NCBI RefSeq assembly: GCF_002464935.1
Contig: NZ_NBYY01000003.1
Location: 1-64,000 of the forward strand
Direction of reading: 5' to 3'
From: Candidatus Enterovibrio escicola
Lineage (GTDB): Bacteria > Pseudomonadota > Gammaproteobacteria > Enterobacterales > Vibrionaceae
Length of the DNA stretch: 64,000 bases
Made by a program: the position numbers and the translations under genes
In this document: positions 1 to 64,000 of the stretch, piece after piece
How positions within the stretch are numbered: the stretch's first letter is position 1
Layout of the letters: the number at the start of each line of letters is the position of its first letter
The notes under the pieces: generated by a model
What the model was told of the DNA's origin: nothing
The model's database searches: none
What the model saw: the letters and a program-made list of their open reading frames with translations, nothing else

Positions 1-207
1 GCATACCCACCAAAGCTTGCAATCAGTGTGATGGTCAATAATTTAAAAGCAGTGTCGTCCCGTCAGCTTCGTCAGCAAAATACGCACCTTGCAAGGCAGA
101 GTAAAAGCTCTGCGTTATGGTCACGCTCTTATTTTGCTTGCACTGCCGGAGGTGCAACAATAGAGACGTTAAAAGCTTACGTGAACAGTCAATCCACACC
201 GAATTGA
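1..207 (+). pseudogene. IS200/IS605 TnpA transposase, C-terminal part (cut by window edge)
   Basis: Frame 1 is open from the first base to a TGA at 205-207, giving 68 residues. The stretch containing LWSRSYFACTAGGA followed by ETLKAYVNSQSTP matches the C-terminal part of Y1 (HUH) single-strand transposases of the IS200/IS605 group; the Tyr in LKAYV is the likely catalytic tyrosine by family position. The HUH motif lies upstream of the window, so I cannot say whether the gene is intact. Typical IS200 hairpins follow the stop. Confidence 0.75.
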
Positions 208-214
208 GCATTTT

Positions 215-263
215 AACTCCCTACGGGAGTTCGCCTTATATCCCCGCCCGCATTGGGCGAGGG
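215..263 (+). repeat. IS200/IS605 right-end hairpins
   Basis: Two adjacent stem-loops lie just after the TnpA stop. The first is perfect (AACTCCC, loop TAC, GGGAGTT, 215-231). The second, at 242-263, pairs CCCCGCCC with GGGCGAGGG around GCATT. Subterminal hairpins are what Y1 transposases bind, so this is probably the right end of the element. The join to IS6 sequence falls near 272. Confidence 0.6.
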
Positions 264-272
264 TTTACGGCG

Positions 273-593
273 ATATTGCTAATGTACTGGCGCTGTTCAA
301 CTTTAATTTCGTCATCTAGTTTTCGGTGTTAGCTGGGATATTAATAGAAGTAATGAAACTGAAATATCTGAACAACATCGTGGAGTAGAGCCATCGTATG
401 GTGAAGTGGAAGATACGCCAGTGCCTAGGATGGAGATCCATTGACGGTGTTGAGTTGTAGCAGATACTCAGGAAAGGTCATATTGAAAAAGCGGGAGAAA
501 TGCTTGTCTGAAAGCAGTTTTATTCACTGGTAGCATAAGTGTATACTGAGAAAGTCGATCCCCGCTTCTTTTTAAACTTTACGACGAAACCAC
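273..593 (+). mobile_element. IS6-family remnant, 3' half
   Basis: This block aligns by eye with the second half of the IS6 copy at 41194-42007, including the shared phrase CTGAACAACATCGTGG and the terminal repeat ending GACGAAACC. The reading frame is broken throughout. It is fused directly to the IS200 end on its left, so its own left terminus is lost. Confidence 0.7.
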
Positions 594-895
594 ATTGATT
601 GTTGTTACTTTTACCGAAATGATACCGCATGGGTCGTTGATTATAAGGTGAAGTTTAAAGCCATAGAACCATTCTATCGTTCCCAAACGTTGTTTAGTCA
701 CCCCCTCAAACCCGTGCCGCTATGGAATACGTAAGTTGTGATAGATCTGTAGCTTTCTTGAATTAACGAACGAGATGCCAGTAGGTTTTACTTGAAGATA
801 AATCAGATAATAACAAAGGGGAACCAGAGTACATGGCATCAACTTAAGCATCCGTATATAGCTAACCTAATCAAGGAATTTATCTGTTAGGTGAC
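594..895 (-). mobile_element. Divergent IS982-family internal fragment
   Basis: Read on the minus strand this gives pieces of an IS982 transposase (a segment like MVLWLXTSP is absent, but the WFYGFKLHLIINDP-like block is recognisable near 650). It belongs to a second IS982 subtype, also seen at 2790-3045 and 25467-26028. Both termini are missing. Confidence 0.55.
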
Positions 896-965
896 AGCAG
901 ATAAATTAAGACTATAAAGAAAATTAGGAGAAGTGCGTTATAGGCCTGATTTAATCAACAACGCC
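896..965 (+). mobile_element. IS5 (IS903 group) 3' end
   Basis: The sequence ends in GATTTAATCAACAACGCC, the 3' terminus shared by all IS5 copies in this window, preceded by the usual GCAGATAAATTAAGAC phrase. Only about 70 bp remain. Confidence 0.75.
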
Positions 966-1059
966 TTAGAACATACCAAAGTAACTCGCTTCAACGCTAT
1001 GACTTGGCTGGATCTTATTGGCATTTTAGAGAGGACTAAGATGTTAATTCATAATTATT

Positions 1060-1405
1060 TTAGCACACATACGTCACCCAATATAATGAGCGTCGAATGG
1101 GTTATCAAGCACAATGAGGTGCCAAGTGGAAGTATTTTTACCGATATATATGGCATAATAAGGATAATGGTGGGGAGCTCTACACGGATCTTTTTCATCA
1201 TGGTAAGCCCTACAAAATAAAAATGAATAACGGTGATAAGGCAAAGATAAAGAACAGTGTTGACACTGAGCAACGCCATGATATTCCTGATGGAAATGTC
1301 GAGTTTTATTATTTAGAGATTGACACTGTCATCGGTATTTGGTGTCAGCCTTTTTTGTTTACCTTGGTAGATAAAACCAATAGGCAGATGGTGTTTACTG
1401 CAAAG
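1060..1405 (+). pseudogene. IS30-family transposase fragment
   Basis: Broken frames give YRYIWHNKDNGG, then GKPYKIKMNNGDKAKIKN, then DIPDGNVEFYYLEIDTVIG. These match the middle of IS30 DDE transposases, where EGDTVIG carries the first catalytic Asp. The minus-strand IS30 copy at 38297-38975 is the closest match in this window. The C-terminal part is replaced by an IS256 scrap. Confidence 0.65.
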
Positions 1406-1480
1406 CTTGGATGGATGACAAACTTTGCCTGCTTGTTGTCATCGGCGTCGATGATGCCTGCCGCAAGGAAGTGCTAGCCT
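1406..1480 (+). mobile_element. IS256-family scrap
   Basis: A short frame reads MDDKLCLLVVIGVDDACRKE, nearly the same as VDNKLCLIVVIGVDDACRNE in the IS256 copy at 28359-29672. IS256 transposases carry a catalytic Asp in this GVDD segment. Nothing of IS256 survives on either side. Confidence 0.6.
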
Positions 1481-1595
1481 TTGTCAATTCTACTATATTA
1501 GAAAGATCTTAAATAAGCAGGCGGGTACTATACTAGTAGTGGAAACGTTTATTGAAATTGTATATTCCATCTTTTATGGCTTAAACACCATGCGA

Positions 1596-1653
1596 GAGTG
1601 TACTTTAGTCTGACTAACTCTCCGCTAGTTTGTTTATTTCATCTGACGGAGAG
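1596..1653. repeat. Three-copy 55-bp repeat, copy 1
   Basis: The unit starts GTGTACTTTAGTCTGACT and ends near CATCTGACGGAG. Similar copies lie at 21629-21694 (inverted) and 39012-39067. Two of the three sit next to IS30 debris, so it may be an IS30 outer end; the third has no IS30 beside it. Confidence 0.55.
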
Positions 1654-1695
1654 GGCGTCGTGGTTTGATGCAATGCAATTGAAATGATGAGCTGA

Positions 1696-2199
1696 TTAAT
1701 CGTAATGTTGCAGAAACGGTGTGATGTGACTGCTGTAGGTTAATACTTTTATGGCACTGCGGTTTTTGATTAGCCATTCGGCTTTTCTACAATTACCAAT
1801 TCCGATAATGGCTTGCACCAATAGTTTCAAATCTTTGAGCCATTGTTCTTTCTGAACCTTGCTCCAGTCTTCCCTGTAAATTTCAAGATAATGTTCAACC
1901 CACCAATAAGAGCCACGTATAAAGCCAGCTAAAATCTGTGTCGCTAGCTGGAGCTGATTATTTTTACCATCAATTGAATAATCATCAGAGAGTGGAGTTC
2001 CATGAGAAAAAGCCACATAGTTCATGCAGTATTTAAACAGAGCAAGCAGCAAGGCTGAAGCAGAATCACAGTGCGAAAGGGTAAGTGTTGTGACGGGAAG
2101 ATGTTTAGTATTTTTACGAAAAAGCGCGACTGTGCGCTTTCCTGGCAGCAGTTTTTCAATAACAAAAAACAAATCGAGAATGATCAGTTTGTTGCTCAA
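1696..2199 (-). CDS. Unrecognised 167-residue protein
   Basis: This clean frame uses a TTG start with AAGGAAT about six bases upstream, which supports the start. I do not recognise the family. The protein has a hydrophobic N-terminus (LIILDLFFVIEKLL), a middle with SASALLLALFKYC, and an aromatic-rich segment around residues 95-115 (SYWWVEHYLEIYREDW). It has no signal peptide of classic form and no obvious catalytic motif. It looks soluble and mostly helical. It stands alone between IS30 fragments, with no operon partner. It could be a surviving chromosomal gene, a plasmid or phage accessory gene, or a truncated piece of a longer protein; the lack of internal stops in AT-rich, IS-littered DNA suggests it is still or was recently functional. 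Confidence 0.5.
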   Translation of the reverse strand: MSNKLIILDLFFVIEKLLPGKRTVALFRKNTKHLPVTTLTLSHCDSASALLLALFKYCMNYVAFSHGTPLSDDYSIDGKNNQLQLATQILAGFIRGSYWWVEHYLEIYREDWSKVQKEQWLKDLKLLVQAIIGIGNCRKAEWLIKNRSAIKVLTYSSHITPFLQHYD

Positions 2200-2454
2200 T
2201 GGAAATTCCTTGTGGTTGCCTTGCTTCCGACACGGTTACTCAGTACATAATTTTACAGTCAAAGGCATGATTTAGGGACGTATCTGTGCAGCATACTCTG
2301 TACCTCATTAAAACGGAATGACTTTACAATAAACCTCATAACCTGCCATGTTGAATAGTATTTTTATTCGTGTCAATTCCTGAATTCAAGTCTGGAGTGA
2401 GATACTTTCTAATCAAGCTGATAATATCATTTCTTTAAAAATAACGACGGACTG

Positions 2455-2789
2455 TCTCAATCCTAAATATCTTTTAGACCGATGATTGATCCTTGCTTAA
2501 GTGAAGGGAATTTCTTCATCCATGACCATTTTTAAGTTTATTTTTTTCTTTTCTTTTACGTACTATCTCAAAAGCCCATTAGCATTTTTATTTACCTTTT
2601 GCTTCCATGAAGAGTAAGGGTAGACAAAAAATTTTAACATCCAAAGTTGTGTTATCTTTTCAGATAAGAAACCTCTCGACTATTATCTACCGTAATTGTA
2701 TGAACATGCTTTTTGCATGGCATCCGTAAATCAATTGTCACTGCAGTGATATCAGCTGCTGATTTAGATGCCATTCTTGTAATTAACCT
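2455..2789 (-). pseudogene. IS30-family transposase C-terminal fragment
   Basis: On the minus strand, broken frames give HTITVDNSREV, then a segment like NANGLLRYV, then LNHRSKRYLGL. This is the order DNG-E, NENTNGLLR, NNRPRKCLG of IS30 C-termini. Its 5' side is cut by an IS982 end at 2790. Confidence 0.55.
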
Positions 2790-3045
2790 CAGATCTGTAT
2801 AAGTGCGATTTTTTCGAGTTGAGTAATTTTAAGGTTAGGCTTTTTTGGTTGGAACGTATAGGCAATAAGTCCAACAATCAGGTTGACCATAAAGCTCCCA
2901 CACTACGGGGCTGAGAATGCTATATTTTAGATATATTTCTTAGTTGATCAAAAAACGTTATTGATGATAAATTGTTTTCTCAACATAAGACAATCCAAAA
3001 GCTTCATCAACCTCTGGTTTAATGTTCTTTCATTTAAGAATTTCC
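2790..3045 (-). mobile_element. Divergent IS982 3' end
   Basis: The outer end reads AACCTCAGATCTGTATAAG, the IS982 terminus. Internal sequence (AAATTGTTTTCTCAACATAA) matches the second IS982 subtype at 25467-26028 better than the common one. The rest of the element is lost, and IS91 sequence begins at about 3046. Confidence 0.65.
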
Positions 3046-4330
3046 TCCCAGAAACTATATGTGGTGGGGCTTAAGGCATGTTTCTTTTTGTGATATATTT
3101 AATACGATTGAACAGATAAAAGGCATGAATGAATTTCAAAGGTATCAAATCAAAGCTGCTTTGCTTTAAACTTATTTTCACTACGAATTGAGCCATATTC
3201 ATATCCAGTCATCCCTGCTATGTCACCGATTATCATCAGTCAGAAATAGCTAAGATGCTGAAGTGTGGAAGTTCAGAAAATGGCTTTGCCACTTACCCAT
3301 GCTTGAGTTGCGGTCAAGGGCAACATAAAGTTAACTTTAGTTGTAAGGGGAAAGCTTGTCCGCAATGAGGAAAGCGTTATGCACGGTAGAGTATGGTCAA
3401 AATAGGCGTCCGCCTGTTTCTTGGAGTGAACCATCGGCAAGTTATCTTAACATTTCCTGAGAAATTTCGTATTCCTTTTCAGAATCACTCCAATCAGAAG
3501 CGTTTGTATTCTGGGTTTATGGTCTTGGCGAAAGCCTGCGTATTAGAGTTGATTTAGGCGCACTTTAAGACCGATGCGTGTGAAATCGCCGTCATTATTC
3601 TCATCCATATCCATAGTCGTAATGGCAACTAAAATCTACATTTACATGTGATACTGGCTAAAGATGCATTCTTTCCTTCGAACCAAGATTGGAAAGGATT
3701 TCAGCATTTATCGTTATCTCAGTTACGATTACTTTGGTAAAAACACTTACTAAAGTTAATGGAGATTGAGTTTCCAGCACGTCAATATGTGATTAGAACC
3801 TGATGGGATAATTATCCTGATGGTTTCTATGCTCATCCTAGCAATGGTCGTAAAAATAAAGTCTTAAGCAAAAGATACCAAGGGTTAATACGATACCTAA
3901 CAAACTATTTGTTATCCCCACCGATAGGCTTATCTAGGATAGTTGGGTATGACGGTCATCAAGTCAGGTATTACTATCAATCACATAAAACGAAGTTGAA
4001 AACGTATGAGAGCGTGGATGCTTAGGTATTTGTTGGCAGGCTGGTTTAGCACATTCTTCCTAAAGCATTTCAACGAGTGAGATATTATGGCTTTCAAGCG
4101 ACAGCGCGTTTGTAAGAAGTGGTATGAAGTGATAACGAAGGCAGCAGGAGACTTGGTGGATGCAATGATGAGCTACACCAAACGTATCAACTATGTAGAG
4201 ATTTTCGAAGAGGTAACAGGTCGTAATCCCTTAAAATGTGTGTTTTGCGGGAGAGGGATGGAGCTAGTTCGGTTCTTCCACCGAAAGCCTAGTGTATTCT
4301 TCGATTTATTTGCTTCCGATAGTGGTTAAT
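3046..4330 (+). mobile_element. IS91-family element, pseudogenised transposase
   Basis: The longest IS91 copy here. Broken frames keep the family order: an N-terminal zinc-binding block (CLSCGQ followed by CKGKACPQ), a segment VILTFPEKFRIPF, the HUH-type block NLHLHVILAKDAFF, then FVGRLVQHILPKAFQRVRYY and a C-terminal CVFCGRGMELV. IS91 transposases are Y2-type rolling-circle enzymes. At least four in-frame stops and several frameshifts make it dead; for example a TGA or TAG interrupts the zinc block and the region after the second histidine. Other copies lie at 16150, 54498 and 56550. Confidence 0.75.
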
Positions 4331-4689
4331 TGATATGGTCTTGGTGCTTTGGAGTCGAAGTTATTTTGCGGGAACCTGCGGCGGTGCTCTGTTATATATG
4401 ATAAAGAAATACATCCAGCAACAGGAGAGGCCGCATTAACGTCTTTGACGTTTAAGAAATTTCTATCCCTCCTTCGGAGGGATCCCCTTTTCCTAAAGAT
4501 CAGTGATTGCACGTCCTTCAATCTGTAACTCAGCCTGTACGGGGAGTATATTTAAGCGATCTTGCTCTGGGTGAAGTCACAAGTGCCTCACACAACTTTG
4601 TTATGCAAGCAGAAATCAGTTGTGTCATTAGATAAAAGTGACTTGCTACAAATGTACGCCTTGCGCCATCGCTGGTTACCCACGTTTGC
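4331..4689. other. Non-coding stretch with two perfect hairpins
   Basis: This holds no gene I can support. Two hairpins sit close together: AACGTC-TTT-GACGTT at about 4437-4451, and ATCCCTCC-TTC-GGAGGGAT at 4465-4483. Paired subterminal hairpins suggest either the right end of the IS91 copy or an IS200/IS605 end on the minus strand. The segment 4560-4689 resembles nothing else in the window. Confidence 0.4.
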
Positions 4690-4941
4690 TGATAGGCTAT
4701 CACTATCGTCATCACTTCGCTAACTGATAGGCGAGAAAGCTTGTTTCTTTGTTTGATACCGGAAGAAATTAGGTGTTTTTTCATGCAGGGAGGAAAGTCT
4801 GGCAAAAGTCGTCGACATCGACGATAAATAACGTTTAAGTTATTCATGCTTAAGTCCTTATTTAGTCAATAGTTTATTTTTTAAACAATCAGATCGCGCC
4901 TTGGACATTTAGTTCATTTCTTATGCGCAGCTCAGGTTAAC
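4690..4941 (-). mobile_element. IS982 5' end
   Basis: Minus-strand sequence runs from the IS982 terminus (AACCTGAGCTGCGCATAAG) through the transposase start, with residues NNLNVIYRR in place of NNLDAVFVD and on to LSVSEVMTIVIAYQQ. The remainder of the element is missing. Confidence 0.7.
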
Positions 4942-5117
4942 TAACTACGTAGTAGTGTTTGTCATACGTCCCCGTCGTTCCTATCTCTAAAGATCCATAT
5001 CACCTCCTTAATCACACTTTCATGTTATAAAACAATAACCCCTCTCAGAATTGATTTGACGGCTCTTGAAATACCTTAACGGAACCCTTTCTAGTTGTGC
5101 TTTTTAGTGTTCTTCCG

Positions 5118-5169
5118 AGCGTTGTTGATTAAATCAGTGCGTTATAGGCTTGATTTGATCAACAACGCC
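5118..5169. mobile_element. Minimal IS5 relic: two facing ends only
   Basis: Two IS5 3' termini face each other: GCGTTGTTGATTAAATCA, about ten bases, then GGCTTGATTTGATCAACA and ACGCC. All internal sequence is gone. It may be a deletion relic or a tiny non-autonomous element. Confidence 0.6.
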
Positions 5170-5311
5170 GGTCTAGTTGATGAATCTTTTGTGGGTGTCT
5201 TCGCTATCGTTGCAGCGATATTTACGGGTATTGAAGGCCGTATTACCACAAGCAAGAATTTTGGTGGTATTTTCAATAATCGCATCCCATATTTTGTTGT
5301 CAGATTTCTCT
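5170..5311 (+). other. Possible gene scrap, hydrophobic
   Basis: An open frame gives about 47 residues starting GLVDESFVGVFAIVAAIFTG and ending in FVVRFL, with one hydrophobic stretch. It has no start of its own and begins exactly at the IS5 relic, so it may be the tail of a membrane protein gene. I cannot identify the family, and chance is possible. Confidence 0.2.
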
Positions 5312-5445
5312 GAAAGAAGTTAGCTGAGACTTTTACGCAGGAAGGAATTTAAGGTGAATAAACATCAGGCCACATGGATATATGAGAATACGCCACACAA
5401 GCTTACAATGAAAAGAATAACCTAGAAGTTAGGTCTTATTTTACT

Positions 5446-5475
5446 GGTCGTCCCCATCAAAAGATGAGAACGACC
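5446..5475 (-). terminator. Stem-loop after tRNA-Asn
   Basis: GGTCGT and ACGACC form the base of a 12-13 bp imperfect stem with an AAAA (TTTT on the transcript strand) loop, five bases beyond the tRNA CCA end. There is no long U-run after it, so it is either a weak terminator or a processing structure. Confidence 0.5.
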
Positions 5476-5480
5476 GAATG

Positions 5481-5556
5481 TGGCTCCCCCTGCAAGACTT
5501 GAACTTGCGACATACGGATTAACAGTCCGCCGTTCTACCAACTGAACTAAGAGGGA
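5481..5556 (-). tRNA. tRNA-Asn (anticodon GTT)
   Basis: 76 nt with encoded CCA. The acceptor stem pairs TCCCTCT with AGGGGGA with one wobble; the D arm is GTTC/GAAC; the anticodon stem is GCGGA/TCCGT around CTGTTAA, giving GTT; the T stem is GCAAG/CTTGC around TTCAAGT. All arms fold, so it should be functional. It stands alone, not in a tRNA cluster, with its own promoter and a downstream stem-loop. Confidence 0.95.
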
Positions 5557-5618
5557 AAATTTGGCAATGATATAAAATACCGCTCAATACTTACACGCGC
5601 TTCACGAGAAGGAACCCT

Positions 5619-5647
5619 ATTATATATAAAGTTTGAAAGACTTGCAA
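5619..5647 (-). promoter_or_regulatory. Sigma-70 promoter for tRNA-Asn
   Basis: On the minus strand, -35 TTGCAA (5642-5647), a 17-bp spacer, and a consensus -10 TATAAT (5619-5624) lie about 65 bases upstream of the mature tRNA. This is the best promoter match seen in the window. Confidence 0.75.
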
Positions 5648-5656
5648 GTACTAATT

Positions 5657-6081
5657 TAGTTGATAACCCGAATTTCGTGCCTATTAACGTGAATAGATGA
5701 GCTAATTTTTCATGTCTATACCCAATCAACTTGAAGACATAGGTTTGATATCGTATATTCAAGTTAATTCCAGCCCAAAAAATTAATTTTCCCAAGTATT
5801 ACAAATCCTGTTAGGACAGTATGATACCTGCAGTAGTAGACAATTAGGTTGCAAGTCATACCGACGAACCATTCAAATTATAGATTGTCTGATAATTGTG
5901 CGATATGTGGATTTCAGAGGTGCACTCCCTCGAGTGCTGCCATTTACGCCAACAACATCCGTGATTTGAGAGTTGCTTGGTCAGTCAATTATTTCAGCGT
6001 TATCTCTCTCATGAACATGCAAACCCAAACCGACTGTGGCACAAAACATATAGGCATGGATATACATTCACATACCCTTTA
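5657..6081. other. Intergenic stretch with MITE-like end and an open frame
   Basis: A TATACCCAATCAACTTGAAG motif begins at 5717, with an inverted CTTGAA-type partner near 5760, matching the repeat family at 51396-51663. A plus-strand open frame runs from 5849 to the IS982 end at 6082 (77 residues, with CAICGFQRC near the start). It has no recognisable family and may be the beginning of a gene cut by the IS, or chance. Confidence 0.3.
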
Positions 6082-6264
6082 AACCTGAACTGCGCATAAG
6101 AAATGAACTAAATGCCCAAGGCGCGATCTGATTGTTTAAATAAGATCATCAGTCAATAAAGGACTTTAGATTGAATAATTCAGCCACTGTTTTCACCGAT
6201 ATTGCGGATTTTGTCAAATTTTACTTCCTGCTTAGAAAAAACACCGGATGTTAGATGTTAAAAG
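6082..6264 (+). mobile_element. IS982 5' end
   Basis: Starts AACCTGAACTGCGCATAAG and continues about 180 bp into the transposase N-terminus before IS5 sequence takes over at 6265. Confidence 0.75.
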
Positions 6265-6808
6265 GGCGTTATTTCCCAAATATCTGAACTAATCGTGATT
6301 CCTACGATCAGATCGTCATGGAGTTAATCGGGAGGTGATGAGGGGAAAGACCAAGTATCATACCAGTAACTGGAAATAATATAATCAAGTATTAGTAAAC
6401 CGTGGCTCAATAACTATCTTAGATAGACATCGCTGACATTAAGGCCTGGTATTGTCTAAAACATCATGGTAATCGTGGTCGTAGATTCATATTTTCGGAT
6501 ACCGCGATTGAAACAGCACTGATGGTAAAAAGTATTTTCAAGCTCCCACTTCGTGAATTAGAAGTCTTTCTAAATTTGGTTTTTACGTTGATGACTGTTC
6601 CGCTGAAATCCCCTACATAAACTTGCATTAGTAAGTGTTCGAAGAACGTAAAAGTTAAGTGTCGTTTACCAAGTCTAGGAGCTGTCGCCCACGTCGTTAT
6701 TGACGCCACAGACCTGAAGATCTACGGTTAAAGTGAATGAAAAATGCATAAACACGGTAACGACAAGCGTCGTATCTGACGCAAACTTCATCTTGCAGTT
6801 GAAGTGTC
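6265..6808 (+). mobile_element. IS5 (IS903 group), 5' half
   Basis: Begins GGCGTTATTTCCCAAATATC and follows the IS5 copy at 34463-35443 to about the coding position of the block LHLAVEVSTN. Broken frames keep VVIDATDLKIYG, which carries the first DDE Asp. The 3' half is missing and IS982 follows. Confidence 0.75.
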
Positions 6809-6815
6809 TACTAAT

Positions 6816-7792
6816 TAACTTCATATCTGTATAAGCACTTGCTTATCTAACCTAGTTATCTTGATGCTCGGCTTCTTTAGTTGAAATGAATACGCGATGA
6901 GGCTCGCCAGCAAGTTGACCATAAAGCTGATACAACTACGGTGCTAAGAATGCTTGATTTGGGATATGTTTTGTAGTTGGTCAAAAACGGTTTCGTTAAT
7001 AAAACGTTTTCGGATCATTAGGCGGTCTTAAAGTTTCATTATTTTTGGTTTCATATTTTCTTTCATACCAGTTATCAGTGTTACTCCCTTGTCTGTAAGT
7101 TCCCGCTCCAATAGATCAGCTATATAACCATTGTTTCCGTATAAACACCCCCAAATCTCGTCATCAATTTCCGACATAGGCTTTCTATTATCCACGTTAT
7201 CCATTGTTACTTTGACTGAGATGATGCCACTTTGGTGATTGATAATGAGGTGTAATTTGAAACCGTAAAACCACCTCATCGTTCCTTTTCCTTGCTTCGA
7301 GGTACCTTAAAGAACTGATGTTTAATAATGCGTAGGTTGTAACAAACCTGTAGCTTGGACGAATCAACGAAGGTAATCACTATCAGGCAAGGCCTGACAG
7401 TGATTAAAGTAAGAGAGGAAGCGGAACACCTTGCATAAGCTAGCGCATTTGTGTGTAGCTGACTAATTCAGGAAATGCGTTGGTGAGGTAGCTGCAAACC
7501 AAGTGGATGCAATAGTTTTTAAAGTCTCAATACCCCGATTGATGGAAAGCTCTCACTATCATCACTTCGCTAACGTGAGAGGAGAGAAGGTTTGTTTCTT
7601 TGTTTGACATCGGAAGAAATTAGATATCCTTCCCCCATGCAGGGAGGAAATTCTAGCAGAAGTCGTCGACATCGACGAAAACAGCGGCTAAGTTATTCTT
7701 ATCCAAGTCTTTCTGCAGTCAATAGTTTATTTTTTAAACGATCAGATCGCGCCTTGGACATTTAGTTCATTTCTTATGCGCATCTTAGGTTG
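6816..7792 (-). mobile_element. IS982, near full-length, dead transposase
   Basis: Both ends are present (AACTTCATATCTG at the left; ATGCGCATCTTAGGTT at the right), 977 bp. Transposase pieces on the minus strand include MRWFYGFKLHLIINHQSG, VDNRKPMSEIDDEIWGCLYG and RELTDKGVTLITGM, the DDE core of IS982. Frameshifts and stops separate these blocks. Confidence 0.8.
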
Positions 7793-7807
7793 CTGATATT
7801 GTGCAGG

Positions 7808-7894
7808 GCCTTTCCCCTCATCACCTCCCGCTTAACTTTATGATAATTGGATTGTATGACTTGCGATTAGTTCAGATATTTTGGAAACAACGCC
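7808..7894 (-). mobile_element. IS5 5' end
   Basis: Minus-strand 5' terminus (GGCGTTGTTTCC outward end at 7894) with the RBS-start block CACCTCCCGC reading AGGTGATGA on the other strand. It ends about 20 bp beyond the stop of the exporter ATPase gene. Confidence 0.75.
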
Positions 7895-7914
7895 ATGTCA
7901 ATGCCGTTTGATAT

Positions 7915-8634
7915 TTACGTTGCTTGGTCTGAAATTACCTTGCCGTCTTTTATGGTAATCACCCGCTTAGTTCGCTCAGCTAACGCGTTATTGTGAGTGA
8001 CGAGAATCAGTGTCCTACCTTCGGAGTGTAGTTCGTTAAACAGAGCTTCAATCTCTGAGCCTGATTTAGAATCCAACGCACCGGTAGACTCGTCAGCTAA
8101 AATTATCTGTGGGTCATTCACTAATGCTCTGGCGATTGCTACCCGTTGCTTTTGCCCTCCGGAAAGTTGGTTAGGTTTATGGTTGATGCGGTCACCCAAT
8201 CCCACCTGTTCAAGTAGCGTCGCAGCGCGTTTTCGGCGTGTTTTAGTTTTTACGCCGGAATAAACCAGCGGCAACGCAACGTTATCGAGCGCGGTGGCAT
8301 ATTCTAGCAAATTAAAACTCTGAAAGACAAAACCAATTTTTTGGTTACGAATTGCCGAAATGGCATTAGCCGTCATGGATGAGACATCACGGGCATCGAG
8401 GTGATATTTTCCGTGGGTCGGTTTGTCTAGACAGCCTAGTATATTCATTAGGGTCGATTTGCCAGAGCCGGAAGGCCCGAGGATAGACAGGTATTCACCT
8501 TTGTAAATGCACAGATTGATTCCGTCTAGAGCTCGAACCTCTGTCCCTCCGCCGGTGTAATATTTACAGATGTTTTCTAAATGAACCAAAGGCTTTTCTG
8601 ATACCTTAACTATCTTTTTACTAAAATCATGCAC
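7915..8634 (-). CDS. ABC transporter ATPase, MacB/LolD type
   Basis: A 239-residue nucleotide-binding subunit that would power the two permeases encoded just upstream. Visible motifs: Walker A GPSGSGKST (about 53-61), Q-loop Gln 105, signature LSGGQKQR (157-164), Walker B IILADE (177-182), D-loop GALDS and switch His 214 in THN. This spacing and the RALDGINL start of the fold are typical of the MacB/LolD/FtsE group. One oddity is DEST where the group usually has DEPT, a Pro-to-Ser change right after the catalytic Glu; the Glu itself is kept. The start overlaps the preceding permease stop by 8 bp, and this is the last gene of the operon. Substrate unknown. Confidence 0.9.
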   Translation of the reverse strand: MHDFSKKIVKVSEKPLVHLENICKYYTGGGTEVRALDGINLCIYKGEYLSILGPSGSGKSTLMNILGCLDKPTHGKYHLDARDVSSMTANAISAIRNQKIGFVFQSFNLLEYATALDNVALPLVYSGVKTKTRRKRAATLLEQVGLGDRINHKPNQLSGGQKQRVAIARALVNDPQIILADESTGALDSKSGSEIEALFNELHSEGRTLILVTHNNALAERTKRVITIKDGKVISDQAT

Positions 8635-9910
8635 TTTGCAGTGCCTCCAACGGTGTTATGCGTGCTGCACGGTTAGCTGGTAGCCAAGCTGCGACCACAC
8701 CGATCACCATTAAAGTCACGATCACCACCACCACTACGATAAAAGAGATCTCAGGTACGGGCTTACCCAAGGTTTGATAAAAGCCAGAGCCTCCAAGATT
8801 GACCGATCGGATGAGAGTCACTAACCCGTATGTGACAGTCAACCCCAAAACTCCGCCAAGCATTGTAGTCATCATGGTCTGAACCAAATAATGTAACCGG
8901 ATGGCCATCGGGGTTGCTCCTACCGCCATTCTAACCCCAATATCTCGGGTCGAACGTTTCACTGTGGCATACATGATGTTGGCGATACCCAGCCCAGCTA
9001 CGGCCAAGGTGATAAAACCGATAATGCTGAGAAAACTCTGTAGTCCGATTAGAAACTTCTGCGTACTTTTTTGCTCTAGGAACATATCCTGAATCTGAAC
9101 CACCTGCTTATCGGTAACGTCAGCGCCGTGTTTTCTGGCAATGACTTGACGTAACATCTTCGCCAGCTTAATCCTGTTTATACCAGCTTCAGGCTGAATA
9201 TTAATCGCCCCGATATCACCATTAGGGTAGAAACGTTTCCAAGTCGCCATCGGCACAAAGCTAGTGGAGTTAATCTGATCACTCTCCTCTATCCAAGAGC
9301 TGTTTTCAGCCAATACGCCCACCACGGTAAATTCCTCCGAGCCTATTTTTACCACTTTGCCTACCGGATCTGTTTTGAGATTGATAGGCTTAAACCAGCT
9401 AACGTCTTCTTCAGGATTAAAAAGTTTGCTAGCTGTCTCGTAACCGAGGACTATTACTTTACGCATTTCTTTTTCATCTAACGGATTAAACCAGCGACTT
9501 TTTGGAAGAAGTTTAAGCCCAGTCATCAAATTGAATCCGAGGGTAACTGCAAGCGGTTTATGCCAAATAATACGGTCTTCCACCGATAGGTACTCGTCCC
9601 ATTGAACCGTAGGAAGCGCTAGTATTACCCCAGGTAACGCTATCAACGCGGCGGGATCATCCACTTTTAGCTTTAACCATTTCCCATGGTGGAACACGTC
9701 ATTATCTACCGTGGCCATTCCCCCTGTAAGGTAGATAAGGTTGCCATTACCATTCTGTATAGTTCTTAGGATACCCTGTCGGATACCTTCTCCGACGGAG
9801 AGCATACCAGCGATACAGAGCGTTGCCCATGCTACTGCGAGAATTGTCAGGCCAAGAGGTAGCTTCTCTGCTACCATCTCCTGAAAAATTTGTTTTATTG
9901 GTAATAGCAT
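8627..9910 (-). CDS. MacB/FtsX-family ABC permease (second of two)
   Basis: About 427 residues. I take the ATG at 9910 (MLLPIKQIFQEM) because it falls two bases after the stop of the preceding permease; an upstream in-frame start at 9952 would overlap that gene. Topology follows MacB: one N-terminal membrane segment (about 17-38), a large periplasmic domain (about 45-290, MacB_PCD type), then three C-terminal membrane segments with the FtsX-type motif RSTRDIGVRMAVGATP between the first and second, and the ending RAARITPLEAL. Together with its sister gene it probably forms a heterodimeric membrane channel or mechanotransmission unit. No truncation or internal stop is seen. Confidence 0.88.
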   Translation of the reverse strand: MLLPIKQIFQEMVAEKLPLGLTILAVAWATLCIAGMLSVGEGIRQGILRTIQNGNGNLIYLTGGMATVDNDVFHHGKWLKLKVDDPAALIALPGVILALPTVQWDEYLSVEDRIIWHKPLAVTLGFNLMTGLKLLPKSRWFNPLDEKEMRKVIVLGYETASKLFNPEEDVSWFKPINLKTDPVGKVVKIGSEEFTVVGVLAENSSWIEESDQINSTSFVPMATWKRFYPNGDIGAINIQPEAGINRIKLAKMLRQVIARKHGADVTDKQVVQIQDMFLEQKSTQKFLIGLQSFLSIIGFITLAVAGLGIANIMYATVKRSTRDIGVRMAVGATPMAIRLHYLVQTMMTTMLGGVLGLTVTYGLVTLIRSVNLGGSGFYQTLGKPVPEISFIVVVVVIVTLMVIGVVAAWLPANRAARITPLEALQSA

Positions 9911-9912
9911 GA

Positions 9913-11127
9913 CTAAAACCTCGCACTCAGCGCTATAACAGGCGTCAGGCAAGACGCCCTTCGTGCAGGAAAGTAAGATGCTAACACTGCCAACATTGCT
10001 GTAACCAGCAAGGATAGTGCTACAGAGCTAAGGGTGATAGTCGGTATGCCTATCCAATCCGGAAGCGATACTTGTCCGAGTTGTGCAACGACCCCATAAG
10101 AGGCAAGTAGTCCCAGTGAAGTGCCTATGAAAATCAGTACCATCCCTTCAACCATAAACTGCCCTAAGATGGTTTGAGGAGTCGCACCGATCGCTAGTCT
10201 AACACCTATCTCACGAGTCCGCTCGGTAACCGACAAGAACATAATGTTTGCCACACCAATCGCCCCGACTGCCATGGTCATTGCACCACTGGCACCGAGA
10301 AAGATCTGAATTCCACGCAGGAACGCATTGATCATGTTCACACCTTCACCTAAATCCGGCAGATAGATTGCATCTCGGTCGGTCGGGTCAAAGTGTATCT
10401 GGCGAGAAAAAAAACTTAGGATCTCCTGTCTGAGTTGAGGTATACTTACTCCTTCTGCTGGCTTTACTAGCATCCATCTCGGCTTGTCTGCCCAGATATC
10501 CTGATAAGTAGTTTTAGGGATCAGTACCTTAGGACTGTAACGAAATGGATTCCCCCCATCAGCCTCACTGAGTAGGCCGATCACGTAAAACGGAATACCA
10601 TTGATCTTTACCGAATCCCCGATAACTATTTTACCCATCTCTGCTATTTCACCATTCAATATCGCCACCCGAATGTGGTTGGTGATATCAGTGGGTGAGA
10701 TATTACGTGAACCCTGCTGGGTCTTGAGCAGAGCCAGTGGTAAATAAGCACTGTCAATACCACCAACATACGAGGTCAGTAACTGGCCTTTTATATTAGT
10801 TACCTTCGCATTCATCTTTTCATATATCAGAGAAAGTTCCTGAACAAAGCCAGATTGGATTAGGAGTTGAGCTTTTTCATCGGGAATCTTCACTACCCGA
10901 CGTGACGGCAGCCCCTTCCAAGGCTTACTGGTCTGAAATGGCCAAGCACTCTGCGTATTGCTTACCAGCAAGGCAAATGATGCACTTTGACGTTGATAAA
11001 AACCTTCACCTAGAGCTACCAGAACCACAATAGAGATCACGCCCCAAGTAATGGCTACGACAGCTAGGGTGCTTCTCATCCGATACGCGGTTAGAGTTTG
11101 CCAGGTTTGGCTGAAGATCGGACTCAT
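9913..11127 (-). CDS. MacB/FtsX-family ABC permease (first of two)
   Basis: 404 residues with the same plan as the next gene: an N-terminal membrane segment (about 18-40, STLAVVAITWGVISIVVLVA), a periplasmic domain, and three C-terminal segments with RTREIGVRLAIGATPQTIL and a final FPARRASCLTPVIAL. It overlaps the outer-membrane factor gene by four bases (ATGA), which suggests coupled translation. Having two different permeases instead of one MacB-type fusion is known from lipoprotein and peptide exporters of the LolCDE or Yknz type. Here the partner adaptor and outer-membrane channel point to export out of the cell. Confidence 0.88.
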   Translation of the reverse strand: MSPIFSQTWQTLTAYRMRSTLAVVAITWGVISIVVLVALGEGFYQRQSASFALLVSNTQSAWPFQTSKPWKGLPSRRVVKIPDEKAQLLIQSGFVQELSLIYEKMNAKVTNIKGQLLTSYVGGIDSAYLPLALLKTQQGSRNISPTDITNHIRVAILNGEIAEMGKIVIGDSVKINGIPFYVIGLLSEADGGNPFRYSPKVLIPKTTYQDIWADKPRWMLVKPAEGVSIPQLRQEILSFFSRQIHFDPTDRDAIYLPDLGEGVNMINAFLRGIQIFLGASGAMTMAVGAIGVANIMFLSVTERTREIGVRLAIGATPQTILGQFMVEGMVLIFIGTSLGLLASYGVVAQLGQVSLPDWIGIPTITLSSVALSLLVTAMLAVLASYFPARRASCLTPVIALSARF

Positions 11128-12392
11128 GATGTTAGAGCTACAGAGATCAGATTGATGGTATCATTGTCAAGCATGCCAGCAGTTTGAAGCAGGTCTACAC
11201 GCTGCTGCCAGTAGTTGTACAGATTAATCTGAAGGTTGTTGCGAGCGCTGAACAGATGGTTGTGTGCGTCGATCACGTTCGATGCTTCTGACATCCCAGC
11301 ATTATACAGGGTCTGTTTGCTTTTCAGTACCCGTTCGCGGGAATCTACTAATTCCTTAGCCATCAACACTTGCTGCCAGTTAATACTCACCTGAGAGAAC
11401 TGCTTTTGTACCAGTTTTTGAATATTGATTTCGATTTTACGTTGATCCTGTTGTGTGTGGCGTATATTAAGTAAGGTTGTATCGACTTTTGCCTGAGTTG
11501 ATCCATTAAGGTCAATTGGAACCTTTAAAGTTAGTGAAGCATTAAATTCCCCAGCAGAGGATTTATCTATATTTTGATAACCTATAGTACCTAGCAGGGT
11601 CGGGTAATACCCACCCTTAGCCATGTCTCTATCGTATTCACTAACTTTGACTTTCTGTTTTGCGACGAGTAGCTCAGGGTTGTTATCTTTAGCGAGTTCT
11701 AACCAGCGTTGCTGCGAGTCCACGAGCATAGTTGGCTCTGCCAGACTGTGGCCACGGATCTGATCGACATGATCTGGAAATTGATTGATAAGTGCTAGCA
11801 GCTCAGAGCGTGTATCCTCAAGTTTGGATTGGGCTTTTAAAATAGCCGTTTTTTCCTCTAGTTGGTTGGTGCGCATGTCTTCTACCTCAATGGACTTCAC
11901 CTTACCGGCATTAAAGCGTTGCTCGGTGATAACCAGCAGTTTTCTTCCCTCATCACGCTTTCTTTGAGCTAGCTCTAAGTCGCCTTGGGCGCTGGCCTGT
12001 GCCAGATAGGCAGTTATAAGTCGTTTCACCAACTCGTTATGCACTTTAGACAACCGAAGCTGTGATATGACTAGATTTGCATCAGCTTGATCCATTTGGG
12101 ACCACAGACTGCTATTCCAGATAGTTTGGTTAAGACTAGCAGTATAAGTATTGCTAGTACCTTTTTTCTTATTCCAAATAGAAGTGGTGCTAGCCGTCAA
12201 TGACGGGAGTAAAGCACTTCGGCTAGTCATTATATTGTTTTCTCCTAACTTTACTCCAATCTGAGCCTGTTCATAAGTCGGATCATACCGCTTGGCTGCT
12301 TGCCAAGCCTGCTCAATAGAAATCGCTTGCGCTGACTGGTTTAGCACTGCTATCACGGTGTAACCCAGCACATTTAGCACTTTATTAATCAT
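11124..12392 (-). CDS. TolC-like outer-membrane efflux protein
   Basis: 422 residues. An N-terminal signal sequence (about 1-23, ending AQA) is followed by two long coiled-coil repeats typical of TolC-family channels. Helices rich in Gln, Leu and Glu cover about 110-215 and 320-400, and the family's NxP-type turn is suggested by ARNNLQINLYNY near 390. It would form the outer-membrane exit duct for the exporter. The gene overlaps the adaptor gene by 8 bp and the permease by 4 bp. Many Vibrio cells share one TolC among pumps; a dedicated channel inside the operon suggests a self-contained system. Confidence 0.85.
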   Translation of the reverse strand: MINKVLNVLGYTVIAVLNQSAQAISIEQAWQAAKRYDPTYEQAQIGVKLGENNIMTSRSALLPSLTASTTSIWNKKKGTSNTYTASLNQTIWNSSLWSQMDQADANLVISQLRLSKVHNELVKRLITAYLAQASAQGDLELAQRKRDEGRKLLVITEQRFNAGKVKSIEVEDMRTNQLEEKTAILKAQSKLEDTRSELLALINQFPDHVDQIRGHSLAEPTMLVDSQQRWLELAKDNNPELLVAKQKVKVSEYDRDMAKGGYYPTLLGTIGYQNIDKSSAGEFNASLTLKVPIDLNGSTQAKVDTTLLNIRHTQQDQRKIEINIQKLVQKQFSQVSINWQQVLMAKELVDSRERVLKSKQTLYNAGMSEASNVIDAHNHLFSARNNLQINLYNYWQQRVDLLQTAGMLDNDTINLISVALTS

Positions 12393-13515
12393 GAATTTCT
12401 CCCATCGTGCTGTTATCTATGATTTTCTCATCCGCTTCAATCCCTTTATACACTTCAACGTTAATACCATCAGAAAGACCAAGTTTTACCGGACGAGTAT
12501 AAAAACCCTGCTCAGACTGGTCTGGAATCAGCACCATTGGTGTTTTCCCTTTAAACTTCAGTGCTCGTTCCGGAATCGTCAGCACATTCTCAGACTTTTT
12601 TAACGTGATCTTGGCGGTAGATGAGAACCCTGAACGTAGATGAACATTCTCAGGGATCACCAGCTCTCCCACTTCCACTTCAAAGCCGTTGTCGAAACTT
12701 TTAGTCTTGGTATCGGTAGGATAATTGAGTTGTTCAGACTGAATAGCCACTTTGGTCAGTACACCTCGTATTTCGACTTCAGGGTAAGGTGCTACAGTTA
12801 GGGTGACCGGCATGCCCAGTATCAACTGGGCTGCATCGTGTTCACTAACGCTGCCCTTAAAGATCATCGTTTTCATATCTGCCAATGACATTATCTGGGT
12901 CGCTACCTGACGAGACTCGGTCGAAATGATCGGTTCCCCGACTTCAATTTTTAGATTTAGCACCGTACCTTTGATAGGGGCATAGATAGTAGAAGTCAGT
13001 CTAGTATCACCGATAAAGGCTTCCCCACTGTGGATGAGTTCAAGCATTTGTCGCTTTTGTAGCACTTTTGCTTGTGCCGCTTTCACCGTAGAACTGACGT
13101 CGACGTAATCATTATAGTTTGATAGAATGATTTCCTGTTTGATCAGACTTTCTAGATTAGTAAGCCTCTGCTTTTTTGCTTCTAAATCCACTTCGGCAAG
13201 CATAAGCGTGGTAGAAGCATCGGTAAGTTCCTGTGGAGTTGGGTTAGGCATAATCTTGATAAGTGGCTGACCCTGTTCTACTTTTTCACCAACTCGAGCG
13301 TAAATCTCCCCAGCAATACCGTTAATCTGAGACTTGATAGACACCGAGTGTGCCGGTACCATTTTGCCGACAGCTACGGCTTTCTTTTCGATCGTTCCTA
13401 GCCCAACTGTCAAGGTAGAAAAAACTACCGAAGTACTGCCTGATCCTAAATGAAGATACATGCCAACACTAAAAAGTGCGACGGCAACAGCAGATGAAGC
13501 CCAATGCTTAGTCAT
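12385..13515 (-). CDS. Periplasmic adaptor (HlyD/MacA family)
   Basis: 376 residues, first gene of the operon. One N-terminal membrane anchor (about 7-25), then a biotinyl-lipoyl half-motif (INGIAGEIYARVGEKVEQGQ, about 65-84), a coiled-coil hairpin (about 95-160), the second lipoyl half (TIYAPIKGTVLNLKIEVGE), and a beta-barrel plus membrane-proximal domain to the end. The order is classic for MacA-like adaptors. It would bridge the MacB-type permeases and the TolC-like channel. The start has only a weak purine stretch upstream. The first 30 bp upstream abut an IS630 remnant, so the native promoter may be altered or lost. Confidence 0.88.
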   Translation of the reverse strand: MTKHWASSAVAVALFSVGMYLHLGSGSTSVVFSTLTVGLGTIEKKAVAVGKMVPAHSVSIKSQINGIAGEIYARVGEKVEQGQPLIKIMPNPTPQELTDASTTLMLAEVDLEAKKQRLTNLESLIKQEIILSNYNDYVDVSSTVKAAQAKVLQKRQMLELIHSGEAFIGDTRLTSTIYAPIKGTVLNLKIEVGEPIISTESRQVATQIMSLADMKTMIFKGSVSEHDAAQLILGMPVTLTVAPYPEVEIRGVLTKVAIQSEQLNYPTDTKTKSFDNGFEVEVGELVIPENVHLRSGFSSTAKITLKKSENVLTIPERALKFKGKTPMVLIPDQSEQGFYTRPVKLGLSDGINVEVYKGIEADEKIIDNSTMGEIHD

Positions 13516-13544
13516 ACTAAATATCCGTTTTCTATACCCAATTA

Positions 13545-13775
13545 GGCCTAAAAATTCAAGTTTAAATACCTGTAATTTATCGCCTAATTTTGGATGTCAA
13601 AGAGTCTATAATATCTGGAAGAGTTACAGTCAAAAATTGGTCAATGACCTCTTCAAAATCGCGTTTGTTTTTAAACAATATTGTTCTGAGACCTTTCATT
13701 CATCACCTTCCGAAGCCTTTCTATTGGATTCGGACTCTGACTCTGACTACAAATCGATAGATAGTGGAGTTGGAT
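13545..13775 (-). mobile_element. IS630-family transposase 3' fragment
   Basis: Minus-strand frames give SPNPIERLRKVMNE, then NKRDFEEVIDQFLTVTLP, then DIIDSLTSKIR. These match the C-terminal end of IS630/Tc1 transposases, where NPIE holds the last acidic catalytic residue (kept here). The rest of the element is missing. It sits immediately upstream of the exporter operon. Confidence 0.7.
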
Positions 13776-13867
13776 ATTGAGGAGGAATATGGAATTTTCA
13801 ACTAGGTCACTTCGGTGATATCCCGTTCCCTCCACGATTATATGTAGCTTATACGTCAATGGGTAGT

Positions 13868-13931
13868 AGTTTTCTAACGATCAGATCTCGACTTGGGCAA
13901 TTAGTTCATTTTTTATTGTGTATCTCAGGTT
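13868..13931 (-). mobile_element. IS982 5' terminus
   Basis: About 64 bp with the phrase GATCAGATCTCGACTTGGGC and a degenerate outer end ATCTCAGGTT. It continues directly into an IS5 end, one relic abutting the other. Confidence 0.6.
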
Positions 13932-14074
13932 GATTACAAGACTCAAGTTGGTGAAGCGATGAACAAAGTTATAAAACTCGGTATGCCTGTTTACCAGCAG
14001 ATAAGCAGATAAATTAAAACTGTAAGTAAAGATGGGGATCCGAGCGTTATGGGCTTAATTGAATCAACAATGCC
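13932..14074 (+). mobile_element. IS5 3' end
   Basis: Starts at the coding phrase for KLRD-YNTQVGEA and ends TTGAATCAACAATGCC, a degenerate IS5 3' terminus. Confidence 0.7.
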
Positions 14075-14125
14075 CATGGAGATTGCCGGAAGTTATACTA
14101 GCAATAAGCCATTGTATAAAATTCT

Positions 14126-14824
14126 TCATTTATAATTTCCGCATTGTCTAGAAACAAATGGGTTACTACTACCTTGAATCTTTATTATTTTATAATTTTT
14201 TTCACACTCCCAATTTGTAACGTCGTAAAGTTTATTCCAAGCAGTCATTGTCTTTCTTTCTTGAGGGGATAGTTTGATTTTATAGGTCTCACTCATATAA
14301 AGATAGGCTCTTGCTATTTTTCCTCTACTTTCAGTAGGAGGCATAACTTGTTTTGATTTAAAATCAATTCTCATATCACACTGACCATATGAAATACCTC
14401 TTGTATCGTTCCATTGAGTGAATTTATAATTACTTCTGTTGCCGTTCACTTCTCCAATTGCAGGAACGAGGTTATGTAAATCAGCCTCCATTTTCTTGAA
14501 CCTTTTGTTTTTTTTACAGTTTTTTCTACCACCCTCTTGCCAACATTGCATCTGATGCCCAAAATTCCAAGCGGGCATGACGTGCTCCCATTCTATTCTG
14601 TTTGCTCTTTTAGGTTCTTTTCTAATTTCGTATCCACATGATTTTAGATCTGGCTTACCTGAACCCTTGTTACCTTTCCATTTGATATTACAACCACAGT
14701 AAAATGAATAAGGATGGTATTTGTATATATTTACAGCTTCTTTTTTAGCTTGATTAAAACTGTTTGGGTAAGCAAAAGAAAAAAATGATGCAAAGAGAGT
14801 AATTAGAATGATTTTCTTTCTCAT
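14126..14824 (-). CDS. endA: Endonuclease I (periplasmic or secreted nuclease)
   Basis: 232 residues, the usual length for the Vibrio Dns/Vvn and E. coli EndA family. A signal peptide covers about 1-20 ([19 protein letters not shown]). The catalytic motif [11 protein letters not shown] (about 76-86) carries the general-base His 81, and EVNGNRSNY (about 125-133) supplies the metal-binding Asn. Paired cysteines (CGCN, SCG, CW, NC) are kept, as expected for an oxidised periplasmic enzyme. It cuts double-stranded DNA non-specifically and limits DNA uptake or salvages nucleotides. It stands alone between IS clusters. No truncation is seen, so it is likely active, somewhat notable in a reduced genome. 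Confidence 0.95.
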
Positions 14825-15055
14825 TATTAAATTTCTTTTTGTTCTGAATGTTATTTGTCTTATATATTAAAATTGTATTTACTTGAAGCAAATTAAGAAT
14901 ACATGCATCATGTTCCTGTATTCATTATACCTTCCGTCATCTGAAATGCACAGGTGTTATATCTTAAGAGTCCATCAAATACTCTAGAAAATATCGCTAG
15001 GAGAACGATACCCAAGACTCGCTCTACCACGTGTGTTAAGGATATGTTTTTTCTT
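14825..15055. other. Upstream region of endA
   Basis: AT-rich, no gene. It must contain the endA promoter, but I see no strong match. Confidence 0.3.
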
Positions 15056-15196
15056 AACCTGATCTGCGCATAGGAAATAAACTAAATGCCAAAATCACGG
15101 TCTGATCGTTTGGACGAAATCACCAGTCGTAAAAGGACGTTAGCCTGAATAATTTAAACAAGATTACCAATTTTGTCAGATTCTCTTTTATGCTCG
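15056..15196 (+). mobile_element. IS982 5' end
   Basis: Begins AACCTGATCTGCGCATAGG and runs about 140 bp before an IS5 end replaces it. Confidence 0.7.
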
Positions 15197-15348
15197 TGCG
15201 TTGTTGATTAAATCAGGCCTATAACGCTCGGATCCCCATCTTTCTTACAGTTTTAATTTATCTGCTGGTAAACAGGCATCCCGAGTTTTAGAACTTTGTT
15301 CATCGCTTTCACATTTGCCAGAACTTCACCAACCTGAGCATTGTATTT
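15197..15348 (-). mobile_element. IS5 3' end
   Basis: Outer end GCGTTGTTGATTAAATCAGG at the left, then the reverse of the region coding for RLGMPVYQQIN. It ends where the IS982 sequence resumes. Confidence 0.75.
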
Positions 15349-15394
15349 AACCTCATATCTGCATAAGCACTTGCTGATGAATATCTGAGGTTAA
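15349..15394. mobile_element. Two facing IS982 ends only
   Basis: AACCTCATATCTGCATAAG at the left and ATATCTGAGGTTAA at the right are both IS982 3'-type termini, separated by about a dozen bases. Confidence 0.6.
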
Positions 15395-15518
15395 GTACGT
15401 CAAAAAACTTCAAGACATATACCTAGCCCTTCCCAGTACAGGTTTTAGCAACAAAACGGTAGTAAAAAATGAATAACAGTAGTAGGTTCGTGTGCAACTG
15501 ATATGCAGATAGAGAACC

Positions 15519-15827
15519 TTATTCGCGTTTAAAACCGCATCTCTTCACAAATTGAATCGCCCCCGAGTCTTGGTAAACCGCGGTTAAACACAACTCAGGA
15601 CTTTGGTGAATATCTGCCACATATTCAAGTGTGCTACCTTCTTGCATAACCGCTGTCAGGCATATTTTAGAGGTCTGATTAGAATCAGCCACATATTGAA
15701 GGGAGTAAGCATCTTGTCTAACCGCATTTAATGCGTCCTCTTTTCTGATTTCCATGATATCACTTTCTCGTACGCCAACGGCGTCTAGGAATTGTTTAAA
15801 GGTCATACCATTACTGATTGTGCTCAT
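15519..15827 (-). CDS. Small protein with DUF4116-like repeats
   Basis: 102 residues. After a short N-terminal part come two to three repeats of about 24 residues: ALNAVRQDAYSLQYVAD, LTAVMQEGSTLEYVAD and LTAVYQDSGAIQFVK. This A-V-x-x-x-x-x-L-x-Y/F-V pattern is that of DUF4116 repeats, found in Legionella and some Vibrio proteins of unknown role, often in large multi-repeat proteins. Here only a small unit remains, with an ATG start and a clean frame. It may be a genuine small protein or the end of a longer one; 320 bp upstream show no more repeats. No operon partner. Confidence 0.6.
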   Translation of the reverse strand: MSTISNGMTFKQFLDAVGVRESDIMEIRKEDALNAVRQDAYSLQYVADSNQTSKICLTAVMQEGSTLEYVADIHQSPELCLTAVYQDSGAIQFVKRCGFKRE

Positions 15828-16149
15828 TATGTAATACTTAAATATTTTATTCTTAAATTAGGTATTTGCTTGCATGTCCTCTAAGTTCAACAGTTATAAA
15901 ACTAAACAATTTGCTACTACAACGTCTTTTAAAAATTGAGTAAAGGATATATTTTTGTTCGTCTTTCTCATGGTGTAACACCTATATTATAGATGTAAAA
16001 TTGAGATTTCAATTCACTGAATCTATAAGTACCATTAGATACGGAGCCTCAAACTATTCTGTTCGTGCAAAAGTGAAACTTATCACGTATTATATCGGAA
16101 CATAGGCCACTTCAAGTGGCAATTAACCATCGGAAGTTCTTTTTTATTT
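15828..16149. other. Intergenic, no gene seen
   Basis: AT-rich and without open frames of note. A short stem GCCACTT-CA-AGTGGC lies near 16107-16121. IS91 sequence starts at about 16150. Confidence 0.35.
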
Positions 16150-16454
16150 CACCCAAAAATCATATGTGGTGAGGCTTAAGGCCTGTCCATTTCTGTGATA
16201 TATTTAGCACGCTTGAACAGATAAAAGGCATGAATGAATTTTCAAGGTATCAAAGCGAAGCAGCTTCGATTTAAATGTATTTTCACTATGAATTTAGCCA
16301 TATTCGTATTCAAGCATCCCCACTATAATACCGATTATTAGCATTTAAAAATCGCTAAGATGCTGGAGTGTGAAATTGCTGTCATTGTTTTCATCCATAC
16401 CCATAGTCGTAGTGGCAACTACAATTCGCATTTACATGTGATATTGGCTGAAGA
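16150..16454 (+). mobile_element. IS91 copy with internal deletion
   Basis: Matches the IS91 left part at 3046 up to the phrase GATGCTGGAGTGTG, then jumps to the block coding for EIAVIVFIHTHSRSGN. Compared with the 3046 copy, about 300 bp are missing, and the joint falls in a GTGTG that occurs at both deletion edges. The right side is cut by IS5 at 16455. Confidence 0.7.
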
Positions 16455-16588
16455 GGTGTTGTTGATAAAATCAGCCCTATAACTCACTGATCCCAATTTT
16501 CTTTAGAATCTTAATTTGTTTGCTTGAGAACAGGCATACTGAGTCTTATAACTTTAAGCATTACTTCACTAACTTGATCATTATAATT

Positions 16589-17559
16589 AACCTGAGCTGC
16601 GCATAAGAAATGAACTAAATATCCAAATTGCGCTTTAATCGTTTGAAAAAACCATTGACTGCATAAGGACTTTGGCATTAACAACTTAGACTCTGTTTTC
16701 GTCAATGTCGACGATTTCTGCCAGATTTTCCTCCCTGCATGGAAAAAATACCTAATTTCTTCCGGTATCAAACAAGGAAATAAACTGTCTCGCCTCTCAG
16801 TTAGCGCAGTGATGACGATAGTGATAGCTTTCCATCAATCAGAATATCGAGACTTTAAAACCTATTACATCTACTTTGTTTGCCACTACCTCACCAACGA
16901 ATTTCCTGAATTAGTTACACGAAGATGCTCAAACTCATGCAAGCTGTTCTAGTTCTGCTTTGGTTTTACCTCACTCACCGTCAAGTAAGGCTGACAGGGA
17001 TTGCCTTACCTGATTCGTCCAAGCTGCAGCTTTATCACAACCTGCACATTCTCAGATATCAGGTTTTTAAAGGTACCGCGAAGTGAGGAAAAGAAACTAT
17101 GGGGTGGTTCTATGGTTTTAAATTACACCCTACTATCAATGACCAAGGTGGCATTATCTCAGTCAAAGTGACGACGGCTAACGTAGATGATAGAAAGCCT
17201 GTATTGGAAATGGTTAACGAGTTTTAGGGGTGTTTATACGGAGATAAAGGTTATATTTTGGTTCATTGGAGCGGGAACTTGTAGACAAGGGAGTGATACT
17301 GATAACGGGTATAAACAAAACATGAAACCAAAAGTGATGAAACTTTGGAATCGCCTGATACTCCGGAAACGATTTATTATTGAAACCGTTTTTAACCAAC
17401 GAAAAAACATATCTCAAATCGAGCATTCTCGGCACCGTAGTTGTATCATCTTTATGGCCAACTTGCTGGCTTGGCTTATCGCATATTCATTTCAACCAAA
17501 GAAGCCGAGCATCAAGATCACTAGGTTTGATAAGTAAGCGCTTATGCAGATCTGAGGTT
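16589..17559 (+). mobile_element. IS982 inside IS5, full-length, dead
   Basis: 971 bp with both ends (AACCTGAGCTGCGCATAAG; CAGATCTGAGGTTA). The transposase start codon is ATT in place of ATG (INNLDSVFVN), and stops occur, such as TAG in the segment that should read DELWGCLYG. AATT-type sequence on both sides may be the target duplication. Confidence 0.8.
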
Positions 17560-18379
17560 AATTACAAATTATAAGTTTAGGGCTTAGCAACTGTTTATAG
17601 CGAAATATTGCTGTTTCTGCTAATGAGTTTTTGTGATAATCCCTGTCCTTTTCCACTCCGCCCGTTTATTCTCTTTTAAAGATTTTATAGCTTCATTTAT
17701 AGGATGCCCTTCCTCCCAGTACCCCGCATTGCTTCGAGGTGGAATACTGGGCGTTATTCCTTTGTTATTCAGTACGTGGTGACATGCTCTTGTGTCATAG
17801 GCTCCATCAGCACTGACTTGCTGTATCTTTCGTTGTAATGGGTTAAGAAATATAGGTAAAACTTCATTGTTACCCACAGAAACTAGGCTAACTTCTGTAG
17901 TAATAAACTCATGAGTATACACATCAACAGCAAGATGCAGTTTGCGCCAGAGACGGTGTTTCTTCTTCCAGTGTTACCGCGTTTTCCATTTTCCTTCGTC
18001 GTATACTTTTAGGTTTGTACCATCAATAATGACGTTGGAAACCGCTCCTCGACTCGGCAAACGGTACTTAATTTTTACGGTCTTCGAACGCTTACCAATG
18101 TAGGTGTATGTAGGGGACTTCAGCGGGACATTCATCAACGTAAGAACCGAATTTAGAAAGCCTTCTAATCTACGAAGTGGAAGTTTAAAAACACTTTTCA
18201 CCATCAGTGCCATTTCAATCTCGGTATCCGGAAATATAAATTCACGGCCACAATGATCGTGATGCTTTAGACAATGTCATACCTTAATGGTAGCGACGTT
18301 TATCCAAAAAGTGACTGAACCACGGTTTACTAATGCTTGATTATATTATTTCCAGTTGCTGATCTGGTGCTTGGTCTTT

Positions 18380-19131
18380 GGTCATGTATTCAATAGATTT
18401 TTCTTCATGTAAAATGCCATGTTTTTACATGATAATCATCATAGCTACCGTTGACGTTAAATGTCGTTTTTGCCCGCAAACAAAACGGTTAAAAAGCAGG
18501 GTGTCGGCGTTGGTGTCCACCAACGCTATCGTTGCCCAGCCTGTTGCCGAACTTTCTAGGCGGGGATAAAAGAGCAACTAGTTGAACTTGCTATGAATAA
18601 TGCTAGTGTTCGTGACTCCTTTCGAGTGATACACATCAGCATTAATGCTGTTTTTAGAGTTTTAAAAAACTTACACACACGCTGTGTAACCACATTCCTT
18701 CCTGATGTATAGGAAGTGGTGTTTATTTATCTGCGAAGTAGATGAGCAATGGTCTTTCGTAGGTAACAGAAATACCCCTAGCTGGCTTTTGTATGCTTGG
18801 GAGCTTCAATTAAAAAATCATTGCTCACGCATTCTGGTGTCGCGGAAGAAATACATTCAATGTACTTTTCAATCGATTATCCATATGCAATTTTGTGCAT
18901 GGACGGTTTCAATTTGTATGATATCTATCCTGGGGATAAACACATTGTTGCAAGCTCTATACACAACACATTGAGAGGGAAAATTTAACCCTCTGTATAC
19001 GCTTTAAACGACTGAATCAGAAAATAATTGGATACTTAAAATCAACGGAAATTCATTAGAAAGTGATCGATACACTCATTGAACGTGAGTATTACCTTTA
19101 AACCATAATCAACTTATTGAATACATGATCC
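18380..19131 (+). mobile_element. IS1-family element inside IS5
   Basis: 752 bp bounded by inverted ends GGTCATGTATTCAATA and TATTGAATACATGATCC. Pieces of InsA (VDVKCRFCPQT, then AMNNASVRDSFRVIHISINA) and InsB (DEQWSFVGNRNTPSWLLYAW, then CMDGFNLYDIYPGDKHIV) are in order but frameshifted. IS1 normally uses a programmed frameshift between InsA and InsB, yet here extra stops lie inside each part, so it is dead. Confidence 0.8.
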
Positions 19132-19241
19132 AGTATTTCCCATCATCACCTCCCGCTTAACTCCATGATGATCTGATCGTAGGAATTGCGATTAGTTTAG
19201 ATATTTGGAAACAACACCGTTCAGTTCGGTAAATTTGTCAC

Positions 19242-21044
19242 TTATCCCGCTTGGAGATTGCCATAAAGTGTTTGGTAAACCCCATCGGTATTCACCAAAT
19301 CATGGTGAATACCGCTTTGCGCAACTTTGCCGTCTTCAAGCACATAAATCAGATCCGCCTCTTTTACGGCAGATAAACGGTGAGCAACTATGAGTGTTGT
19401 ACGCCCTTGCAAGAAATTATTCAATGCTTGATGTAGAGCTGCTTCAGTCGCAGTATCCAGTGCGGATGTTGCTTCATCCATAATGACCAGTTTTGGATTG
19501 CTCAGAATCATCCGAGCGATCGCTAAACGCTGCCTCTGCCCGCCAGATAGTTTCAATCCGTGGTGTCCTAACTGTGAGTTTAATCCAGTCTTAAGTTTAT
19601 CGACTACATCGCTCAATTGGGCAATATCCAATGATTGCCAAAGCTGTGCTTCCGTGAAATCATCACGACCTAACGTAAGGTTAGCGTACAGCGTATCGTT
19701 AAAGATGACTGGCTGTTGTAGCACTACTGCTGTATGCTGACGCAGTGTTTCGTATCCAATGCTTTCGACAGGTTTTCCATCGATCAGAATATCACCCGAT
19801 GATTTCCGGTACAAGCCAAGTAGCAGCTGAATCAGAGTGGATTTCCCTCCACCAGACGCGCCAACCAATGCCACTCGCTTGCCGGCAGGAAGGGAAAGTG
19901 ACAAACCATTTAACACGGTTTTATCATCGTCATACGCAAACGTCAAATCTCGCACTTCCACACCGAATGTATCAAGTTTCACTAATGGATCTGCGCTTGA
20001 TGTTACCAGTGTAAACTCTTCTTCCAACACCAACAAGCCATTGAGGCGTTTCATGGCAGCAGAAGCACTGAACCATGCATACTGAATATCTAATAGCTCT
20101 TGGATGGGACTAAGCATAAACCACAAGTATCCGAACACAGCAAAGATCTGACCTATCGATAGATCGCTAAATAGTACCATTAGCATCGCCGCAGCTCGAA
20201 AGAGTTCAAATCCAATCAGGAACATCAGAAACGAAATACGTCCGGCTGCTTCTGTTTGCCATGCGTATCTATCGGCATCATGCCGAATAAATTCGGCATC
20301 TTCCTTTAGTATATCCAGATACGCCTTATCACGGTTTGCGGCACGCAGTTGGTATATGCCGTCTAATGTTTCCACCAGACGCTGTTGAAATCGTTCAAAC
20401 GATTGGTTTTCAGCTTTTTTAAGGTGTTTAACGCGTCGGCCCATTTTTCGTGACAAAAAGATCACCAGCGGGTTCACCAATAATATGAACAAACCCAGTC
20501 TCCAATCTAGCCATAACAAAATGATAGCAGTACCAAAGACAGTCAAAACACCAACAACAAAACGACTAAGACTATTTCCAATGAAATTATCGAGGGTTTC
20601 TATATCGGTAACGAGGTAGGAGCTCAATCCCCCACTACCGCGTTGCTCAAATTCTTTAATGCTCACACGTCCGAGCTTATCGAGCAGTTGCTGACGCACG
20701 TAACAAGTGATAGTTTTAGACACCAGAATAAACTGTCTATTTTGCCAAATATTTAATGCCTGACTAACTATACGCATAACAAGCACGAGTACTAATACCA
20801 CCACAATGTAGCTTGCTGGATGTTGTAAAGATTCAGGTAATAGATAATTAAAGAATGCAATCCCTTTCTCGGGTTTATTCAGAAGAACTTCATCTACCAT
20901 TAGAGGCATTAGCAATGGAATTGGTACGCTTATCAACGTGGCGAAAAGTGCAATTATATTGGCAATTATCAAACTCTTCTTTTGATTTTTAGCCTGTTCT
21001 AGCAGCCATCGTGCAGACAGTGAGGTTAAAACACCATTATTCAC
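19242..21044 (-). CDS. ABC exporter, fused permease-ATPase (MsbA-like type)
   Basis: About 600 residues from a GTG start at 21044, which has GGAG seven bases upstream; an in-frame ATG at 21083 is the alternative. Residues 20-305 form a six-segment type-IV ABC membrane domain; 365-600 form the ATPase with Walker A GASGGGKST (about 395-403), signature LSGGQRQR (499-506), Walker B LVIMDE (519-524), D-loop SALD and H-loop His 555. Family members export lipids, peptides or drugs as homodimers or heterodimers; no second half-transporter is adjacent, so a homodimer is likely. Sequence looks intact. The substrate cannot be told from sequence. An IS5 end lies 23 bp beyond the stop. Confidence 0.9.
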   Translation of the reverse strand: MNNGVLTSLSARWLLEQAKNQKKSLIIANIIALFATLISVPIPLLMPLMVDEVLLNKPEKGIAFFNYLLPESLQHPASYIVVVLVLVLVMRIVSQALNIWQNRQFILVSKTITCYVRQQLLDKLGRVSIKEFEQRGSGGLSSYLVTDIETLDNFIGNSLSRFVVGVLTVFGTAIILLWLDWRLGLFILLVNPLVIFLSRKMGRRVKHLKKAENQSFERFQQRLVETLDGIYQLRAANRDKAYLDILKEDAEFIRHDADRYAWQTEAAGRISFLMFLIGFELFRAAAMLMVLFSDLSIGQIFAVFGYLWFMLSPIQELLDIQYAWFSASAAMKRLNGLLVLEEEFTLVTSSADPLVKLDTFGVEVRDLTFAYDDDKTVLNGLSLSLPAGKRVALVGASGGGKSTLIQLLLGLYRKSSGDILIDGKPVESIGYETLRQHTAVVLQQPVIFNDTLYANLTLGRDDFTEAQLWQSLDIAQLSDVVDKLKTGLNSQLGHHGLKLSGGQRQRLAIARMILSNPKLVIMDEATSALDTATEAALHQALNNFLQGRTTLIVAHRLSAVKEADLIYVLEDGKVAQSGIHHDLVNTDGVYQTLYGNLQAG

Positions 21045-21083
21045 TGTATCTCCGTAGATTATCATTTCTTGCAAGAGTAACAC

Positions 21084-21880
21084 AAGTCTAATGCACCTTG
21101 TGATGAGATTCGTGTCACATCCAGTTTTCTATAGTGAGTGTGAATGTTTATCGTAAGATCCAAAATACAACTTCAATGCATTCTCTCTTGATCATGTTTC
21201 AAAGAATAAGAAACGGAGTTTACTGATAACCATCAAGGAGAGTTGTAAAATGAGCTATTTTTCCTAGATTGCCATTGTTTTACATTTAAAGTTCGTAAGA
21301 GCTGTATCCTATTCCGTTTCCTCGTATTGTTGAAACGGCACAATCAGGCAATTTTTTCGTAAAAATATATTATGTAGATTCCTTATTTTCTACTGACTGA
21401 GGAGTTAAGGAATGCCGAAACAACCCTTTGTAATTATTCTTTTCTAACGGTACACATGAGTTGTAGGGAGATAACTCGTCCTTAATTTAGTTAGTAGATA
21501 TCTTCCCTTTTTCTATATTTAAATAACCTAAATCTTCAAATTATCTGGATATAGAATCTTCTCTCTAAAGAACTGAGCAGTATTACCATAAATGATCAAC
21601 AGTTGACAAGGTCAGAAGATGCAAAACGCCCTCCGTTAGATGGAACGCACAACCTAGCGGAGAGCCAGTCAGACTGAAATACACTATCATATCCTCCTTT
21701 GAGGATGAATATGTGCATGGTTCATAAACGGCGTTGTTGATTACATTGACCTATTTAATAGGTATAAACATAAAGAAATATCTGTTTATCGCTACATGTA
21801 GTCTGTTTTTTAATCTGTTTACCAGTATTTCTATACTGACGACAGAGTTGACTGTTAGCAATGATATTGAAATCATTCCT
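21084..21880. other. Long intergenic stretch
   Basis: No gene that I can support. It holds an inverted copy of the 55-bp repeat at 21629-21694, a small stem ATCCTC/GAGGAT near 21692-21707, and an IS5-like end phrase CGGCGTTGTTGATTACATT near 21726. A short start-like sequence AAGGAGAGTTGTAAAATG near 21236 opens a frame that stops after five codons; it may be a dead gene. Confidence 0.35.
21629..21694. repeat. Three-copy 55-bp repeat, copy 2 (inverted)
   Basis: Contains GCACAACCTAGCGGAGAGCC and AGTCAGACTGAAATACAC, the reverse of copies at 1596 and 39012. There is no IS30 coding sequence next to it. Confidence 0.55.
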
Positions 21881-21959
21881 ATATAGTTATGTAGTTGTTT
21901 TCAAGGAGTCAGTTTTCTCTCTTAAATGGAGAGACTAGACGCGATCTTGGTTTTACTGC

Positions 21960-22837
21960 TGGACAATCAGTTCAATAAGTAGCAGAAAGATTGATTGCTG
22001 ATGTAACTGCTCAAACATCGTATACTACTACTTCTAAGTATTAAAAATAAACGAGGGCATGGTTATTCCTCTGCCACCTTAACTCCAGAAGTTGCTGAAA
22101 AATTCAAAGAAACAAGCAGAAGTTCATTATGTTATGGTTGATGGGGTTGCTAGCTTAGACCAAGTATCTTTAGATGATAAATATGCCTACACCAGCATTG
22201 GTACAGGTATGCATGCTTATATTCTTGATTCAGGTATTTGTGCATTTCATCGAGAATTTATCAGTCGGATAGGTAATGGTTATGATCTTAATAAACTAGC
22301 ATAGTGATGCTGATGACTGCCTTGGTCATGGCACCTCTGTGGCAGGTACCTTAGGTGGTACTCGAGAGGGTGTAGCTAAGAAAGTGACTTTGTATAGTAT
22401 CAAAGTATTCGGCTGCACTAACACGGGATTTCACTCAGACATACTGGTAGGTGTTGATTGGATAGCTAAAAACCACATAAAGCCAGCAGTAGTAAACCGG
22501 TGTGTAACTATCAGAGGTCCATCATCGTCCTTTAGATGATGCTATTTTAACTCTTTTCATGCTGGAATAATATACGTTATATCTGCTTTTAATGAGCATG
22601 GAGCAGATGTTTATTCTATTCTCACCTGTTAGAGAACCCACAGTAATTATAGTAGCATCAACTTCTTATAATAATAAGCATTCTTCCTATCCTAATATTG
22701 GTCGTTGTGTAGACATATTTGCTTTAGGTGATTCTATCATTTTAACGGGGATTTATAGTGATACAGATAGATATACAATGGCAGCACCCCATGTAATTGG
22801 AGTAGTAACTTTCTATTTACAAAAACATGCCTCCTAA
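21960..22837 (+). pseudogene. Subtilisin-like (proteinase K type) secreted protease, decayed
   Basis: Broken frames show the order of a Vibrio alkaline serine protease: the end of an I9 propeptide (SATLTPEVAEKF near 22068), AYTSIGTGMHAYILDSG with the catalytic Asp, DCLGHGTSVAGTLGGT with the catalytic His, VTLYSIKVFGC, VDWIAKNHIKPAVVN, and YTMAAPHVIG. In the last motif the family has GTSMAxPHV; the catalytic Ser position reads Thr. There are at least three frameshifts or stops, and the end is cut by IS982 two bases after the last stop, inside what should be YLQKHPSASPA. It would have been a secreted peptidase; the gene is dead. Confidence 0.8.
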
Positions 22838-22839
22838 CG

Positions 22840-23673
22840 AACCTCAGATCTGCATAAGCGCTTGCTTATCAAACCTAGTCATCTTGACGCTTGGCTTCTT
22901 TGGTTGAGATAAGCCAAGCCAGCAAGTTGGCCATAAAGATGATACAACTACGGTGCCGAAAATGCTCGATTTGAGATATGTTTTTTCGTTGGTTAAAAAC
23001 GGTTTCAATAATAAATCGTTTCCGGAGTATCAGGCGATTCCAAAGTTTCATCACTTTTGGTTTCATGTTTTGTTTACACCCGTTATCAGTATCACTCCCT
23101 TGTCTACAAGTTCCCGCTCCAATGAACCAAAATATAACCTTTATCTCCGTATAAACACCCCATCGTTTCTTTTCCTCGCTTCGCGGTACCTTTAAAAACC
23201 TGATGTCTGAGAATGCGTAGGTTGTGACAAACCTGTAGCTTAGACGAATCAACAAAGGCAATCCCTGTCAGCCTTGCCTGACGGTGAGTGAGGTAAAACC
23301 AAAGCGGAAGTAGAACAGCTTGCATGAGTTTGAGCATCTTCGTGTAACTAATTCAGGAAATTCGTTAGTTAGGTAGCGATAAACAAAGTGGATGTAATAA
23401 GTTTTAAAGTCTCGATATCCCGATTGATGGAAAGCTATCACTATCGTCATAACTTCGCTAACTGAGAGGCGAGACAGCTTATTTCTTTGTTTGATGCCGG
23501 AAGAAATTAGGTATTTTTTCATGCAGGGAGGAAAATCTAGTAGCAATCATCGACATCGACGCAAACCGCGTCTAAGTTATTCATGCACAATTCCTTGTGC
23601 AGTCAATAGTTTATTTCAAACGATCAGATCAAGATTTTGTCATTCAGTTCATTTTTTATGCAGATCTTAGGTT
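22840..23673 (-). mobile_element. IS982 with internal deletion
   Basis: Ends AACCTCAGATCTGCATAAGC and ATGCAGATCTTAGGTT are present; length 834 bp rather than about 970, because the segment between GDKGYI and TMGWFYG is lost. Transposase blocks GIAFVDSSKLQVCHNLRI and [16 protein letters not shown] remain in different frames. Confidence 0.8.
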
Positions 23674-24157
23674 AGTTAGTACCTATGATATCTGTTCGGA
23701 AGTCCAATTATTTGCAAGTAACAGATGAACGAAAGATCTTTGATCTGTTAGTATTGTGTTTTTACTTGCTTGTAATTATTCGTCTACAGATCTTAAGCAA
23801 TTTTAAGGAAATAAGCTCCATTATTCATGTACCTTTCCCAATATCGGTAAACTGAGAAAAAATGGCACTTAATTGTCTTTGCGATATCAGAGATTGAAAT
23901 CTCCCGTTCCCAAATGGTTGCAACCTAGTATCTTCTTTCACTAGGTTCACTGCTGAGAATACAGGGTAGTACTGCTGGTGTCTTTGAAGAGACAAGCGTA
24001 GTTCCTTTCGAAAGTTGTTTAAGTATACATGATCCTCAACGCGCAGTATAGCACGCTAAATGTAGCATTCTATGCGACTATCGTATGGATCTTTTTTGTC
24101 TGGTAAAAGAATAATACCGTTTGGTTTTTATCTTCAACATTAAAATAGGAGTTACCC
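23674..24157. other. Leader region of dcuA with a nested inverted repeat
   Basis: No gene. At 23715-23775 there is a nested structure: GCAAGTAA pairs with TTACTTGC, and inside it AACAGAT pairs with ATCTGTT around the palindrome AAAGATCTTT. dcuA-type genes are often controlled by oxygen and nitrate regulators, but I could not fix an FNR or CRP site. Confidence 0.35.
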
Positions 24158-25465
24158 ATGATAGCAGTGGAGTTATCTGTTGTACTAGCTTTCATATTTT
24201 TGGGCGTACGTATTGGTGGTGTTGGTATCGGTTTAGCTGGTGGTGCAGGTGTAATTGTTTTATCATTAGTATTAAACATGCCCACCAGCAAAAGCTATAT
24301 TCCTATCGATGTTATCTTGATCATCATGTCAGTAATCACGGCTATTTCTGCAATGCAAGTCGCCGGTGGTATGAATCTGTTGGTTGAATTTTCCGAAAAT
24401 TTTCTGAGAAAAAACCCGAAACAAATTACCTTTTATGCACCAATTGTTACCTATATTATGACCATGATAGCAGGTACTGGACACACCGCGTTCTCAACAT
24501 TACCTGTCATCGCGGAAGTGGCAAAAGAGCAAGGTATTCGTCCATCTCGTCCATTATCTATTGCTGTTGTCGCATCACAAATCTCAATTACTGCATCCCC
24601 TATTTCGGCAGCAGTAATTTTTTTTTCAGGCATCCTTGAACCCTTGGGTGTTGGTTATTTAACTTTGTTATCGATTAGTATTCCAGCCACTCTTATTGCA
24701 TGTCTGGTGGGTGCCTTCGCTGCAAACTTTATAGGCTGTGAACTGAAAAACGATCGTGTATACAAAGAGCGTCTTGAAAAAGGTTTAATTAAGTTTCAGG
24801 GTACCATTAAACGTGATATCGATCCGAATGCAAAAAAAACGGTCATCATAATTTTGACCGCTATTATTTTGGTTGTTGCATACTCCACAGCGATTTCTAG
24901 TTCTGTAGGTTTGATTGAGAATCCAACACTTGGCCGTAATGAAGCAATTATGACCTTTATGTTGGCAGCCGCCTTAATTATCGTATTGATCACAGGTATT
25001 GATGGTTCGAAAATCTCATCAACACCAACATTTCGTTCAGGAATGGCCTCTTGTGTGTGTATTCTTGGTATCTCATGGCTAGGGTCGACATTTGTTAACA
25101 ATCACGTTGAGGGCATCAAAGAAGTTGCAGGTACCTTGCTGGCTGACTATCCGTGGATGCTCGCAATAATCCTGTTTTTTGCCTCTATGTTGCTGTATTC
25201 ACAGGGTGCCACCACTGTTTCTATTATGCCTGCCGCATTGGTAATTGGTGTTACACCGTTAACTGCCATTGCCTCGTTTGTAGCGGTAAGTGCGCTGTTT
25301 GTTCTGCCGACTTATCCAACGTTGCTGGCGGCGGTTGAAATGGACGATACAGGCTCAACTCGCATCGGAAATTGGATATTCAACCACCCATTTTTTGTAC
25401 CTGGTGTTGTAACTATCGCTACAGCAGTTGCACTAGGCTTTGTGTTTGGCGGTATCCTATTGTAA
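24158..25465 (+). CDS. dcuA: Anaerobic C4-dicarboxylate transporter DcuA
   Basis: 435 residues against 433 in E. coli DcuA, and closer to DcuA than DcuB: VITAISAMQVAGGMNLL, IVTYIMTMIAGTGH, LPVIAEVAKEQGIRPSRPLS, ITASPISAAVIF, LPTYPTLLAAVEMDDTGSTR and IFNHPFFVPG are all kept. A ten-or-more-segment inner-membrane protein, it exchanges aspartate, fumarate or malate for succinate, mainly in fumarate respiration or aspartate uptake. The ATG has AGGAG seven bases upstream. Asp- and Gly-rich loops and membrane segments look intact. It has no operon partner (aspA often neighbours it elsewhere), and a divergent IS982 end begins two bases past the stop. Confidence 0.95.
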   Translation: MIAVELSVVLAFIFLGVRIGGVGIGLAGGAGVIVLSLVLNMPTSKSYIPIDVILIIMSVITAISAMQVAGGMNLLVEFSENFLRKNPKQITFYAPIVTYIMTMIAGTGHTAFSTLPVIAEVAKEQGIRPSRPLSIAVVASQISITASPISAAVIFFSGILEPLGVGYLTLLSISIPATLIACLVGAFAANFIGCELKNDRVYKERLEKGLIKFQGTIKRDIDPNAKKTVIIILTAIILVVAYSTAISSSVGLIENPTLGRNEAIMTFMLAAALIIVLITGIDGSKISSTPTFRSGMASCVCILGISWLGSTFVNNHVEGIKEVAGTLLADYPWMLAIILFFASMLLYSQGATTVSIMPAALVIGVTPLTAIASFVAVSALFVLPTYPTLLAAVEMDDTGSTRIGNWIFNHPFFVPGVVTIATAVALGFVFGGILL

Positions 25466-25466
25466 C

Positions 25467-26028
25467 TAACCTCAAATCTGCATAAGCATGGCTTTTTCAA
25501 GCCGAGTAATTTTAAGGCTGAGCTTTTCTGATTGGAACGTATAAGCAATGAATCCAGCAACCATAAAGCTCCCTCCACTTCGGGGCTTAACATACTCTAT
25601 TTGAGATACATTGTTTAGTTGATCAAAGACTGTCTCGATGATAAATTGTTTTTCCAACATAAGATGACCCAAAAGCTCCACCACCTTTAATTTAATATTC
25701 TTCCGTGTATTCGTGATGAAAGTAACCCCTTTCTCTTCGAGAGTTTCTTCAAAGTGGCTCGATATATAGCTCTTATTTCCATAAAGTAATCTCCCAGAGA
25801 ATATTGGCCATATCATGCACAAGTCTCCTGTTATTAACATGGGGTCTTGTTCCCTTTACCAACATGATACCGCCTTGGTCATTGATTCTAAGGTGAAGTT
25901 TAAAAACATAGAACCATCCCATAGTTCCCTTACCGAGTTTAACAACTCCATCAAACACACGATGCCGTGAGATATGTAAATTGTAGCAGAGCTGTAACTT
26001 TGTTGAATCAACGATTGTTATAGCTAAA
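25467..26028 (-). mobile_element. Divergent IS982, 3' half
   Basis: Starts AACCTCAAATCTGCATAAG. Transposase pieces include TIVDSTKLQLCYNLHI and GKGTMGWFYVFKLHLRIND, then EEKGVTFITNTRKNIK, in two frames. It differs clearly from the common IS982 copies. Its 5' half is replaced by another IS982 copy at 26029. Confidence 0.75.
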
Positions 26029-26742
26029 TAACCTGAACTTCGCATAAGAAATGGATTAAATGCCAAAGTCGCGATCTGATCATTTGAGAAAAACTATCGA
26101 CTGCATAAGCACGCGCTTATGTAAGGTGTTCCTGTTTTGCTCTGCTCTTACCTCACTCACCGTCAGGTACGGCTGACAGGGATTGCCTTTGTTGATTCGT
26201 CTAAGCTACAGGTTTGTCACAACCTACGTATTCTCAGATATCAGTTTTTTAAAGGTACCACGAAGCGAAAAAAAGGAATGATGGGGTGGTTATATAGCTT
26301 CAAATTACACCTCATTATCAATGACTAAGGTGGTATTCTCTCAGTTAAAGTGATGATGGATAACGTAGATGATAGAAAGCCTGTTTCGGAAATGTCTGAC
26401 AGATCTTAGGGATTTTTATACGGAGATAAAGGTTATATTTCTGGTCCATTGGGGCGGGAACTTGCAAACAAGGGAGTGATACTGATAACGGGTGTGACAA
26501 AGAATATGAAACCCAAAGTCATGAAACTTTGGGATCTCCTGATGCTCCGGAAACGATTTATTATTGAAACTGTTTTTGACTAACTAAAAAACATATCTCA
26601 AATCGAGCATTCACGGCACCGTGATTGTATCAGCTTTATGGTTAACTGGCTGTCGGGATCCATCGCGTATTTATTTCAACCAAAGAAGCCGAGTCATCTT
26701 GATACTCGGCTTGAGAAGCAAGCGTTTATGCAGATCTAAGGT
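26029..26742 (+). mobile_element. IS982 with large internal deletion
   Basis: Both ends present (AACCTGAACTTCGCATAAG; CAGATCTAAGGT). The block between the transposase start and the phrase GTGTTCCTG is missing, about 250 bp. Blocks LTGIAFVDSSKLQVCHNLRI and GDKGYI remain. Confidence 0.75.
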
Positions 26743-26807
26743 CATCTAGAGTATTCACGTATGTATTAATTGAGTACGTCAGGATTTCAGTCATGTTCAG
26801 TAATTTC

Positions 26808-27782
26808 CTATGTTCTCAGTGCGTAACGCTGCTGGAATGCACTGATGAATGCTGAAAGTTGTTCTGTAGGTAGGCAATTGATTCCTGCTGCCGCTTTGCG
26901 TCCCCCACCGGTTGGAAAGGATGCTGCTAACTCATCAGCCCCCACACTATTTTTCAAGGGTGCGCGAATATTGATAGCATAGTTGCCGTTCGATTTCGCG
27001 GTGATTACTGCATTGGCAATGCTTGGGTCTTGGTTGGCGAGACTGTTAGAATACACGCCATTGATGCGTCGTGCCCATCTCTCGTCAGGAAGCATGAATA
27101 CGCGAGATCCTAGATGTTCAGAATAAGGAACAACAGAGGATACTTTTTCGGAGTCATGTAAATAACTCTGCTCTAACGTTGTATAAACACGGGGATGTTC
27201 AGTTATAAAATCAAATGGTGAAGGGTAAGGTGCCATCAATTGATAAAGTTCTGCAGGAGGAAATAGCAAATCTAACAGCGATACACCATAACTATTGTAA
27301 TTAATGTAAGTGCCAAATTGTTTGAGCTTATTTCGGCTGATATCGCACAACCCCGTTTTTTCTACCAACTTATCTGCCACTGAAAACAAATTATCACCGT
27401 ATGTGCCCACCAGTGCCCAATCTCGATATCTGCCATCGAGCAATTTATCGATAATTAGGCTGGTGCAGGTACTTGAAGAGGTATTAATATGGTTTGTAAG
27501 TGTAGCGTGTGTCCGAATTTGATTCAGATTGTGGTGATCCGCATAAAATATATGGGCACCCTGCGAAAGCAGGTTATCCAACGCGGGACGGTTAGGATCC
27601 ATCGCTACATCTAGTACAGTAACATCCTGTGTCACTGTGGGATCAACTTGTTGGAGCAATGCGATATCTCGTTTGACGCCCGTGATCAGAGAACACTCTT
27701 TGGGTACGGCCAATCTGAGTTGAATGAGTGCACAAATGCCATCGGCATCGCCGTTAAATACATCAAAATTTATTTTTCTCAT
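26808..27782 (-). CDS. DHH-family phosphoesterase
   Basis: 324 residues. The N-terminal DHH domain shows FNGDADGICAL (metal-binding Asp 12 and 14 in the DxD position), LDVAMDPNRPALD, YADHHN (DHH at 82-84) and LVGTYGDNLF. The C-terminal DHHA1-type part ends with the glycine-rich GGGRKAAAG (about 292-300), which in RecJ/NrnA relatives binds the nucleotide. Relatives split short oligonucleotides, cyclic dinucleotide products or pyrophosphate; which substrate applies here is unknown. A very strong Shine-Dalgarno (AAGGAGGT) lies about nine bases before the ATG. No operon partner; retained in an IS-rich area. Confidence 0.85.
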   Translation of the reverse strand: MRKINFDVFNGDADGICALIQLRLAVPKECSLITGVKRDIALLQQVDPTVTQDVTVLDVAMDPNRPALDNLLSQGAHIFYADHHNLNQIRTHATLTNHINTSSSTCTSLIIDKLLDGRYRDWALVGTYGDNLFSVADKLVEKTGLCDISRNKLKQFGTYINYNSYGVSLLDLLFPPAELYQLMAPYPSPFDFITEHPRVYTTLEQSYLHDSEKVSSVVPYSEHLGSRVFMLPDERWARRINGVYSNSLANQDPSIANAVITAKSNGNYAINIRAPLKNSVGADELAASFPTGGGRKAAAGINCLPTEQLSAFISAFQQRYALRT

Positions 27783-28031
27783 TATTACGCTACCTCCTTG
27801 TTTCCTCGAGGTGTTTCACTGGCCTGAAGGGTGTCGTGTTGTAATAACCAAAATTTAGTTAACTTTTACCTTCGGTATATATACGGGTAAGCTGAGTTCA
27901 TACTAGGTTATAGATTTGAATCTCCTATCAGATAAGCTATGTAACTGAATCATTGTCCTAATTCTAGGTGATGGTTTTAACTTTGACGATAAAATTAGGC
28001 TACTAGAAAGTCTTCTAATAATTAAATAGTC

Positions 28032-28353
28032 AACCTGATTTGCGCATAAGAAATGAACTAAATAACAAAGTCGCGATCTGATTGTTTAAAAACTATCAAT
28101 TTTATAAGTACTTAAACATGAATAACTTAGACGCTATTTTCGTCGATGTCGACGACTTGTGCCTAACTTTCCTTCCTGTATGGAAAAAATACCTAATTTC
28201 TTCCGGTATCAAACAAAGAAACAAACTTTCTTGCTTCTCAGTTAGCGAAGTGATGACGATAGTGATAGCTTTCCATCAATCTGGATATCGAGATTTCAAA
28301 ACCTATTACATCCACTTTGTTTGCCGCTATCTCACCAACGAATTTCCTGAATT
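28032..28353 (+). mobile_element. IS982 5' third
   Basis: Begins AACCTGATTTGCGCATAAG and codes NNLDAIFVDVDDLCLTF, SSGIKQRNKLSCFSVSEVMT and YYIHFVCRYLTNEFPE in one frame, with no obvious stop until IS256 joins at 28354-28359. It is one of the best preserved N-termini, but it is truncated. Confidence 0.8.
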
Positions 28354-28358
28354 CAGAC

Positions 28359-29672
28359 GAACTATGGTCAAATCTGGTGTACAGCTTCCAGAGCAGTATC
28401 TTGATGATTGACGTTTGTTTCACGAATGTATTTCTAAATTTCACGCCTTTGATGATATCCGCGAGTAATTGAAAGCCTCGCAACTGTACGCCAGTTAACC
28501 TCAGAGGTTCGCATTAGTTTTCAGACCATTGCCAGTGGCGTTTTTCGGTTTCCACAATTCTTGGTTTGTTCGTGATTAGCCTCACGGTTGCAAACATTGA
28601 TTCAGTGGGGAAATCGTAAAATGCCAGTATTTCCACTTCGTCTTTGGTCAGGCACTCCGCTGCTTTGGAATATTTAGTACCATATCGTGTTTCGAATTGT
28701 CCGAAGGCTGTATGTGCTTATTGTTGTGTCTCCGCCATCCAGATATCTTGAAGCATTTTTTATTCTTGGTTGAACAGCTTTTGGGACTTTGTTTAATACA
28801 TTGGCCGTTTTGTGTAGCCAGTAAAGCTGATGACGCGTAGTTAGCCAATGCTTTATCACTTCACTTAAAAAACCGAAATCGTCATCACCAATGGCGAGTT
28901 CAGGATCGATATTGATACCTTGGGACGTTAGCTGTGATAGCACTTTAAGCTAACTGACCTCTGACTCCCTGTACCCATCGACAACAACTAGCACTTCATT
29001 GCGGCAGGCATCATCTACGCCGATGACAACAATCAGGCAAAGCTTGTTATCTATTTGAACTTTACAGTAAATACCATTGGCTAAAATGGAGACATACCGT
29101 CGTTTACTTAGGTTGCTCTTACGCCACGGGTGTATTCTGCTTCCCACTGCTGCTTGAGTCGAGAAACCTTGTTTGCTGACAAGCCCTTGGCTTTCTTACC
29201 TAATAACAATTCTAGAGCTGGCTGCATATCCCCCGAGGATAAAGCCAAGGGATAAGCTCTTTTATGTTTTTGGCTCGCTTGAGATAGAGTGGAACCAGTG
29301 TGCTGTTGAATTTGATCTCGCTTCCTGTTTTATCTCGAACCTTTAGAACTTTGACGGTAATGTAGCCCAGCTAAGGTTATAGGTGCCATTCAGGCAAATG
29401 ACCATTGCGAAGCACTCTCTGCTTTCCGTTAGCTTGAAGTTCTGTAAAATAATCGAGCAAGAATTGAACTTCGGCTTTTATAGCTTGAACCAAGAACTGC
29501 GGTGCGCCTTGTTTCAGCAGTTCATTAAGTGATTTTTCTAATTTAGGAAGCTCGGTAACGTTATGATTATTGTCCATGAGGTGTGTTTCTTATTGGTTGT
29601 TGATCTGGCGAGATTAATCAACAGGTTACACCGCATTCTTTCCTACTCATACACCAAAAATCACTATAGCTC
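28359..29672 (-). mobile_element. IS256-family element, dead transposase
   Basis: About 1.31 kb with imperfect inverted ends (GAACTATGGTCAAATCTGG at the left; ACCAAAAATCACTATAGCTC at the right). Transposase pieces on the minus strand from the ATG at 29577 are MDNNHNVTELPKLEKSLNEL, KVRDKTGSEIKFNSTLVPLY, SNLSKRRYVSILANGIY, VDNKLCLIVVIGVDDACRN, then KVPKAVQPRIKNA and VTGVQLRGFQLLADIIKG at the C-terminus. IS256 is a DDE enzyme with mutator-type domain. Several stops and frameshifts separate these parts. IS982 sequence flanks only the left side. Confidence 0.8.
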
Positions 29673-29822
29673 CACCGAAATTCATGTCAAGTACGATACG
29701 GTTATAGGTCTGTTTGATTAATATAACTAAGTGAGTTGAACTTAACAGTTTTACGGATTGAGGGGTAACAATCCTGCAGGGTAGATATGAAATGATAATA
29801 CCTCATCATGGTAAATGCACTT

Positions 29823-30774
29823 GGCGTTGTTGATTAAATCAGGCCTACAATTCACTGATCCCAATTTTCTTACAATCCTAATTTATCTGCTGGCGAACAG
29901 GTATATCAAGTCTTCTAACTTTGTTTATTGCTGTCATATTTACCAACGCTTCACTAACTTGAACATTGTAATCACGAAGAGTGAGTTTAGAGCTGAGTAA
30001 CTGTTTATAATGAAACATTGCTGTCTCTGCTAATGAGCGTTTGTGATAAACCTTGTCATTATTTCCACTTTGCCAATTTATCTTCTTCATAACGCTTTTA
30101 CCTCTTCATTTCTAGGATGCCTTTCCTCCCAATATCAAGCGTTGCTTGGAGGTGGAATACTGGGTGTTATTCCTTTATTTTTCAGTACGTGGTGACATAC
30201 TTTTGTGTCATAGGCTCCATCGGTACTGACTTGCTGTATCTTTCGTTGTAATAGGTTAAGCAATGTAGGTGAAAGCTTATTGTCACCCACAAAAACTAGG
30301 CTAACTTCTGCAGTGATAACCTCATGAGTAGACACATCAACGGCAAAATGAAGTTTTCGCCAAATACGCCGATTTTCCTTAATCGTGTTTACGTGTTTTC
30401 CATTCACCCTCGTCGTATACCTTTAGGACTGTGGCACCTGCTCCTAGACTTGGCAAACAGTACTTAACTTCTACGGTCTCAGAACTCTTACTAATGCAAG
30501 TGTATATAGGGGATTTTAGTCGAACATTTATCAAGGTAAAGATTGAATTGAGAAAGCCTTATAATCCACGAAGTGAGAGCTTGAAAATATCTTTCATCAT
30601 CAGTGCCGTTTCAATCTCGGTATCCAAAAAGTGATTGAGCCACGGTTTACTAATGCTTGATTATATTGTTGCCAGTTTCTGATCTGGGTCTTTCCTATCA
30701 TCACCTCCCGCTTAACTCCATGATGATCTAATCGTGGAAATCACGATTAGTTCAGATATTTGGGAAACACCGCC
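29823..30774 (-). mobile_element. IS5 copy, both ends, dead transposase
   Basis: Ends GGCGTTGTTGATTAAATCAG (left) and GGGAAACACCGCC (right), 952 bp. Transposase pieces keep RRIWRKLHFAVDVSTHEVIT, VSTDGAYDTKVCHHVL and the RSLAETAMFHYKQ block with the last DDE Glu. The region for the first Asp is disrupted and stops are present. Confidence 0.8.
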
Positions 30775-31139
30775 AATTGGATGTATAACCTAATTGTTAT
30801 CAGAATTTCTATTCTACTTGGAAGACGGTTCATTATTTGGTAAATTCATATCCCCATCAAGACTGAAGCATGTTAAGGTCGGAGGTTTTTTGGATTACAT
30901 TGAGTACAAAACCTCTTTGTCCCTATAAATATTTGCCAAAGAATCTCTAACTAAAATATATGCGTATTACAGTATAAACAAGCACGATACAGTGACAATA
31001 CTTTCCTAGTAATCCCTTTTCTTTTGAATCCCGTCTAATTTTTTATTAGTCTTTGTTAATTTTAGTTATTTGAACATAAATATGTTTGGATAAATTGGGT
31101 ATACTGTTCAACCAATTAATCGGCTAGAGAAAAAACATA
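30775..31139. promoter_or_regulatory. Upstream region of the SPFH operon
   Basis: No gene. A stem GAGGTTTT/AAAACCTC with a long loop lies at 30882-30913. A TATACT at about 31099 with GGG before it may be a -10 box, but no good -35 fits. I treat it only as the probable promoter area. Confidence 0.3.
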
Positions 31140-32087
31140 ATGGAAATATTACAAATGCTTTCGACGATTTTTAGTCCGTGGGTTATACTTGCGGTGCTGG
31201 TTGTCATTGCGCTTCGCACTTCAGTGAAGTTTGTGCCACAAAATACAGCTTATATTATTGAACGCTTTGGGAAATACCATAAAACCATGGAAGCAGGCTT
31301 GAACGGGCTAGTACCGTTTATTGACCGAGTGGCTTATATGCGCACGTTGAAAGAACAAGCATTTGATGTACCAAGTCAATCAGCTATTACTCGAGATAAT
31401 ATTTCTCTGGTAGTTGACGGTGTTCTTTACATCAAGGTGCTTGATCCAGTTAAAGCATGTTACGGTGTTGATGATTACGTTTTTTCCGTCACACAGTTGG
31501 CTCAAACATCAATGCGATCCGAAATCGGGCGTATGGAACTCGATAAAACCTTCGAAGAACGTGAAAATTTGAATACCGCAATCGTAAGTGCGATTAACGA
31601 AGCAGGAGCACCATGGGGTGTACAGGTGCTACGTTATGAAATTAAAGATATTGATCCACCACGTTCTGTATTGGATGCGATGGAACGTCAGATGAAAGCT
31701 GAGCGTGAGAAACGTGCAGTGATTCTAGAATCCGAAGGCACGTGTCAGTCAGAAATTAACGTGGCTGAGGGTAATAAGCGAGCTCGTGTGTTAGCTGCAG
31801 AAGCTGAGAGATCGGAGCAAATTCTGAAAGCGGAAGGTGAGGCGCAAGCGATTATTTCGGTAGCCCAAGCGCAAGCAGAAGCACTGGAAGTGGTGGGTCG
31901 CACGGCAGCTACAGCAGAAGGTCAAAAAGCTATACAGCTTGATTTGGCGGACAAAGCAATTGAAGCAAAGAGAGCTATTGCGAGAGAGTCTACGGTGGTG
32001 TTGTTACCCGACGGTCAATCCAGTGCTGCAAGCATTGTTGCTGAATCAATGAGCATTATTAACACCTTAAATGCAAGCAAGTCCTAA
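31140..32087 (+). CDS. SPFH/stomatin-like membrane protein
   Basis: 315 residues. One N-terminal membrane segment (about 8-28), then an SPFH/band-7 domain (about 30-190: VPQNTAYIIERFGKYHKTME, ITRDNISLVVDGVLYIKVLD), then a charged helical flotillin-like tail with repeated Ala-Glu runs (AEAERSEQILKAEGEAQA, 220-260). This is the QmcA/YbbK-stomatin type. Such proteins form large cages or rings in the membrane, often around proteases such as FtsH, and almost always pair with an NfeD protein, as here: its stop overlaps the next start by one base (TAATG). ATG start has a modest purine stretch. Intact. Confidence 0.92.
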   Translation: MEILQMLSTIFSPWVILAVLVVIALRTSVKFVPQNTAYIIERFGKYHKTMEAGLNGLVPFIDRVAYMRTLKEQAFDVPSQSAITRDNISLVVDGVLYIKVLDPVKACYGVDDYVFSVTQLAQTSMRSEIGRMELDKTFEERENLNTAIVSAINEAGAPWGVQVLRYEIKDIDPPRSVLDAMERQMKAEREKRAVILESEGTCQSEINVAEGNKRARVLAAEAERSEQILKAEGEAQAIISVAQAQAEALEVVGRTAATAEGQKAIQLDLADKAIEAKRAIARESTVVLLPDGQSSAASIVAESMSIINTLNASKS

Positions 32088-32572
32088 TGGCTGTGGTCAG
32101 TTATCTTAACGATAATTTGGCAGAAGTGACAATAATCACAGGTTTAGTTTTCCTGATCGTGGAAATCTTGGTGTTGGGGTTATCGACTATCGTCTTGCTG
32201 ACACTAGGACTCTCAACGGTGGCCACGGGGACATTGGTTTGGCTGGGATTACTACCGTCAACCTTTATTTCTGTGATAGGCAGTTCTGGTATTGGTGCTG
32301 GTATTTTAACCGCAGCACTTTGGCTGCCGATGAAGAAAATACAACATGTTGAGAGTAGGCAACGGAATATCCATAGTGATTTTGTTGGCTTGGTTCTCGA
32401 ACTGGAGTCTCGCCTTGATGTGCAACATCCTGTAGCTATGAAGTATTCTGGAGTAAATTGGACCTTAGTTCTTGAACCTCATCATCGTGATACCGTAGTT
32501 GAACTTGGCCAAATTGTAAAGGTTGTTGCGGTTGATGTCGGTAAGTTTACCGTTGAACCTATCAAAGATTAA
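32087..32572 (+). CDS. NfeD-like membrane protein
   Basis: 161 residues. Membrane segments at about 17-35, 38-55 and 58-80, followed by a soluble OB-fold domain (about 95-160; SGVNWTLVLEPHHRD, GQIVKVVAVDVGKFTVEP). This is the short NfeD1b type that works with the SPFH protein next door. Start codon overlaps the SPFH stop, so translation is coupled. A strong terminator follows at 32648, closing the two-gene operon. Confidence 0.9.
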   Translation: MAVVSYLNDNLAEVTIITGLVFLIVEILVLGLSTIVLLTLGLSTVATGTLVWLGLLPSTFISVIGSSGIGAGILTAALWLPMKKIQHVESRQRNIHSDFVGLVLELESRLDVQHPVAMKYSGVNWTLVLEPHHRDTVVELGQIVKVVAVDVGKFTVEPIKD

Positions 32573-32647
32573 TGGGGTGAATTTCTACTTAGAGTGAGTT
32601 TTAGACAGTTCTGAATCTGCATCTATGAATTCAGTCAATAAACTGAC

Positions 32648-32684
32648 GGATACCCTAATGTGAAGACGTGAGGGTATCCTTTTT
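32648..32684 (+). terminator. Rho-independent terminator of SPFH-NfeD operon
   Basis: GGATACCCT pairs perfectly with AGGGTATCC (9 bp), loop of 14 bases, then a T-run of five. Lies 75 bp past the NfeD stop. Confidence 0.85.
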
Positions 32685-32721
32685 ATGGAAAAGTGTAGGT
32701 ATTTAATATTACACTTGAAGT

Positions 32722-32870
32722 AACCTGAACTGCGCATAAAAAATGGCCTAAATGATGAAGTCGAGATCTGATCGTTTGGATTAAATCATCAGTCATAAAA
32801 GGACGTTATCATGAGTAATTAAGACGATGTTTGCATAAAACTCACCGATTTCTATCAGGTTTTTCTTCAT
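32722..32870 (+). mobile_element. IS982 5' end
   Basis: AACCTGAACTGCGCATAAA and about 150 bp of leader and start region. The transposase start ATGAGTAATTAA stops at once. Confidence 0.7.
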
Positions 32871-33012
32871 GGCTTTGAACTTCCATTGAAGAAAATAATT
32901 GCGCATTCATTCGGTTATTACGGAAAAGTATACAATATGTTTCAATTGGTTATCCATATTAAATTTTTCTATTTACTAGGTTCCAATGTGTACGGGATCC
33001 TGTCCCTAGGAT
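32871..33012 (+). mobile_element. IS1 InsB fragment
   Basis: Short pieces like LKKIIAHSFGYYGKVYNM and IKFFYLLGSNVYGILS correspond to the InsB middle seen at 18380-19131. Nothing of the ends remains. Confidence 0.5.
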
Positions 33013-33015
33013 AAA

Positions 33016-33289
33016 CACCTTCCGGAAGGTGCAATACACACCCTAGCTGTTGAGCGCTTCCGTAATGATAATTACAGGGATGAAAACGGCAAGTTCATTA
33101 ATATGCATCCTGCAATTACAGCGAAAGTTGAACAAGAACCAAAATAGTCTGGACGAGCTCATAATTCTTTTGTGTCTGACAATGGCACACTTGTCGCTGC
33201 CATAATATTTAAGGTGGTCTGCAGTAAAAATAAGAAACTAAAAGGCTAAAACCATAGCACACAAGTGCTATGCCAATATTCATTTAACT
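33016..33289. other. Unassigned block with two perfect hairpins
   Basis: Begins with a 16-bp palindrome CACCTTCCGGAAGGTG (33016-33031). A frame gives VERFRNDNYRDENGKFIN followed by a stop, which I cannot place. A second hairpin CATAGCAC-ACAA-GTGCTATG lies near 33255-33275. It may be the 5' part of the IS605-type remnant that follows. Confidence 0.35.
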
Positions 33290-33600
33290 GAAACTATACC
33301 AAGTGAAGTGATTGATAAAAGTTGCACTATCCCCTGTGATAAAAGGGGTTGCTTCATCCAAGCACAACAACGTATCGAATCTAATACCGAAATTCAAGGG
33401 AGAAGTTAATGTGTTAGTGTAGATTAAGGTGTACGAATATTTGCAACTTGTCTTGATATACTTAATATAAATGAAGCGCGGATTGTTGGTGATAACTTTA
33501 CCAAAGACAAGTTATTTCCATTAATGATGCGAGTGGATAAGCTGTTCAGGAAAAAACAAAAGTTTCAAACACTCAGAAAGGTGTTATATTCATAAATATT
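33290..33600 (+). pseudogene. IS200/IS605 TnpB fragment
   Basis: A frame reads VSVD-stop-GVRIFATCL, then EARIVGDNFTKDKLFPLMMR, then VDKLFRKKQKFQTLRKV. VSVDxGVR is the RuvC-I block of TnpB RNA-guided nucleases (usually DPGVR); the catalytic Asp is kept, and the next codon has become TAA. The remaining RuvC-II and -III parts and the zinc finger are missing. Confidence 0.6.
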
Positions 33601-33663
33601 CCTCGGTGGACTTGAAATTAAATCGTTTATTTTAATCGTGAAATTAGCCGTCTATTAGTCTAA

Positions 33664-33736
33664 TAATGGTGTTTTTTCCAAAATATCTGAACTAATCGCG
33701 ATGCCTATGATCAGATCATCATGGAGTTAAGCGGGG
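33664..33736 (+). mobile_element. IS5 5' end
   Basis: GGTGTTTTTTCCAAAATATC to the phrase GGAGTTAAGCGGG, then joins IS982. About 73 bp. Confidence 0.7.
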
Positions 33737-34462
33737 CTTATTAAGCTGAGTTATCTTGATGCTCGGCTTCTTTGGTTGAAATGAATACGCGATGAGCCCT
33801 GCCTGAAAGTTAATATAACTACAGTGCCGAGAATGCTCGATTTTGGGTATGTTTTTTAGTTGGTCAAAAACGGTTTCAATAATAAATCGTTTCTGGAGTA
33901 TCAGGCGGTCCCAAAGTTTCATCACTTTAGGTTTCATATTCTTTTACACACCCGTTATCAGTATCACTCCCTTGTCTGCAAGTTCCCGCCCCAATGGACT
34001 AGAAATATAACCTTTATCTCCGTATAAACGCCCCCAAAGCTCGTCAGCCATTTCCGACACAGGATTTCTATCATCTACGTTAACCATCGTTACTTTAACT
34101 GAGATAATACCACCTTGGTCATTAATAATAAGGTATAATTTGAAGCTGTAAAACCATCCAATTTCCCCTTTTCAGCGCTTCGCTGTACCTTCAAAAATCT
34201 GATGTCTGAAACTTCGTAAGTTGTGAAAAACCTGTAGCTTGGACAAATTAGCGAAGGCAATCCTTGTCGGTTTTATCTGACGATGAGGTAGCGGCAAACA
34301 AAGTGGATGTAATAGGTTTTGAAGTCTCGATACCTTAATTGATGGAAAGCTATCACTATCGTCATCACTTCACTAACTAAGAAGCGAGAATGCTTGTTTC
34401 TTTGCTTGATATCGGAAGAAATTAGGTGTTTTTCACATGCAGCGAGGAAAGTCTAGCAAAAG
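33737..34462 (-). mobile_element. IS982, both ends trimmed
   Basis: Minus-strand blocks include KPKVMKLWDRLILQKRFI, IETVFDQLKNIPKIEHSRH, and start-side ISSDIKQRNKHSRFLVSEV. Both inverted ends are missing; IS5 pieces flank it on either side in the same orientation to each other (33664 and 34463). Confidence 0.75.
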
Positions 34463-35443
34463 GGTGTTGTTTCCCAAATATTTAAACTAATCACAATCCC
34501 TACGATCAGATCATCATGGAGTTAAGTAGAAGGTGATGATGGGAAAGACCAAGCACAAAATTAGAAATTGGAAACAATGTCATCAAACATTAGTAAACTA
34601 AGGATTCGTCACTTGTTGGATAAACGTCGCTGCCATTAAGGTGTGTCATTGTTTAAAGCATCACGATCATTGTTGCCGTGGGTTTATATTTTCGGATACC
34701 GCGATTGAAACGGAACTGATGGTGAAAGGTATTTTTAAGCTCCCACCTCATGTATTACAATGCTTTCTTAATTCGGTTTTTACATTGATGAATGTTCCAC
34801 TGAAATCACCTACAATACACTTGCATTAGTAAGTGGTCTAAAACCGTAAAAGTTAAGTACCGTTTACCGAGTCAAGGAGATTTCGCCCACGTTATTATTG
34901 ATGCTACAGCCTAAAGGTATACGGAGAAGGTCAATGGAAAACGCGTAAACACAGTTAAAGAAAAGTGGCGTATTTGGCGCAAACTCCATTTTGCGTTGAC
35001 GTGTCTACTCATGAGATTATTGCTGCAGAAGTTATCCTAGTTTCTGAGGGTAAAATAAGTTTTTACCTATATTGCTTAACCCATTACGACGAAAGATACA
35101 GCAAGTCAGTGCTGATGGAGCCTATGACACAAGAGCATGTCACCCCGTACTGAAGAAAAAATGGATAATACCTAGTATTCCATCTCGAAGCAACGCGGGA
35201 TACTGGGAGGAATGGCATCCTAGAAATTAAGCTTTAAAGACTTTAAAAGGGGACAAACTGGCGGAGTGAAAAAAGGACAGGGGTTATCACAAATTCTCAT
35301 TAACATAGATAGCAAGGTTTCGCTATAAACAGTTGCTAAGGCCTAAACTTACTCTGTATAATTACAATACTCAAGTTAGTGAAGCGCTGCCAAATATGGA
35401 CAAAGTTATAAGACTCGGTAGGCCTAATCTAATAAACAACGTC
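34463..35443 (+). mobile_element. IS5 copy, both ends, dead
   Basis: Ends GGTGTTGTTTCCC and AATAAACAACGTC, 981 bp. Transposase pieces include FIFSDTAIETELMVKGIF, LHFALTCLLMRLL-like debris and the ADGAYDTRACH equivalent in broken frames. The block PVRQQIN and leading 3' leader is shortened by deletion. Confidence 0.8.
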
Positions 35444-35500
35444 GGATAAGTATATTCGGAGAAACGCTACTCCCACCTCTTTTCAATTTTTGCGACAAAA
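35444..35500 (+). mobile_element. IS6 3' terminus
   Basis: About 57 bp matching the right end of the IS6 copies (CCTCTTTTCAATTTTTGCGA), lying 80 bp past the dgt stop. Confidence 0.55.
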
Positions 35501-35580
35501 ATTAATATTGTCATTTTTACGAACATGTCAGTGTATAAAAATACGGTAAGAACTTTAGAGTCATGACGACTTACCACTCG

Positions 35581-37044
35581 TTAGTTGCTGACGATCAGTA
35601 TTTTGTATTCGTCAAAAGCGAACTGATCAGTCATTCCGCTTACGTAGTCCTGTAAAAGACGACAACGGAGGTAAAACTCCCATAGTTTCGTGTCAGTTAT
35701 ACCCACGTCGTTATTCTTCAAGGCAAGTTGATATGCAGCCACGTGTCCCCTTGAAAGTTTGTTGAAAAAGCGTCTCTCAATAGAATTGTTATGTCCGTTC
35801 TTATTTACAAGGATTTGGAATTCATCTTGTGTTAGCTCAAGTAAGGGACGATATTCGGATAATAATCCGCCAATTATTTTATACCCTTGGAGTTCTAGAG
35901 TTTCGACTTCAGGATTATTGAAAACATAGTTGAATGCAATGTTCTTGAATGTTTCTGTCAACGCATGAAACTGACTATGATCTTCCAACAATGCACGATT
36001 TAAATTACCGTGATAAACTTGGTGAATATTGTGGATAAACTGGTGTGCAGCATGCTTGACCAATGGTTGCACCATTTCTACACGTAAATAGATAAAGAAC
36101 TTATGTACAGGATTGATTTCATCATATTGTGCGGCCTGATATATATCGTTTAGTACGGATTGAAAAGTTTCTGCAGCTTTAATGGCACGATTTTCAGGTT
36201 CTAATTGGTGGAAAGTCACCTCAAGATGCGCTTTGAGGGTTTCAAGAGAGAGGATCCGCTTTTCTACAGCATCTTCTAAATCAGCCAAGCTGTATGAGAT
36301 ATCATCTGCCGCTTCCATAATATAGCTGAGTGGGTGACGACAATATTGTGCCATCTCCAGCTCTAGCATCATCGAATCAATATAGTATTTTTCAGTAATA
36401 TAAAAGCCAACTTTTTTAGTGAGATAATTTTTGTCATCTGGCACTTGTATTTTATATCCTGTGCCAGGACGTGTATATTTAAGTACGGATGCCGCCTGAC
36501 TGTATGTTAGGTTAAATCGATGTAATGATTGCACGAGGCGAATTGCCTGCGCGTTACCATCAAAATGAATCAGTTCGTGAATGATAGGTTCAAGCATGCT
36601 GTCGGGATGCGATTCATATAGAGCCTTAATTGGTGCAAGATGAGGTAAGTTTTCTTTAAACCATCGGTTGATAGCATCTTCACCGCAGTGACCGAAGGGG
36701 GGAGTGCCCATGTCATGTATTAAGCAAGCAACTTCCACCAATGACTCTATAGCACGTTCTAATCCAGTCAATCCATATTCGTTCATTTGTCCATTGCTTA
36801 GTTGTTCAAAAATAGATTGAACAATAGAGCGGCCAACTTGCTGTACTTCAAGCGAGTGGGTGAGGCGACTACGCACAGCAGAATTCCGTTCGAGTGGAAA
36901 TACTTGTGTTTTTTGTTGAAGTCGGCGGATAGGAGTAGAATTGATAATCATGCCACGATCGCTTTCAAATGCGTGATGGATATCGGAACCCGAAGTGCGA
37001 AGGCGAGCGAAACTAATCTTCTTTTTAAAATCAATGTGCGTCAT
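35581..37044 (-). CDS. dgt: Deoxyguanosinetriphosphate triphosphohydrolase
   Basis: 487 residues from the ATG at 37044 (MTHIDFKKKISF), the start that aligns with E. coli Dgt (505 residues); an upstream in-frame ATG at 37134 would add 30 unrelated residues. HD-domain motifs are present: RLTHSLEVQQVG (His 63), CLIHDMGTPPFGH (His 110, Asp 111) and the later AADDISYSLADLEDA with the metal-binding Asp. The N-terminal FESDRGMIINSTPIRRLQQK is the dNTP-binding helix of the family. The enzyme turns dGTP into deoxyguanosine and triphosphate, limiting dGTP pools and foreign DNA synthesis. Frame intact. No operon partner. Confidence 0.93.
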   Translation of the reverse strand: MTHIDFKKKISFARLRTSGSDIHHAFESDRGMIINSTPIRRLQQKTQVFPLERNSAVRSRLTHSLEVQQVGRSIVQSIFEQLSNGQMNEYGLTGLERAIESLVEVACLIHDMGTPPFGHCGEDAINRWFKENLPHLAPIKALYESHPDSMLEPIIHELIHFDGNAQAIRLVQSLHRFNLTYSQAASVLKYTRPGTGYKIQVPDDKNYLTKKVGFYITEKYYIDSMMLELEMAQYCRHPLSYIMEAADDISYSLADLEDAVEKRILSLETLKAHLEVTFHQLEPENRAIKAAETFQSVLNDIYQAAQYDEINPVHKFFIYLRVEMVQPLVKHAAHQFIHNIHQVYHGNLNRALLEDHSQFHALTETFKNIAFNYVFNNPEVETLELQGYKIIGGLLSEYRPLLELTQDEFQILVNKNGHNNSIERRFFNKLSRGHVAAYQLALKNNDVGITDTKLWEFYLRCRLLQDYVSGMTDQFAFDEYKILIVSN

Positions 37045-37447
37045 CAAGATTTCCCTAGGTACAAAACAAGATCTCCAACATGTATAGACTCCCCCAGTAA
37101 GGTTGCCATCGAATGCATATTCAAGCAACAGCAAGATGCTGATTTTTGCTAGATGACCTCCAATTCTATTCTATAGATTGGCTGACCAAGACCACGCCGT
37201 CAACTTTGCGACAGAACCCTGATTATTCCTATGAGGATTTACCCCGAACTAAACGCCCTGATGACCTTTGGAAATAGATCATCTTCAAGTTATTTTGGTA
37301 TAATGGATGAGAGACTTGTGAGATACCAATTTTCACTTGAGGTTCATACTCTAAGGTGTTCAAATGATGTTTAAATAACGGGCATAACAGAGATTGAGAC
37401 TTAAAGGTGCTGATAGCCAAATACCACTGACCAGATAATAGAATCCA
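37045..37447. other. Intergenic: IS6 end scrap and MITE-like end
   Basis: No gene. CAACTTTGCGACAGAACCC at 37199-37217 is an IS6-type inverted end (reads GGTTCTGTCGCAAAGTT). TCTTCAAGTTATTTTGGTAT at 37282-37301 is one end of the TATACC/CTTGAAG repeat family. The rest is unremarkable. Confidence 0.5.
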
Positions 37448-38155
37448 TCAACTGGTAACTAGAGCAGAGATAACACCAATCATAGCCCCAAATACACCAC
37501 CCCAAACTACCAACCAACTAAGGTGCTCTCGGATCATGGTTTGAATGATGTTTTTTACCAATTCTGGCGTTAGTTCAGTAAAACGTTGTTCAATTATCGA
37601 TTCAACGTTTGAAGTAACGTTGTTCATGGTATCTAGTTGTTGGACTTGGTTTTTTACGGCATCGAGGAAATCTTTTTGTTGTATAATTCCGATTATAGAC
37701 TCACGCATCTTCGTAACGAATGGATCTCGTAGTGGTATCAGCGCTTCTGGACCGCCCATTAGCATCAACATGCTGCCAAAAGAGCTGTTATTGATGACAT
37801 CAATCAGTCCATCAAATGTTGAATTGAAATCAATATGTTCGATAATAAGAGCAAAGTTAAAGGTGGAGCTTTCTGATATTTTTTTACTAAAGAAACGGTC
37901 AATGTTTTCTTTGGTAAAAAACTGATCCATAATCAGCGATTTGATACCAAGTTTGAACGCTTCAAAACGCACTTGAATCACTCCAGAACCGTAAAGGAAG
38001 GGTACTCTTTCAAACAGCATATGAATAGCCAAAAGGTTGGTCAGTGACCCAGATAGTGCAAACAAACCACCATAAAGTGCAACAGCCTCATCTAAGTAAT
38101 AACCAGCTGCAAAGATCACGATAGCAATCACATGGGTAAGAAAGCTTTTATTCAT
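37448..38155 (-). CDS. DUF445 membrane protein
   Basis: 235 residues. Hydrophobic segments at about 5-22, 25-45 and the C-terminus (213-233, WLVVWGGVFGAMIGVISALV) bracket a helical middle with the family motif SGSLTNLLAIHMLFERVPFLYG near 35-57 and FTKENIDRFFSKK near 80. Family members are inner-membrane proteins of unknown function, present in many Vibrio. Start ATG, frame clean. Stands alone; next gene upstream is an IS30 relic. Confidence 0.85.
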   Translation of the reverse strand: MNKSFLTHVIAIVIFAAGYYLDEAVALYGGLFALSGSLTNLLAIHMLFERVPFLYGSGVIQVRFEAFKLGIKSLIMDQFFTKENIDRFFSKKISESSTFNFALIIEHIDFNSTFDGLIDVINNSSFGSMLMLMGGPEALIPLRDPFVTKMRESIIGIIQQKDFLDAVKNQVQQLDTMNNVTSNVESIIEQRFTELTPELVKNIIQTMIREHLSWLVVWGGVFGAMIGVISALVTS

Positions 38156-38296
38156 TGTTTTTCCTTTTAAATCAATTTCAAGGCATAAATTTTAAAGGAC
38201 GATACTGCGTTGAACAACGCTTAACAATACAATATTTTATCTAGAGTGTAGATTACAACCGTAGTATGTAAGATTAGTTGTGCATGACTGGCGGTA

Positions 38297-38975
38297 TTAT
38301 TTGTACTGATTCTCAGTGGAAGCTATAACAACACCCTCCACCACTGTACCCACCTTCTTATTGGGTATCTTCCTTATGCAGCAGAGTTTATTGTCTTTAT
38401 CTAGCACAGTAAGCAGAAAAGATTTTTGCCCAGTCCCGACGACAGTATCATTTTTTAAATGACCAAACTTGATCTTTTCGTCTGCAATATCAGGCTGTTT
38501 TTCAATGCTAATACGGTTTTTTATCTTTACATTATCGCCGTTGCTCATCTTGATTTTGTAGGGTTTTCTATGATGGGGAGATCCTTGTATAGCGACCTGC
38601 CGTTATCCCTGTTAGACCATATATATCGGTACAGCGTGCTTTCACTGAGGATCATATCGTGCTTTAGAGTTAGTTCACCGATATCCACATTGGATGACAT
38701 ATGCATACTGAGACGCCCATGAATGAAGCTCTTAGTTTTCTCTGAAATACAGCCAGAAGCCGTCCTTTTCGTGGTGTTGGCACGGGTTTATTTAGCCTGT
38801 TTTTATGTAATTTGATGATAGACTACACCGTAAAAGTCCATCTAGGATATGGCGCTTTATTTCTCGACTGATAGTGGAGTAAGCATAGCCAAGTCTTTTA
38901 GCAATCTGGTTAAAGGAATCACCTTCAGCCAATCGTTACTCAATATAATATCAGTCATTGTCATTTAACTTTTTA
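38297..38975 (-). pseudogene. IS30-family transposase, decayed
   Basis: On the minus strand the order is YKKLNDND, then LAEGDSFNQIAKRLGY and AYSTISREIKRH (the N-terminal helix-turn-helix), then STLYRYIWSNRDNG, KIKNRISIEKQPDIADEKI, and HLKNDTVVGTGQKSFLLT. The catalytic-Asp motif GDTVIG has become NDTVVG. Several stops and shifts; C-terminal part absent. Confidence 0.75.
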
Positions 38976-39011
38976 TGAGCTATGCACATCTCCAAGCTAA
39001 AATAGGATGCT

Positions 39012-39067
39012 GGGAGTGTACTTTAGTCTGGCTGATTCTTAGCTAGGTTGTGCATTTCACCTGACGG
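39012..39067. repeat. Three-copy 55-bp repeat, copy 3
   Basis: GGGAGTGTACTTTAGTCTGG to CACCTGACGG, about 35 bp upstream of the IS30 relic start. Compare 1596 and 21629. Confidence 0.55.
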
Positions 39068-39091
39068 TGAGCGTGTCAGATATTTAAACCT

Positions 39092-39115
39092 ACATCTTTA
39101 AGTTATTTTGGTATA
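39092..39115. repeat. TATACC/CTTGAAG-type repeat end
   Basis: TCTTTAAGTTATTTTGGTAT matches the ends at 37279 and 51396. Only one end is seen. Confidence 0.5.
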
Positions 39116-39250
39116 GTTGCAGAAAGTTTTTTCCATGAAGTACAAGGGTTCAATACTTTAGGTTTACCAAAATCACTCAGTATCTTCTTCCTTCATTACG
39201 GAAGAGTAGAACTATTGGTAGTGTTCTCCTATCTCGTAGCCATACCAACA

Positions 39251-40618
39251 TTAGAAAACTTCTTCTACGTCCACGATTTTTGAACGATTCACTGTAATTT
39301 TCCAACGCTGTAGGGTAACTATGCCATTGGGCGATTTTTGCTTGGCAATCAAATTAAACTGATGACGTTTATCTATCGATTCACGTACAACTTTCCCGTC
39401 ATTCAGAGAATAAAATCGTTCTTTTCCTCGTGCCATTAACCGAGAAAATGGACGAAAATCTATTCGCAAAACTTCGCGTGTCATGTCATAACCACTAAGA
39501 AACTTGGTAGTTGACATTTGTGTGATCATCTTCATGCGCACCACGAATTCTTCTCGCTGGCGCAACTTTCCTTTACGCTTCTTACGAACCTCATCCGGCA
39601 ATTTATCAAATGGAATGTAATCTAACCATTCCAACTGACTACCAATCCGTTGCCCAGATGTTGGATCGGTAAACAATTTGCGCCATTTAGGACGTCCTCG
39701 ACGAATCCAACGCCAAAGTACATCTCGAAGATCATCTTTGAAGATCTCACGCAATGCATAAGTTCCTGCCATCGCGAGGATAAATGAAAGGGTAATTTCT
39801 CCTAGGAAGTCACGCATATGAATGAGTGCTACCGTAACCACGATCATCACCAACCCTGTTGCCGTACCTTTCGTAACTTTATTTAGTGTTTGTCCTAGAA
39901 CTAGGTCACGTTGTCTAATGGTTACTGGGTACTCAATCAAGCGTCTGGCAAGACGCATTTTGTTAACCATCCGTGTCGAATCGACCTGTGCTTTCTCAGA
40001 GTTATAGTTTCGTTCGATGCGGTACGCAGCTTCAGATTTACAAAAGGCGATCAGTTGTTCGTTAATCGGTTTAAATACTGCACTCCTAGGCATGTGTGAA
40101 ACCAATGATAAAAAGCGTTGTTCTGTCAACCAAGATAGGTAGTTATCAATGTTATTATAATACTTGAATAAGCTCTCTTCTTTCGGCACATAGCGACGCA
40201 ACCGACGCAGGATTTCAACCGCCATGTCCGTGATGAACTCCAACTGCTCAACTGCTTCTTCTTCTTTAACATCAGCGACCGTATCAAAAAATCGGTGTGT
40301 CGTTTTTTCAAGTGATAAAGCGTATTGGTAAGCGTACAAGCTCAAACTGACGCGATATTTATCAGATGGTAATTTATCTCGGCTAGCTAAACGAGAGTGT
40401 ACCAGCGGTAGATGGTTTTCTGATGTAAAATAGGTACGCGTATTTGCAAGGACATTATTATAAAACTCGTCCTCATTTAACACTTTCTTGGAAAAAGGTA
40501 GTTCTCCTGGAATAAAAAGATAGAATTCAATATCTTGTTTTTTTATCTCTTCATTAACTATTGCAATTCGTGCAGTCAATCCCTCATATTTTTCTACAGA
40601 GATCAATGTGTACTCCAA
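39251..40618 (-). CDS. Conserved membrane protein of unknown function
   Basis: 455 residues, clean frame, ATG start. I do not recognise a named family, though the look is that of a conserved Vibrionaceae protein. Residues 1-245 are soluble and helical, with basic runs (EILRRLRRYV near 135; RMVNKMRLARRLIEYP near 220). Two hydrophobic segments at about 253-272 (GLVMIVVTVALIHM) and 276-292 (LSFILAMAGTYA) form a hairpin. The C-terminal third (300-455) is basic and rich in Arg and Lys, with WRWIRRGRPKW and a beta-rich end. A signal peptide is absent. It could be an inner-membrane protein with both large domains in the cytoplasm. Retention in a shrinking genome suggests use. Confidence 0.7.
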   Translation of the reverse strand: MEYTLISVEKYEGLTARIAIVNEEIKKQDIEFYLFIPGELPFSKKVLNEDEFYNNVLANTRTYFTSENHLPLVHSRLASRDKLPSDKYRVSLSLYAYQYALSLEKTTHRFFDTVADVKEEEAVEQLEFITDMAVEILRRLRRYVPKEESLFKYYNNIDNYLSWLTEQRFLSLVSHMPRSAVFKPINEQLIAFCKSEAAYRIERNYNSEKAQVDSTRMVNKMRLARRLIEYPVTIRQRDLVLGQTLNKVTKGTATGLVMIVVTVALIHMRDFLGEITLSFILAMAGTYALREIFKDDLRDVLWRWIRRGRPKWRKLFTDPTSGQRIGSQLEWLDYIPFDKLPDEVRKKRKGKLRQREEFVVRMKMITQMSTTKFLSGYDMTREVLRIDFRPFSRLMARGKERFYSLNDGKVVRESIDKRHQFNLIAKQKSPNGIVTLQRWKITVNRSKIVDVEEVF

Positions 40619-40951
40619 ACATTCATTATCTCACTGAGATCCACACATCCACATTAAGCCTTATATTGTAGCGAATTTATCAAGTCAGATTGAAATAAAA
40701 ATGTTATTATAGAACAGGCATAACAGACTATAGTGAGTCAGATAATAGGAGAATTTAGCTCTTACACATATACACATGTTTGCTATGAATGAACAGAAGA
40801 ACTTGTACCAATAGTAGTTTATTTATTCAATAAATTGAATGGTTCGTCAGTATGACTTGTAGCCCAGTTATTTATTATTGCAGATATCCTGTGTTCTAAC
40901 AGAATTTGTAACCATGAAAAAATCTATTCTCTAGATAGAAACCAACTTATT
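40619..40951. other. Intergenic, no gene seen
   Basis: AT-rich. Nothing convincing; probably contains the promoter of the 455-residue gene. Confidence 0.3.
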
Positions 40952-41193
40952 AACCTGAGTTACGCATAAGAAATGAACTAAATTTCCAAGTCGTGATCTG
41001 ATCGTTTAAAAAACTATAGACTGCATAAGGACTTCGACATGAATAAGTTAGACGCTGTTTTTACCGATATCGCCGATTCTGTCAGGTTTTCTTTTGTTCT
41101 TCTTTGATTCACGATCAAGTTAGATCTACTGGTATTGTGTTTGTTGATTCAACCAAACTACAGATCTGTCACAATGTACGTATTCCAAGGCAT
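40952..41193 (+). mobile_element. IS982 5' end plus internal scrap
   Basis: AACCTGAGTTACGCATAAG through NKLDAVFTDIADSVRF, then a jump to the block coding VFVDSTKLQICHNVRI. About 400 bp are deleted between, and the rest is replaced by IS6 near 41194. Confidence 0.7.
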
Positions 41194-42007
41194 TGACGAG
41201 TTTGATAGGGTATTTCACATGTTGAAAATGCTCCTACATTTCTAGGTGGCATTAACTCAATGGCATTGATGTCAACAAAAAGCAATATTCGGACACACTG
41301 ATCCTTCGAGCTGTCCGCTACTACGTTTCCTATCAGCCTAGCTACTGGGACATCGAGGCAATATTTAAAGAACTGGGACTGGGCAGGGATCACGTAATCC
41401 TCCACCACTAGGTTTTGGAATATGCACCTCAACGGGAACTGACTTTTAAGAAAAATAAATGTGCTTTAGTGACGTCCATAGCGAATAGATAAGACCTACG
41501 TGAAAATCAATGGAGTATGGTATTTCCTTTATCGCGCTGTCGATAAGCACAGTAGCATTATAGATTTCTATCTCTCTGAAACCCGCGGTGAGTCTATTAC
41601 CATGGCTTTTTTCGATAAGTTTATCGGCTTGTATAGCCTCTCTGTAAAAGGGTTATAGACAAGAGCAGTGCCAATGTACTAGCGCTGTTTAACCCTACAC
41701 TGTGTCATCTGGTTTTCGGCGTTGGCAGGGATGATAATAGAGGCAATCGAGCTGAAATAGCTGAACAACATCGTGGCGCAGAGCCAGCTTCCTCTGAAGC
41801 TGGAAGATGCGCCAGTACCTAGGATGGAAATTTGTTGACGATACCAAGACTATGATAGCTGGTGTTGAGCTGTGGCAGATGCTCAGGAAATATCAGATGG
41901 AAGAGGCGGAAAACATGCCTGTCTAGGAGCAGTCTTATTGACTGGCAAAATAAGTGTGTCCGGAGAAAGTTGATCCCTGCCTCTTTTCAAACTTTGCGAC
42001 AAAACCA
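41194..42007 (+). mobile_element. IS6-family element, dead
   Basis: Pieces in order: DTLILRAVRYYVSYQPSY, WDIEAIFKELGLGRDHV, KTYVKINGVWYFLYRAVDKH with the first catalytic Asp region, IIDFYLSETRGES, then AGVELWQMLRKYQMEEAENM near the end. IS6 enzymes are DDE transposases. The right terminal repeat (CTTTTCAAACTTTGCGACAA) matches the family's GGTTxTGTxGCAAAGTT end; the left end is missing. Stops occur in most blocks. Confidence 0.75.
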
Positions 42008-42277
42008 TTTATTTCACCGTTCAGGAATAAGTAAGTTTTCTTACCTGTAATCCGATGCTACCACGGCTATGATTTACTTCTAAAATATTTCTTTTTATGT
42101 GGGATGTTTAACAGTCCGGAAGAACCCCTCAGTAAACAGATTCAGTCCGGAGGATAATCATTACTTTTTCCTAGATAAAAAACTGATGAACTCTTACATG
42201 CGGCTAGATCTTAATCTCATTAGGAATAAAGACTGCTTATTAGAGAGAAGGGTTTATAAATCATCTTTTACGCTAAA

Positions 42278-43114
42278 TTACTCATCATCATAGATGGTAG
42301 GGATAGGTTGGCGTTTGTGTTGTGTTGCGTTGTAGATGGTAATCAATCGCCCAGAGACTATCTCTTCAACAGGTATGCCTTCAAGAAAATCATCGATTTG
42401 ATCGTAAGTTAGTTGTAGAGCATCTTCATCAGATTTTTGAGATGTAAGTTCTTCCAAATCGGCAGTTGGGGTTTTAACAACTAATATGTCTGGTACACCT
42501 AAATGCACAGCAAGTTGACGAACTTGACGTTTGTTTAAACCAAATAGCGGAGCTAAATCGCAGGCTCCGTCACCAAACTTGGTGTAGAAACCCGTAATAT
42601 TTTCTGCAGAATGATCTGTACCTAGGACCAAACCATCGACAAGACCTGCGATTTCATACTGCACAATCATGCGATAGCGTGCTTTCACGTTGCCTTTAAC
42701 AAAATCAATTTTTAATGTGTTTGGTAACAACAGTTTTGTATTCAATAAAGAGGACATTACAGATGAATGAAGACTGTCAACGCCGTCTTTAATATCAACG
42801 TTGATCGAATGTGTTGGGGTTATAAAATTTAAGGCCATCTGGGCTTCATCTTCATCTTGCTGTATGCCGTATGGTAGGCGAATAGCAATGAACTGATAAT
42901 CAGCAGTATCCGTCTCTTGATTTAGTTGTTCTACGGCCAGCTGAGCAAGTCGACCACATGTTGATGAATCAATGCCACCGCTGATTCCTAGGACTAAAGA
43001 TTTGGTTCGAGAATCTTGTAGACGCTTTTTTATGAAGTTAACGCGACGTATAACTTCAAATTTTGGATCGATGGATGGGAGTACTCGCATTTCTGCGCGG
43101 ATAGCATGTTCCAT
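42278..43114 (-). CDS. nadE: NH3-dependent NAD+ synthetase
   Basis: 278 residues against 275 in E. coli. The PP-loop SGGIDSST (45-52) binds the ATP pyrophosphate. [53 protein letters not shown] and [17 protein letters not shown] follow in the family order. Converts deamido-NAD to NAD using ammonia, the last step of NAD synthesis. GAGGAT sits about 9 bases upstream of the ATG. Single gene. Essential in most bacteria, consistent with retention. Confidence 0.96.
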
Positions 43115-43278
43115 TTCGTTAGATCCTCAAACTCGATGTGGTTGAATGATTTTACTTATTCTGCAACATCCTAAACGTAAAATCATAATAAATTGGTGTA
43201 TGACGTTCTTTAGGAATACTTTATATATATCCCCGTAATCATTCAAGATCATTCCTTTTCAATAAAATGAGGAGAAGC

Positions 43279-43297
43279 TCACTCTCTACGAGAGTGA
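43279..43297. repeat. Perfect hairpin upstream of nadE
   Basis: TCACTCTC, loop TAC, GAGAGTGA. No T-run, so not a clear terminator; may be an end of a lost element or an operator-like site. Confidence 0.4.
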
Positions 43298-43344
43298 CAG
43301 TTATATATTCAACAGATTACACTTCGTGTAGACTTCTTATTTTT

Positions 43345-43615
43345 ACAGGCTAATCATTATAGCCAGCATTGATGTTAAATGTTGTTTTTGCCAGCAAACA
43401 AGAACAGTTAAAAAGCATGATAGCGTTGTTATCATTGCTAGGCATGTTGCCGAGCCTTCCAGCTTGGATATTTAAACACGGTTTGTCAGGTGGAGATAAA
43501 ATAGTAAATTATTGAACTAGCTATGAATAATGTAGGTATCCTTAAACTCCTCTCTAGTGCAACAGATCAATATTAATTTGATTGTCCGGGTTTTAAAAAC
43601 TTACACCCCGCTGTA
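43345..43615 (+). mobile_element. IS1 InsA remnant
   Basis: Frames give IIASIDVKCCFCQQTRTVKK and a block matching FRVLKNLHPAV, as in the IS1 copy at 18380-19131. Cut by IS982 at 43621. Confidence 0.6.
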
Positions 43616-43620
43616 TAACG

Positions 43621-44529
43621 AACCTCAGATCTGCATAAGCGCTTTCTTATCAAACCTAATCATCTTGATGCTCGTCTTCTTTGGTTGAAATGAATAAGCG
43701 ATAAGCCCCGCCAGCAAGTTGACCATAAAGCTGATACAACTACGGTACCGAGAATGCTAGATTTAGGATATGTTTTTTTAGTTGGTTAAAAACGGTTTCA
43801 ATAATAAATCGTTGCCGGAGTATCAGGCGGTTCCAAAGTTTCATCACTTTGGGTTTCATGTTTTTTTTCACACCAGTTATCAGTATCACTCCCTTGTCTG
43901 CAAGTTCCCGCTTCAATGAACCCGAGATATAACCTTTCTCTCCGTATAAACACCCCCAAATCTCGTCAACCATTTCCGATACAGACTTTATATCATCCAC
44001 GTTAATCGTCGTCACAGTAACTGAGATAATGCCACCTTGGTGATTGATAATTAGGTGTAATTTGAAACCGTAGAACCACCCAATCGTTCCTTTTCCTCGC
44101 TTCACGGTACCTTTAAAAACCTTATATCTGAGAATGCGTAGATTGTGATAAACCTATAACTTGGACGCATCAACGAAGGCGACCCTTGTCGACCTTGTCT
44201 GACAGGTGAGTGAGGTAATAGCAGAGCAGAACCAGAACACCTTGCATGATCTTGAAGATCCTCGTGTAGTTAACTAATTTAGGAAATTTGTTGGTGAGGT
44301 AGCGACAAACAAAGTGGATGTAATAGGTTTTCAAGTCTCTATATCCTGATTGATGGAAAGCTATCACTATCGTCATCACTTTAATAACGGAGAGATGAGA
44401 AGGTTTGTTTCTTTGTGTGATGCCGGAAGAAATTAGGTGTTTTTACCATGCAGGAAGGAAATGTCTGGCAGAAGTCGTCGACATCGACGAAAACAGCGTC
44501 TAAGTTATTCATGACCAACTCCTTGTGCA
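43621..44529 (-). mobile_element. IS982, 5' end trimmed
   Basis: Begins AACCTCAGATCTGCATAAG. A long piece without stops spans KRGKGTIGWFYGFKLHLIIN, VDEIWGCLYGEKGYISGS and MKPKVMKLWNRLILRQRFII, the best preserved IS982 C-terminal half here. It ends at the start codon region (44512), and the outer 5' repeat is missing. The rnb stop lies 25 bp beyond. Confidence 0.8.
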
Positions 44530-44553
44530 TGAATAACTTAACTTCAGATCAAA

Positions 44554-46584
44554 TCATTTAGCATTATTAGGACTTATTCTATTTTTAATAGTATCCTCCA
44601 ACACATCCACTTTTTGCCTTTCAGCAGTGGTAGCAAATTTACAAGTTGGTTTACCAATGATAGAGCGAGTAGCCTCTTTTATATCGGTAAGAACAACTTC
44701 GATATGATTACCAAGTTGGAATTCTTTAATTCCATCGATCAAGACAATACCTTGCTCGCTATTAAATTCAACACGTTTTTTGTTATCGACAATCAATGTA
44801 CCTGGAATAAATACCATTGCACCATTCTCCAACAAACGAACCCGCATACCAGCACGATTAACATCTAGAATTTCAGCCTTGAAGGTTGTTTTTTCTTCAA
44901 CACAATCTTTTAGATGGCGAACGTATAACCAATCGGTAACCTGGCGTTCAGCTATACGATGATGCTTACGGTGCAAAGCTAGTTCTTCACCAATCATGTC
45001 ATCTGGTATTTTTACAGATGTTTCGCCCTTTACGATTGCTTTTAGCAAACGATGGTTAATCATATCACCATATTTCCGAAGGGGGGAGGTCCATGTCGCG
45101 TAGACATCGAGACCCATAGCGAAATGTGGTGCAGGAACATTGCTGATTTCGGTATAAGATTGGAATTTGCGAATCCGTCTATCCAAATAGCTGGTGTCTT
45201 GTACGTTCAACCAGTGATGAAGTGTGCTAAACCCTTCCAGTGTTTCTAGTATTTCTGCCGAGGTTTTTCCTCCATATTGGTTAATAAGTTCAACGACATC
45301 TACCATTTTTTCACTATTGAATCCTGTGTGGGTATTGAATACACCAAAACCAAAATGTCCGCGAAGCGTACGACCAGCGCAGATGTTTGCTGTGACCATC
45401 GCTTCTTCAACCATGCGGTTTGCAATCCGGCGGGTGTCGACATGAATAGCAATAACATCATTGTCTTCACTCAGCTCGAAACGGTAATCCGGATAGTCTG
45501 GAAAGGTTGCCGCCCTAGTCTTACGCCAATGCATCCGTGCTTTTGTTATCGCATGCAGTGCAGTCAGTTGTTCAGCAATAATCTTTGAAGGCCACCAGTT
45601 TCCACAACTGCCGTTTTCAATCAGTTCTGATACATTGTCGTAGGATAAACGGCTTTGAGATTTGATCAAAGCCGAGAAAAAATGAGCGTTATCTAAGATA
45701 TTTCCATCAGCTTCTATGGTGACACGACAGCAAAGTGCTGGTCGCACTTCATCTTCACGCAACGAACACAGATCGTCACTCAGTTTACGCGGCAACATTG
45801 GGATGTTGTGGCCAGGTAAATAGATGGTGAAACCGCGCTTCCTAGCTTGGTTATCCAATTCTGTATTTTCAGCAATGTATGCTGTTGGATCAGCAATAGC
45901 AATAGTCAGTGTGAAGGTACCATTATCATTGGCGATACTGTGCAGTGCATCATCCATATCTGTGGTGGATTCACCATCAATGGTAATGAATGGTTGTTGG
46001 GTCAAATCTGTACGAATCAAAGATTCGTCCAGCATTTCCCAATGGTTTTGAGGTTCAGGATCTTTTTTTGGCAGATCGTGCCTAGCTAGTGTTACCGACC
46101 AAGGTGCAATGCTGTCATTCGCATCAGTGATCTTTTCGCTAATTTGGCAGAAAAATCCATTTTCACCTTTAAGAGGGTGTTGAGTCAATTTGGCAACTAC
46201 CCAGTCACCTTCGGTAAGTTCTTTTGGGCTCAAGCCTCTCCTCGTTTTCGTCCGAATCGCGTCTTTAAGTTGTGGGTGATCAGGAACTACATTAAGTCTA
46301 TTATGGATCATTTTAACACGACCTATGAAGCGATCCACAGATTGTTCTAACAACTCGTTAGGTTCTGCAACTTCTTTATCTTTTTCTGTGCGAATCAATG
46401 CCACTACTTTGTCACCGTGCATCACTTTTTTCATGTACGGTGGCGGAATGAAGTAGCTGTTTTTATCAGCTGTTTCCAGAAAGCCAAAGAATTTTTCGGT
46501 GGTTTTAATCGTGCCTTCTTTTTTAGGGAGGCTTTCTTTGATTTGTTGTTTCAACTTTTCAAGTAGCGGATTATTTTGAAACAT
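44554..46584 (-). CDS. rnb: Exoribonuclease II
   Basis: 676 residues against 644 in E. coli RNase II. N-terminal cold-shock domains (about 20-180, with [20 protein letters not shown]), the RNB catalytic domain (about 190-520) with the metal-binding Asp set in [16 protein letters not shown] (Asp 203, 209, 211, 212), [20 protein letters not shown], and [18 protein letters not shown] with the catalytic Arg region, and a C-terminal S1 domain (about 590-655). It degrades single-stranded RNA 3' to 5'. The extra C-terminal 20-30 residues are charged. Alone, no operon. Frame clean. Confidence 0.96.
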
Positions 46585-46669
46585 TAGTATGGTCTCAGAA
46601 TGTGAACGGAAACACTATACTGATTTAGAGTGATAAATCCAAGGTATACAAAATGAGGAATTTCTTAAT

Positions 46670-46712
46670 TTAACCTCAAATCTGTATAACTAATCTGAGT
46701 TGTGGATAAGAA
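46670..46712. mobile_element. Two IS982 ends only
   Basis: AACCTCAAATCTGTATAA (3'-type) is followed at once by AATCTGAGTTGTGGATAAG (5'-type) and then IS5 sequence. The body is gone. Confidence 0.55.
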
Positions 46713-47600
46713 ATGAACTAATCGCAATTCCTACGATCAGATTATCATGGAGTTAAGCAGGAGGTGATGATTGGGAAGGCAACGCGAAAGATTAGCAACT
46801 GGAAATAATATAATCAAGCATTAGTAAACCGTGGCTTAATTACTTTTTGTGATAGACGACGCTGCCATTAAGGTAGGGCATTGTGCAAAATAGCACGGGT
46901 AATATTAGCCGTGAGTTTATATTTTATGATACTTAGATTGAAACGGAACTGATGGTTAAAGCTATTTTTATGCTCCCACTTTTGGCGTTAAAATACCGTG
47001 GAAATTAAGTACCGTTTACCCAGTTAAGAAACTTTCGTCCATGTTGTTATTGATGCCACAGCCCTAAAGGTATATGGCAAAGTAGAATGGAAAATGCATA
47101 AACAGGGTAAGGAAAAGCGGCGTATCTGACACAAACTTCATCTTGCGGTTGATGTATTTACTTAATTAGGTTATCGCACCGAAGTTAGCCTAATGACCTT
47201 GGGTGACAGTACGGTTTGATCTATATTGCTTAACCCATTACGATGAAAGATACATCAAGTCAGTGTTGATGGAGCTTATGATATAAGAGCACGTCACCAC
47301 GTACTGAAAAACAAAGGAATAACGCCCACTATTCCACCTCGAATCAACACGGGTTACTGAGAAAACGAACATCCTATGAAATGAAGCAGCAAAGGCATTT
47401 AAAAAGGACAAACTGACTGAGTGGAAAAAGGACAGGGTTATCACAAACGCTCATTAGCCAAAATAGCGATGTATCGCTATAAGCAGTTACTCAGTCTTAA
47501 ACTTACTCTTCGCGATTACAATACTCAAGTTAATGAATAACATAGCAAATGTGAAAGCAATTAACAAAGTTATAATAGTCAGTATGCCTGTTCACCCTCT
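46713..47600 (+). mobile_element. IS5, both ends trimmed, dead
   Basis: Begins inside the leader (ATCGCAATTCCTACGATCAG) and ends at the coding end CAGTATGCCTGTTCACC. Internal deletion removes part of the first-Asp region. Remaining debris codes SWPHVVIDATALKVYG and AYDIRARHHVLKNKG. Confidence 0.75.
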
Positions 47601-47608
47601 GTCAGGTA

Positions 47609-47730
47609 AAATTCTGATAATTTATGGCAGTATTGCTTGTTGCCTTGGAGAGAAGAGTATACTACCTTCGGTAGTTTGCTCCCTCTTCTCCGCTAGACCA
47701 TAAGTGTCGCAGTTATTATCGGAATTCAGG
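47609..47730. repeat. About 120-bp hairpin repeat, copy A
   Basis: Nearly the whole unit folds on itself: AATTCTGATAAT at the left pairs with ATTATCGGAATT at the right, GGAGAGAAGAG with CTCTTCTCC, and the tip is ACTACC-TTC-GGTAGT. A second copy lies at 52045-52163 with compensating changes. No coding capacity, and no IS family that I recognise. Confidence 0.65.
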
Positions 47731-47805
47731 CAGGCCTAATTAACCTAAACTGCGCATAAGTAATGAACTAAATGCCAAAATCGCAATCTGATCGTTTAAA
47801 ATAAA

Positions 47806-49144
47806 GGGTATGCGGATTTAGTGAGTAAAATGGGACTTTTAAAATCCCTTTCAAATTCTTTGATCAAAGTTAATATGCTCGAACCATAGTTCGTTACTAT
47901 TTGCGGTTCCGCAGCCAGATCAAACAAGCTAATGGCATCATTATAAATTGGATCTCGTTGATATAGTGGACGTTTCATCTTTGTGGAATCCTTCAGTAAA
48001 TAGCATCTTAGCCCTAAGAGCTCCAAAGCTATAACCTCGACCAGTACGGTTCATAACTCGAATGAGGTTGTTGAGACTTTCCGTATAAGCATTCGTTATT
48101 GGATGATCAAAATACGCAAAAATTTCATTGTGCCAGTTACCCATAGCTTTGATTAGCGGATCGAAATACCGCGTCATTTCAGGTGAAACCAGTCGTAGCC
48201 AAGCGTAGTAAGCTTGCTGAGCTTCATCACGCGTCTGACTGTTCCAAATGACAAAGAAAGACTCTTTAAGTTCGTAAGCTTCTCCCATTTCGGGATAGTT
48301 AAGTATCCAGCCAGAATAACGTAAGTATTCCGCATCTGAGAGTTCGTGCTTTCGCTTTAGCAGTATAAACCTATCTTTTAGTAGTCCACGGCGCTGTTGT
48401 GGCGTAAGTTGGCTACGTATTGCTTTTCTTGCACGCTCTAACGACTTGTTAGCCATTTTGACTACGTGGAACTTATCTATGACGATAGTGGCATTCGGTA
48501 TCATGGTTTCTACCGTGTCCTTATTAAGGATGCCACATGTCCATTGCGACAAATTCAATACGCTCTCTGTCTTCACGTTTTGTAAAGTAGCGAAGTAGAG
48601 TTGATTTATTACGGTTGTCGAGCATATCAATGACTGTTTGATGCTCAATATTGGTTAACACGCATCGAGGTTTCTTGATGATATGAATTTCATCAATTCC
48701 TAACCATTTTGGCATTTCGAATTTCAGTCGTTCTTCTTCACGCTCGCAGTAATCTTGAAATATGTTACGGATTGTTTTTTCATCCACACCTATATCATCT
48801 GCAATACTTAAAAATGTACGTTTCTAGCTCTCTCGCTCGATGTATTCAATAAGCCGTTTAGTCATCCTACGTTTTTCATCTTTGCGCGATACAAGCTCGT
48901 AGAATGTCTTATTACAACTTTGGCACTTAAAACGTTTACGATTTAGGTGGATGCCGACACGCTTGCCGTGCATGGGTATATCCATGAGAATTTCGGTTCT
49001 TTTCCCAAAACCAACGAGATCAGATGTGTAGCAGTGGATGCAAAATGAAGGCGGGCATTTTAGTTCAGCGTAAACCTGATAATCATACTCAGATTCATGA
49101 ACCTGACTAACATTGTAGTCAGGCCAATTCAAAATATTTGTCAT
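47806..49144 (-). pseudogene. ISL3-family transposase, broken
   Basis: ATG at 49144. N-terminal zinc finger (CPPSFCIHCYTSDLVGFG, then CQSCNKTF), helix-turn-helix (RRMTKRLIEYIERES), core with WLGIDEIHIIKKPRCVLTNI, TIVIDKFHVVKMANKSLERA, then ITNAYTESLNNLIRVMNRTG and RGYSFGALRAKMLF. Defects: an in-frame TAG at about 48824 where a Trp is expected (ERES-stop-KRTF), one extra A near 48533 (after AMDMWHP), and a shift near 48005. The first DDE Asp (GIDE) and second (VIDKFH) are kept. The last frame reads through the terminal repeat. Confidence 0.85.
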
Positions 49145-49177
49145 AGTCAAAAAGAAAGGAGCCGAAGCCCCTTGTTG

Positions 49178-49935
49178 TCACTCCACTTCTACTACATCAT
49201 CAATGCTAGCCTCAGCGTACAACTCTTTGGATAGCCATCGGTGGCCAAAAAATTCTTTAACCTCTTCCCGCATTTCACAGACCTTGCCGCTAAAACGGTC
49301 ACGCTCATCTTGCCTTCTAGTGCGACCAACTTGATGACAGATGAATTTTCCGCCTTTGGTCTTGTAAAGAGATAACTCTGTCCAACGACCAGTTTAACCG
49401 TTATAACTACTACCAATAGATTAATTATCAGAACTAGCCGCATTTGCTACCAGTTCACCAGTAAAGCGAACGTTTGGCGCGTTATCAATATCAAGTGTAA
49501 ATGTTTCCATGTCAGAGTCCTCGTCTACGTCAATTATTTGCTCTATCTCAAGTACGCTGTAATTAATGCTGCTGAAATCAGAATCCAGATAGTCAGCCAA
49601 TTCGTGTGCATTCAGCTCGTCACCCTCTTCATCAACAACCGTAACGCTTTCTACAGACCAAACATCATCCTGTCCCTCGTGGTTCCTGTAGACAGAGAGT
49701 CGCATTCGTCGTAGTTAAAGCCTTCGGTGTAAGTAATTTTGATACCATCTAAGGTTGAGGTTTTAGAAGCCAAACCAAAAACGTGAGGAATATCGTTCAG
49801 ATCAAAAGATTCGTTTTCTTCGTTCCACTCTTCAACCTGACAATCAAGACGCTCTGAAACTTCGCAATCTTGTTCTCGCTGCCAGTCGTTGCGAGCTACC
49901 AGAGTTTCAAATTCAGCAATAGAGATAGTTTTCAT
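49178..49935 (-). pseudogene. Passenger gene of the ISL3 element, unknown family
   Basis: ATG at 49935. One frame starts MKTISIAEFETLVARNDWQR and is very acidic (SERLDCQVEEWNEENESFD). Near 49705 a frameshift moves it to SVYRNHEGQDDVWSVESVTV, then HELADYLDSDFSSINYSVLE. The same frame continues past two TAA codons (49421-49423 and 49394-49396, probably former CAA) into TGRWTELSLYKTKGGKFICH and GHRWLSKELYAEASIDD, ending TGA at 49178. So one protein of about 250 residues broke by one shift and two nonsense changes. From memory, similar proteins sit on Vibrio plasmids; I cannot name the family. It lies 33 bp upstream of the transposase start, as an operon. Confidence 0.65.
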
Positions 49936-50951
49936 GGTTAAATCCTTGTCTTCTCAGAGTCGACGCTGAGTTCGGCTGTGGATGTCTCCACGTTCTTAAT
50001 ACAAGTGTATTTGGTTTATGATGACAATCATTAAATCCGATTTTAGCCAATTAATACATCCTGTGGGAATCAACCACTAAATCCGCATACCCAAAATAAA
50101 CTATTGACTACACAAGGACTTGTGTATGAATAACTTAGACGCTGTTTCCGTCGATGTCGATGACTTCTGCCAGACTTTCCTCCCTACATGGACAAAACAC
50201 CTAATTTCTTCCGAGATTAAACAAAGAAACAAGCCTTCTCATCTTTCAGTTAGCGAAGTGGTGACGATAGTGATAGCTTTCCATCAATCGGGGTATCGAG
50301 ACTTCAAAACCTATTACATCCACTTTGTTTGTCGTTACCTTACTAACAAATTTTCTAAATTGGTTAGCTACACGAGGATGCTAAAGTTCATGCAATATGT
50401 TCTGGTTCCTCTTTGCTATTACCTTACTCACCGTCATGGATTGTCTTTGTTGATTCATCCAAGCTACAGGTTTGTCACAACCTACGAATTCTCAAACATC
50501 AGCTCTTTAAAGGTACCTCGAAGAGAGGAAAAGAACGATGGGGTGGTTCTACGGCTTCAAACTACACTTTTTTATTAATGATCAAGGTGGCATTATCTTA
50601 GTTTGAGTGATGACGGTTAACGTGGATGATAGGAAGCCTGTATCGGAAATAGTTGACGAGCTTTGGGGTGTTTATATCGCGGGTCCATTGGAGTGGGAAT
50701 TTGCAGACAAGGGAGTGACATTGATGACGGGTGTGAAAAAAATATGAAAGCCAAAGTGATCAAACTTTAAAACCGCCTGATACTCCGGAAACGATTTATT
50801 ATTGAAACTGTTTTTAACTAACTAAAAAAACATATCCTAAATGGTCAACATGCTGGCGGGGATTATCGCGTATTCATTGCAACCAAAGAAGCCGAGTATC
50901 AAGATGATTAGGTTTGATAAGCAAGCGCTTATGCAGATCTGAGGTTAATTA

Positions 50952-51197
50952 TCAGAGACCCTTACGGATCAAATAACGATAGGGTGACCTTTCGGCATCT
51001 TGTCCAACAAGGGTGTGATCCATAAAACGGCAGAAGCTTGGGATGTCACGTGTAGTCGATAGATCATCCGTAACAACCAGCAGAGTTTCACCTTCTAACA
51101 TATTGCGAATCGTTTTTCTCACCATCATCACCGGTTCTGGACACCGTAAACCTTGGGCATTCAAACAGTAATTCGGATTTTCAAATTCTAAACTCAT
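50952..51197 (-). CDS. tusA: Sulfurtransferase TusA
   Basis: 81 residues, same length as E. coli TusA. The catalytic Cys 19 sits in [16 protein letters not shown]; then [19 protein letters not shown] and the C-terminal [11 protein letters not shown]. TusA carries persulfide sulfur from IscS to TusD for the 2-thiolation of tRNA wobble uridine, and feeds molybdenum cofactor synthesis. Frame clean, ATG at 51197. An IS982 end lies 5-6 bp past the stop. Confidence 0.95.
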
Positions 51198-51395
51198 ATA
51201 TGTGAATCACACTAAAACATCAACCTGATCATACTTAATGATCAATAAAATATTCAGCAGAGTTAAACGTGTAAAGTATCCGTATAACTTGACTAACAAG
51301 TCGTTAATGAACGTGGTGCGACCACCTAAGTCAACAGATATTTACTCTATGCCTAAATATCAAAGAGATAGGTTGACTTTTACCGTAAAAGTAAC
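51198..51395. other. Upstream of tusA
   Basis: No gene. A stem ACTTTTAC-C-GTAAAAGT lies at about 51376-51392, just before the MITE-like repeat. Confidence 0.3.
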
Positions 51396-51663
51396 TTATA
51401 CCAAAATAACTTGAAGTTGCTCGGTTTAAAAGGTCATCTATGCATTCAGTTCGCAGCAATTTCTCATAGGAATACTCTATCTCTTTCACGGAGATTTAAC
51501 GAAAAAATAGATGCCAAGGTTCCCTTTTGCAGACTGCATTTACTAACGATATATTCGATGTTATCTCTTTTTGGTGTAGTTCACTACACTTACCAATGCA
51601 TACCGTGATCATGACATCGGTAAAGCCTGCGGAAACCTATATCTTCAAGTTGTTTGAGTATAT
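51396..51663. repeat. MITE-like element with inverted ends
   Basis: Left end TATACCAAAATAACTTGAAG, right end ATCTTCAAGTTGTTTGAGTA (reads TACTCAAACAACTTGAAGAT on the other strand). About 267 bp between outer ends, with no transposase-like frame. Single ends of the same type occur at 5717, 37279 and 39092. Confidence 0.55.
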
Positions 51664-52044
51664 TTAACCTGAACTGTTTCATTAACTTATTGGTTTTGTA
51701 ACTGCTGAGTGACTTCACTTTAATCGTGATAATATCAGTGGCGGTTTTTGCACCTGCGGAACTAGGGTTCGATCATTTTTAGATGACAACGCCAATACTT
51801 GTAGCTACTTCTGTGAATACTGAATAAATTACATTTTGTGGATACAGCGCGATTCTTCCTAGACTTATCAGCTAATGATATTTATTCAGTAAGTCTGACA
51901 GTCAAGAGATTCGTCGCCTTTTTTAGTATATCGTCATGTTCTTCAAGTCATTCCTAGTGATAGCATCCAAGACGATGATATCACTCCTAATCAGGTAGCC
52001 TGATTAAATTTTGGTACTAAATTTTAATATTTTCTTCCTTCTGT
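51664..52044. other. Intergenic, unassigned
   Basis: Begins with an IS982-like scrap (TTAACCTGAACTG) and then shows no family I can recognise. It may hold decayed IS or gene material. Confidence 0.25.
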
Positions 52045-52163
52045 CAACTATTGGTAATTCATCGCAGTACTGCTTGTTTTTTTAGCGAGAAGAGCTTACC
52101 ACTTCCGGTAGTTGGTTTTTTGTACAGGATACAATAAGTGTCGCAGCTATTATCAGAATTCAG
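52045..52163. repeat. About 120-bp hairpin repeat, copy B
   Basis: Pairs with copy A at 47609-47730: GCAGTACTGCTTGTT, GAGAAGAG, TCCGGTAGTT, AATAAGTGTCGCAGCTATTA and TCAGAATTCAGG correspond in order. Confidence 0.65.
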
Positions 52164-52296
52164 GAATTACCTCAAACACAAGATTTTTATTAAGATCAAC
52201 GATACAAAAATTAAGGGAAAAATCCCTCGATCTTTTTCGAAGAATTTATATATGAAAGACGGGCTTCATAGGTTGTTTTGACCAAAATAGGAGTAG

Positions 52297-53886
52297 TTAA
52301 TCTAAACCCCGCGACTTCATAAACTCCTCATAGGTACCTTTAAAGTCAAATACCTTCCTATCACGAATCTCCAGAATTCTTGTCGCCAAAGAATCCACAA
52401 ATTGACGATCGTGAGACACAAAAAACAAGGTACCTTTATATTGCTCCAACGCCATATTTAACGACTCAATAGATTCCATATCCATGTGGTTAGTAGGCTC
52501 ATCAAGCAATAAAATGTTGGGTCTATGCATCATTAGTTTACCAAGCAGCATACGGCCTTGTTCACCACCAGATAGTACTTTCACGGATTTCTTGATATCG
52601 TCCTGTGAAAATAGCAAACGACCCAAATAACCGCGAACTACCTGCTCGTCGTCACCGTCTTGTTTCCACTTAGACATCCAATCAAATACATTTAAGTCTT
52701 CTATAAATTCTGCTGTATGATCTTGAGCATAATAACCAATATTAGTGTTTTCTGACCACTTATATGAACCTGCCTTAGGCTCTAAATATCCCGCTAACGT
52801 ATTAATAAGTGTGGTTTTACCCACACTATTTTGTCCTATGATCGCGATACGCTCACCCACTTCAAAAATACCATTCAGACCTAGGAATAGCATCCCTTCA
52901 AATCCTTGTGCCATATTTCTAATTTCCAATGCGTTTCGGAACAGTTCGTTAGATTGATCAAAACGGATGAACGGGTTTTTACGACTTGATGCTTTTACTT
53001 CATCAAGTTTAATCTTATCGATTTGTTTAGCACGCGATGTAGCTTGCTTCGCTTTTGATGCATTTGCTGAAAAACGGGCTACAAAGCATTGCAGATCTGA
53101 AATTTGTGCCTTCTTTTTCTCATTGTCAAAAAGTAGACGTTCACGATCCTGTGTTGCTGCAAGCATGTATTCGTCATAAGTTCCTAAATAAATACGCAGC
53201 TTACCGTAATCCAAGTCTGCGATGTGTGTACATACAGAATTCAGGAAGTGTCGGTCGTGAGAGATGATAATCATAGTTGAGTTACGTTCATTCAGAGTTT
53301 GTTCTAACCAACGAATGGTATCGATATCCAAGTTGTTCGTTGGTTCATCAAGCAGCATGATGTCCGGATCAGCAAACAGCACTTGTGCTAGTAACACACG
53401 CAGTTTCCAACCTGGTGCCACTTTGCTCATTAAACCGAAATGTTGATCTACAGGAATACCAACAGACAGTAGCAGTTCCCCCGCACGAGATTCTGCGGTG
53501 TAACCGTCCAACTCGGCAAACTCAACTTCCAAATCAGCAACGCGCATGCCATTTTCTTCAGTCATGTCTGGTAGTGAGTAGATATGGTCACGTTCTTGTT
53601 TTACGCCCCAAAGTGCAGTATGACCCATTATAACAGTGTCGATAACAGTAAACTCTTCATATGCAAACTGGTCTTGACTCAACTTGGCCACACGTTCGTT
53701 GGTACTAACACTTACGTTACCTTGAGAAGGATCCAATTCACCACTCAGGATCTTCATAAATGTAGATTTTCCACAACCATTTGCGCCGATTAAGCCGTAA
53801 CAGTTTCCATCACAAAATTTAACGGAAATATTTTCGAAAAGAGGTTTTGCGCCAAATTGCTGGCTTATATTAGCTATACTAATCAA
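52297..53886 (-). CDS. ybiT: ABC-F ATPase YbiT
   Basis: 529 residues against 530 in E. coli YbiT. Two ATPase domains in tandem without membrane segments: Walker [10 protein letters not shown] (34-42) and a second GQNSVGKTT near 350; first signature replaced by the YbiT-type [12 protein letters not shown], second LSGGEQGRM; Walker [13 protein letters not shown] and [12 protein letters not shown], each followed by an H-loop (SHDRHF, SHDRQF). The linker (about 240-320) is basic and helical, as in ABC-F proteins that enter the ribosomal E site. Acts on stalled ribosomes rather than in transport. In the second Walker A a Ser replaces the usual Gly. Intact. Confidence 0.94.
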
Positions 53887-54135
53887 TGAAATTATCCTGA
53901 ACAGTGAATTGAGTGAGTATTAAAGACAACAAGAGAATACCGCTGGTGCGACCCTACTTCAAGCAAACACGTAAGCTAGTTCATAATATTTTAATTAAAG
54001 TGGTTTTTGTCTGTATAAAAACTGCTTCACTTTATCTAAGAAGGTAGTAGGAGATATGATGATTTCTGGGGTATGGTGTGATCTATTGAATGTTCTCTGT
54101 CCAGAATGTTTATATAGAACGGTACATCATAATGG

Positions 54136-54497
54136 AGTAGTTGATAAAACCAAGCTTATAACACACTGTTCCCAATTTTTTGTACAGTCTTAATTTGTCT
54201 TCTGGCGAACAAGCATACCAAGTCTTATAACTTTAGTTCATCGCTTTCACATTTGACAGTGCTTTACTAACTTGAGCATTGTAATTACGAAGAGTGAGTT
54301 ATAAGGCTGAGCAACTGTTTATAGCAAAACATTACTGTATCTGCTAATGAACGTTTGTGATAACCCCAATCCTTTTTTTACTCCGCTAGTTTATCTTCTT
54401 TTAAAGCCTTCTATAGTTTCATTTCTAAGATGACTTCATCCTACTACTCCGCGTTGCTTCGAGGTGGAATAGTAGGCGTTATTCCTTTGTTCTTTCA
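54136..54497 (-). mobile_element. IS5 3' part
   Basis: Outer end reads GTAGTTGATAAAACCAAGC. Contains the reverse of blocks for RLGMLVRQKIN, SLADTVMFCYKQ and PTIPPRSNAE-like debris; it ends at the phrase TTCCTTTGTTCTTTCA where IS91 begins. Confidence 0.7.
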
Positions 54498-55525
54498 CCT
54501 AGAAATTTTTTCCAAGGAACTATATGTGGTAGGGCTTAAGGCATGTCTCTTTCTGTGATATATTTAGCAAGATTGAATAGATAAAAGGCATGAATGAATT
54601 TCAAAGGTATCAAATTAAAGCTGCTTCGCTTTCAACGTGTTTTTACTACAAATTTAGCCATATTCATATCCAGTTATCCCCGCTATGACACCTATTATTA
54701 TCATTTAGAAATCGCTAAAATGCTGAAGTGTGGAAGTTCAGAAAATAGCTTTGCCACTTACCAATATTTGGGTTACGGTCTAAGGGCAACATGAAGTTAA
54801 CTTTAGTTATAAGGGGAAAGTATTATGCATGGGAGAGTATGATCAAAATAGGCATCCCCTGTTTCCTAGGGTGAGCTAGCGGCAAGTTGTCTTAACATTG
54901 CTTAAGCAACTTCGTATTCCTTTCCATAATCACTCCAATCAGAAGTGTTTGTATTCTAGGTTTATGGTCTTAGTGGAAGTCTGCTTATCTGAGTTGATTC
55001 GGGTGCACTTTAAAGATCGATACGTATGAAATCGCCGTCATTATTTTCATCCATACCCAGAGTCGTAATGGCAACTACAATCCGCATTTACATGCGATAC
55101 TGGCTGAAGGTTCATTCTTTCCTTCAAACGCGGATTTGAAAGAGTTTCAGCATTGATCGTCATCTTAGCTACGATTACTCTAGCAAAAACATTTACTGAA
55201 GTTAATGGAAGATTAAGTTTCCAGCGTGTGAATATGTGATTAGAATCTTATGGGCTAATTATCCTGATGGTTTCTATGCCCAGCCTCGCAATGGTCGTAC
55301 AAATAAAGTCCCAAGCAATAAAGCTACCGAGGGTTAATACGATACCTAACCAAATATTTGTCATCCCTGCCGATAGGCTTATCTAGGATAGTCAGGTATT
55401 ACTATCAATCACATAAAACGAAGTTAAAAACCTATGAGATAGTGGATGCTAAGGTATTTGTTGGCAGGCTGGTTCAGCACATTCCTCCTAAAGAATTTCA
55501 ACGAGTGAGATATTGTGGCTTTCAA
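54498..55525 (+). mobile_element. IS91 copy, right part missing
   Basis: Follows the 3046-4330 copy from the left end (GGAACTATATGTGGTAGGGC) to the block VFVGRLVQHIPPKEFQRVRY, then stops short at an IS982 end. Many stops. Some blocks such as HPESXWQLQSAFTCDTG are in different frames. Confidence 0.75.
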
Positions 55526-55526
55526 A

Positions 55527-55580
55527 CGATCAGATCTTGAGTTAGGCATCGAATTTATTTCTTGAGCGCAGCTCAGGTTA
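55527..55580 (-). mobile_element. IS982 5' terminus
   Basis: GATCAGATCTTGAGTTAGGC to GCGCAGCTCAGGTTAC. About 54 bp, joined directly to IS91 in the middle of a shared CAAACGA-like phrase. Confidence 0.65.
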
Positions 55581-55665
55581 CCTAGTGACACACTATCACC
55601 AACCTAGTGATCCTGTGTTACCCAGAACCAGTCAATTAGAATCTATAAAAAAGAAACAAAATATG

Positions 55666-56421
55666 TGACTGAAATTGAACGCTATTTAGAGCGTGTGTGG
55701 TTTGAGTTTCCAACGAAGAAATCTAAAAAAATTTTTTTGGCAAAATTTAAGAGTTGGCTTCAAGCAAGAAATGAGCCAGTGGATGAATTTATAAACATAC
55801 TCTGTCAGCATATTAAAACCCGAATGGGTAACCAACAATTCGGATTCAATAAACTACACCTTACGACTTACTTGAACCAAGAACGCTGGAGTAATGACTA
55901 TGAAAGCAATCGACCAAGGACTGATAAAACAAGCCATCAACAAAACCGATATAAACAACACAACGCGGTGCTGCTCAAGCGTTATTGCCACTCTTCAGCA
56001 CCGAGTAGAAGGTCAATTGGTTCAGTGAAGCGGGGAGGATTGGATCCAAACGAAATGTGTGGAGGGTTGTTAGTTACTTTTTGCGGAAAGTCGATGTATG
56101 GCTACCAAGCTTATCGGAGTTTATTTCTTTGGGCTGACAAGCGATTGTCAATTTTAATAACGCTTTCGATCAAATGATTCGCAGGAAACCAGAAAGCGAT
56201 ATCGAATACTGGGCGATGTAATAGGTAGGTTTTCTGTGCCGTAGTTATTTGAGTGAGAGAGACGAAAGATCAAAATACCGGAGGGTATTGAAGAAATACG
56301 TTGATAAGTATCGCGCTGGTTCATTACCAGCAAGAAACCAAAACCGTTTAAAAGACAAATCAAACATAAAACAAATATGTGATATTCAGCGGCCTATGCC
56401 TAAACAATTTGATAAGAGTTA
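55666..56421 (+). pseudogene. Decayed gene of probable phage or plasmid origin
   Basis: From a GTG or ATG near 55665, one frame gives MTEIERYLERVWFEFPTKKS, then FKSWLQARNEPVDEFINILC, then FNKLHLTTYLNQERWSND. The segment TTYLNQERW is a wording common at the ends of phage replication or DNA-binding proteins. Downstream pieces in other frames include RVWLPSLSEFISLG-like debris, then FDQMIRRKPESDIEYWAM and KYRRVLKKYVDKYRAGSLPA. At least two frameshifts and two stops separate them. It may be two neighbouring phage genes, not one. I cannot name the exact family. Confidence 0.45.
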
Positions 56422-56549
56422 AGTGTTCGTAAGAGTTGCTGCAATGGGGAAAAGTGCAATATGAATAGAAAAACTACTGGCGACATTCAATCTTAAATTG
56501 ATCAACTACGAGCCGTCGTTGGGCGGTAAAGATTTGCTGTCTCTTAAAT

Positions 56550-56625
56550 CGTGCTAAATATATAACAAAAAGGGACATTGCTTAAGCCCCACCACATCTA
56601 GTTTCTGAGAGGAAATTCTTAGATG
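56550..56625 (-). mobile_element. IS91 left end (minus)
   Basis: Reverse of AAGAATTTCCTC and GGTGGGGCTTAAG from the IS91 copies. Only about 75 bp remain. Confidence 0.6.
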
Positions 56626-56816
56626 AAATAACACTATATTTTTCAGAGTAAATTTAACTTGTTGATATTTAATCAATTAAATTGCACACAGGAAATGTGG
56701 TTTTTTCTTTGTAAATTCATCTAGGTCTTTAACAATCAGCATTACAGAGATATCCTAGACGCTTCACTGTCGCACAGGAATAATGTCATTCTTGGTGGAG
56801 TGAAGTATATCAATCC
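56626..56816. other. Unassigned AT-rich stretch
   Basis: No gene or repeat recognised. Confidence 0.25.
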
Positions 56817-57061
56817 AAAAAATAAAACCCAAAGTGATAAAATTTTGAAACCGCCTAATGCTCCGGAAACAATTTATTATTGAAACTGTTTTTGACTAAC
56901 TAAAAAACATCTCCTAAATCGAGCATTCTCGGCACCGTAGTTATATCAGATTTATGGTCAACTTGCTGGCGTGGCTTATCGCGTATTCATTTCAACCAAA
57001 AAAGCTAAGCATCAAGATAACTAGGTTTGATAAGCAAGCGCTGATGCAGATCTGAGGTTAA
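56817..57061 (+). mobile_element. IS982 3' end
   Basis: Blocks for PKVIKFXNRLMLRKQFIIET and [14 protein letters not shown]-like debris end in CAGATCTGAGGTTAA. About 245 bp. Confidence 0.75.
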
Positions 57062-57192
57062 ATAACAAGTGAACTATACCAATGAATATAAACAAGCTAG
57101 GTAATAGGACTGAAAGAATGCAGTCAACAATATGGCTAATTCAAGATAAGATAGGTATAAACCTAAACATCATTTAACAAGGTAAACTCAAG

Positions 57193-59187
57193 ATGGAACG
57201 TAGGATCCTTGCCAATGCCATCCGTGCTCTGAGTATGGACGCCGTACAAAAAGCTAATTCTGGTCACCCAGGTGCCCCTATGGGTATGGCTGATATTGCT
57301 GAAGTCCTGTGGCGAAACCATATGAACCACAGTCCTACAAACCCTCAATGGGCAAACCGTGATCGCTTCATACAGTCAAATGGCCACGGTTCAATGTTGA
57401 TCTATTCACTACTTCACCTGACAGGCTATGATCTGTCGATTGACGATCTGAAAAACTTCCGCCAATTGCACTCAAAAACCCCAGGTCATCCTGAATACGG
57501 TTACGTACCCGGTATTGAGACCACCACTGGTCCACTGGGACAAGGTATATCTAATGCAGTTGGTATGGCGATAGCAGAAAAATCACTAGCTGCACAATTC
57601 AATCGTGACGGCTATGACATCGTTAACCACCACACCTTTGTTTTTTTGGGAGATGGCTGTCTAATGGAAGGTATCTCTCATGAAGCGTGTTCACTTGCAG
57701 GTACATTAGGTCTTGGAAAACTAATCGCCTTTTGGGATAATAACGGCATTTCTATCGACGGGCGCGTTGAAGGTTGGTTTACAGATAACACACCAAAACG
57801 GTTTGAAGCTTATGGTTGGCATGTTATCCCAAGAGTAGACGGTCACGATGCAGATGCAATCAATACTGCCATAGAAGACTCGAAAGCAGAAACTGGTCGT
57901 CCAACCCTAATTTGCACCAAAACCATCATCGGTTTCGGATCACCAAACAAAGCGGGCACACATTACTGCCACGGTGCTCCTCTAGGTACTGAGGAAATTT
58001 CAGCCACGCGTAAACAACTTGGCTGGGAGTATGGTCCATTTGAGATTCCTGCTGAAATTTATAGTCACTGGGATGCCAAGGAAGCCGGAGCTGTAAAAGA
58101 ATCTGCTTCGGATGAGAAACTGGTTAAGTATGCAAACGAACACCCTGAGCTAGCTGCTGAATTCAAACGCCGCGTAAACGGTGAACTTCCCGTAGAGTGG
58201 GAGGCCAAAACTAGACAAATTATTGCAGATCTGCAAGCACACCCAGCGAATATTGCGTCACGTAAAGCCTCACAAAATATATTGGAATCTTTTGGTTCAA
58301 TTCTGCCAGAATTAATAGGTGGATCGGCTGACCTCTCGCCTTCAAACCTAACCATGTGGTCTGGATCAAAAGCCATCACAGCTTACGATCCGTCTGGAAA
58401 CTATATCCACTACGGGGTGCGTGAGTTTGCGATGACAGCTATCATCAACGGTATTTCACTACATGGTGGTTTTATACCTTACGGTGCGACTTTCCTAATG
58501 TTCATGGAATATGCCCGTAACGCGATGCGTATGGCAGCACTAATGAAAGTACCGAATATTCAAGTTTACACCCACGACTCCATTGGTCTCGGTGAAGACG
58601 GACCAACCCACCAACCTGTTGAGCAAATAGCCTCGCTACGCCTGATACCCAACATGAGCACATGGCGGCCATGTGACCAAGTAGAATCTGCGGTCGCGTG
58701 GAAGCTGGCTATTGAGCGTAGGAATGGCCCTACTGCGTTGATCTTCTCACGTCAAACTTTAGAACAACAAGGGCGTGATACGGAACAAGTCGCAAACATC
58801 ACCAGAGGTGCTTATATCCTAAGAAAGTGTGAAGGCAAGCCTAAACTTATCTTAATAGCAACGGGTTCAGAGGTTCCACTTGTAGTAGAAGCAGCGGCGC
58901 AACTAGCGATAGATGGTAAGCAAGTATGTGTGGTTTCAATGCCATCAGCGGATACATTCGACAAACAAGATGCTTCTTACCGTGAATCAATTTTGCCTTC
59001 AGATGTGAAGGCCCGTATCGCTGTTGAAGCAGGTATTGCAGACTACTGGTACAAATATGTTGGCTTTGATGGGCGGATCATCGGCATGCACACCTTCGGT
59101 GAATCAGCGCCTGCTAGTAAACTATTCGAGATGTTTGGTTTTACCATTGAGAACGTCGTTAATACAGCAAAAGAATTGCTCACGTAA
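57193..59187 (+). CDS. tkt: Transketolase
   Basis: 664 residues, the family length. N-terminal thiamine-diphosphate domain: [20 protein letters not shown] (His 26-region), [37 protein letters not shown], and the ThDP-metal motif [18 protein letters not shown] to NNGISIDG. Middle domain: [40 protein letters not shown] with catalytic Glu/His residues; C-terminal domain with [11 protein letters not shown]. Transfers two-carbon units between sugar phosphates, linking glycolysis and the pentose phosphate pathway. ATG at 57193 follows AAGGT about 12 bases upstream. A terminator follows. Frame clean. Confidence 0.96.
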
Positions 59188-59214
59188 ATGTCAATATCAC
59201 AGCCATTAATACTT

Positions 59215-59244
59215 ATGATCCCCTATCATGAGGGATCATTTTTA
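59215..59244 (+). terminator. Rho-independent terminator of tkt
   Basis: ATGATCCC pairs perfectly with GGGATCAT, nine-base loop, then TTTT. Lies 28 bp past the tkt stop. Confidence 0.8.
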
Positions 59245-59271
59245 ACATTTATACTCTTCTTACTTGTAGTT

Positions 59272-60227
59272 AACCTAAGCTGCGCTTAAGAAATTAACTA
59301 AATGCCTAAGTCGCGATCTGATCATTTGAAATAAACTATTGACTGCACAAGGACTTGTGCATGAATAACTTAGACGCAGTTTTCGTCGATATCGACGAAA
59401 ACTGCTAGACTTTCCTCCCTGCATGGGCAAAATACCTAATTTCCTTTCGGTGTCCAACAAAGAAACAAACCTTTTCGCCTCTCAGTTAGCGAAGTGATGA
59501 CGATAGTGATAGCTTTCTATCAGTCTGGGTATCGAGATTTCAAAATCTATTACATCCACTTTGTTTGCCGCTACCTCACTAACGAAGTTCCTGAATTAGT
59601 CAACTACACGCGAATGCGCAAGCGCATGCAAGGTGTATTGGTTCTGCTTTGCTCTTACCTCACTCACCACAAGGTCTTGCCTTCGTTGATTCATCCAAGT
59701 TACAGGTTTGTAATAACCTCACATTTTCAGACATCAGGTTTTTAAAGGTACTGCGAAGCGAGGAAAAGGAACTATGGGCTGATTCTACAGTTTCAAATTA
59801 CACCTTATTATCAATGACCAAGGTGGCATTATCTCAGTCAAAGTGACGATGGCTAACGTGGATGATAGAAAGCCTATATCGGAAATGGTTGACGAGCTTT
59901 AAGGATGTTTATACGGAGACAAAGGTTATATCTCTAGTCCGATTGGATCGGGAGCTTACAGACAAAGGTGTGATACTGATAGCGGGTGTGAAAAAGAATA
60001 AGAAACCAAAAATGATGAAACTTTGGAACCGTTTGATGCTCCGGAAACGATTTATTATTGAAACCGTTTTTGATTAACTAAAAAGCATACCCCAGATTAA
60101 GCATTTTCGGCACCGTAGTTTTGTCAACTTTATGGCAGGGTTCATCGCGCATATTCATTTCAACCAAAGAAGCCGAGCATCAAGATGACTCGGCTTGAGA
60201 AGTAACCGCTTATGCAGATCTGAGGTT
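59272..60227 (+). mobile_element. IS982, near full-length, dead
   Basis: Ends AACCTAAGCTGCGCTTAAG and CAGATCTGAGGTTA, 956 bp. Transposase pieces: MNNLDAVFVDIDEN then a stop, LSVSEVMTIVIAFYQSGYR, VFVDSSKLQVCNNL, and MKLWNRLMLRKRFIIETVFD. Stops at several points, for example TAA in DELxGCLYG. Confidence 0.85.
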
Positions 60228-60896
60228 ATTTAGGAGACAACGCTGCTTATTAAAGTGCAAAGACCGTCATTATTAAACGGAATTAGGGGTGAGATATCAA
60301 TAAAAGTGGTATAAGCTTATCTCTATAATAAGTATTGTCATTTAGTAAAAAATGCCTTTAGGCGAATTAAATAATATCATTCAGTTCCAATTATAATTGG
60401 AACTAAAGTACGCCTAGATGGTATCCTAGAAGTTCATGTTAATATGGCTGTCATTATATTGTTAAACGAGTTATGTACAGCAAAGATCAACACCCTTGGT
60501 AAGGTTGCGAAAAATATTATTTGAGACATATAAAACCTGTTTGATGGCGAAAGTAATAGGTAAAAAACTCTTTATGCATAAACTGGATCATCATGATTAA
60601 TACAGCTTAACCAGCTAATTTTAGGAGTAACAGTACATTGTTAAAGAACTAAATGTTTACAGCTAAAAATCTACCAGTCGTAGAAAAATGTGAAGTTGTT
60701 CAATTTTTCCCTGGATTTTCTTGGTTTATTAGCGCAGAATTCTCTCCCTTATTTGTCGAGGCTCGTAGCGTTGATTGCTGTTACAGAGAGTGGGGTGTCA
60801 TTTTGTTAACTAAAAGTGACCCAGTATCAGTAAAAGATAACAGTGCAAAACTGCTAGTAGAGGCTCCTTACTTTTCGTTTACATATCGGGATCCTA
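60228..60896. promoter_or_regulatory. Long upstream region of deaD with perfect palindrome
   Basis: No confident gene. A perfect 22-bp palindrome spans 60383-60404 (half-site AGTTCCAATTA), with TAGGCG and CGCCTA arms further out. Cold-shock helicase genes often have long structured leaders; this may be such a leader, an operator, or the relic of an element. An open frame of 87 codons at 60653-60916 overlaps the deaD start; I do not count it as a gene. Confidence 0.4.
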
Positions 60897-62699
60897 ATGC
60901 AAGATACTGTTACTGAATTTCGCCAACTTGACCTAGCACCGTGCCTTCTTTCTGCTCTTGAAACAATCGGCTTTACATCACCGACTCCAATTCAGGCAGC
61001 CTCGATTCCTCTTCTTCTTACAGGCGTAGATGCGCTGGGTAAAGCCCAAACTGGGACAGGTAAAACTGCTGCATTTTCATTGCCAGTTCTGAATAAAATT
61101 GACTTGAGTCAACACAAACCTCAAGCAATCATAATGGCTCCAACACGTGAGTTGGCTATTCAAGTCGCAGCAGAAGTTAAACTGCTTGGTCAAAAAATTA
61201 GCGGATTAAAAGTACTTGAAATCTACGGTGGTGCTTCCATTGTTGATCAAATGCGAGCTCTTCGTATCGGTGTTCATATTATTGTTGGTACACCTGGTCG
61301 TGTTAAAGATCTGATTAAACGTGAACGTCTTCATCTGGATGAAGTTAAAACGTTTGTTCTAGATGAAGCCGATGAGATGTTGAAAATGGGCTTTGTTGAT
61401 GATGTTACTTGGATCATGGAACAAGCGCCAGAAACTGCACAGCGAGTGCTATTCTCTGCAACAATGCCACCCATGGTTAAAGACATTGTCGATCGCTTTC
61501 TACGCAACCCATCCCGTATCGATGTGGCGGGTAGTAATCGAACAGTTGAAACTGTAAAACAACAGTTCTGGATTGTTAAAGGCGTACAAAAAGATGAAGC
61601 AATGGCACGTTTGCTGGAGACAGAAAAAGCAGATGCATCTATCGTATTCGTGCGTACACGTCAGGATACTGAGCGCCTAGCCGACTGGTTGTCTTCGCGT
61701 GGCTTCAAAGCTGCAGCACTGCATGGTGATATTCCTCAGTCGCTGCGTGAACGTACTGTTGATCATATCAAGCGTGGTGTAATTGATATCTTGGTTGCGA
61801 CGGACGTTGTGGCTCGTGGCCTTGATGTCTCACGTATTACTCACGTATTCAACTATGATATTCCATTCGATGTTGAATCATACATCCACCGTATCGGTCG
61901 TACTGGCCGTGCGGGTCGGGAAGGTAAAGCGATTTTGTTGGTGCGTACAAACCAAGTTCGAATGCTCCGCACTATCGAACGTGTAACTTCAACACGTATG
62001 TCAGAACTTCAGCTCCCAATGCGTGATCAAGTTGCAGCTGCGCGTCTAGCAGCACTTGCAATCAACCTTGAGCAGCAAAAAGAATCTGATAGCTTAGAAG
62101 TTTTTGTTGGTTTGATCGAGACACTGCAAACACAAATGGGTGTAGATACAGTAATACTTGCTGCAATGTTGCTTCAACATCAACAAGGTAAGCGTCCATT
62201 GTTCTACACTACTCCAGACCCAATGATTTCGGCTATTCAACGTGATAGTAAACGTCGTGACGATCGGGGTGGACGTGATGGTATTCGCTCAGAAAGTCGA
62301 GGTGAACGTCGTAGCCACAATTCAGACCACTGGGATACTTACCAACTTGCAGTTGGTAGGGATCAAGGTGTACAAGTTAAAGATATCGTGGGTGCTATTG
62401 CAAACGAACTGGGTCTTGATAAAAACTCTATTGGTTCTATCAAGCTGGCTACTGGCCATACCTATGTTCAACTTCCGAAGAAAATGCCAAAACACTTGTT
62501 GAACCAACTTAAGCAACTGCGTATTCGTCAGAAAGTGACTGAGGCTGAATTGGTGGAAGGCCATGTAAACATGGAACCACCACGTCGTCGTAGCACTGGG
62601 GATCGTACTAATGGTCGTCGTTGTGATAACAACAGTGGTCAACGTGTCCGAGGTGAGCGTCGCTTTAATCGAGAGCGCGGGGGTGATGTCATACTGTAG
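60897..62699 (+). CDS. deaD: DEAD-box RNA helicase DeaD/CsdA
   Basis: 600 residues. All helicase motifs are visible: Q-motif GFTSPTPIQAASIP, motif I AQTGTGKT (50-57), Ia PTRELAIQ, GGASI, TPGRV, motif II DEAD (in FVLDEADEMLKMG), motif III SAT, motif V ATDVVARGLDV, motif VI HRIGRTGRAGR. The C-terminal RNA-binding domain and a basic, Arg-Gly-rich tail (RRSTGDRTNGRR, RGERRFNRERGG) follow. Works in ribosome 50S assembly and mRNA decay in the cold. E. coli's is 629 residues, so the tail is slightly short. Start ATG follows GGGA; no partner gene. Confidence 0.95.
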   Translation: MQDTVTEFRQLDLAPCLLSALETIGFTSPTPIQAASIPLLLTGVDALGKAQTGTGKTAAFSLPVLNKIDLSQHKPQAIIMAPTRELAIQVAAEVKLLGQKISGLKVLEIYGGASIVDQMRALRIGVHIIVGTPGRVKDLIKRERLHLDEVKTFVLDEADEMLKMGFVDDVTWIMEQAPETAQRVLFSATMPPMVKDIVDRFLRNPSRIDVAGSNRTVETVKQQFWIVKGVQKDEAMARLLETEKADASIVFVRTRQDTERLADWLSSRGFKAAALHGDIPQSLRERTVDHIKRGVIDILVATDVVARGLDVSRITHVFNYDIPFDVESYIHRIGRTGRAGREGKAILLVRTNQVRMLRTIERVTSTRMSELQLPMRDQVAAARLAALAINLEQQKESDSLEVFVGLIETLQTQMGVDTVILAAMLLQHQQGKRPLFYTTPDPMISAIQRDSKRRDDRGGRDGIRSESRGERRSHNSDHWDTYQLAVGRDQGVQVKDIVGAIANELGLDKNSIGSIKLATGHTYVQLPKKMPKHLLNQLKQLRIRQKVTEAELVEGHVNMEPPRRRSTGDRTNGRRCDNNSGQRVRGERRFNRERGGDVIL

Positions 62700-63021
62700 A
62701 TGTATAATTATCTGAAGCATAGAGGTTAAGTTGGCTTTTTTATTCTCGTAACTTAGACAAGTCGGTCTGTATTTAATAAGTTGATTATACTTTAAAAGTA
62801 ATATTCAGATATAATGAGTGTACCAATCACTTTATTGTACATTTTAGTTAACTTTAAATATTCAATTATTTTCGATTTAGTCGTTTAAAACGTGTTATGG
62901 AGGGTCAAGTTTTCCCTCTAAATACGGTGTGTATTGTCGAAATAAATATCGTATACATTGAAACTGGGTATGCATCAAAATGCAACATCGAATATAGATA
63001 ACCAAGTGGAAAGTAAAGAGC
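62700..63021. other. Downstream of deaD, no gene seen
   Basis: AT-rich. A weak stem GAGGG/CCCTC near 62901-62920 follows ATGGAGGGTC. No clear terminator directly after deaD. Confidence 0.3.
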
Positions 63022-63170
63022 TATAAGTAGTTGCCAAGTCCTAAATTTACTCTACTGGTAAATGTGTAAGCAACGAAAAAAGTCATAAAACTCGGTATGG
63101 CTGTTCGCCATCAGACAAATTAAAATTTTAAAAAAGATTGGGATCAGTGTATTATAAACATGATCTAATC
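63022..63170 (+). mobile_element. IS5 3' end
   Basis: Codes debris of YKXLPSPKFTLLV and RLGMAVRHQTN, ending TGATCTAATC where IS982 begins; the outer CAACGCC is overwritten. Confidence 0.7.
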
Positions 63171-63919
63171 AACCTCAGATATGCATAAGCTGATTGATTA
63201 TCAAGCCGAATCGTCTTAACGCTAGGCTTCTTTGATTGAAGTTAATACGTGATGATCCCTGCCAGCAAGTTGCCCATAAAGTTAACACAGCTATGGTGCT
63301 GAAAATGCTCGATTTGGGATATGTTTTTTATACTCGTTATCAGTATAACTTCCTTTCCGATAAAGGCTTTCTATCATCCATGTTAGCCATCGTCACTTTG
63401 ACTGAGATAATACCACCTTGATCATTGATAATAAGGTGTAATTTTAAACTGTAGAACCAGCCCATCGTTCCTTTTCCTCGCTTCGCTGTACCTTTAAAAA
63501 CCTGATATCTAAAAATGCGTAGGTTGTAACAAACCTGTAGCTTAGACGAATTAACAAAAGCAATCCCTGACGGTGAGTGAGGTAAGAGAAAAGCGGAACC
63601 AGAGCACCTTGCATGAGATTGAGCATCCTCGTATAGCTAACTAATTCAGGAAATTCGTGGGTGAGGTAGCGACAAACAAAGTAGATGTAATAGGTTGTGA
63701 AGTCTAGATCTCCCTATTGATGGAAAGCTATCACTATCGTCATCACTTCGCTAACTGAGAGACGAAAAGGCTTATTTCTTTATTTGATACCGAAAAATTT
63801 TAGAGGTTTTTCCCATGCAGGAAGGAAAGTCTGGCAGAAGTCATCGACATCGACAAAAATTTCAAACGGTCATAGCGCGACTTTAGCATTTAGTTCATTT
63901 TTTAAGCGCAGCTTAGGTC
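63171..63919 (-). mobile_element. IS982 with internal deletion
   Basis: Ends AACCTCAGATATGCATAAGC and AAGCGCAGCTTAGGT, 749 bp. Lost segment lies between KRFIIETV and GFLSEKEVIL-like debris. Blocks SYRFVTTYAFLDIRFLKV and KERWAGSTV remain. Confidence 0.75.
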
Positions 63920-64000
63920 AACCCAATAGAATATAAATGGGTAGATGTGAAGTCTATGAAGAAAGAAAGAGCGCTTTTTCATTGACGATCTGTTTTATCA

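Follow-up and report, generated by a model that had tools for sequence, protein, structure and literature searches.

Insertion sequences of the ISL3 family possess terminal inverted repeats that begin with GG and produce an 8-bp, AT-rich target duplication. In the ISPpu12-type elements of this family, the ISL3 transposase is associated with co-directional passengers, which we take to be the genes for LspA, a cation transporter and a MerR-like regulator; four of the loci collected in this work (L048, L098, L100 and L102) were assigned to this type by eye. Another related case is that of Dyella (locus L091), where an ISStma11-like ISL3 transposase is found on a very long branch of the transposase tree, with no co-directional gene next upstream and with ends that were not found in our search of the locus. 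More generally, IS derivatives with passenger genes have been described under the name of transporter IS (tIS), in which the passenger stands between IS-type ends together with one transposase (PMC9330008). The exchange of such cargo is not mentioned in the available part of that article.

The locus under study resembles the passenger-bearing systems among these in its general organization. In the window, i.e., the whole stretch of 64,000 nucleotides from Candidatus Enterovibrio escacola that was analysed, a 2,287-bp ISL3-family element occupies positions 47806-50092 (Table 1). Its two ends begin with GG and are perfectly complementary over 18 bases, and the AT-rich octamer AAAATAAA is repeated without mismatch on both flanks, as expected for the family. 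When the end 18-mer was searched with up to 3 mismatches, it was recovered at these two places alone in the window, for 0.04 expected in shuffled sequences. The element, its perfect ends and its target duplication had been recognized in the initial annotation, the coordinates of which are unchanged.

Table 1. Features of the ISL3-family element and of the IS982 copy that surrounds it (positions in the window)
Feature	Position	Strand	Evidence
Left IS982 remnant, from left end to insertion point	47737..47805	+	Inverted-repeat pair with 50928-50951; empty-site probe across the junction in 14/29 IS982 loci
Target duplication, left copy, 8 bp, AAAATAAA	47798..47805	.	8/8 with 50093-50100
Terminal inverted repeat adjoining the transposase 3' end	47806..47823	+	18/18 with 50075-50092; 0.04 by chance
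Pseudogene of the ISL3 transposase, interrupted by two single-base insertions and an in-frame stop	47844..49144	-	Pfam PF14690 and PF01610 on pieces; tblastn pieces in three frames; indel and stop lists
Decayed passenger gene (acidic protein of 255 aa when intact), with two in-frame stops and a frameshift	49181..49935	-	Two frames with 83-87% identity to the uninterrupted E. coli protein; open in L020, L045 and L046
Terminal inverted repeat upstream of the passenger gene	50075..50092	-	18/18 with 47806-47823; 0.04 by chance
Target duplication, right copy, 8 bp, AAAATAAA	50093..50100	.	8/8 with 47798-47805
Right IS982 remnant	50093..50951	+	NCBIfam NF033520 match of one piece, E 2e-8, below cut-off; at least 42 further genome matches

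The element had been placed inside an IS982 copy, and this was borne out by the flanking DNA. A 152-aa piece of the downstream frame matched the NCBIfam IS982 model with E 2e-8 and 34 bits, a score below the cut-off of 130. Furthermore, 29 other IS982 loci, taken from 42 further places among the matches listed, were compared with a probe composed of both flanks minus one copy of the target duplication; the probe ran across the junction in 14 of them, with up to 92% identity over 149 bp. Since such empty sites are found together with perfect ends, a perfect target duplication and IS982 sequence on both sides, the boundaries of the element and its insertion are shown rather than inferred.

Both genes lie on the same strand (minus), and the acidic passenger is the sole gene beside the transposase. 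The Pfam domains Zn_ribbon_ISL3 (PF14690) and DDE_Tnp_ISL3 (PF01610) scored above cut-off on the pieces of the window transposase, while no helix-turn-helix (HTH) domain of Pfam was matched on these pieces. The intact transposases of E. coli and V. harveyi matched PF01610, PF13542, PF14690 and NCBIfam NF033550, all above cut-off. The combination by which the ISL3 family is recognized, a DDE transposase with a zinc ribbon and an HTH, was thus found. In contrast to the ISPpu12-type elements, which form a separate branch of the transposase tree and show only about 43-44% identity to the E. coli transposase, the element of the window and its relatives carry restriction, toxin-antitoxin or unknown genes instead of metal and lipoprotein cargo. 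With a sole, acidic neighbour gene and a transposase on another branch, the window element does not belong to the ISPpu12 type. It has only the transposase family in common with the Dyella locus, and it differs from the described tIS in that its cargo remained below every family cut-off in the libraries searched.

The second gene pointed out in the initial annotation was found in intact form elsewhere. An open passenger was found beside the same kind of transposase on an E. coli plasmid, in an E. coli chromosome, in Amphritea atlantica and in a Lysobacterales MAG. In E. coli, one 2,300-bp element, 100% identical at its two sites (plasmid and chromosome), was present in 2 of 5,426 genomes. A target duplication of 8/8 flanks the E. 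coli chromosomal copy and the Amphritea copy, and none was found at the E. coli plasmid copy or at the Lysobacterales MAG copy. One match on a viral contig (L057) was not counted, as its neighbour genes match the Amphritea locus. The passenger proteins of the intact elements are 96-98% identical, with 255 aa, a pI of 4.1-4.2 and a net charge of -37 to -41. Between these elements, the dN/dS of the passenger was 0.09-0.20, which identifies it as a selected gene; among the symbiont copies, its N/S ratio was 0.70. Sequence conservation of this kind indicates that the passenger is a real, conserved gene and not an artefact.

The gene was also looked for in wider samples of genomes. It was absent from all 17 other Enterovibrio genomes; a profile search gave matches in 1 of 368 other genomes of the class sample, and in the order sample 9 of 393 others matched, all but one of them weakly (E 7e-6 to 7e-4); a pattern-limited scan of one genome per species (84,980 species) recovered the passenger in 2 loci. 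For the transposase, the 296 sampled Vibrionaceae genomes (own included) contained matches in five others, at only 40-43% identity.

Comparison of the elements suggested that their two genes have different histories. When the escacola and E. coli elements were aligned in 150-bp windows, the identity was 81-91% between position 76 and the passenger end, and it fell across a sharp border to 55-75% in the transposase. The same contrast appeared at four-fold degenerate sites, where three escacola copies differed from E. coli at 22/91 to 24/89 sites in the passenger (0.24-0.27) and at 78/104 to 86/113 sites in the transposase (0.75-0.76). Between E. coli and Amphritea, 3/108 four-fold sites differed in the passenger and 53/179 in the transposase; over all bases, the values were 14/765 versus 129/1308 (Fisher p 6e-14).

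In addition, the transposase tree joins escacola to V. harveyi as sister (support 100/100). The V. harveyi element, located on plasmid pvh3 and flanked by GAGTTTTG (8/8), has nearly the same ends, with 2 of 18 bases different at each end, and a transposase gene 86% identical to that of escacola (83-90% in DNA per 100-bp window). However, its cargo consists of two genes unrelated to the passenger, one of them with a signal-like start as judged by eye. A similar situation was observed between the Acidovorax/Thauera element, which carries a Fic gene, and the Sulfuricystis element, which carries a type IIG gene: their DNA is 84.6% identical from the transposase to the right end, and short patches of similarity persist at the left end. 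The contrast at silent sites, the sharp border and the unrelated cargo of V. harveyi lead to the conclusion that the passenger segment has probably moved between element lineages. On the strength of these rate contrasts and cargo replacements, cargo appears to be exchanged among related ISL3 elements.

These observations also bear on what had been expected of other copies. Intact copies with the same cargo do occur, in E. coli, Amphritea and Lysobacterales, but the link between cargo and transposase is broken in V. harveyi, where near-identical ends and an 86%-identical transposase go with another passenger. The initial annotation had held that copies with the same ends and transposase and no such passenger would speak against its reading. 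The pvh3 element partly corresponds to that description; it speaks for exchange, and the cargo is not thereby an artefact.

To examine the slot occupied by the passenger, 23 loci of related transposases were chosen by hand from among the matches listed, and they represent a sample and not a census: 21 annotated stretches of plasmids, among them those of E. coli and V. harveyi, plus the Amphritea and Lysobacterales elements. Ends were regarded as verified when an inverted repeat of at least 16/20 was accompanied by a target duplication of 8/8. Such ends were present in 11 of the 23 loci and in 0 of 460 shuffled upstream regions; in the 12 others, ends with an 8/8 duplication were not found, L076 having one of 6/8. 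In each of the 11 loci with verified ends, the transposase was preceded by one or more co-directional genes. Among the 21 annotated loci, 20 had an annotated co-directional gene next upstream, at a distance of 1 to 202 bp from the transposase, the exception being the Dyella locus already mentioned; the passenger also stands next upstream in the Amphritea and Lysobacterales copies. A gene beside the transposase, which had been thought rare, is therefore the usual arrangement in this hand-picked sample. No single-gene element with these ends was observed among the 23 loci, 12 of which are without verified ends, and cargo-free members of the clade may exist.

A tIS passenger is defined as a gene between the ends that takes no part in transposition; the gene studied here lies inside verified ends, and in relatives with verified ends unrelated genes fill its place. 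The Sulfuricystis locus (L084) carries a type IIG restriction-modification gene (PADLOC E 2.7e-238); L095, 100% identical to it over 2,901 bp, was dropped and never counted among the 23. A nucleotidyltransferase gene with a DUF86 gene, presumably of the HEPN type, was found in L078 and L079 (in L078, PADLOC matched the nucleotidyltransferase and not the DUF86 gene), an AbiEii-annotated gene in L082, and unknown genes in L023. The loci L083 and L085 contain a Fic gene with small genes and represent one element (99.9% identity) at two sites whose target duplications differ; the PADLOC match of the Fic cargo was weak. V. harveyi and Amphritea complete the verified loci, together with two more distant ones, Enterococcus L089 (TetR, GNAT) and Salmonella L090 (a permease, plus a regulator on the opposite strand).

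Among the loci without verified ends, L081 and L086 had type ISP restriction-modification genes 6 bp upstream of the transposase, and L077 had an AbiEii-annotated gene two genes upstream. Outside the 23 loci, the upstream gene of L094 matched Cas2 in PADLOC and was VapD-like by eye. For 5 of the 10 cargo proteins tested (two AbiE-type proteins of L082, the L078 DUF86 protein and two proteins of L077), PADLOC gave no match. Genes about 96% identical to the type IIG cargo were found on plasmids of Klebsiella, Raoultella, Aeromonas and Chitinibacter, in most cases accompanied by a recombinase gene; no ISL3 transposase was present among the features under these matches (10 of 15 records).

The fate of the element in its present host was followed in the genome of MJ02, which is Candidatus Enterovibrio escacola from the anglerfish Melanocetus johnsonii (PMC6020299). 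This host is a light-organ symbiont of the anglerfish. According to the available part of the same article, MJ02 has 57 ISL3 transposase genes, and its transposase genes are all pseudogenes, truncated or without inverted repeats, none being complete. In a DNA search of the genome (2,645,619 bases, 39 contigs), the element matched 19 places, corresponding to 9 two-ended copies (one of which appears as two places), 3 copies cut at contig ends and 6 short pieces. The 12 copies judged below are the 9 two-ended and the 3 incomplete ones, including C16, which has large internal deletions; the six short pieces were left out of the counts.

The 12 judged copies are 94.9-98.0% identical in pairwise comparison. 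The MJ02 copies display 334 private substitutions, and the largest shared set comprises three sites, a pattern expected of a burst. The copies C13, C36 and C16 have only two substitutions exclusively in common, and repeated mutation may explain the frameshift that they also have in common. Of 505 changes, 295 were G>A or C>T. With N/S ratios of 0.70 for the passenger and 0.78 for the transposase, both genes decay almost freely. The passenger is broken in all 12 copies, while the transposase is uninterrupted in four (C37, C6, C38 and C15). These counts suggested that selection was kept on the transposase but not on the cargo within the symbiont; the N/S values disagree with this idea, which was abandoned.

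The claim that both genes are dead holds for the window copy, with its stops and frameshifts, but does not extend to the transposases of these other copies. Those of C37 and C6 are full-length (433 aa), whereas those of C38 and C15 have in-frame deletions and frames that extend beyond the usual stop. C37 and C6 retain each of the 17 D, E, C and H positions at which 22 other ISL3 transposases show little or no variation; the acidic residues conserved in the family are among them, the catalytic subset being only predicted. C6 (contig 6, 23796-26092) has one end mismatch and no target duplication. In C37 (contig 37, 28951-31257), the uninterrupted transposase is accompanied by two ends of 18/18 and a target duplication of 8/8. 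Judged on its sequence, C37 qualifies as complete under the criteria given in the available part of PMC6020299, against the published zero, any activity being conjectural.

The relative age of the insertion can be read from divergence. The initial annotation had deduced a recent jump from the perfect repeats, but these are a weak clock: among the MJ02 copies, which diverge by about 2% per site from the majority, both 18-bp ends are perfect in 3 of the 9 two-ended copies and the target duplication is 8/8 in 4 of 9. At this divergence perfect ends would be frequent anyway, and their use as a clock was discarded. The jump nonetheless postdates the IS982 debris. Against the IS982 copy of the window, the longer matches show 76-82% identity and three short pieces 86-89%; these values come from 43 IS982 places among the matches listed, counting the window copy itself, with 40 of 479 initial candidates scored. 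Since the ISL3 copies are 94.9-98.0% identical and the IS982 copies mostly 76-82%, the ISL3 burst is younger than the IS982 expansion.

What the passenger does can be approached through its relatives. None of its matches reached a curated cut-off in Pfam or NCBIfam, and PADLOC gave none; the nearest profiles were PHROG 34759, of unknown function (E 0.0027), and EXLDI (TIGR04342; E 0.04). The likeness to EXLDI is weak and concerns four of the scanned proteins, the passenger and relatives (E 0.014-0.087), whereas P0006 and the L061 protein had no match. The scores (P0001, 14.1 bits; P0010, 13.1; P0007, 15.7) all lie below the 32-bit cut-off, and weak matches also occurred in 5 of 14 control genomes; membership of EXLDI was ruled out on these two grounds. 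A sequence search of the PDB returned one match at chance level (E 1.5), and structure predictions from 2 and 4 sequences gave mean pLDDT values of 42.8 and 44.7, with no usable fold. Relatives of 264-267 aa and pI 4.2-4.25 are encoded on a Shewanella plasmid, on a Halomonas plasmid and on two viral contigs, the C-terminal 110 residues being the best conserved part of the family. No annotated ISL3 transposase was present in the stretches around the Shewanella and Halomonas plasmid genes. Because of its acidity, its phage and plasmid setting and the genes that fill the same slot in relatives, the passenger might be guessed to have an anti-restriction or other host-conflict function, an analogy that we regard as doubtful.

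Several other explanations were weighed against the exchange of cargo. The similarity of the passenger genes could reflect a stronger constraint on their DNA, due to an antisense frame or a structured RNA, with cargo and transposase having descended together. Although long antisense frames do lie over the cargo (259 aa in Lysobacterales, 135 and 219 aa in Amphritea), the contrast extends over the four-fold sites of the cargo and ends abruptly where the transposase begins, and within the symbiont both genes change equally fast. Moreover, V. harveyi lacks the passenger in spite of its fully supported sister position, and the close pair Acidovorax/Sulfuricystis is likewise unlike in cargo, so that such a constraint appears very improbable. 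Exchange of the passenger between element lineages accounts for these observations.

The passenger might also be no cargo at all but an accessory protein required for transposition, as all the open full-length copies that were found (E. coli twice, Amphritea and Lysobacterales) have it next to the transposase. Against this, related transposases with similar ends and 8/8 target duplications have unrelated genes instead; the 1-bp cargo frameshift common to C13, C36 and C16 suggests the jump of a cargo-dead copy; and distant relatives of the passenger occur on plasmids without an annotated ISL3 transposase nearby and on two viral contigs. We give this explanation hardly any credit. That the passenger would be a toxin-antitoxin-like or addiction protein is unlikely too: genes annotated as AbiEii, nucleotidyltransferase/DUF86 and Fic, as well as a Cas2-like gene, do stand upstream of the transposase in relatives, but the passenger is a single gene without a partner and reached the cut-off of no toxin or antitoxin family.

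Taken together, the feature of the window is very probably a dead copy of a transporter IS of the ISL3 family, with two genes of which the passenger is exchangeable. As the sequence shows, the transposase adjoins one end, and the co-directional passenger fills the stretch between the other end and the transposase; the two genes, 33 bp apart in the E. coli copy, are probably co-transcribed. The whole unit has moved as one piece, producing the 8-bp target duplication, and in related elements similar ends and transposase are kept while the passenger segment is replaced. In Ca. Enterovibrio escacola, an apparent single burst followed the older IS982 expansion, and nearly neutral decay left few MJ02 copies with an uninterrupted transposase. 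One conceivable role of the acidic, phage- or plasmid-type passenger would be to help the element or plasmid persist when it enters new hosts, perhaps as a DNA mimic that counters restriction; in a symbiont bound to its host, such a role might have lost its value.

New here are the conserved passenger, without a family match above cut-off, and the exchange of cargo between related ISL3 elements; no description of cargo exchange in this ISL3 clade was found in the literature, as judged from titles and the starts of abstracts. We tentatively propose, with less than even confidence, that the clade is a platform for cargo exchange, in beta- and gammaproteobacteria at least, in which ends and transposase would persist and the part from the left end to the transposase would be replaced time and again, with mainly host-conflict cargo (restriction-modification, toxin-antitoxin and others), and that the passenger is an unnamed anti-restriction or anti-defence protein from phage or plasmid sources.

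For the symbiont, the presence of at least one complete-looking element in MJ02 means that the statement of no complete transposase, as it stands in the available part of PMC6020299, needs rechecking. The genome also combines the traces of an older IS982 expansion with those of a younger ISL3 burst, and their relative ages are legible from divergence. For the family, if the proposal is true, small IS-like elements that swap their cargo would constitute a compact route by which restriction and toxin-antitoxin genes spread between plasmids, a route different from large defence islands or Tn3 transposons.

The ISL3 copy C37 in Candidatus Enterovibrio escacola MJ02 (G000) encodes an uninterrupted transposase of 433 aa, even though zero complete transposases are reported in the genome paper (PMC6020299). 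As judged by eye, several contig ends of this assembly are located in the ISL3 element. Two of them, on contigs 36 (L010) and 25 (L016), both break within it and their flanks match each other (AAATAAAG); for these reasons, the two loci may represent the halves of a single copy.

Coordinates of the element copies and of the antisense frames
Feature	Position	Strand	Remarks
ISL3 copy C37	L003:1501-3807 (G000 contig 37, 28951-31257)		18/18 ends, 8/8 TSD
Region with the element, E. coli DETEC-S792	L060:2619-5385		element in the aroG-gpmA interval, inside a transposase gene of IS200/IS605 type
Antisense open frame, 259 aa	L046:4995-5774	minus	overlaps passenger gene, intact copy
Antisense open frames	L045:4995-5402; L045:5430-6089	minus	overlap passenger gene, intact copy

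In the intact copies of Amphritea atlantica (L045) and of a Lysobacterales MAG (L046), long open frames run antisense to the passenger gene and overlap it. A domain resembling the C-terminal half of the passenger protein (weak match) was found in standalone proteins of family f185, whose open frames span roughly 144-171 aa; the loci include L066, L067 and L068. In L066-L068, a gene recognised by eye as encoding a TolC-like outer-membrane protein lies near the f185 gene.

The DETEC-S792 element was 100% identical to the plasmid copy from a different E. coli strain, and this sequence identity indicates that the element moved recently.
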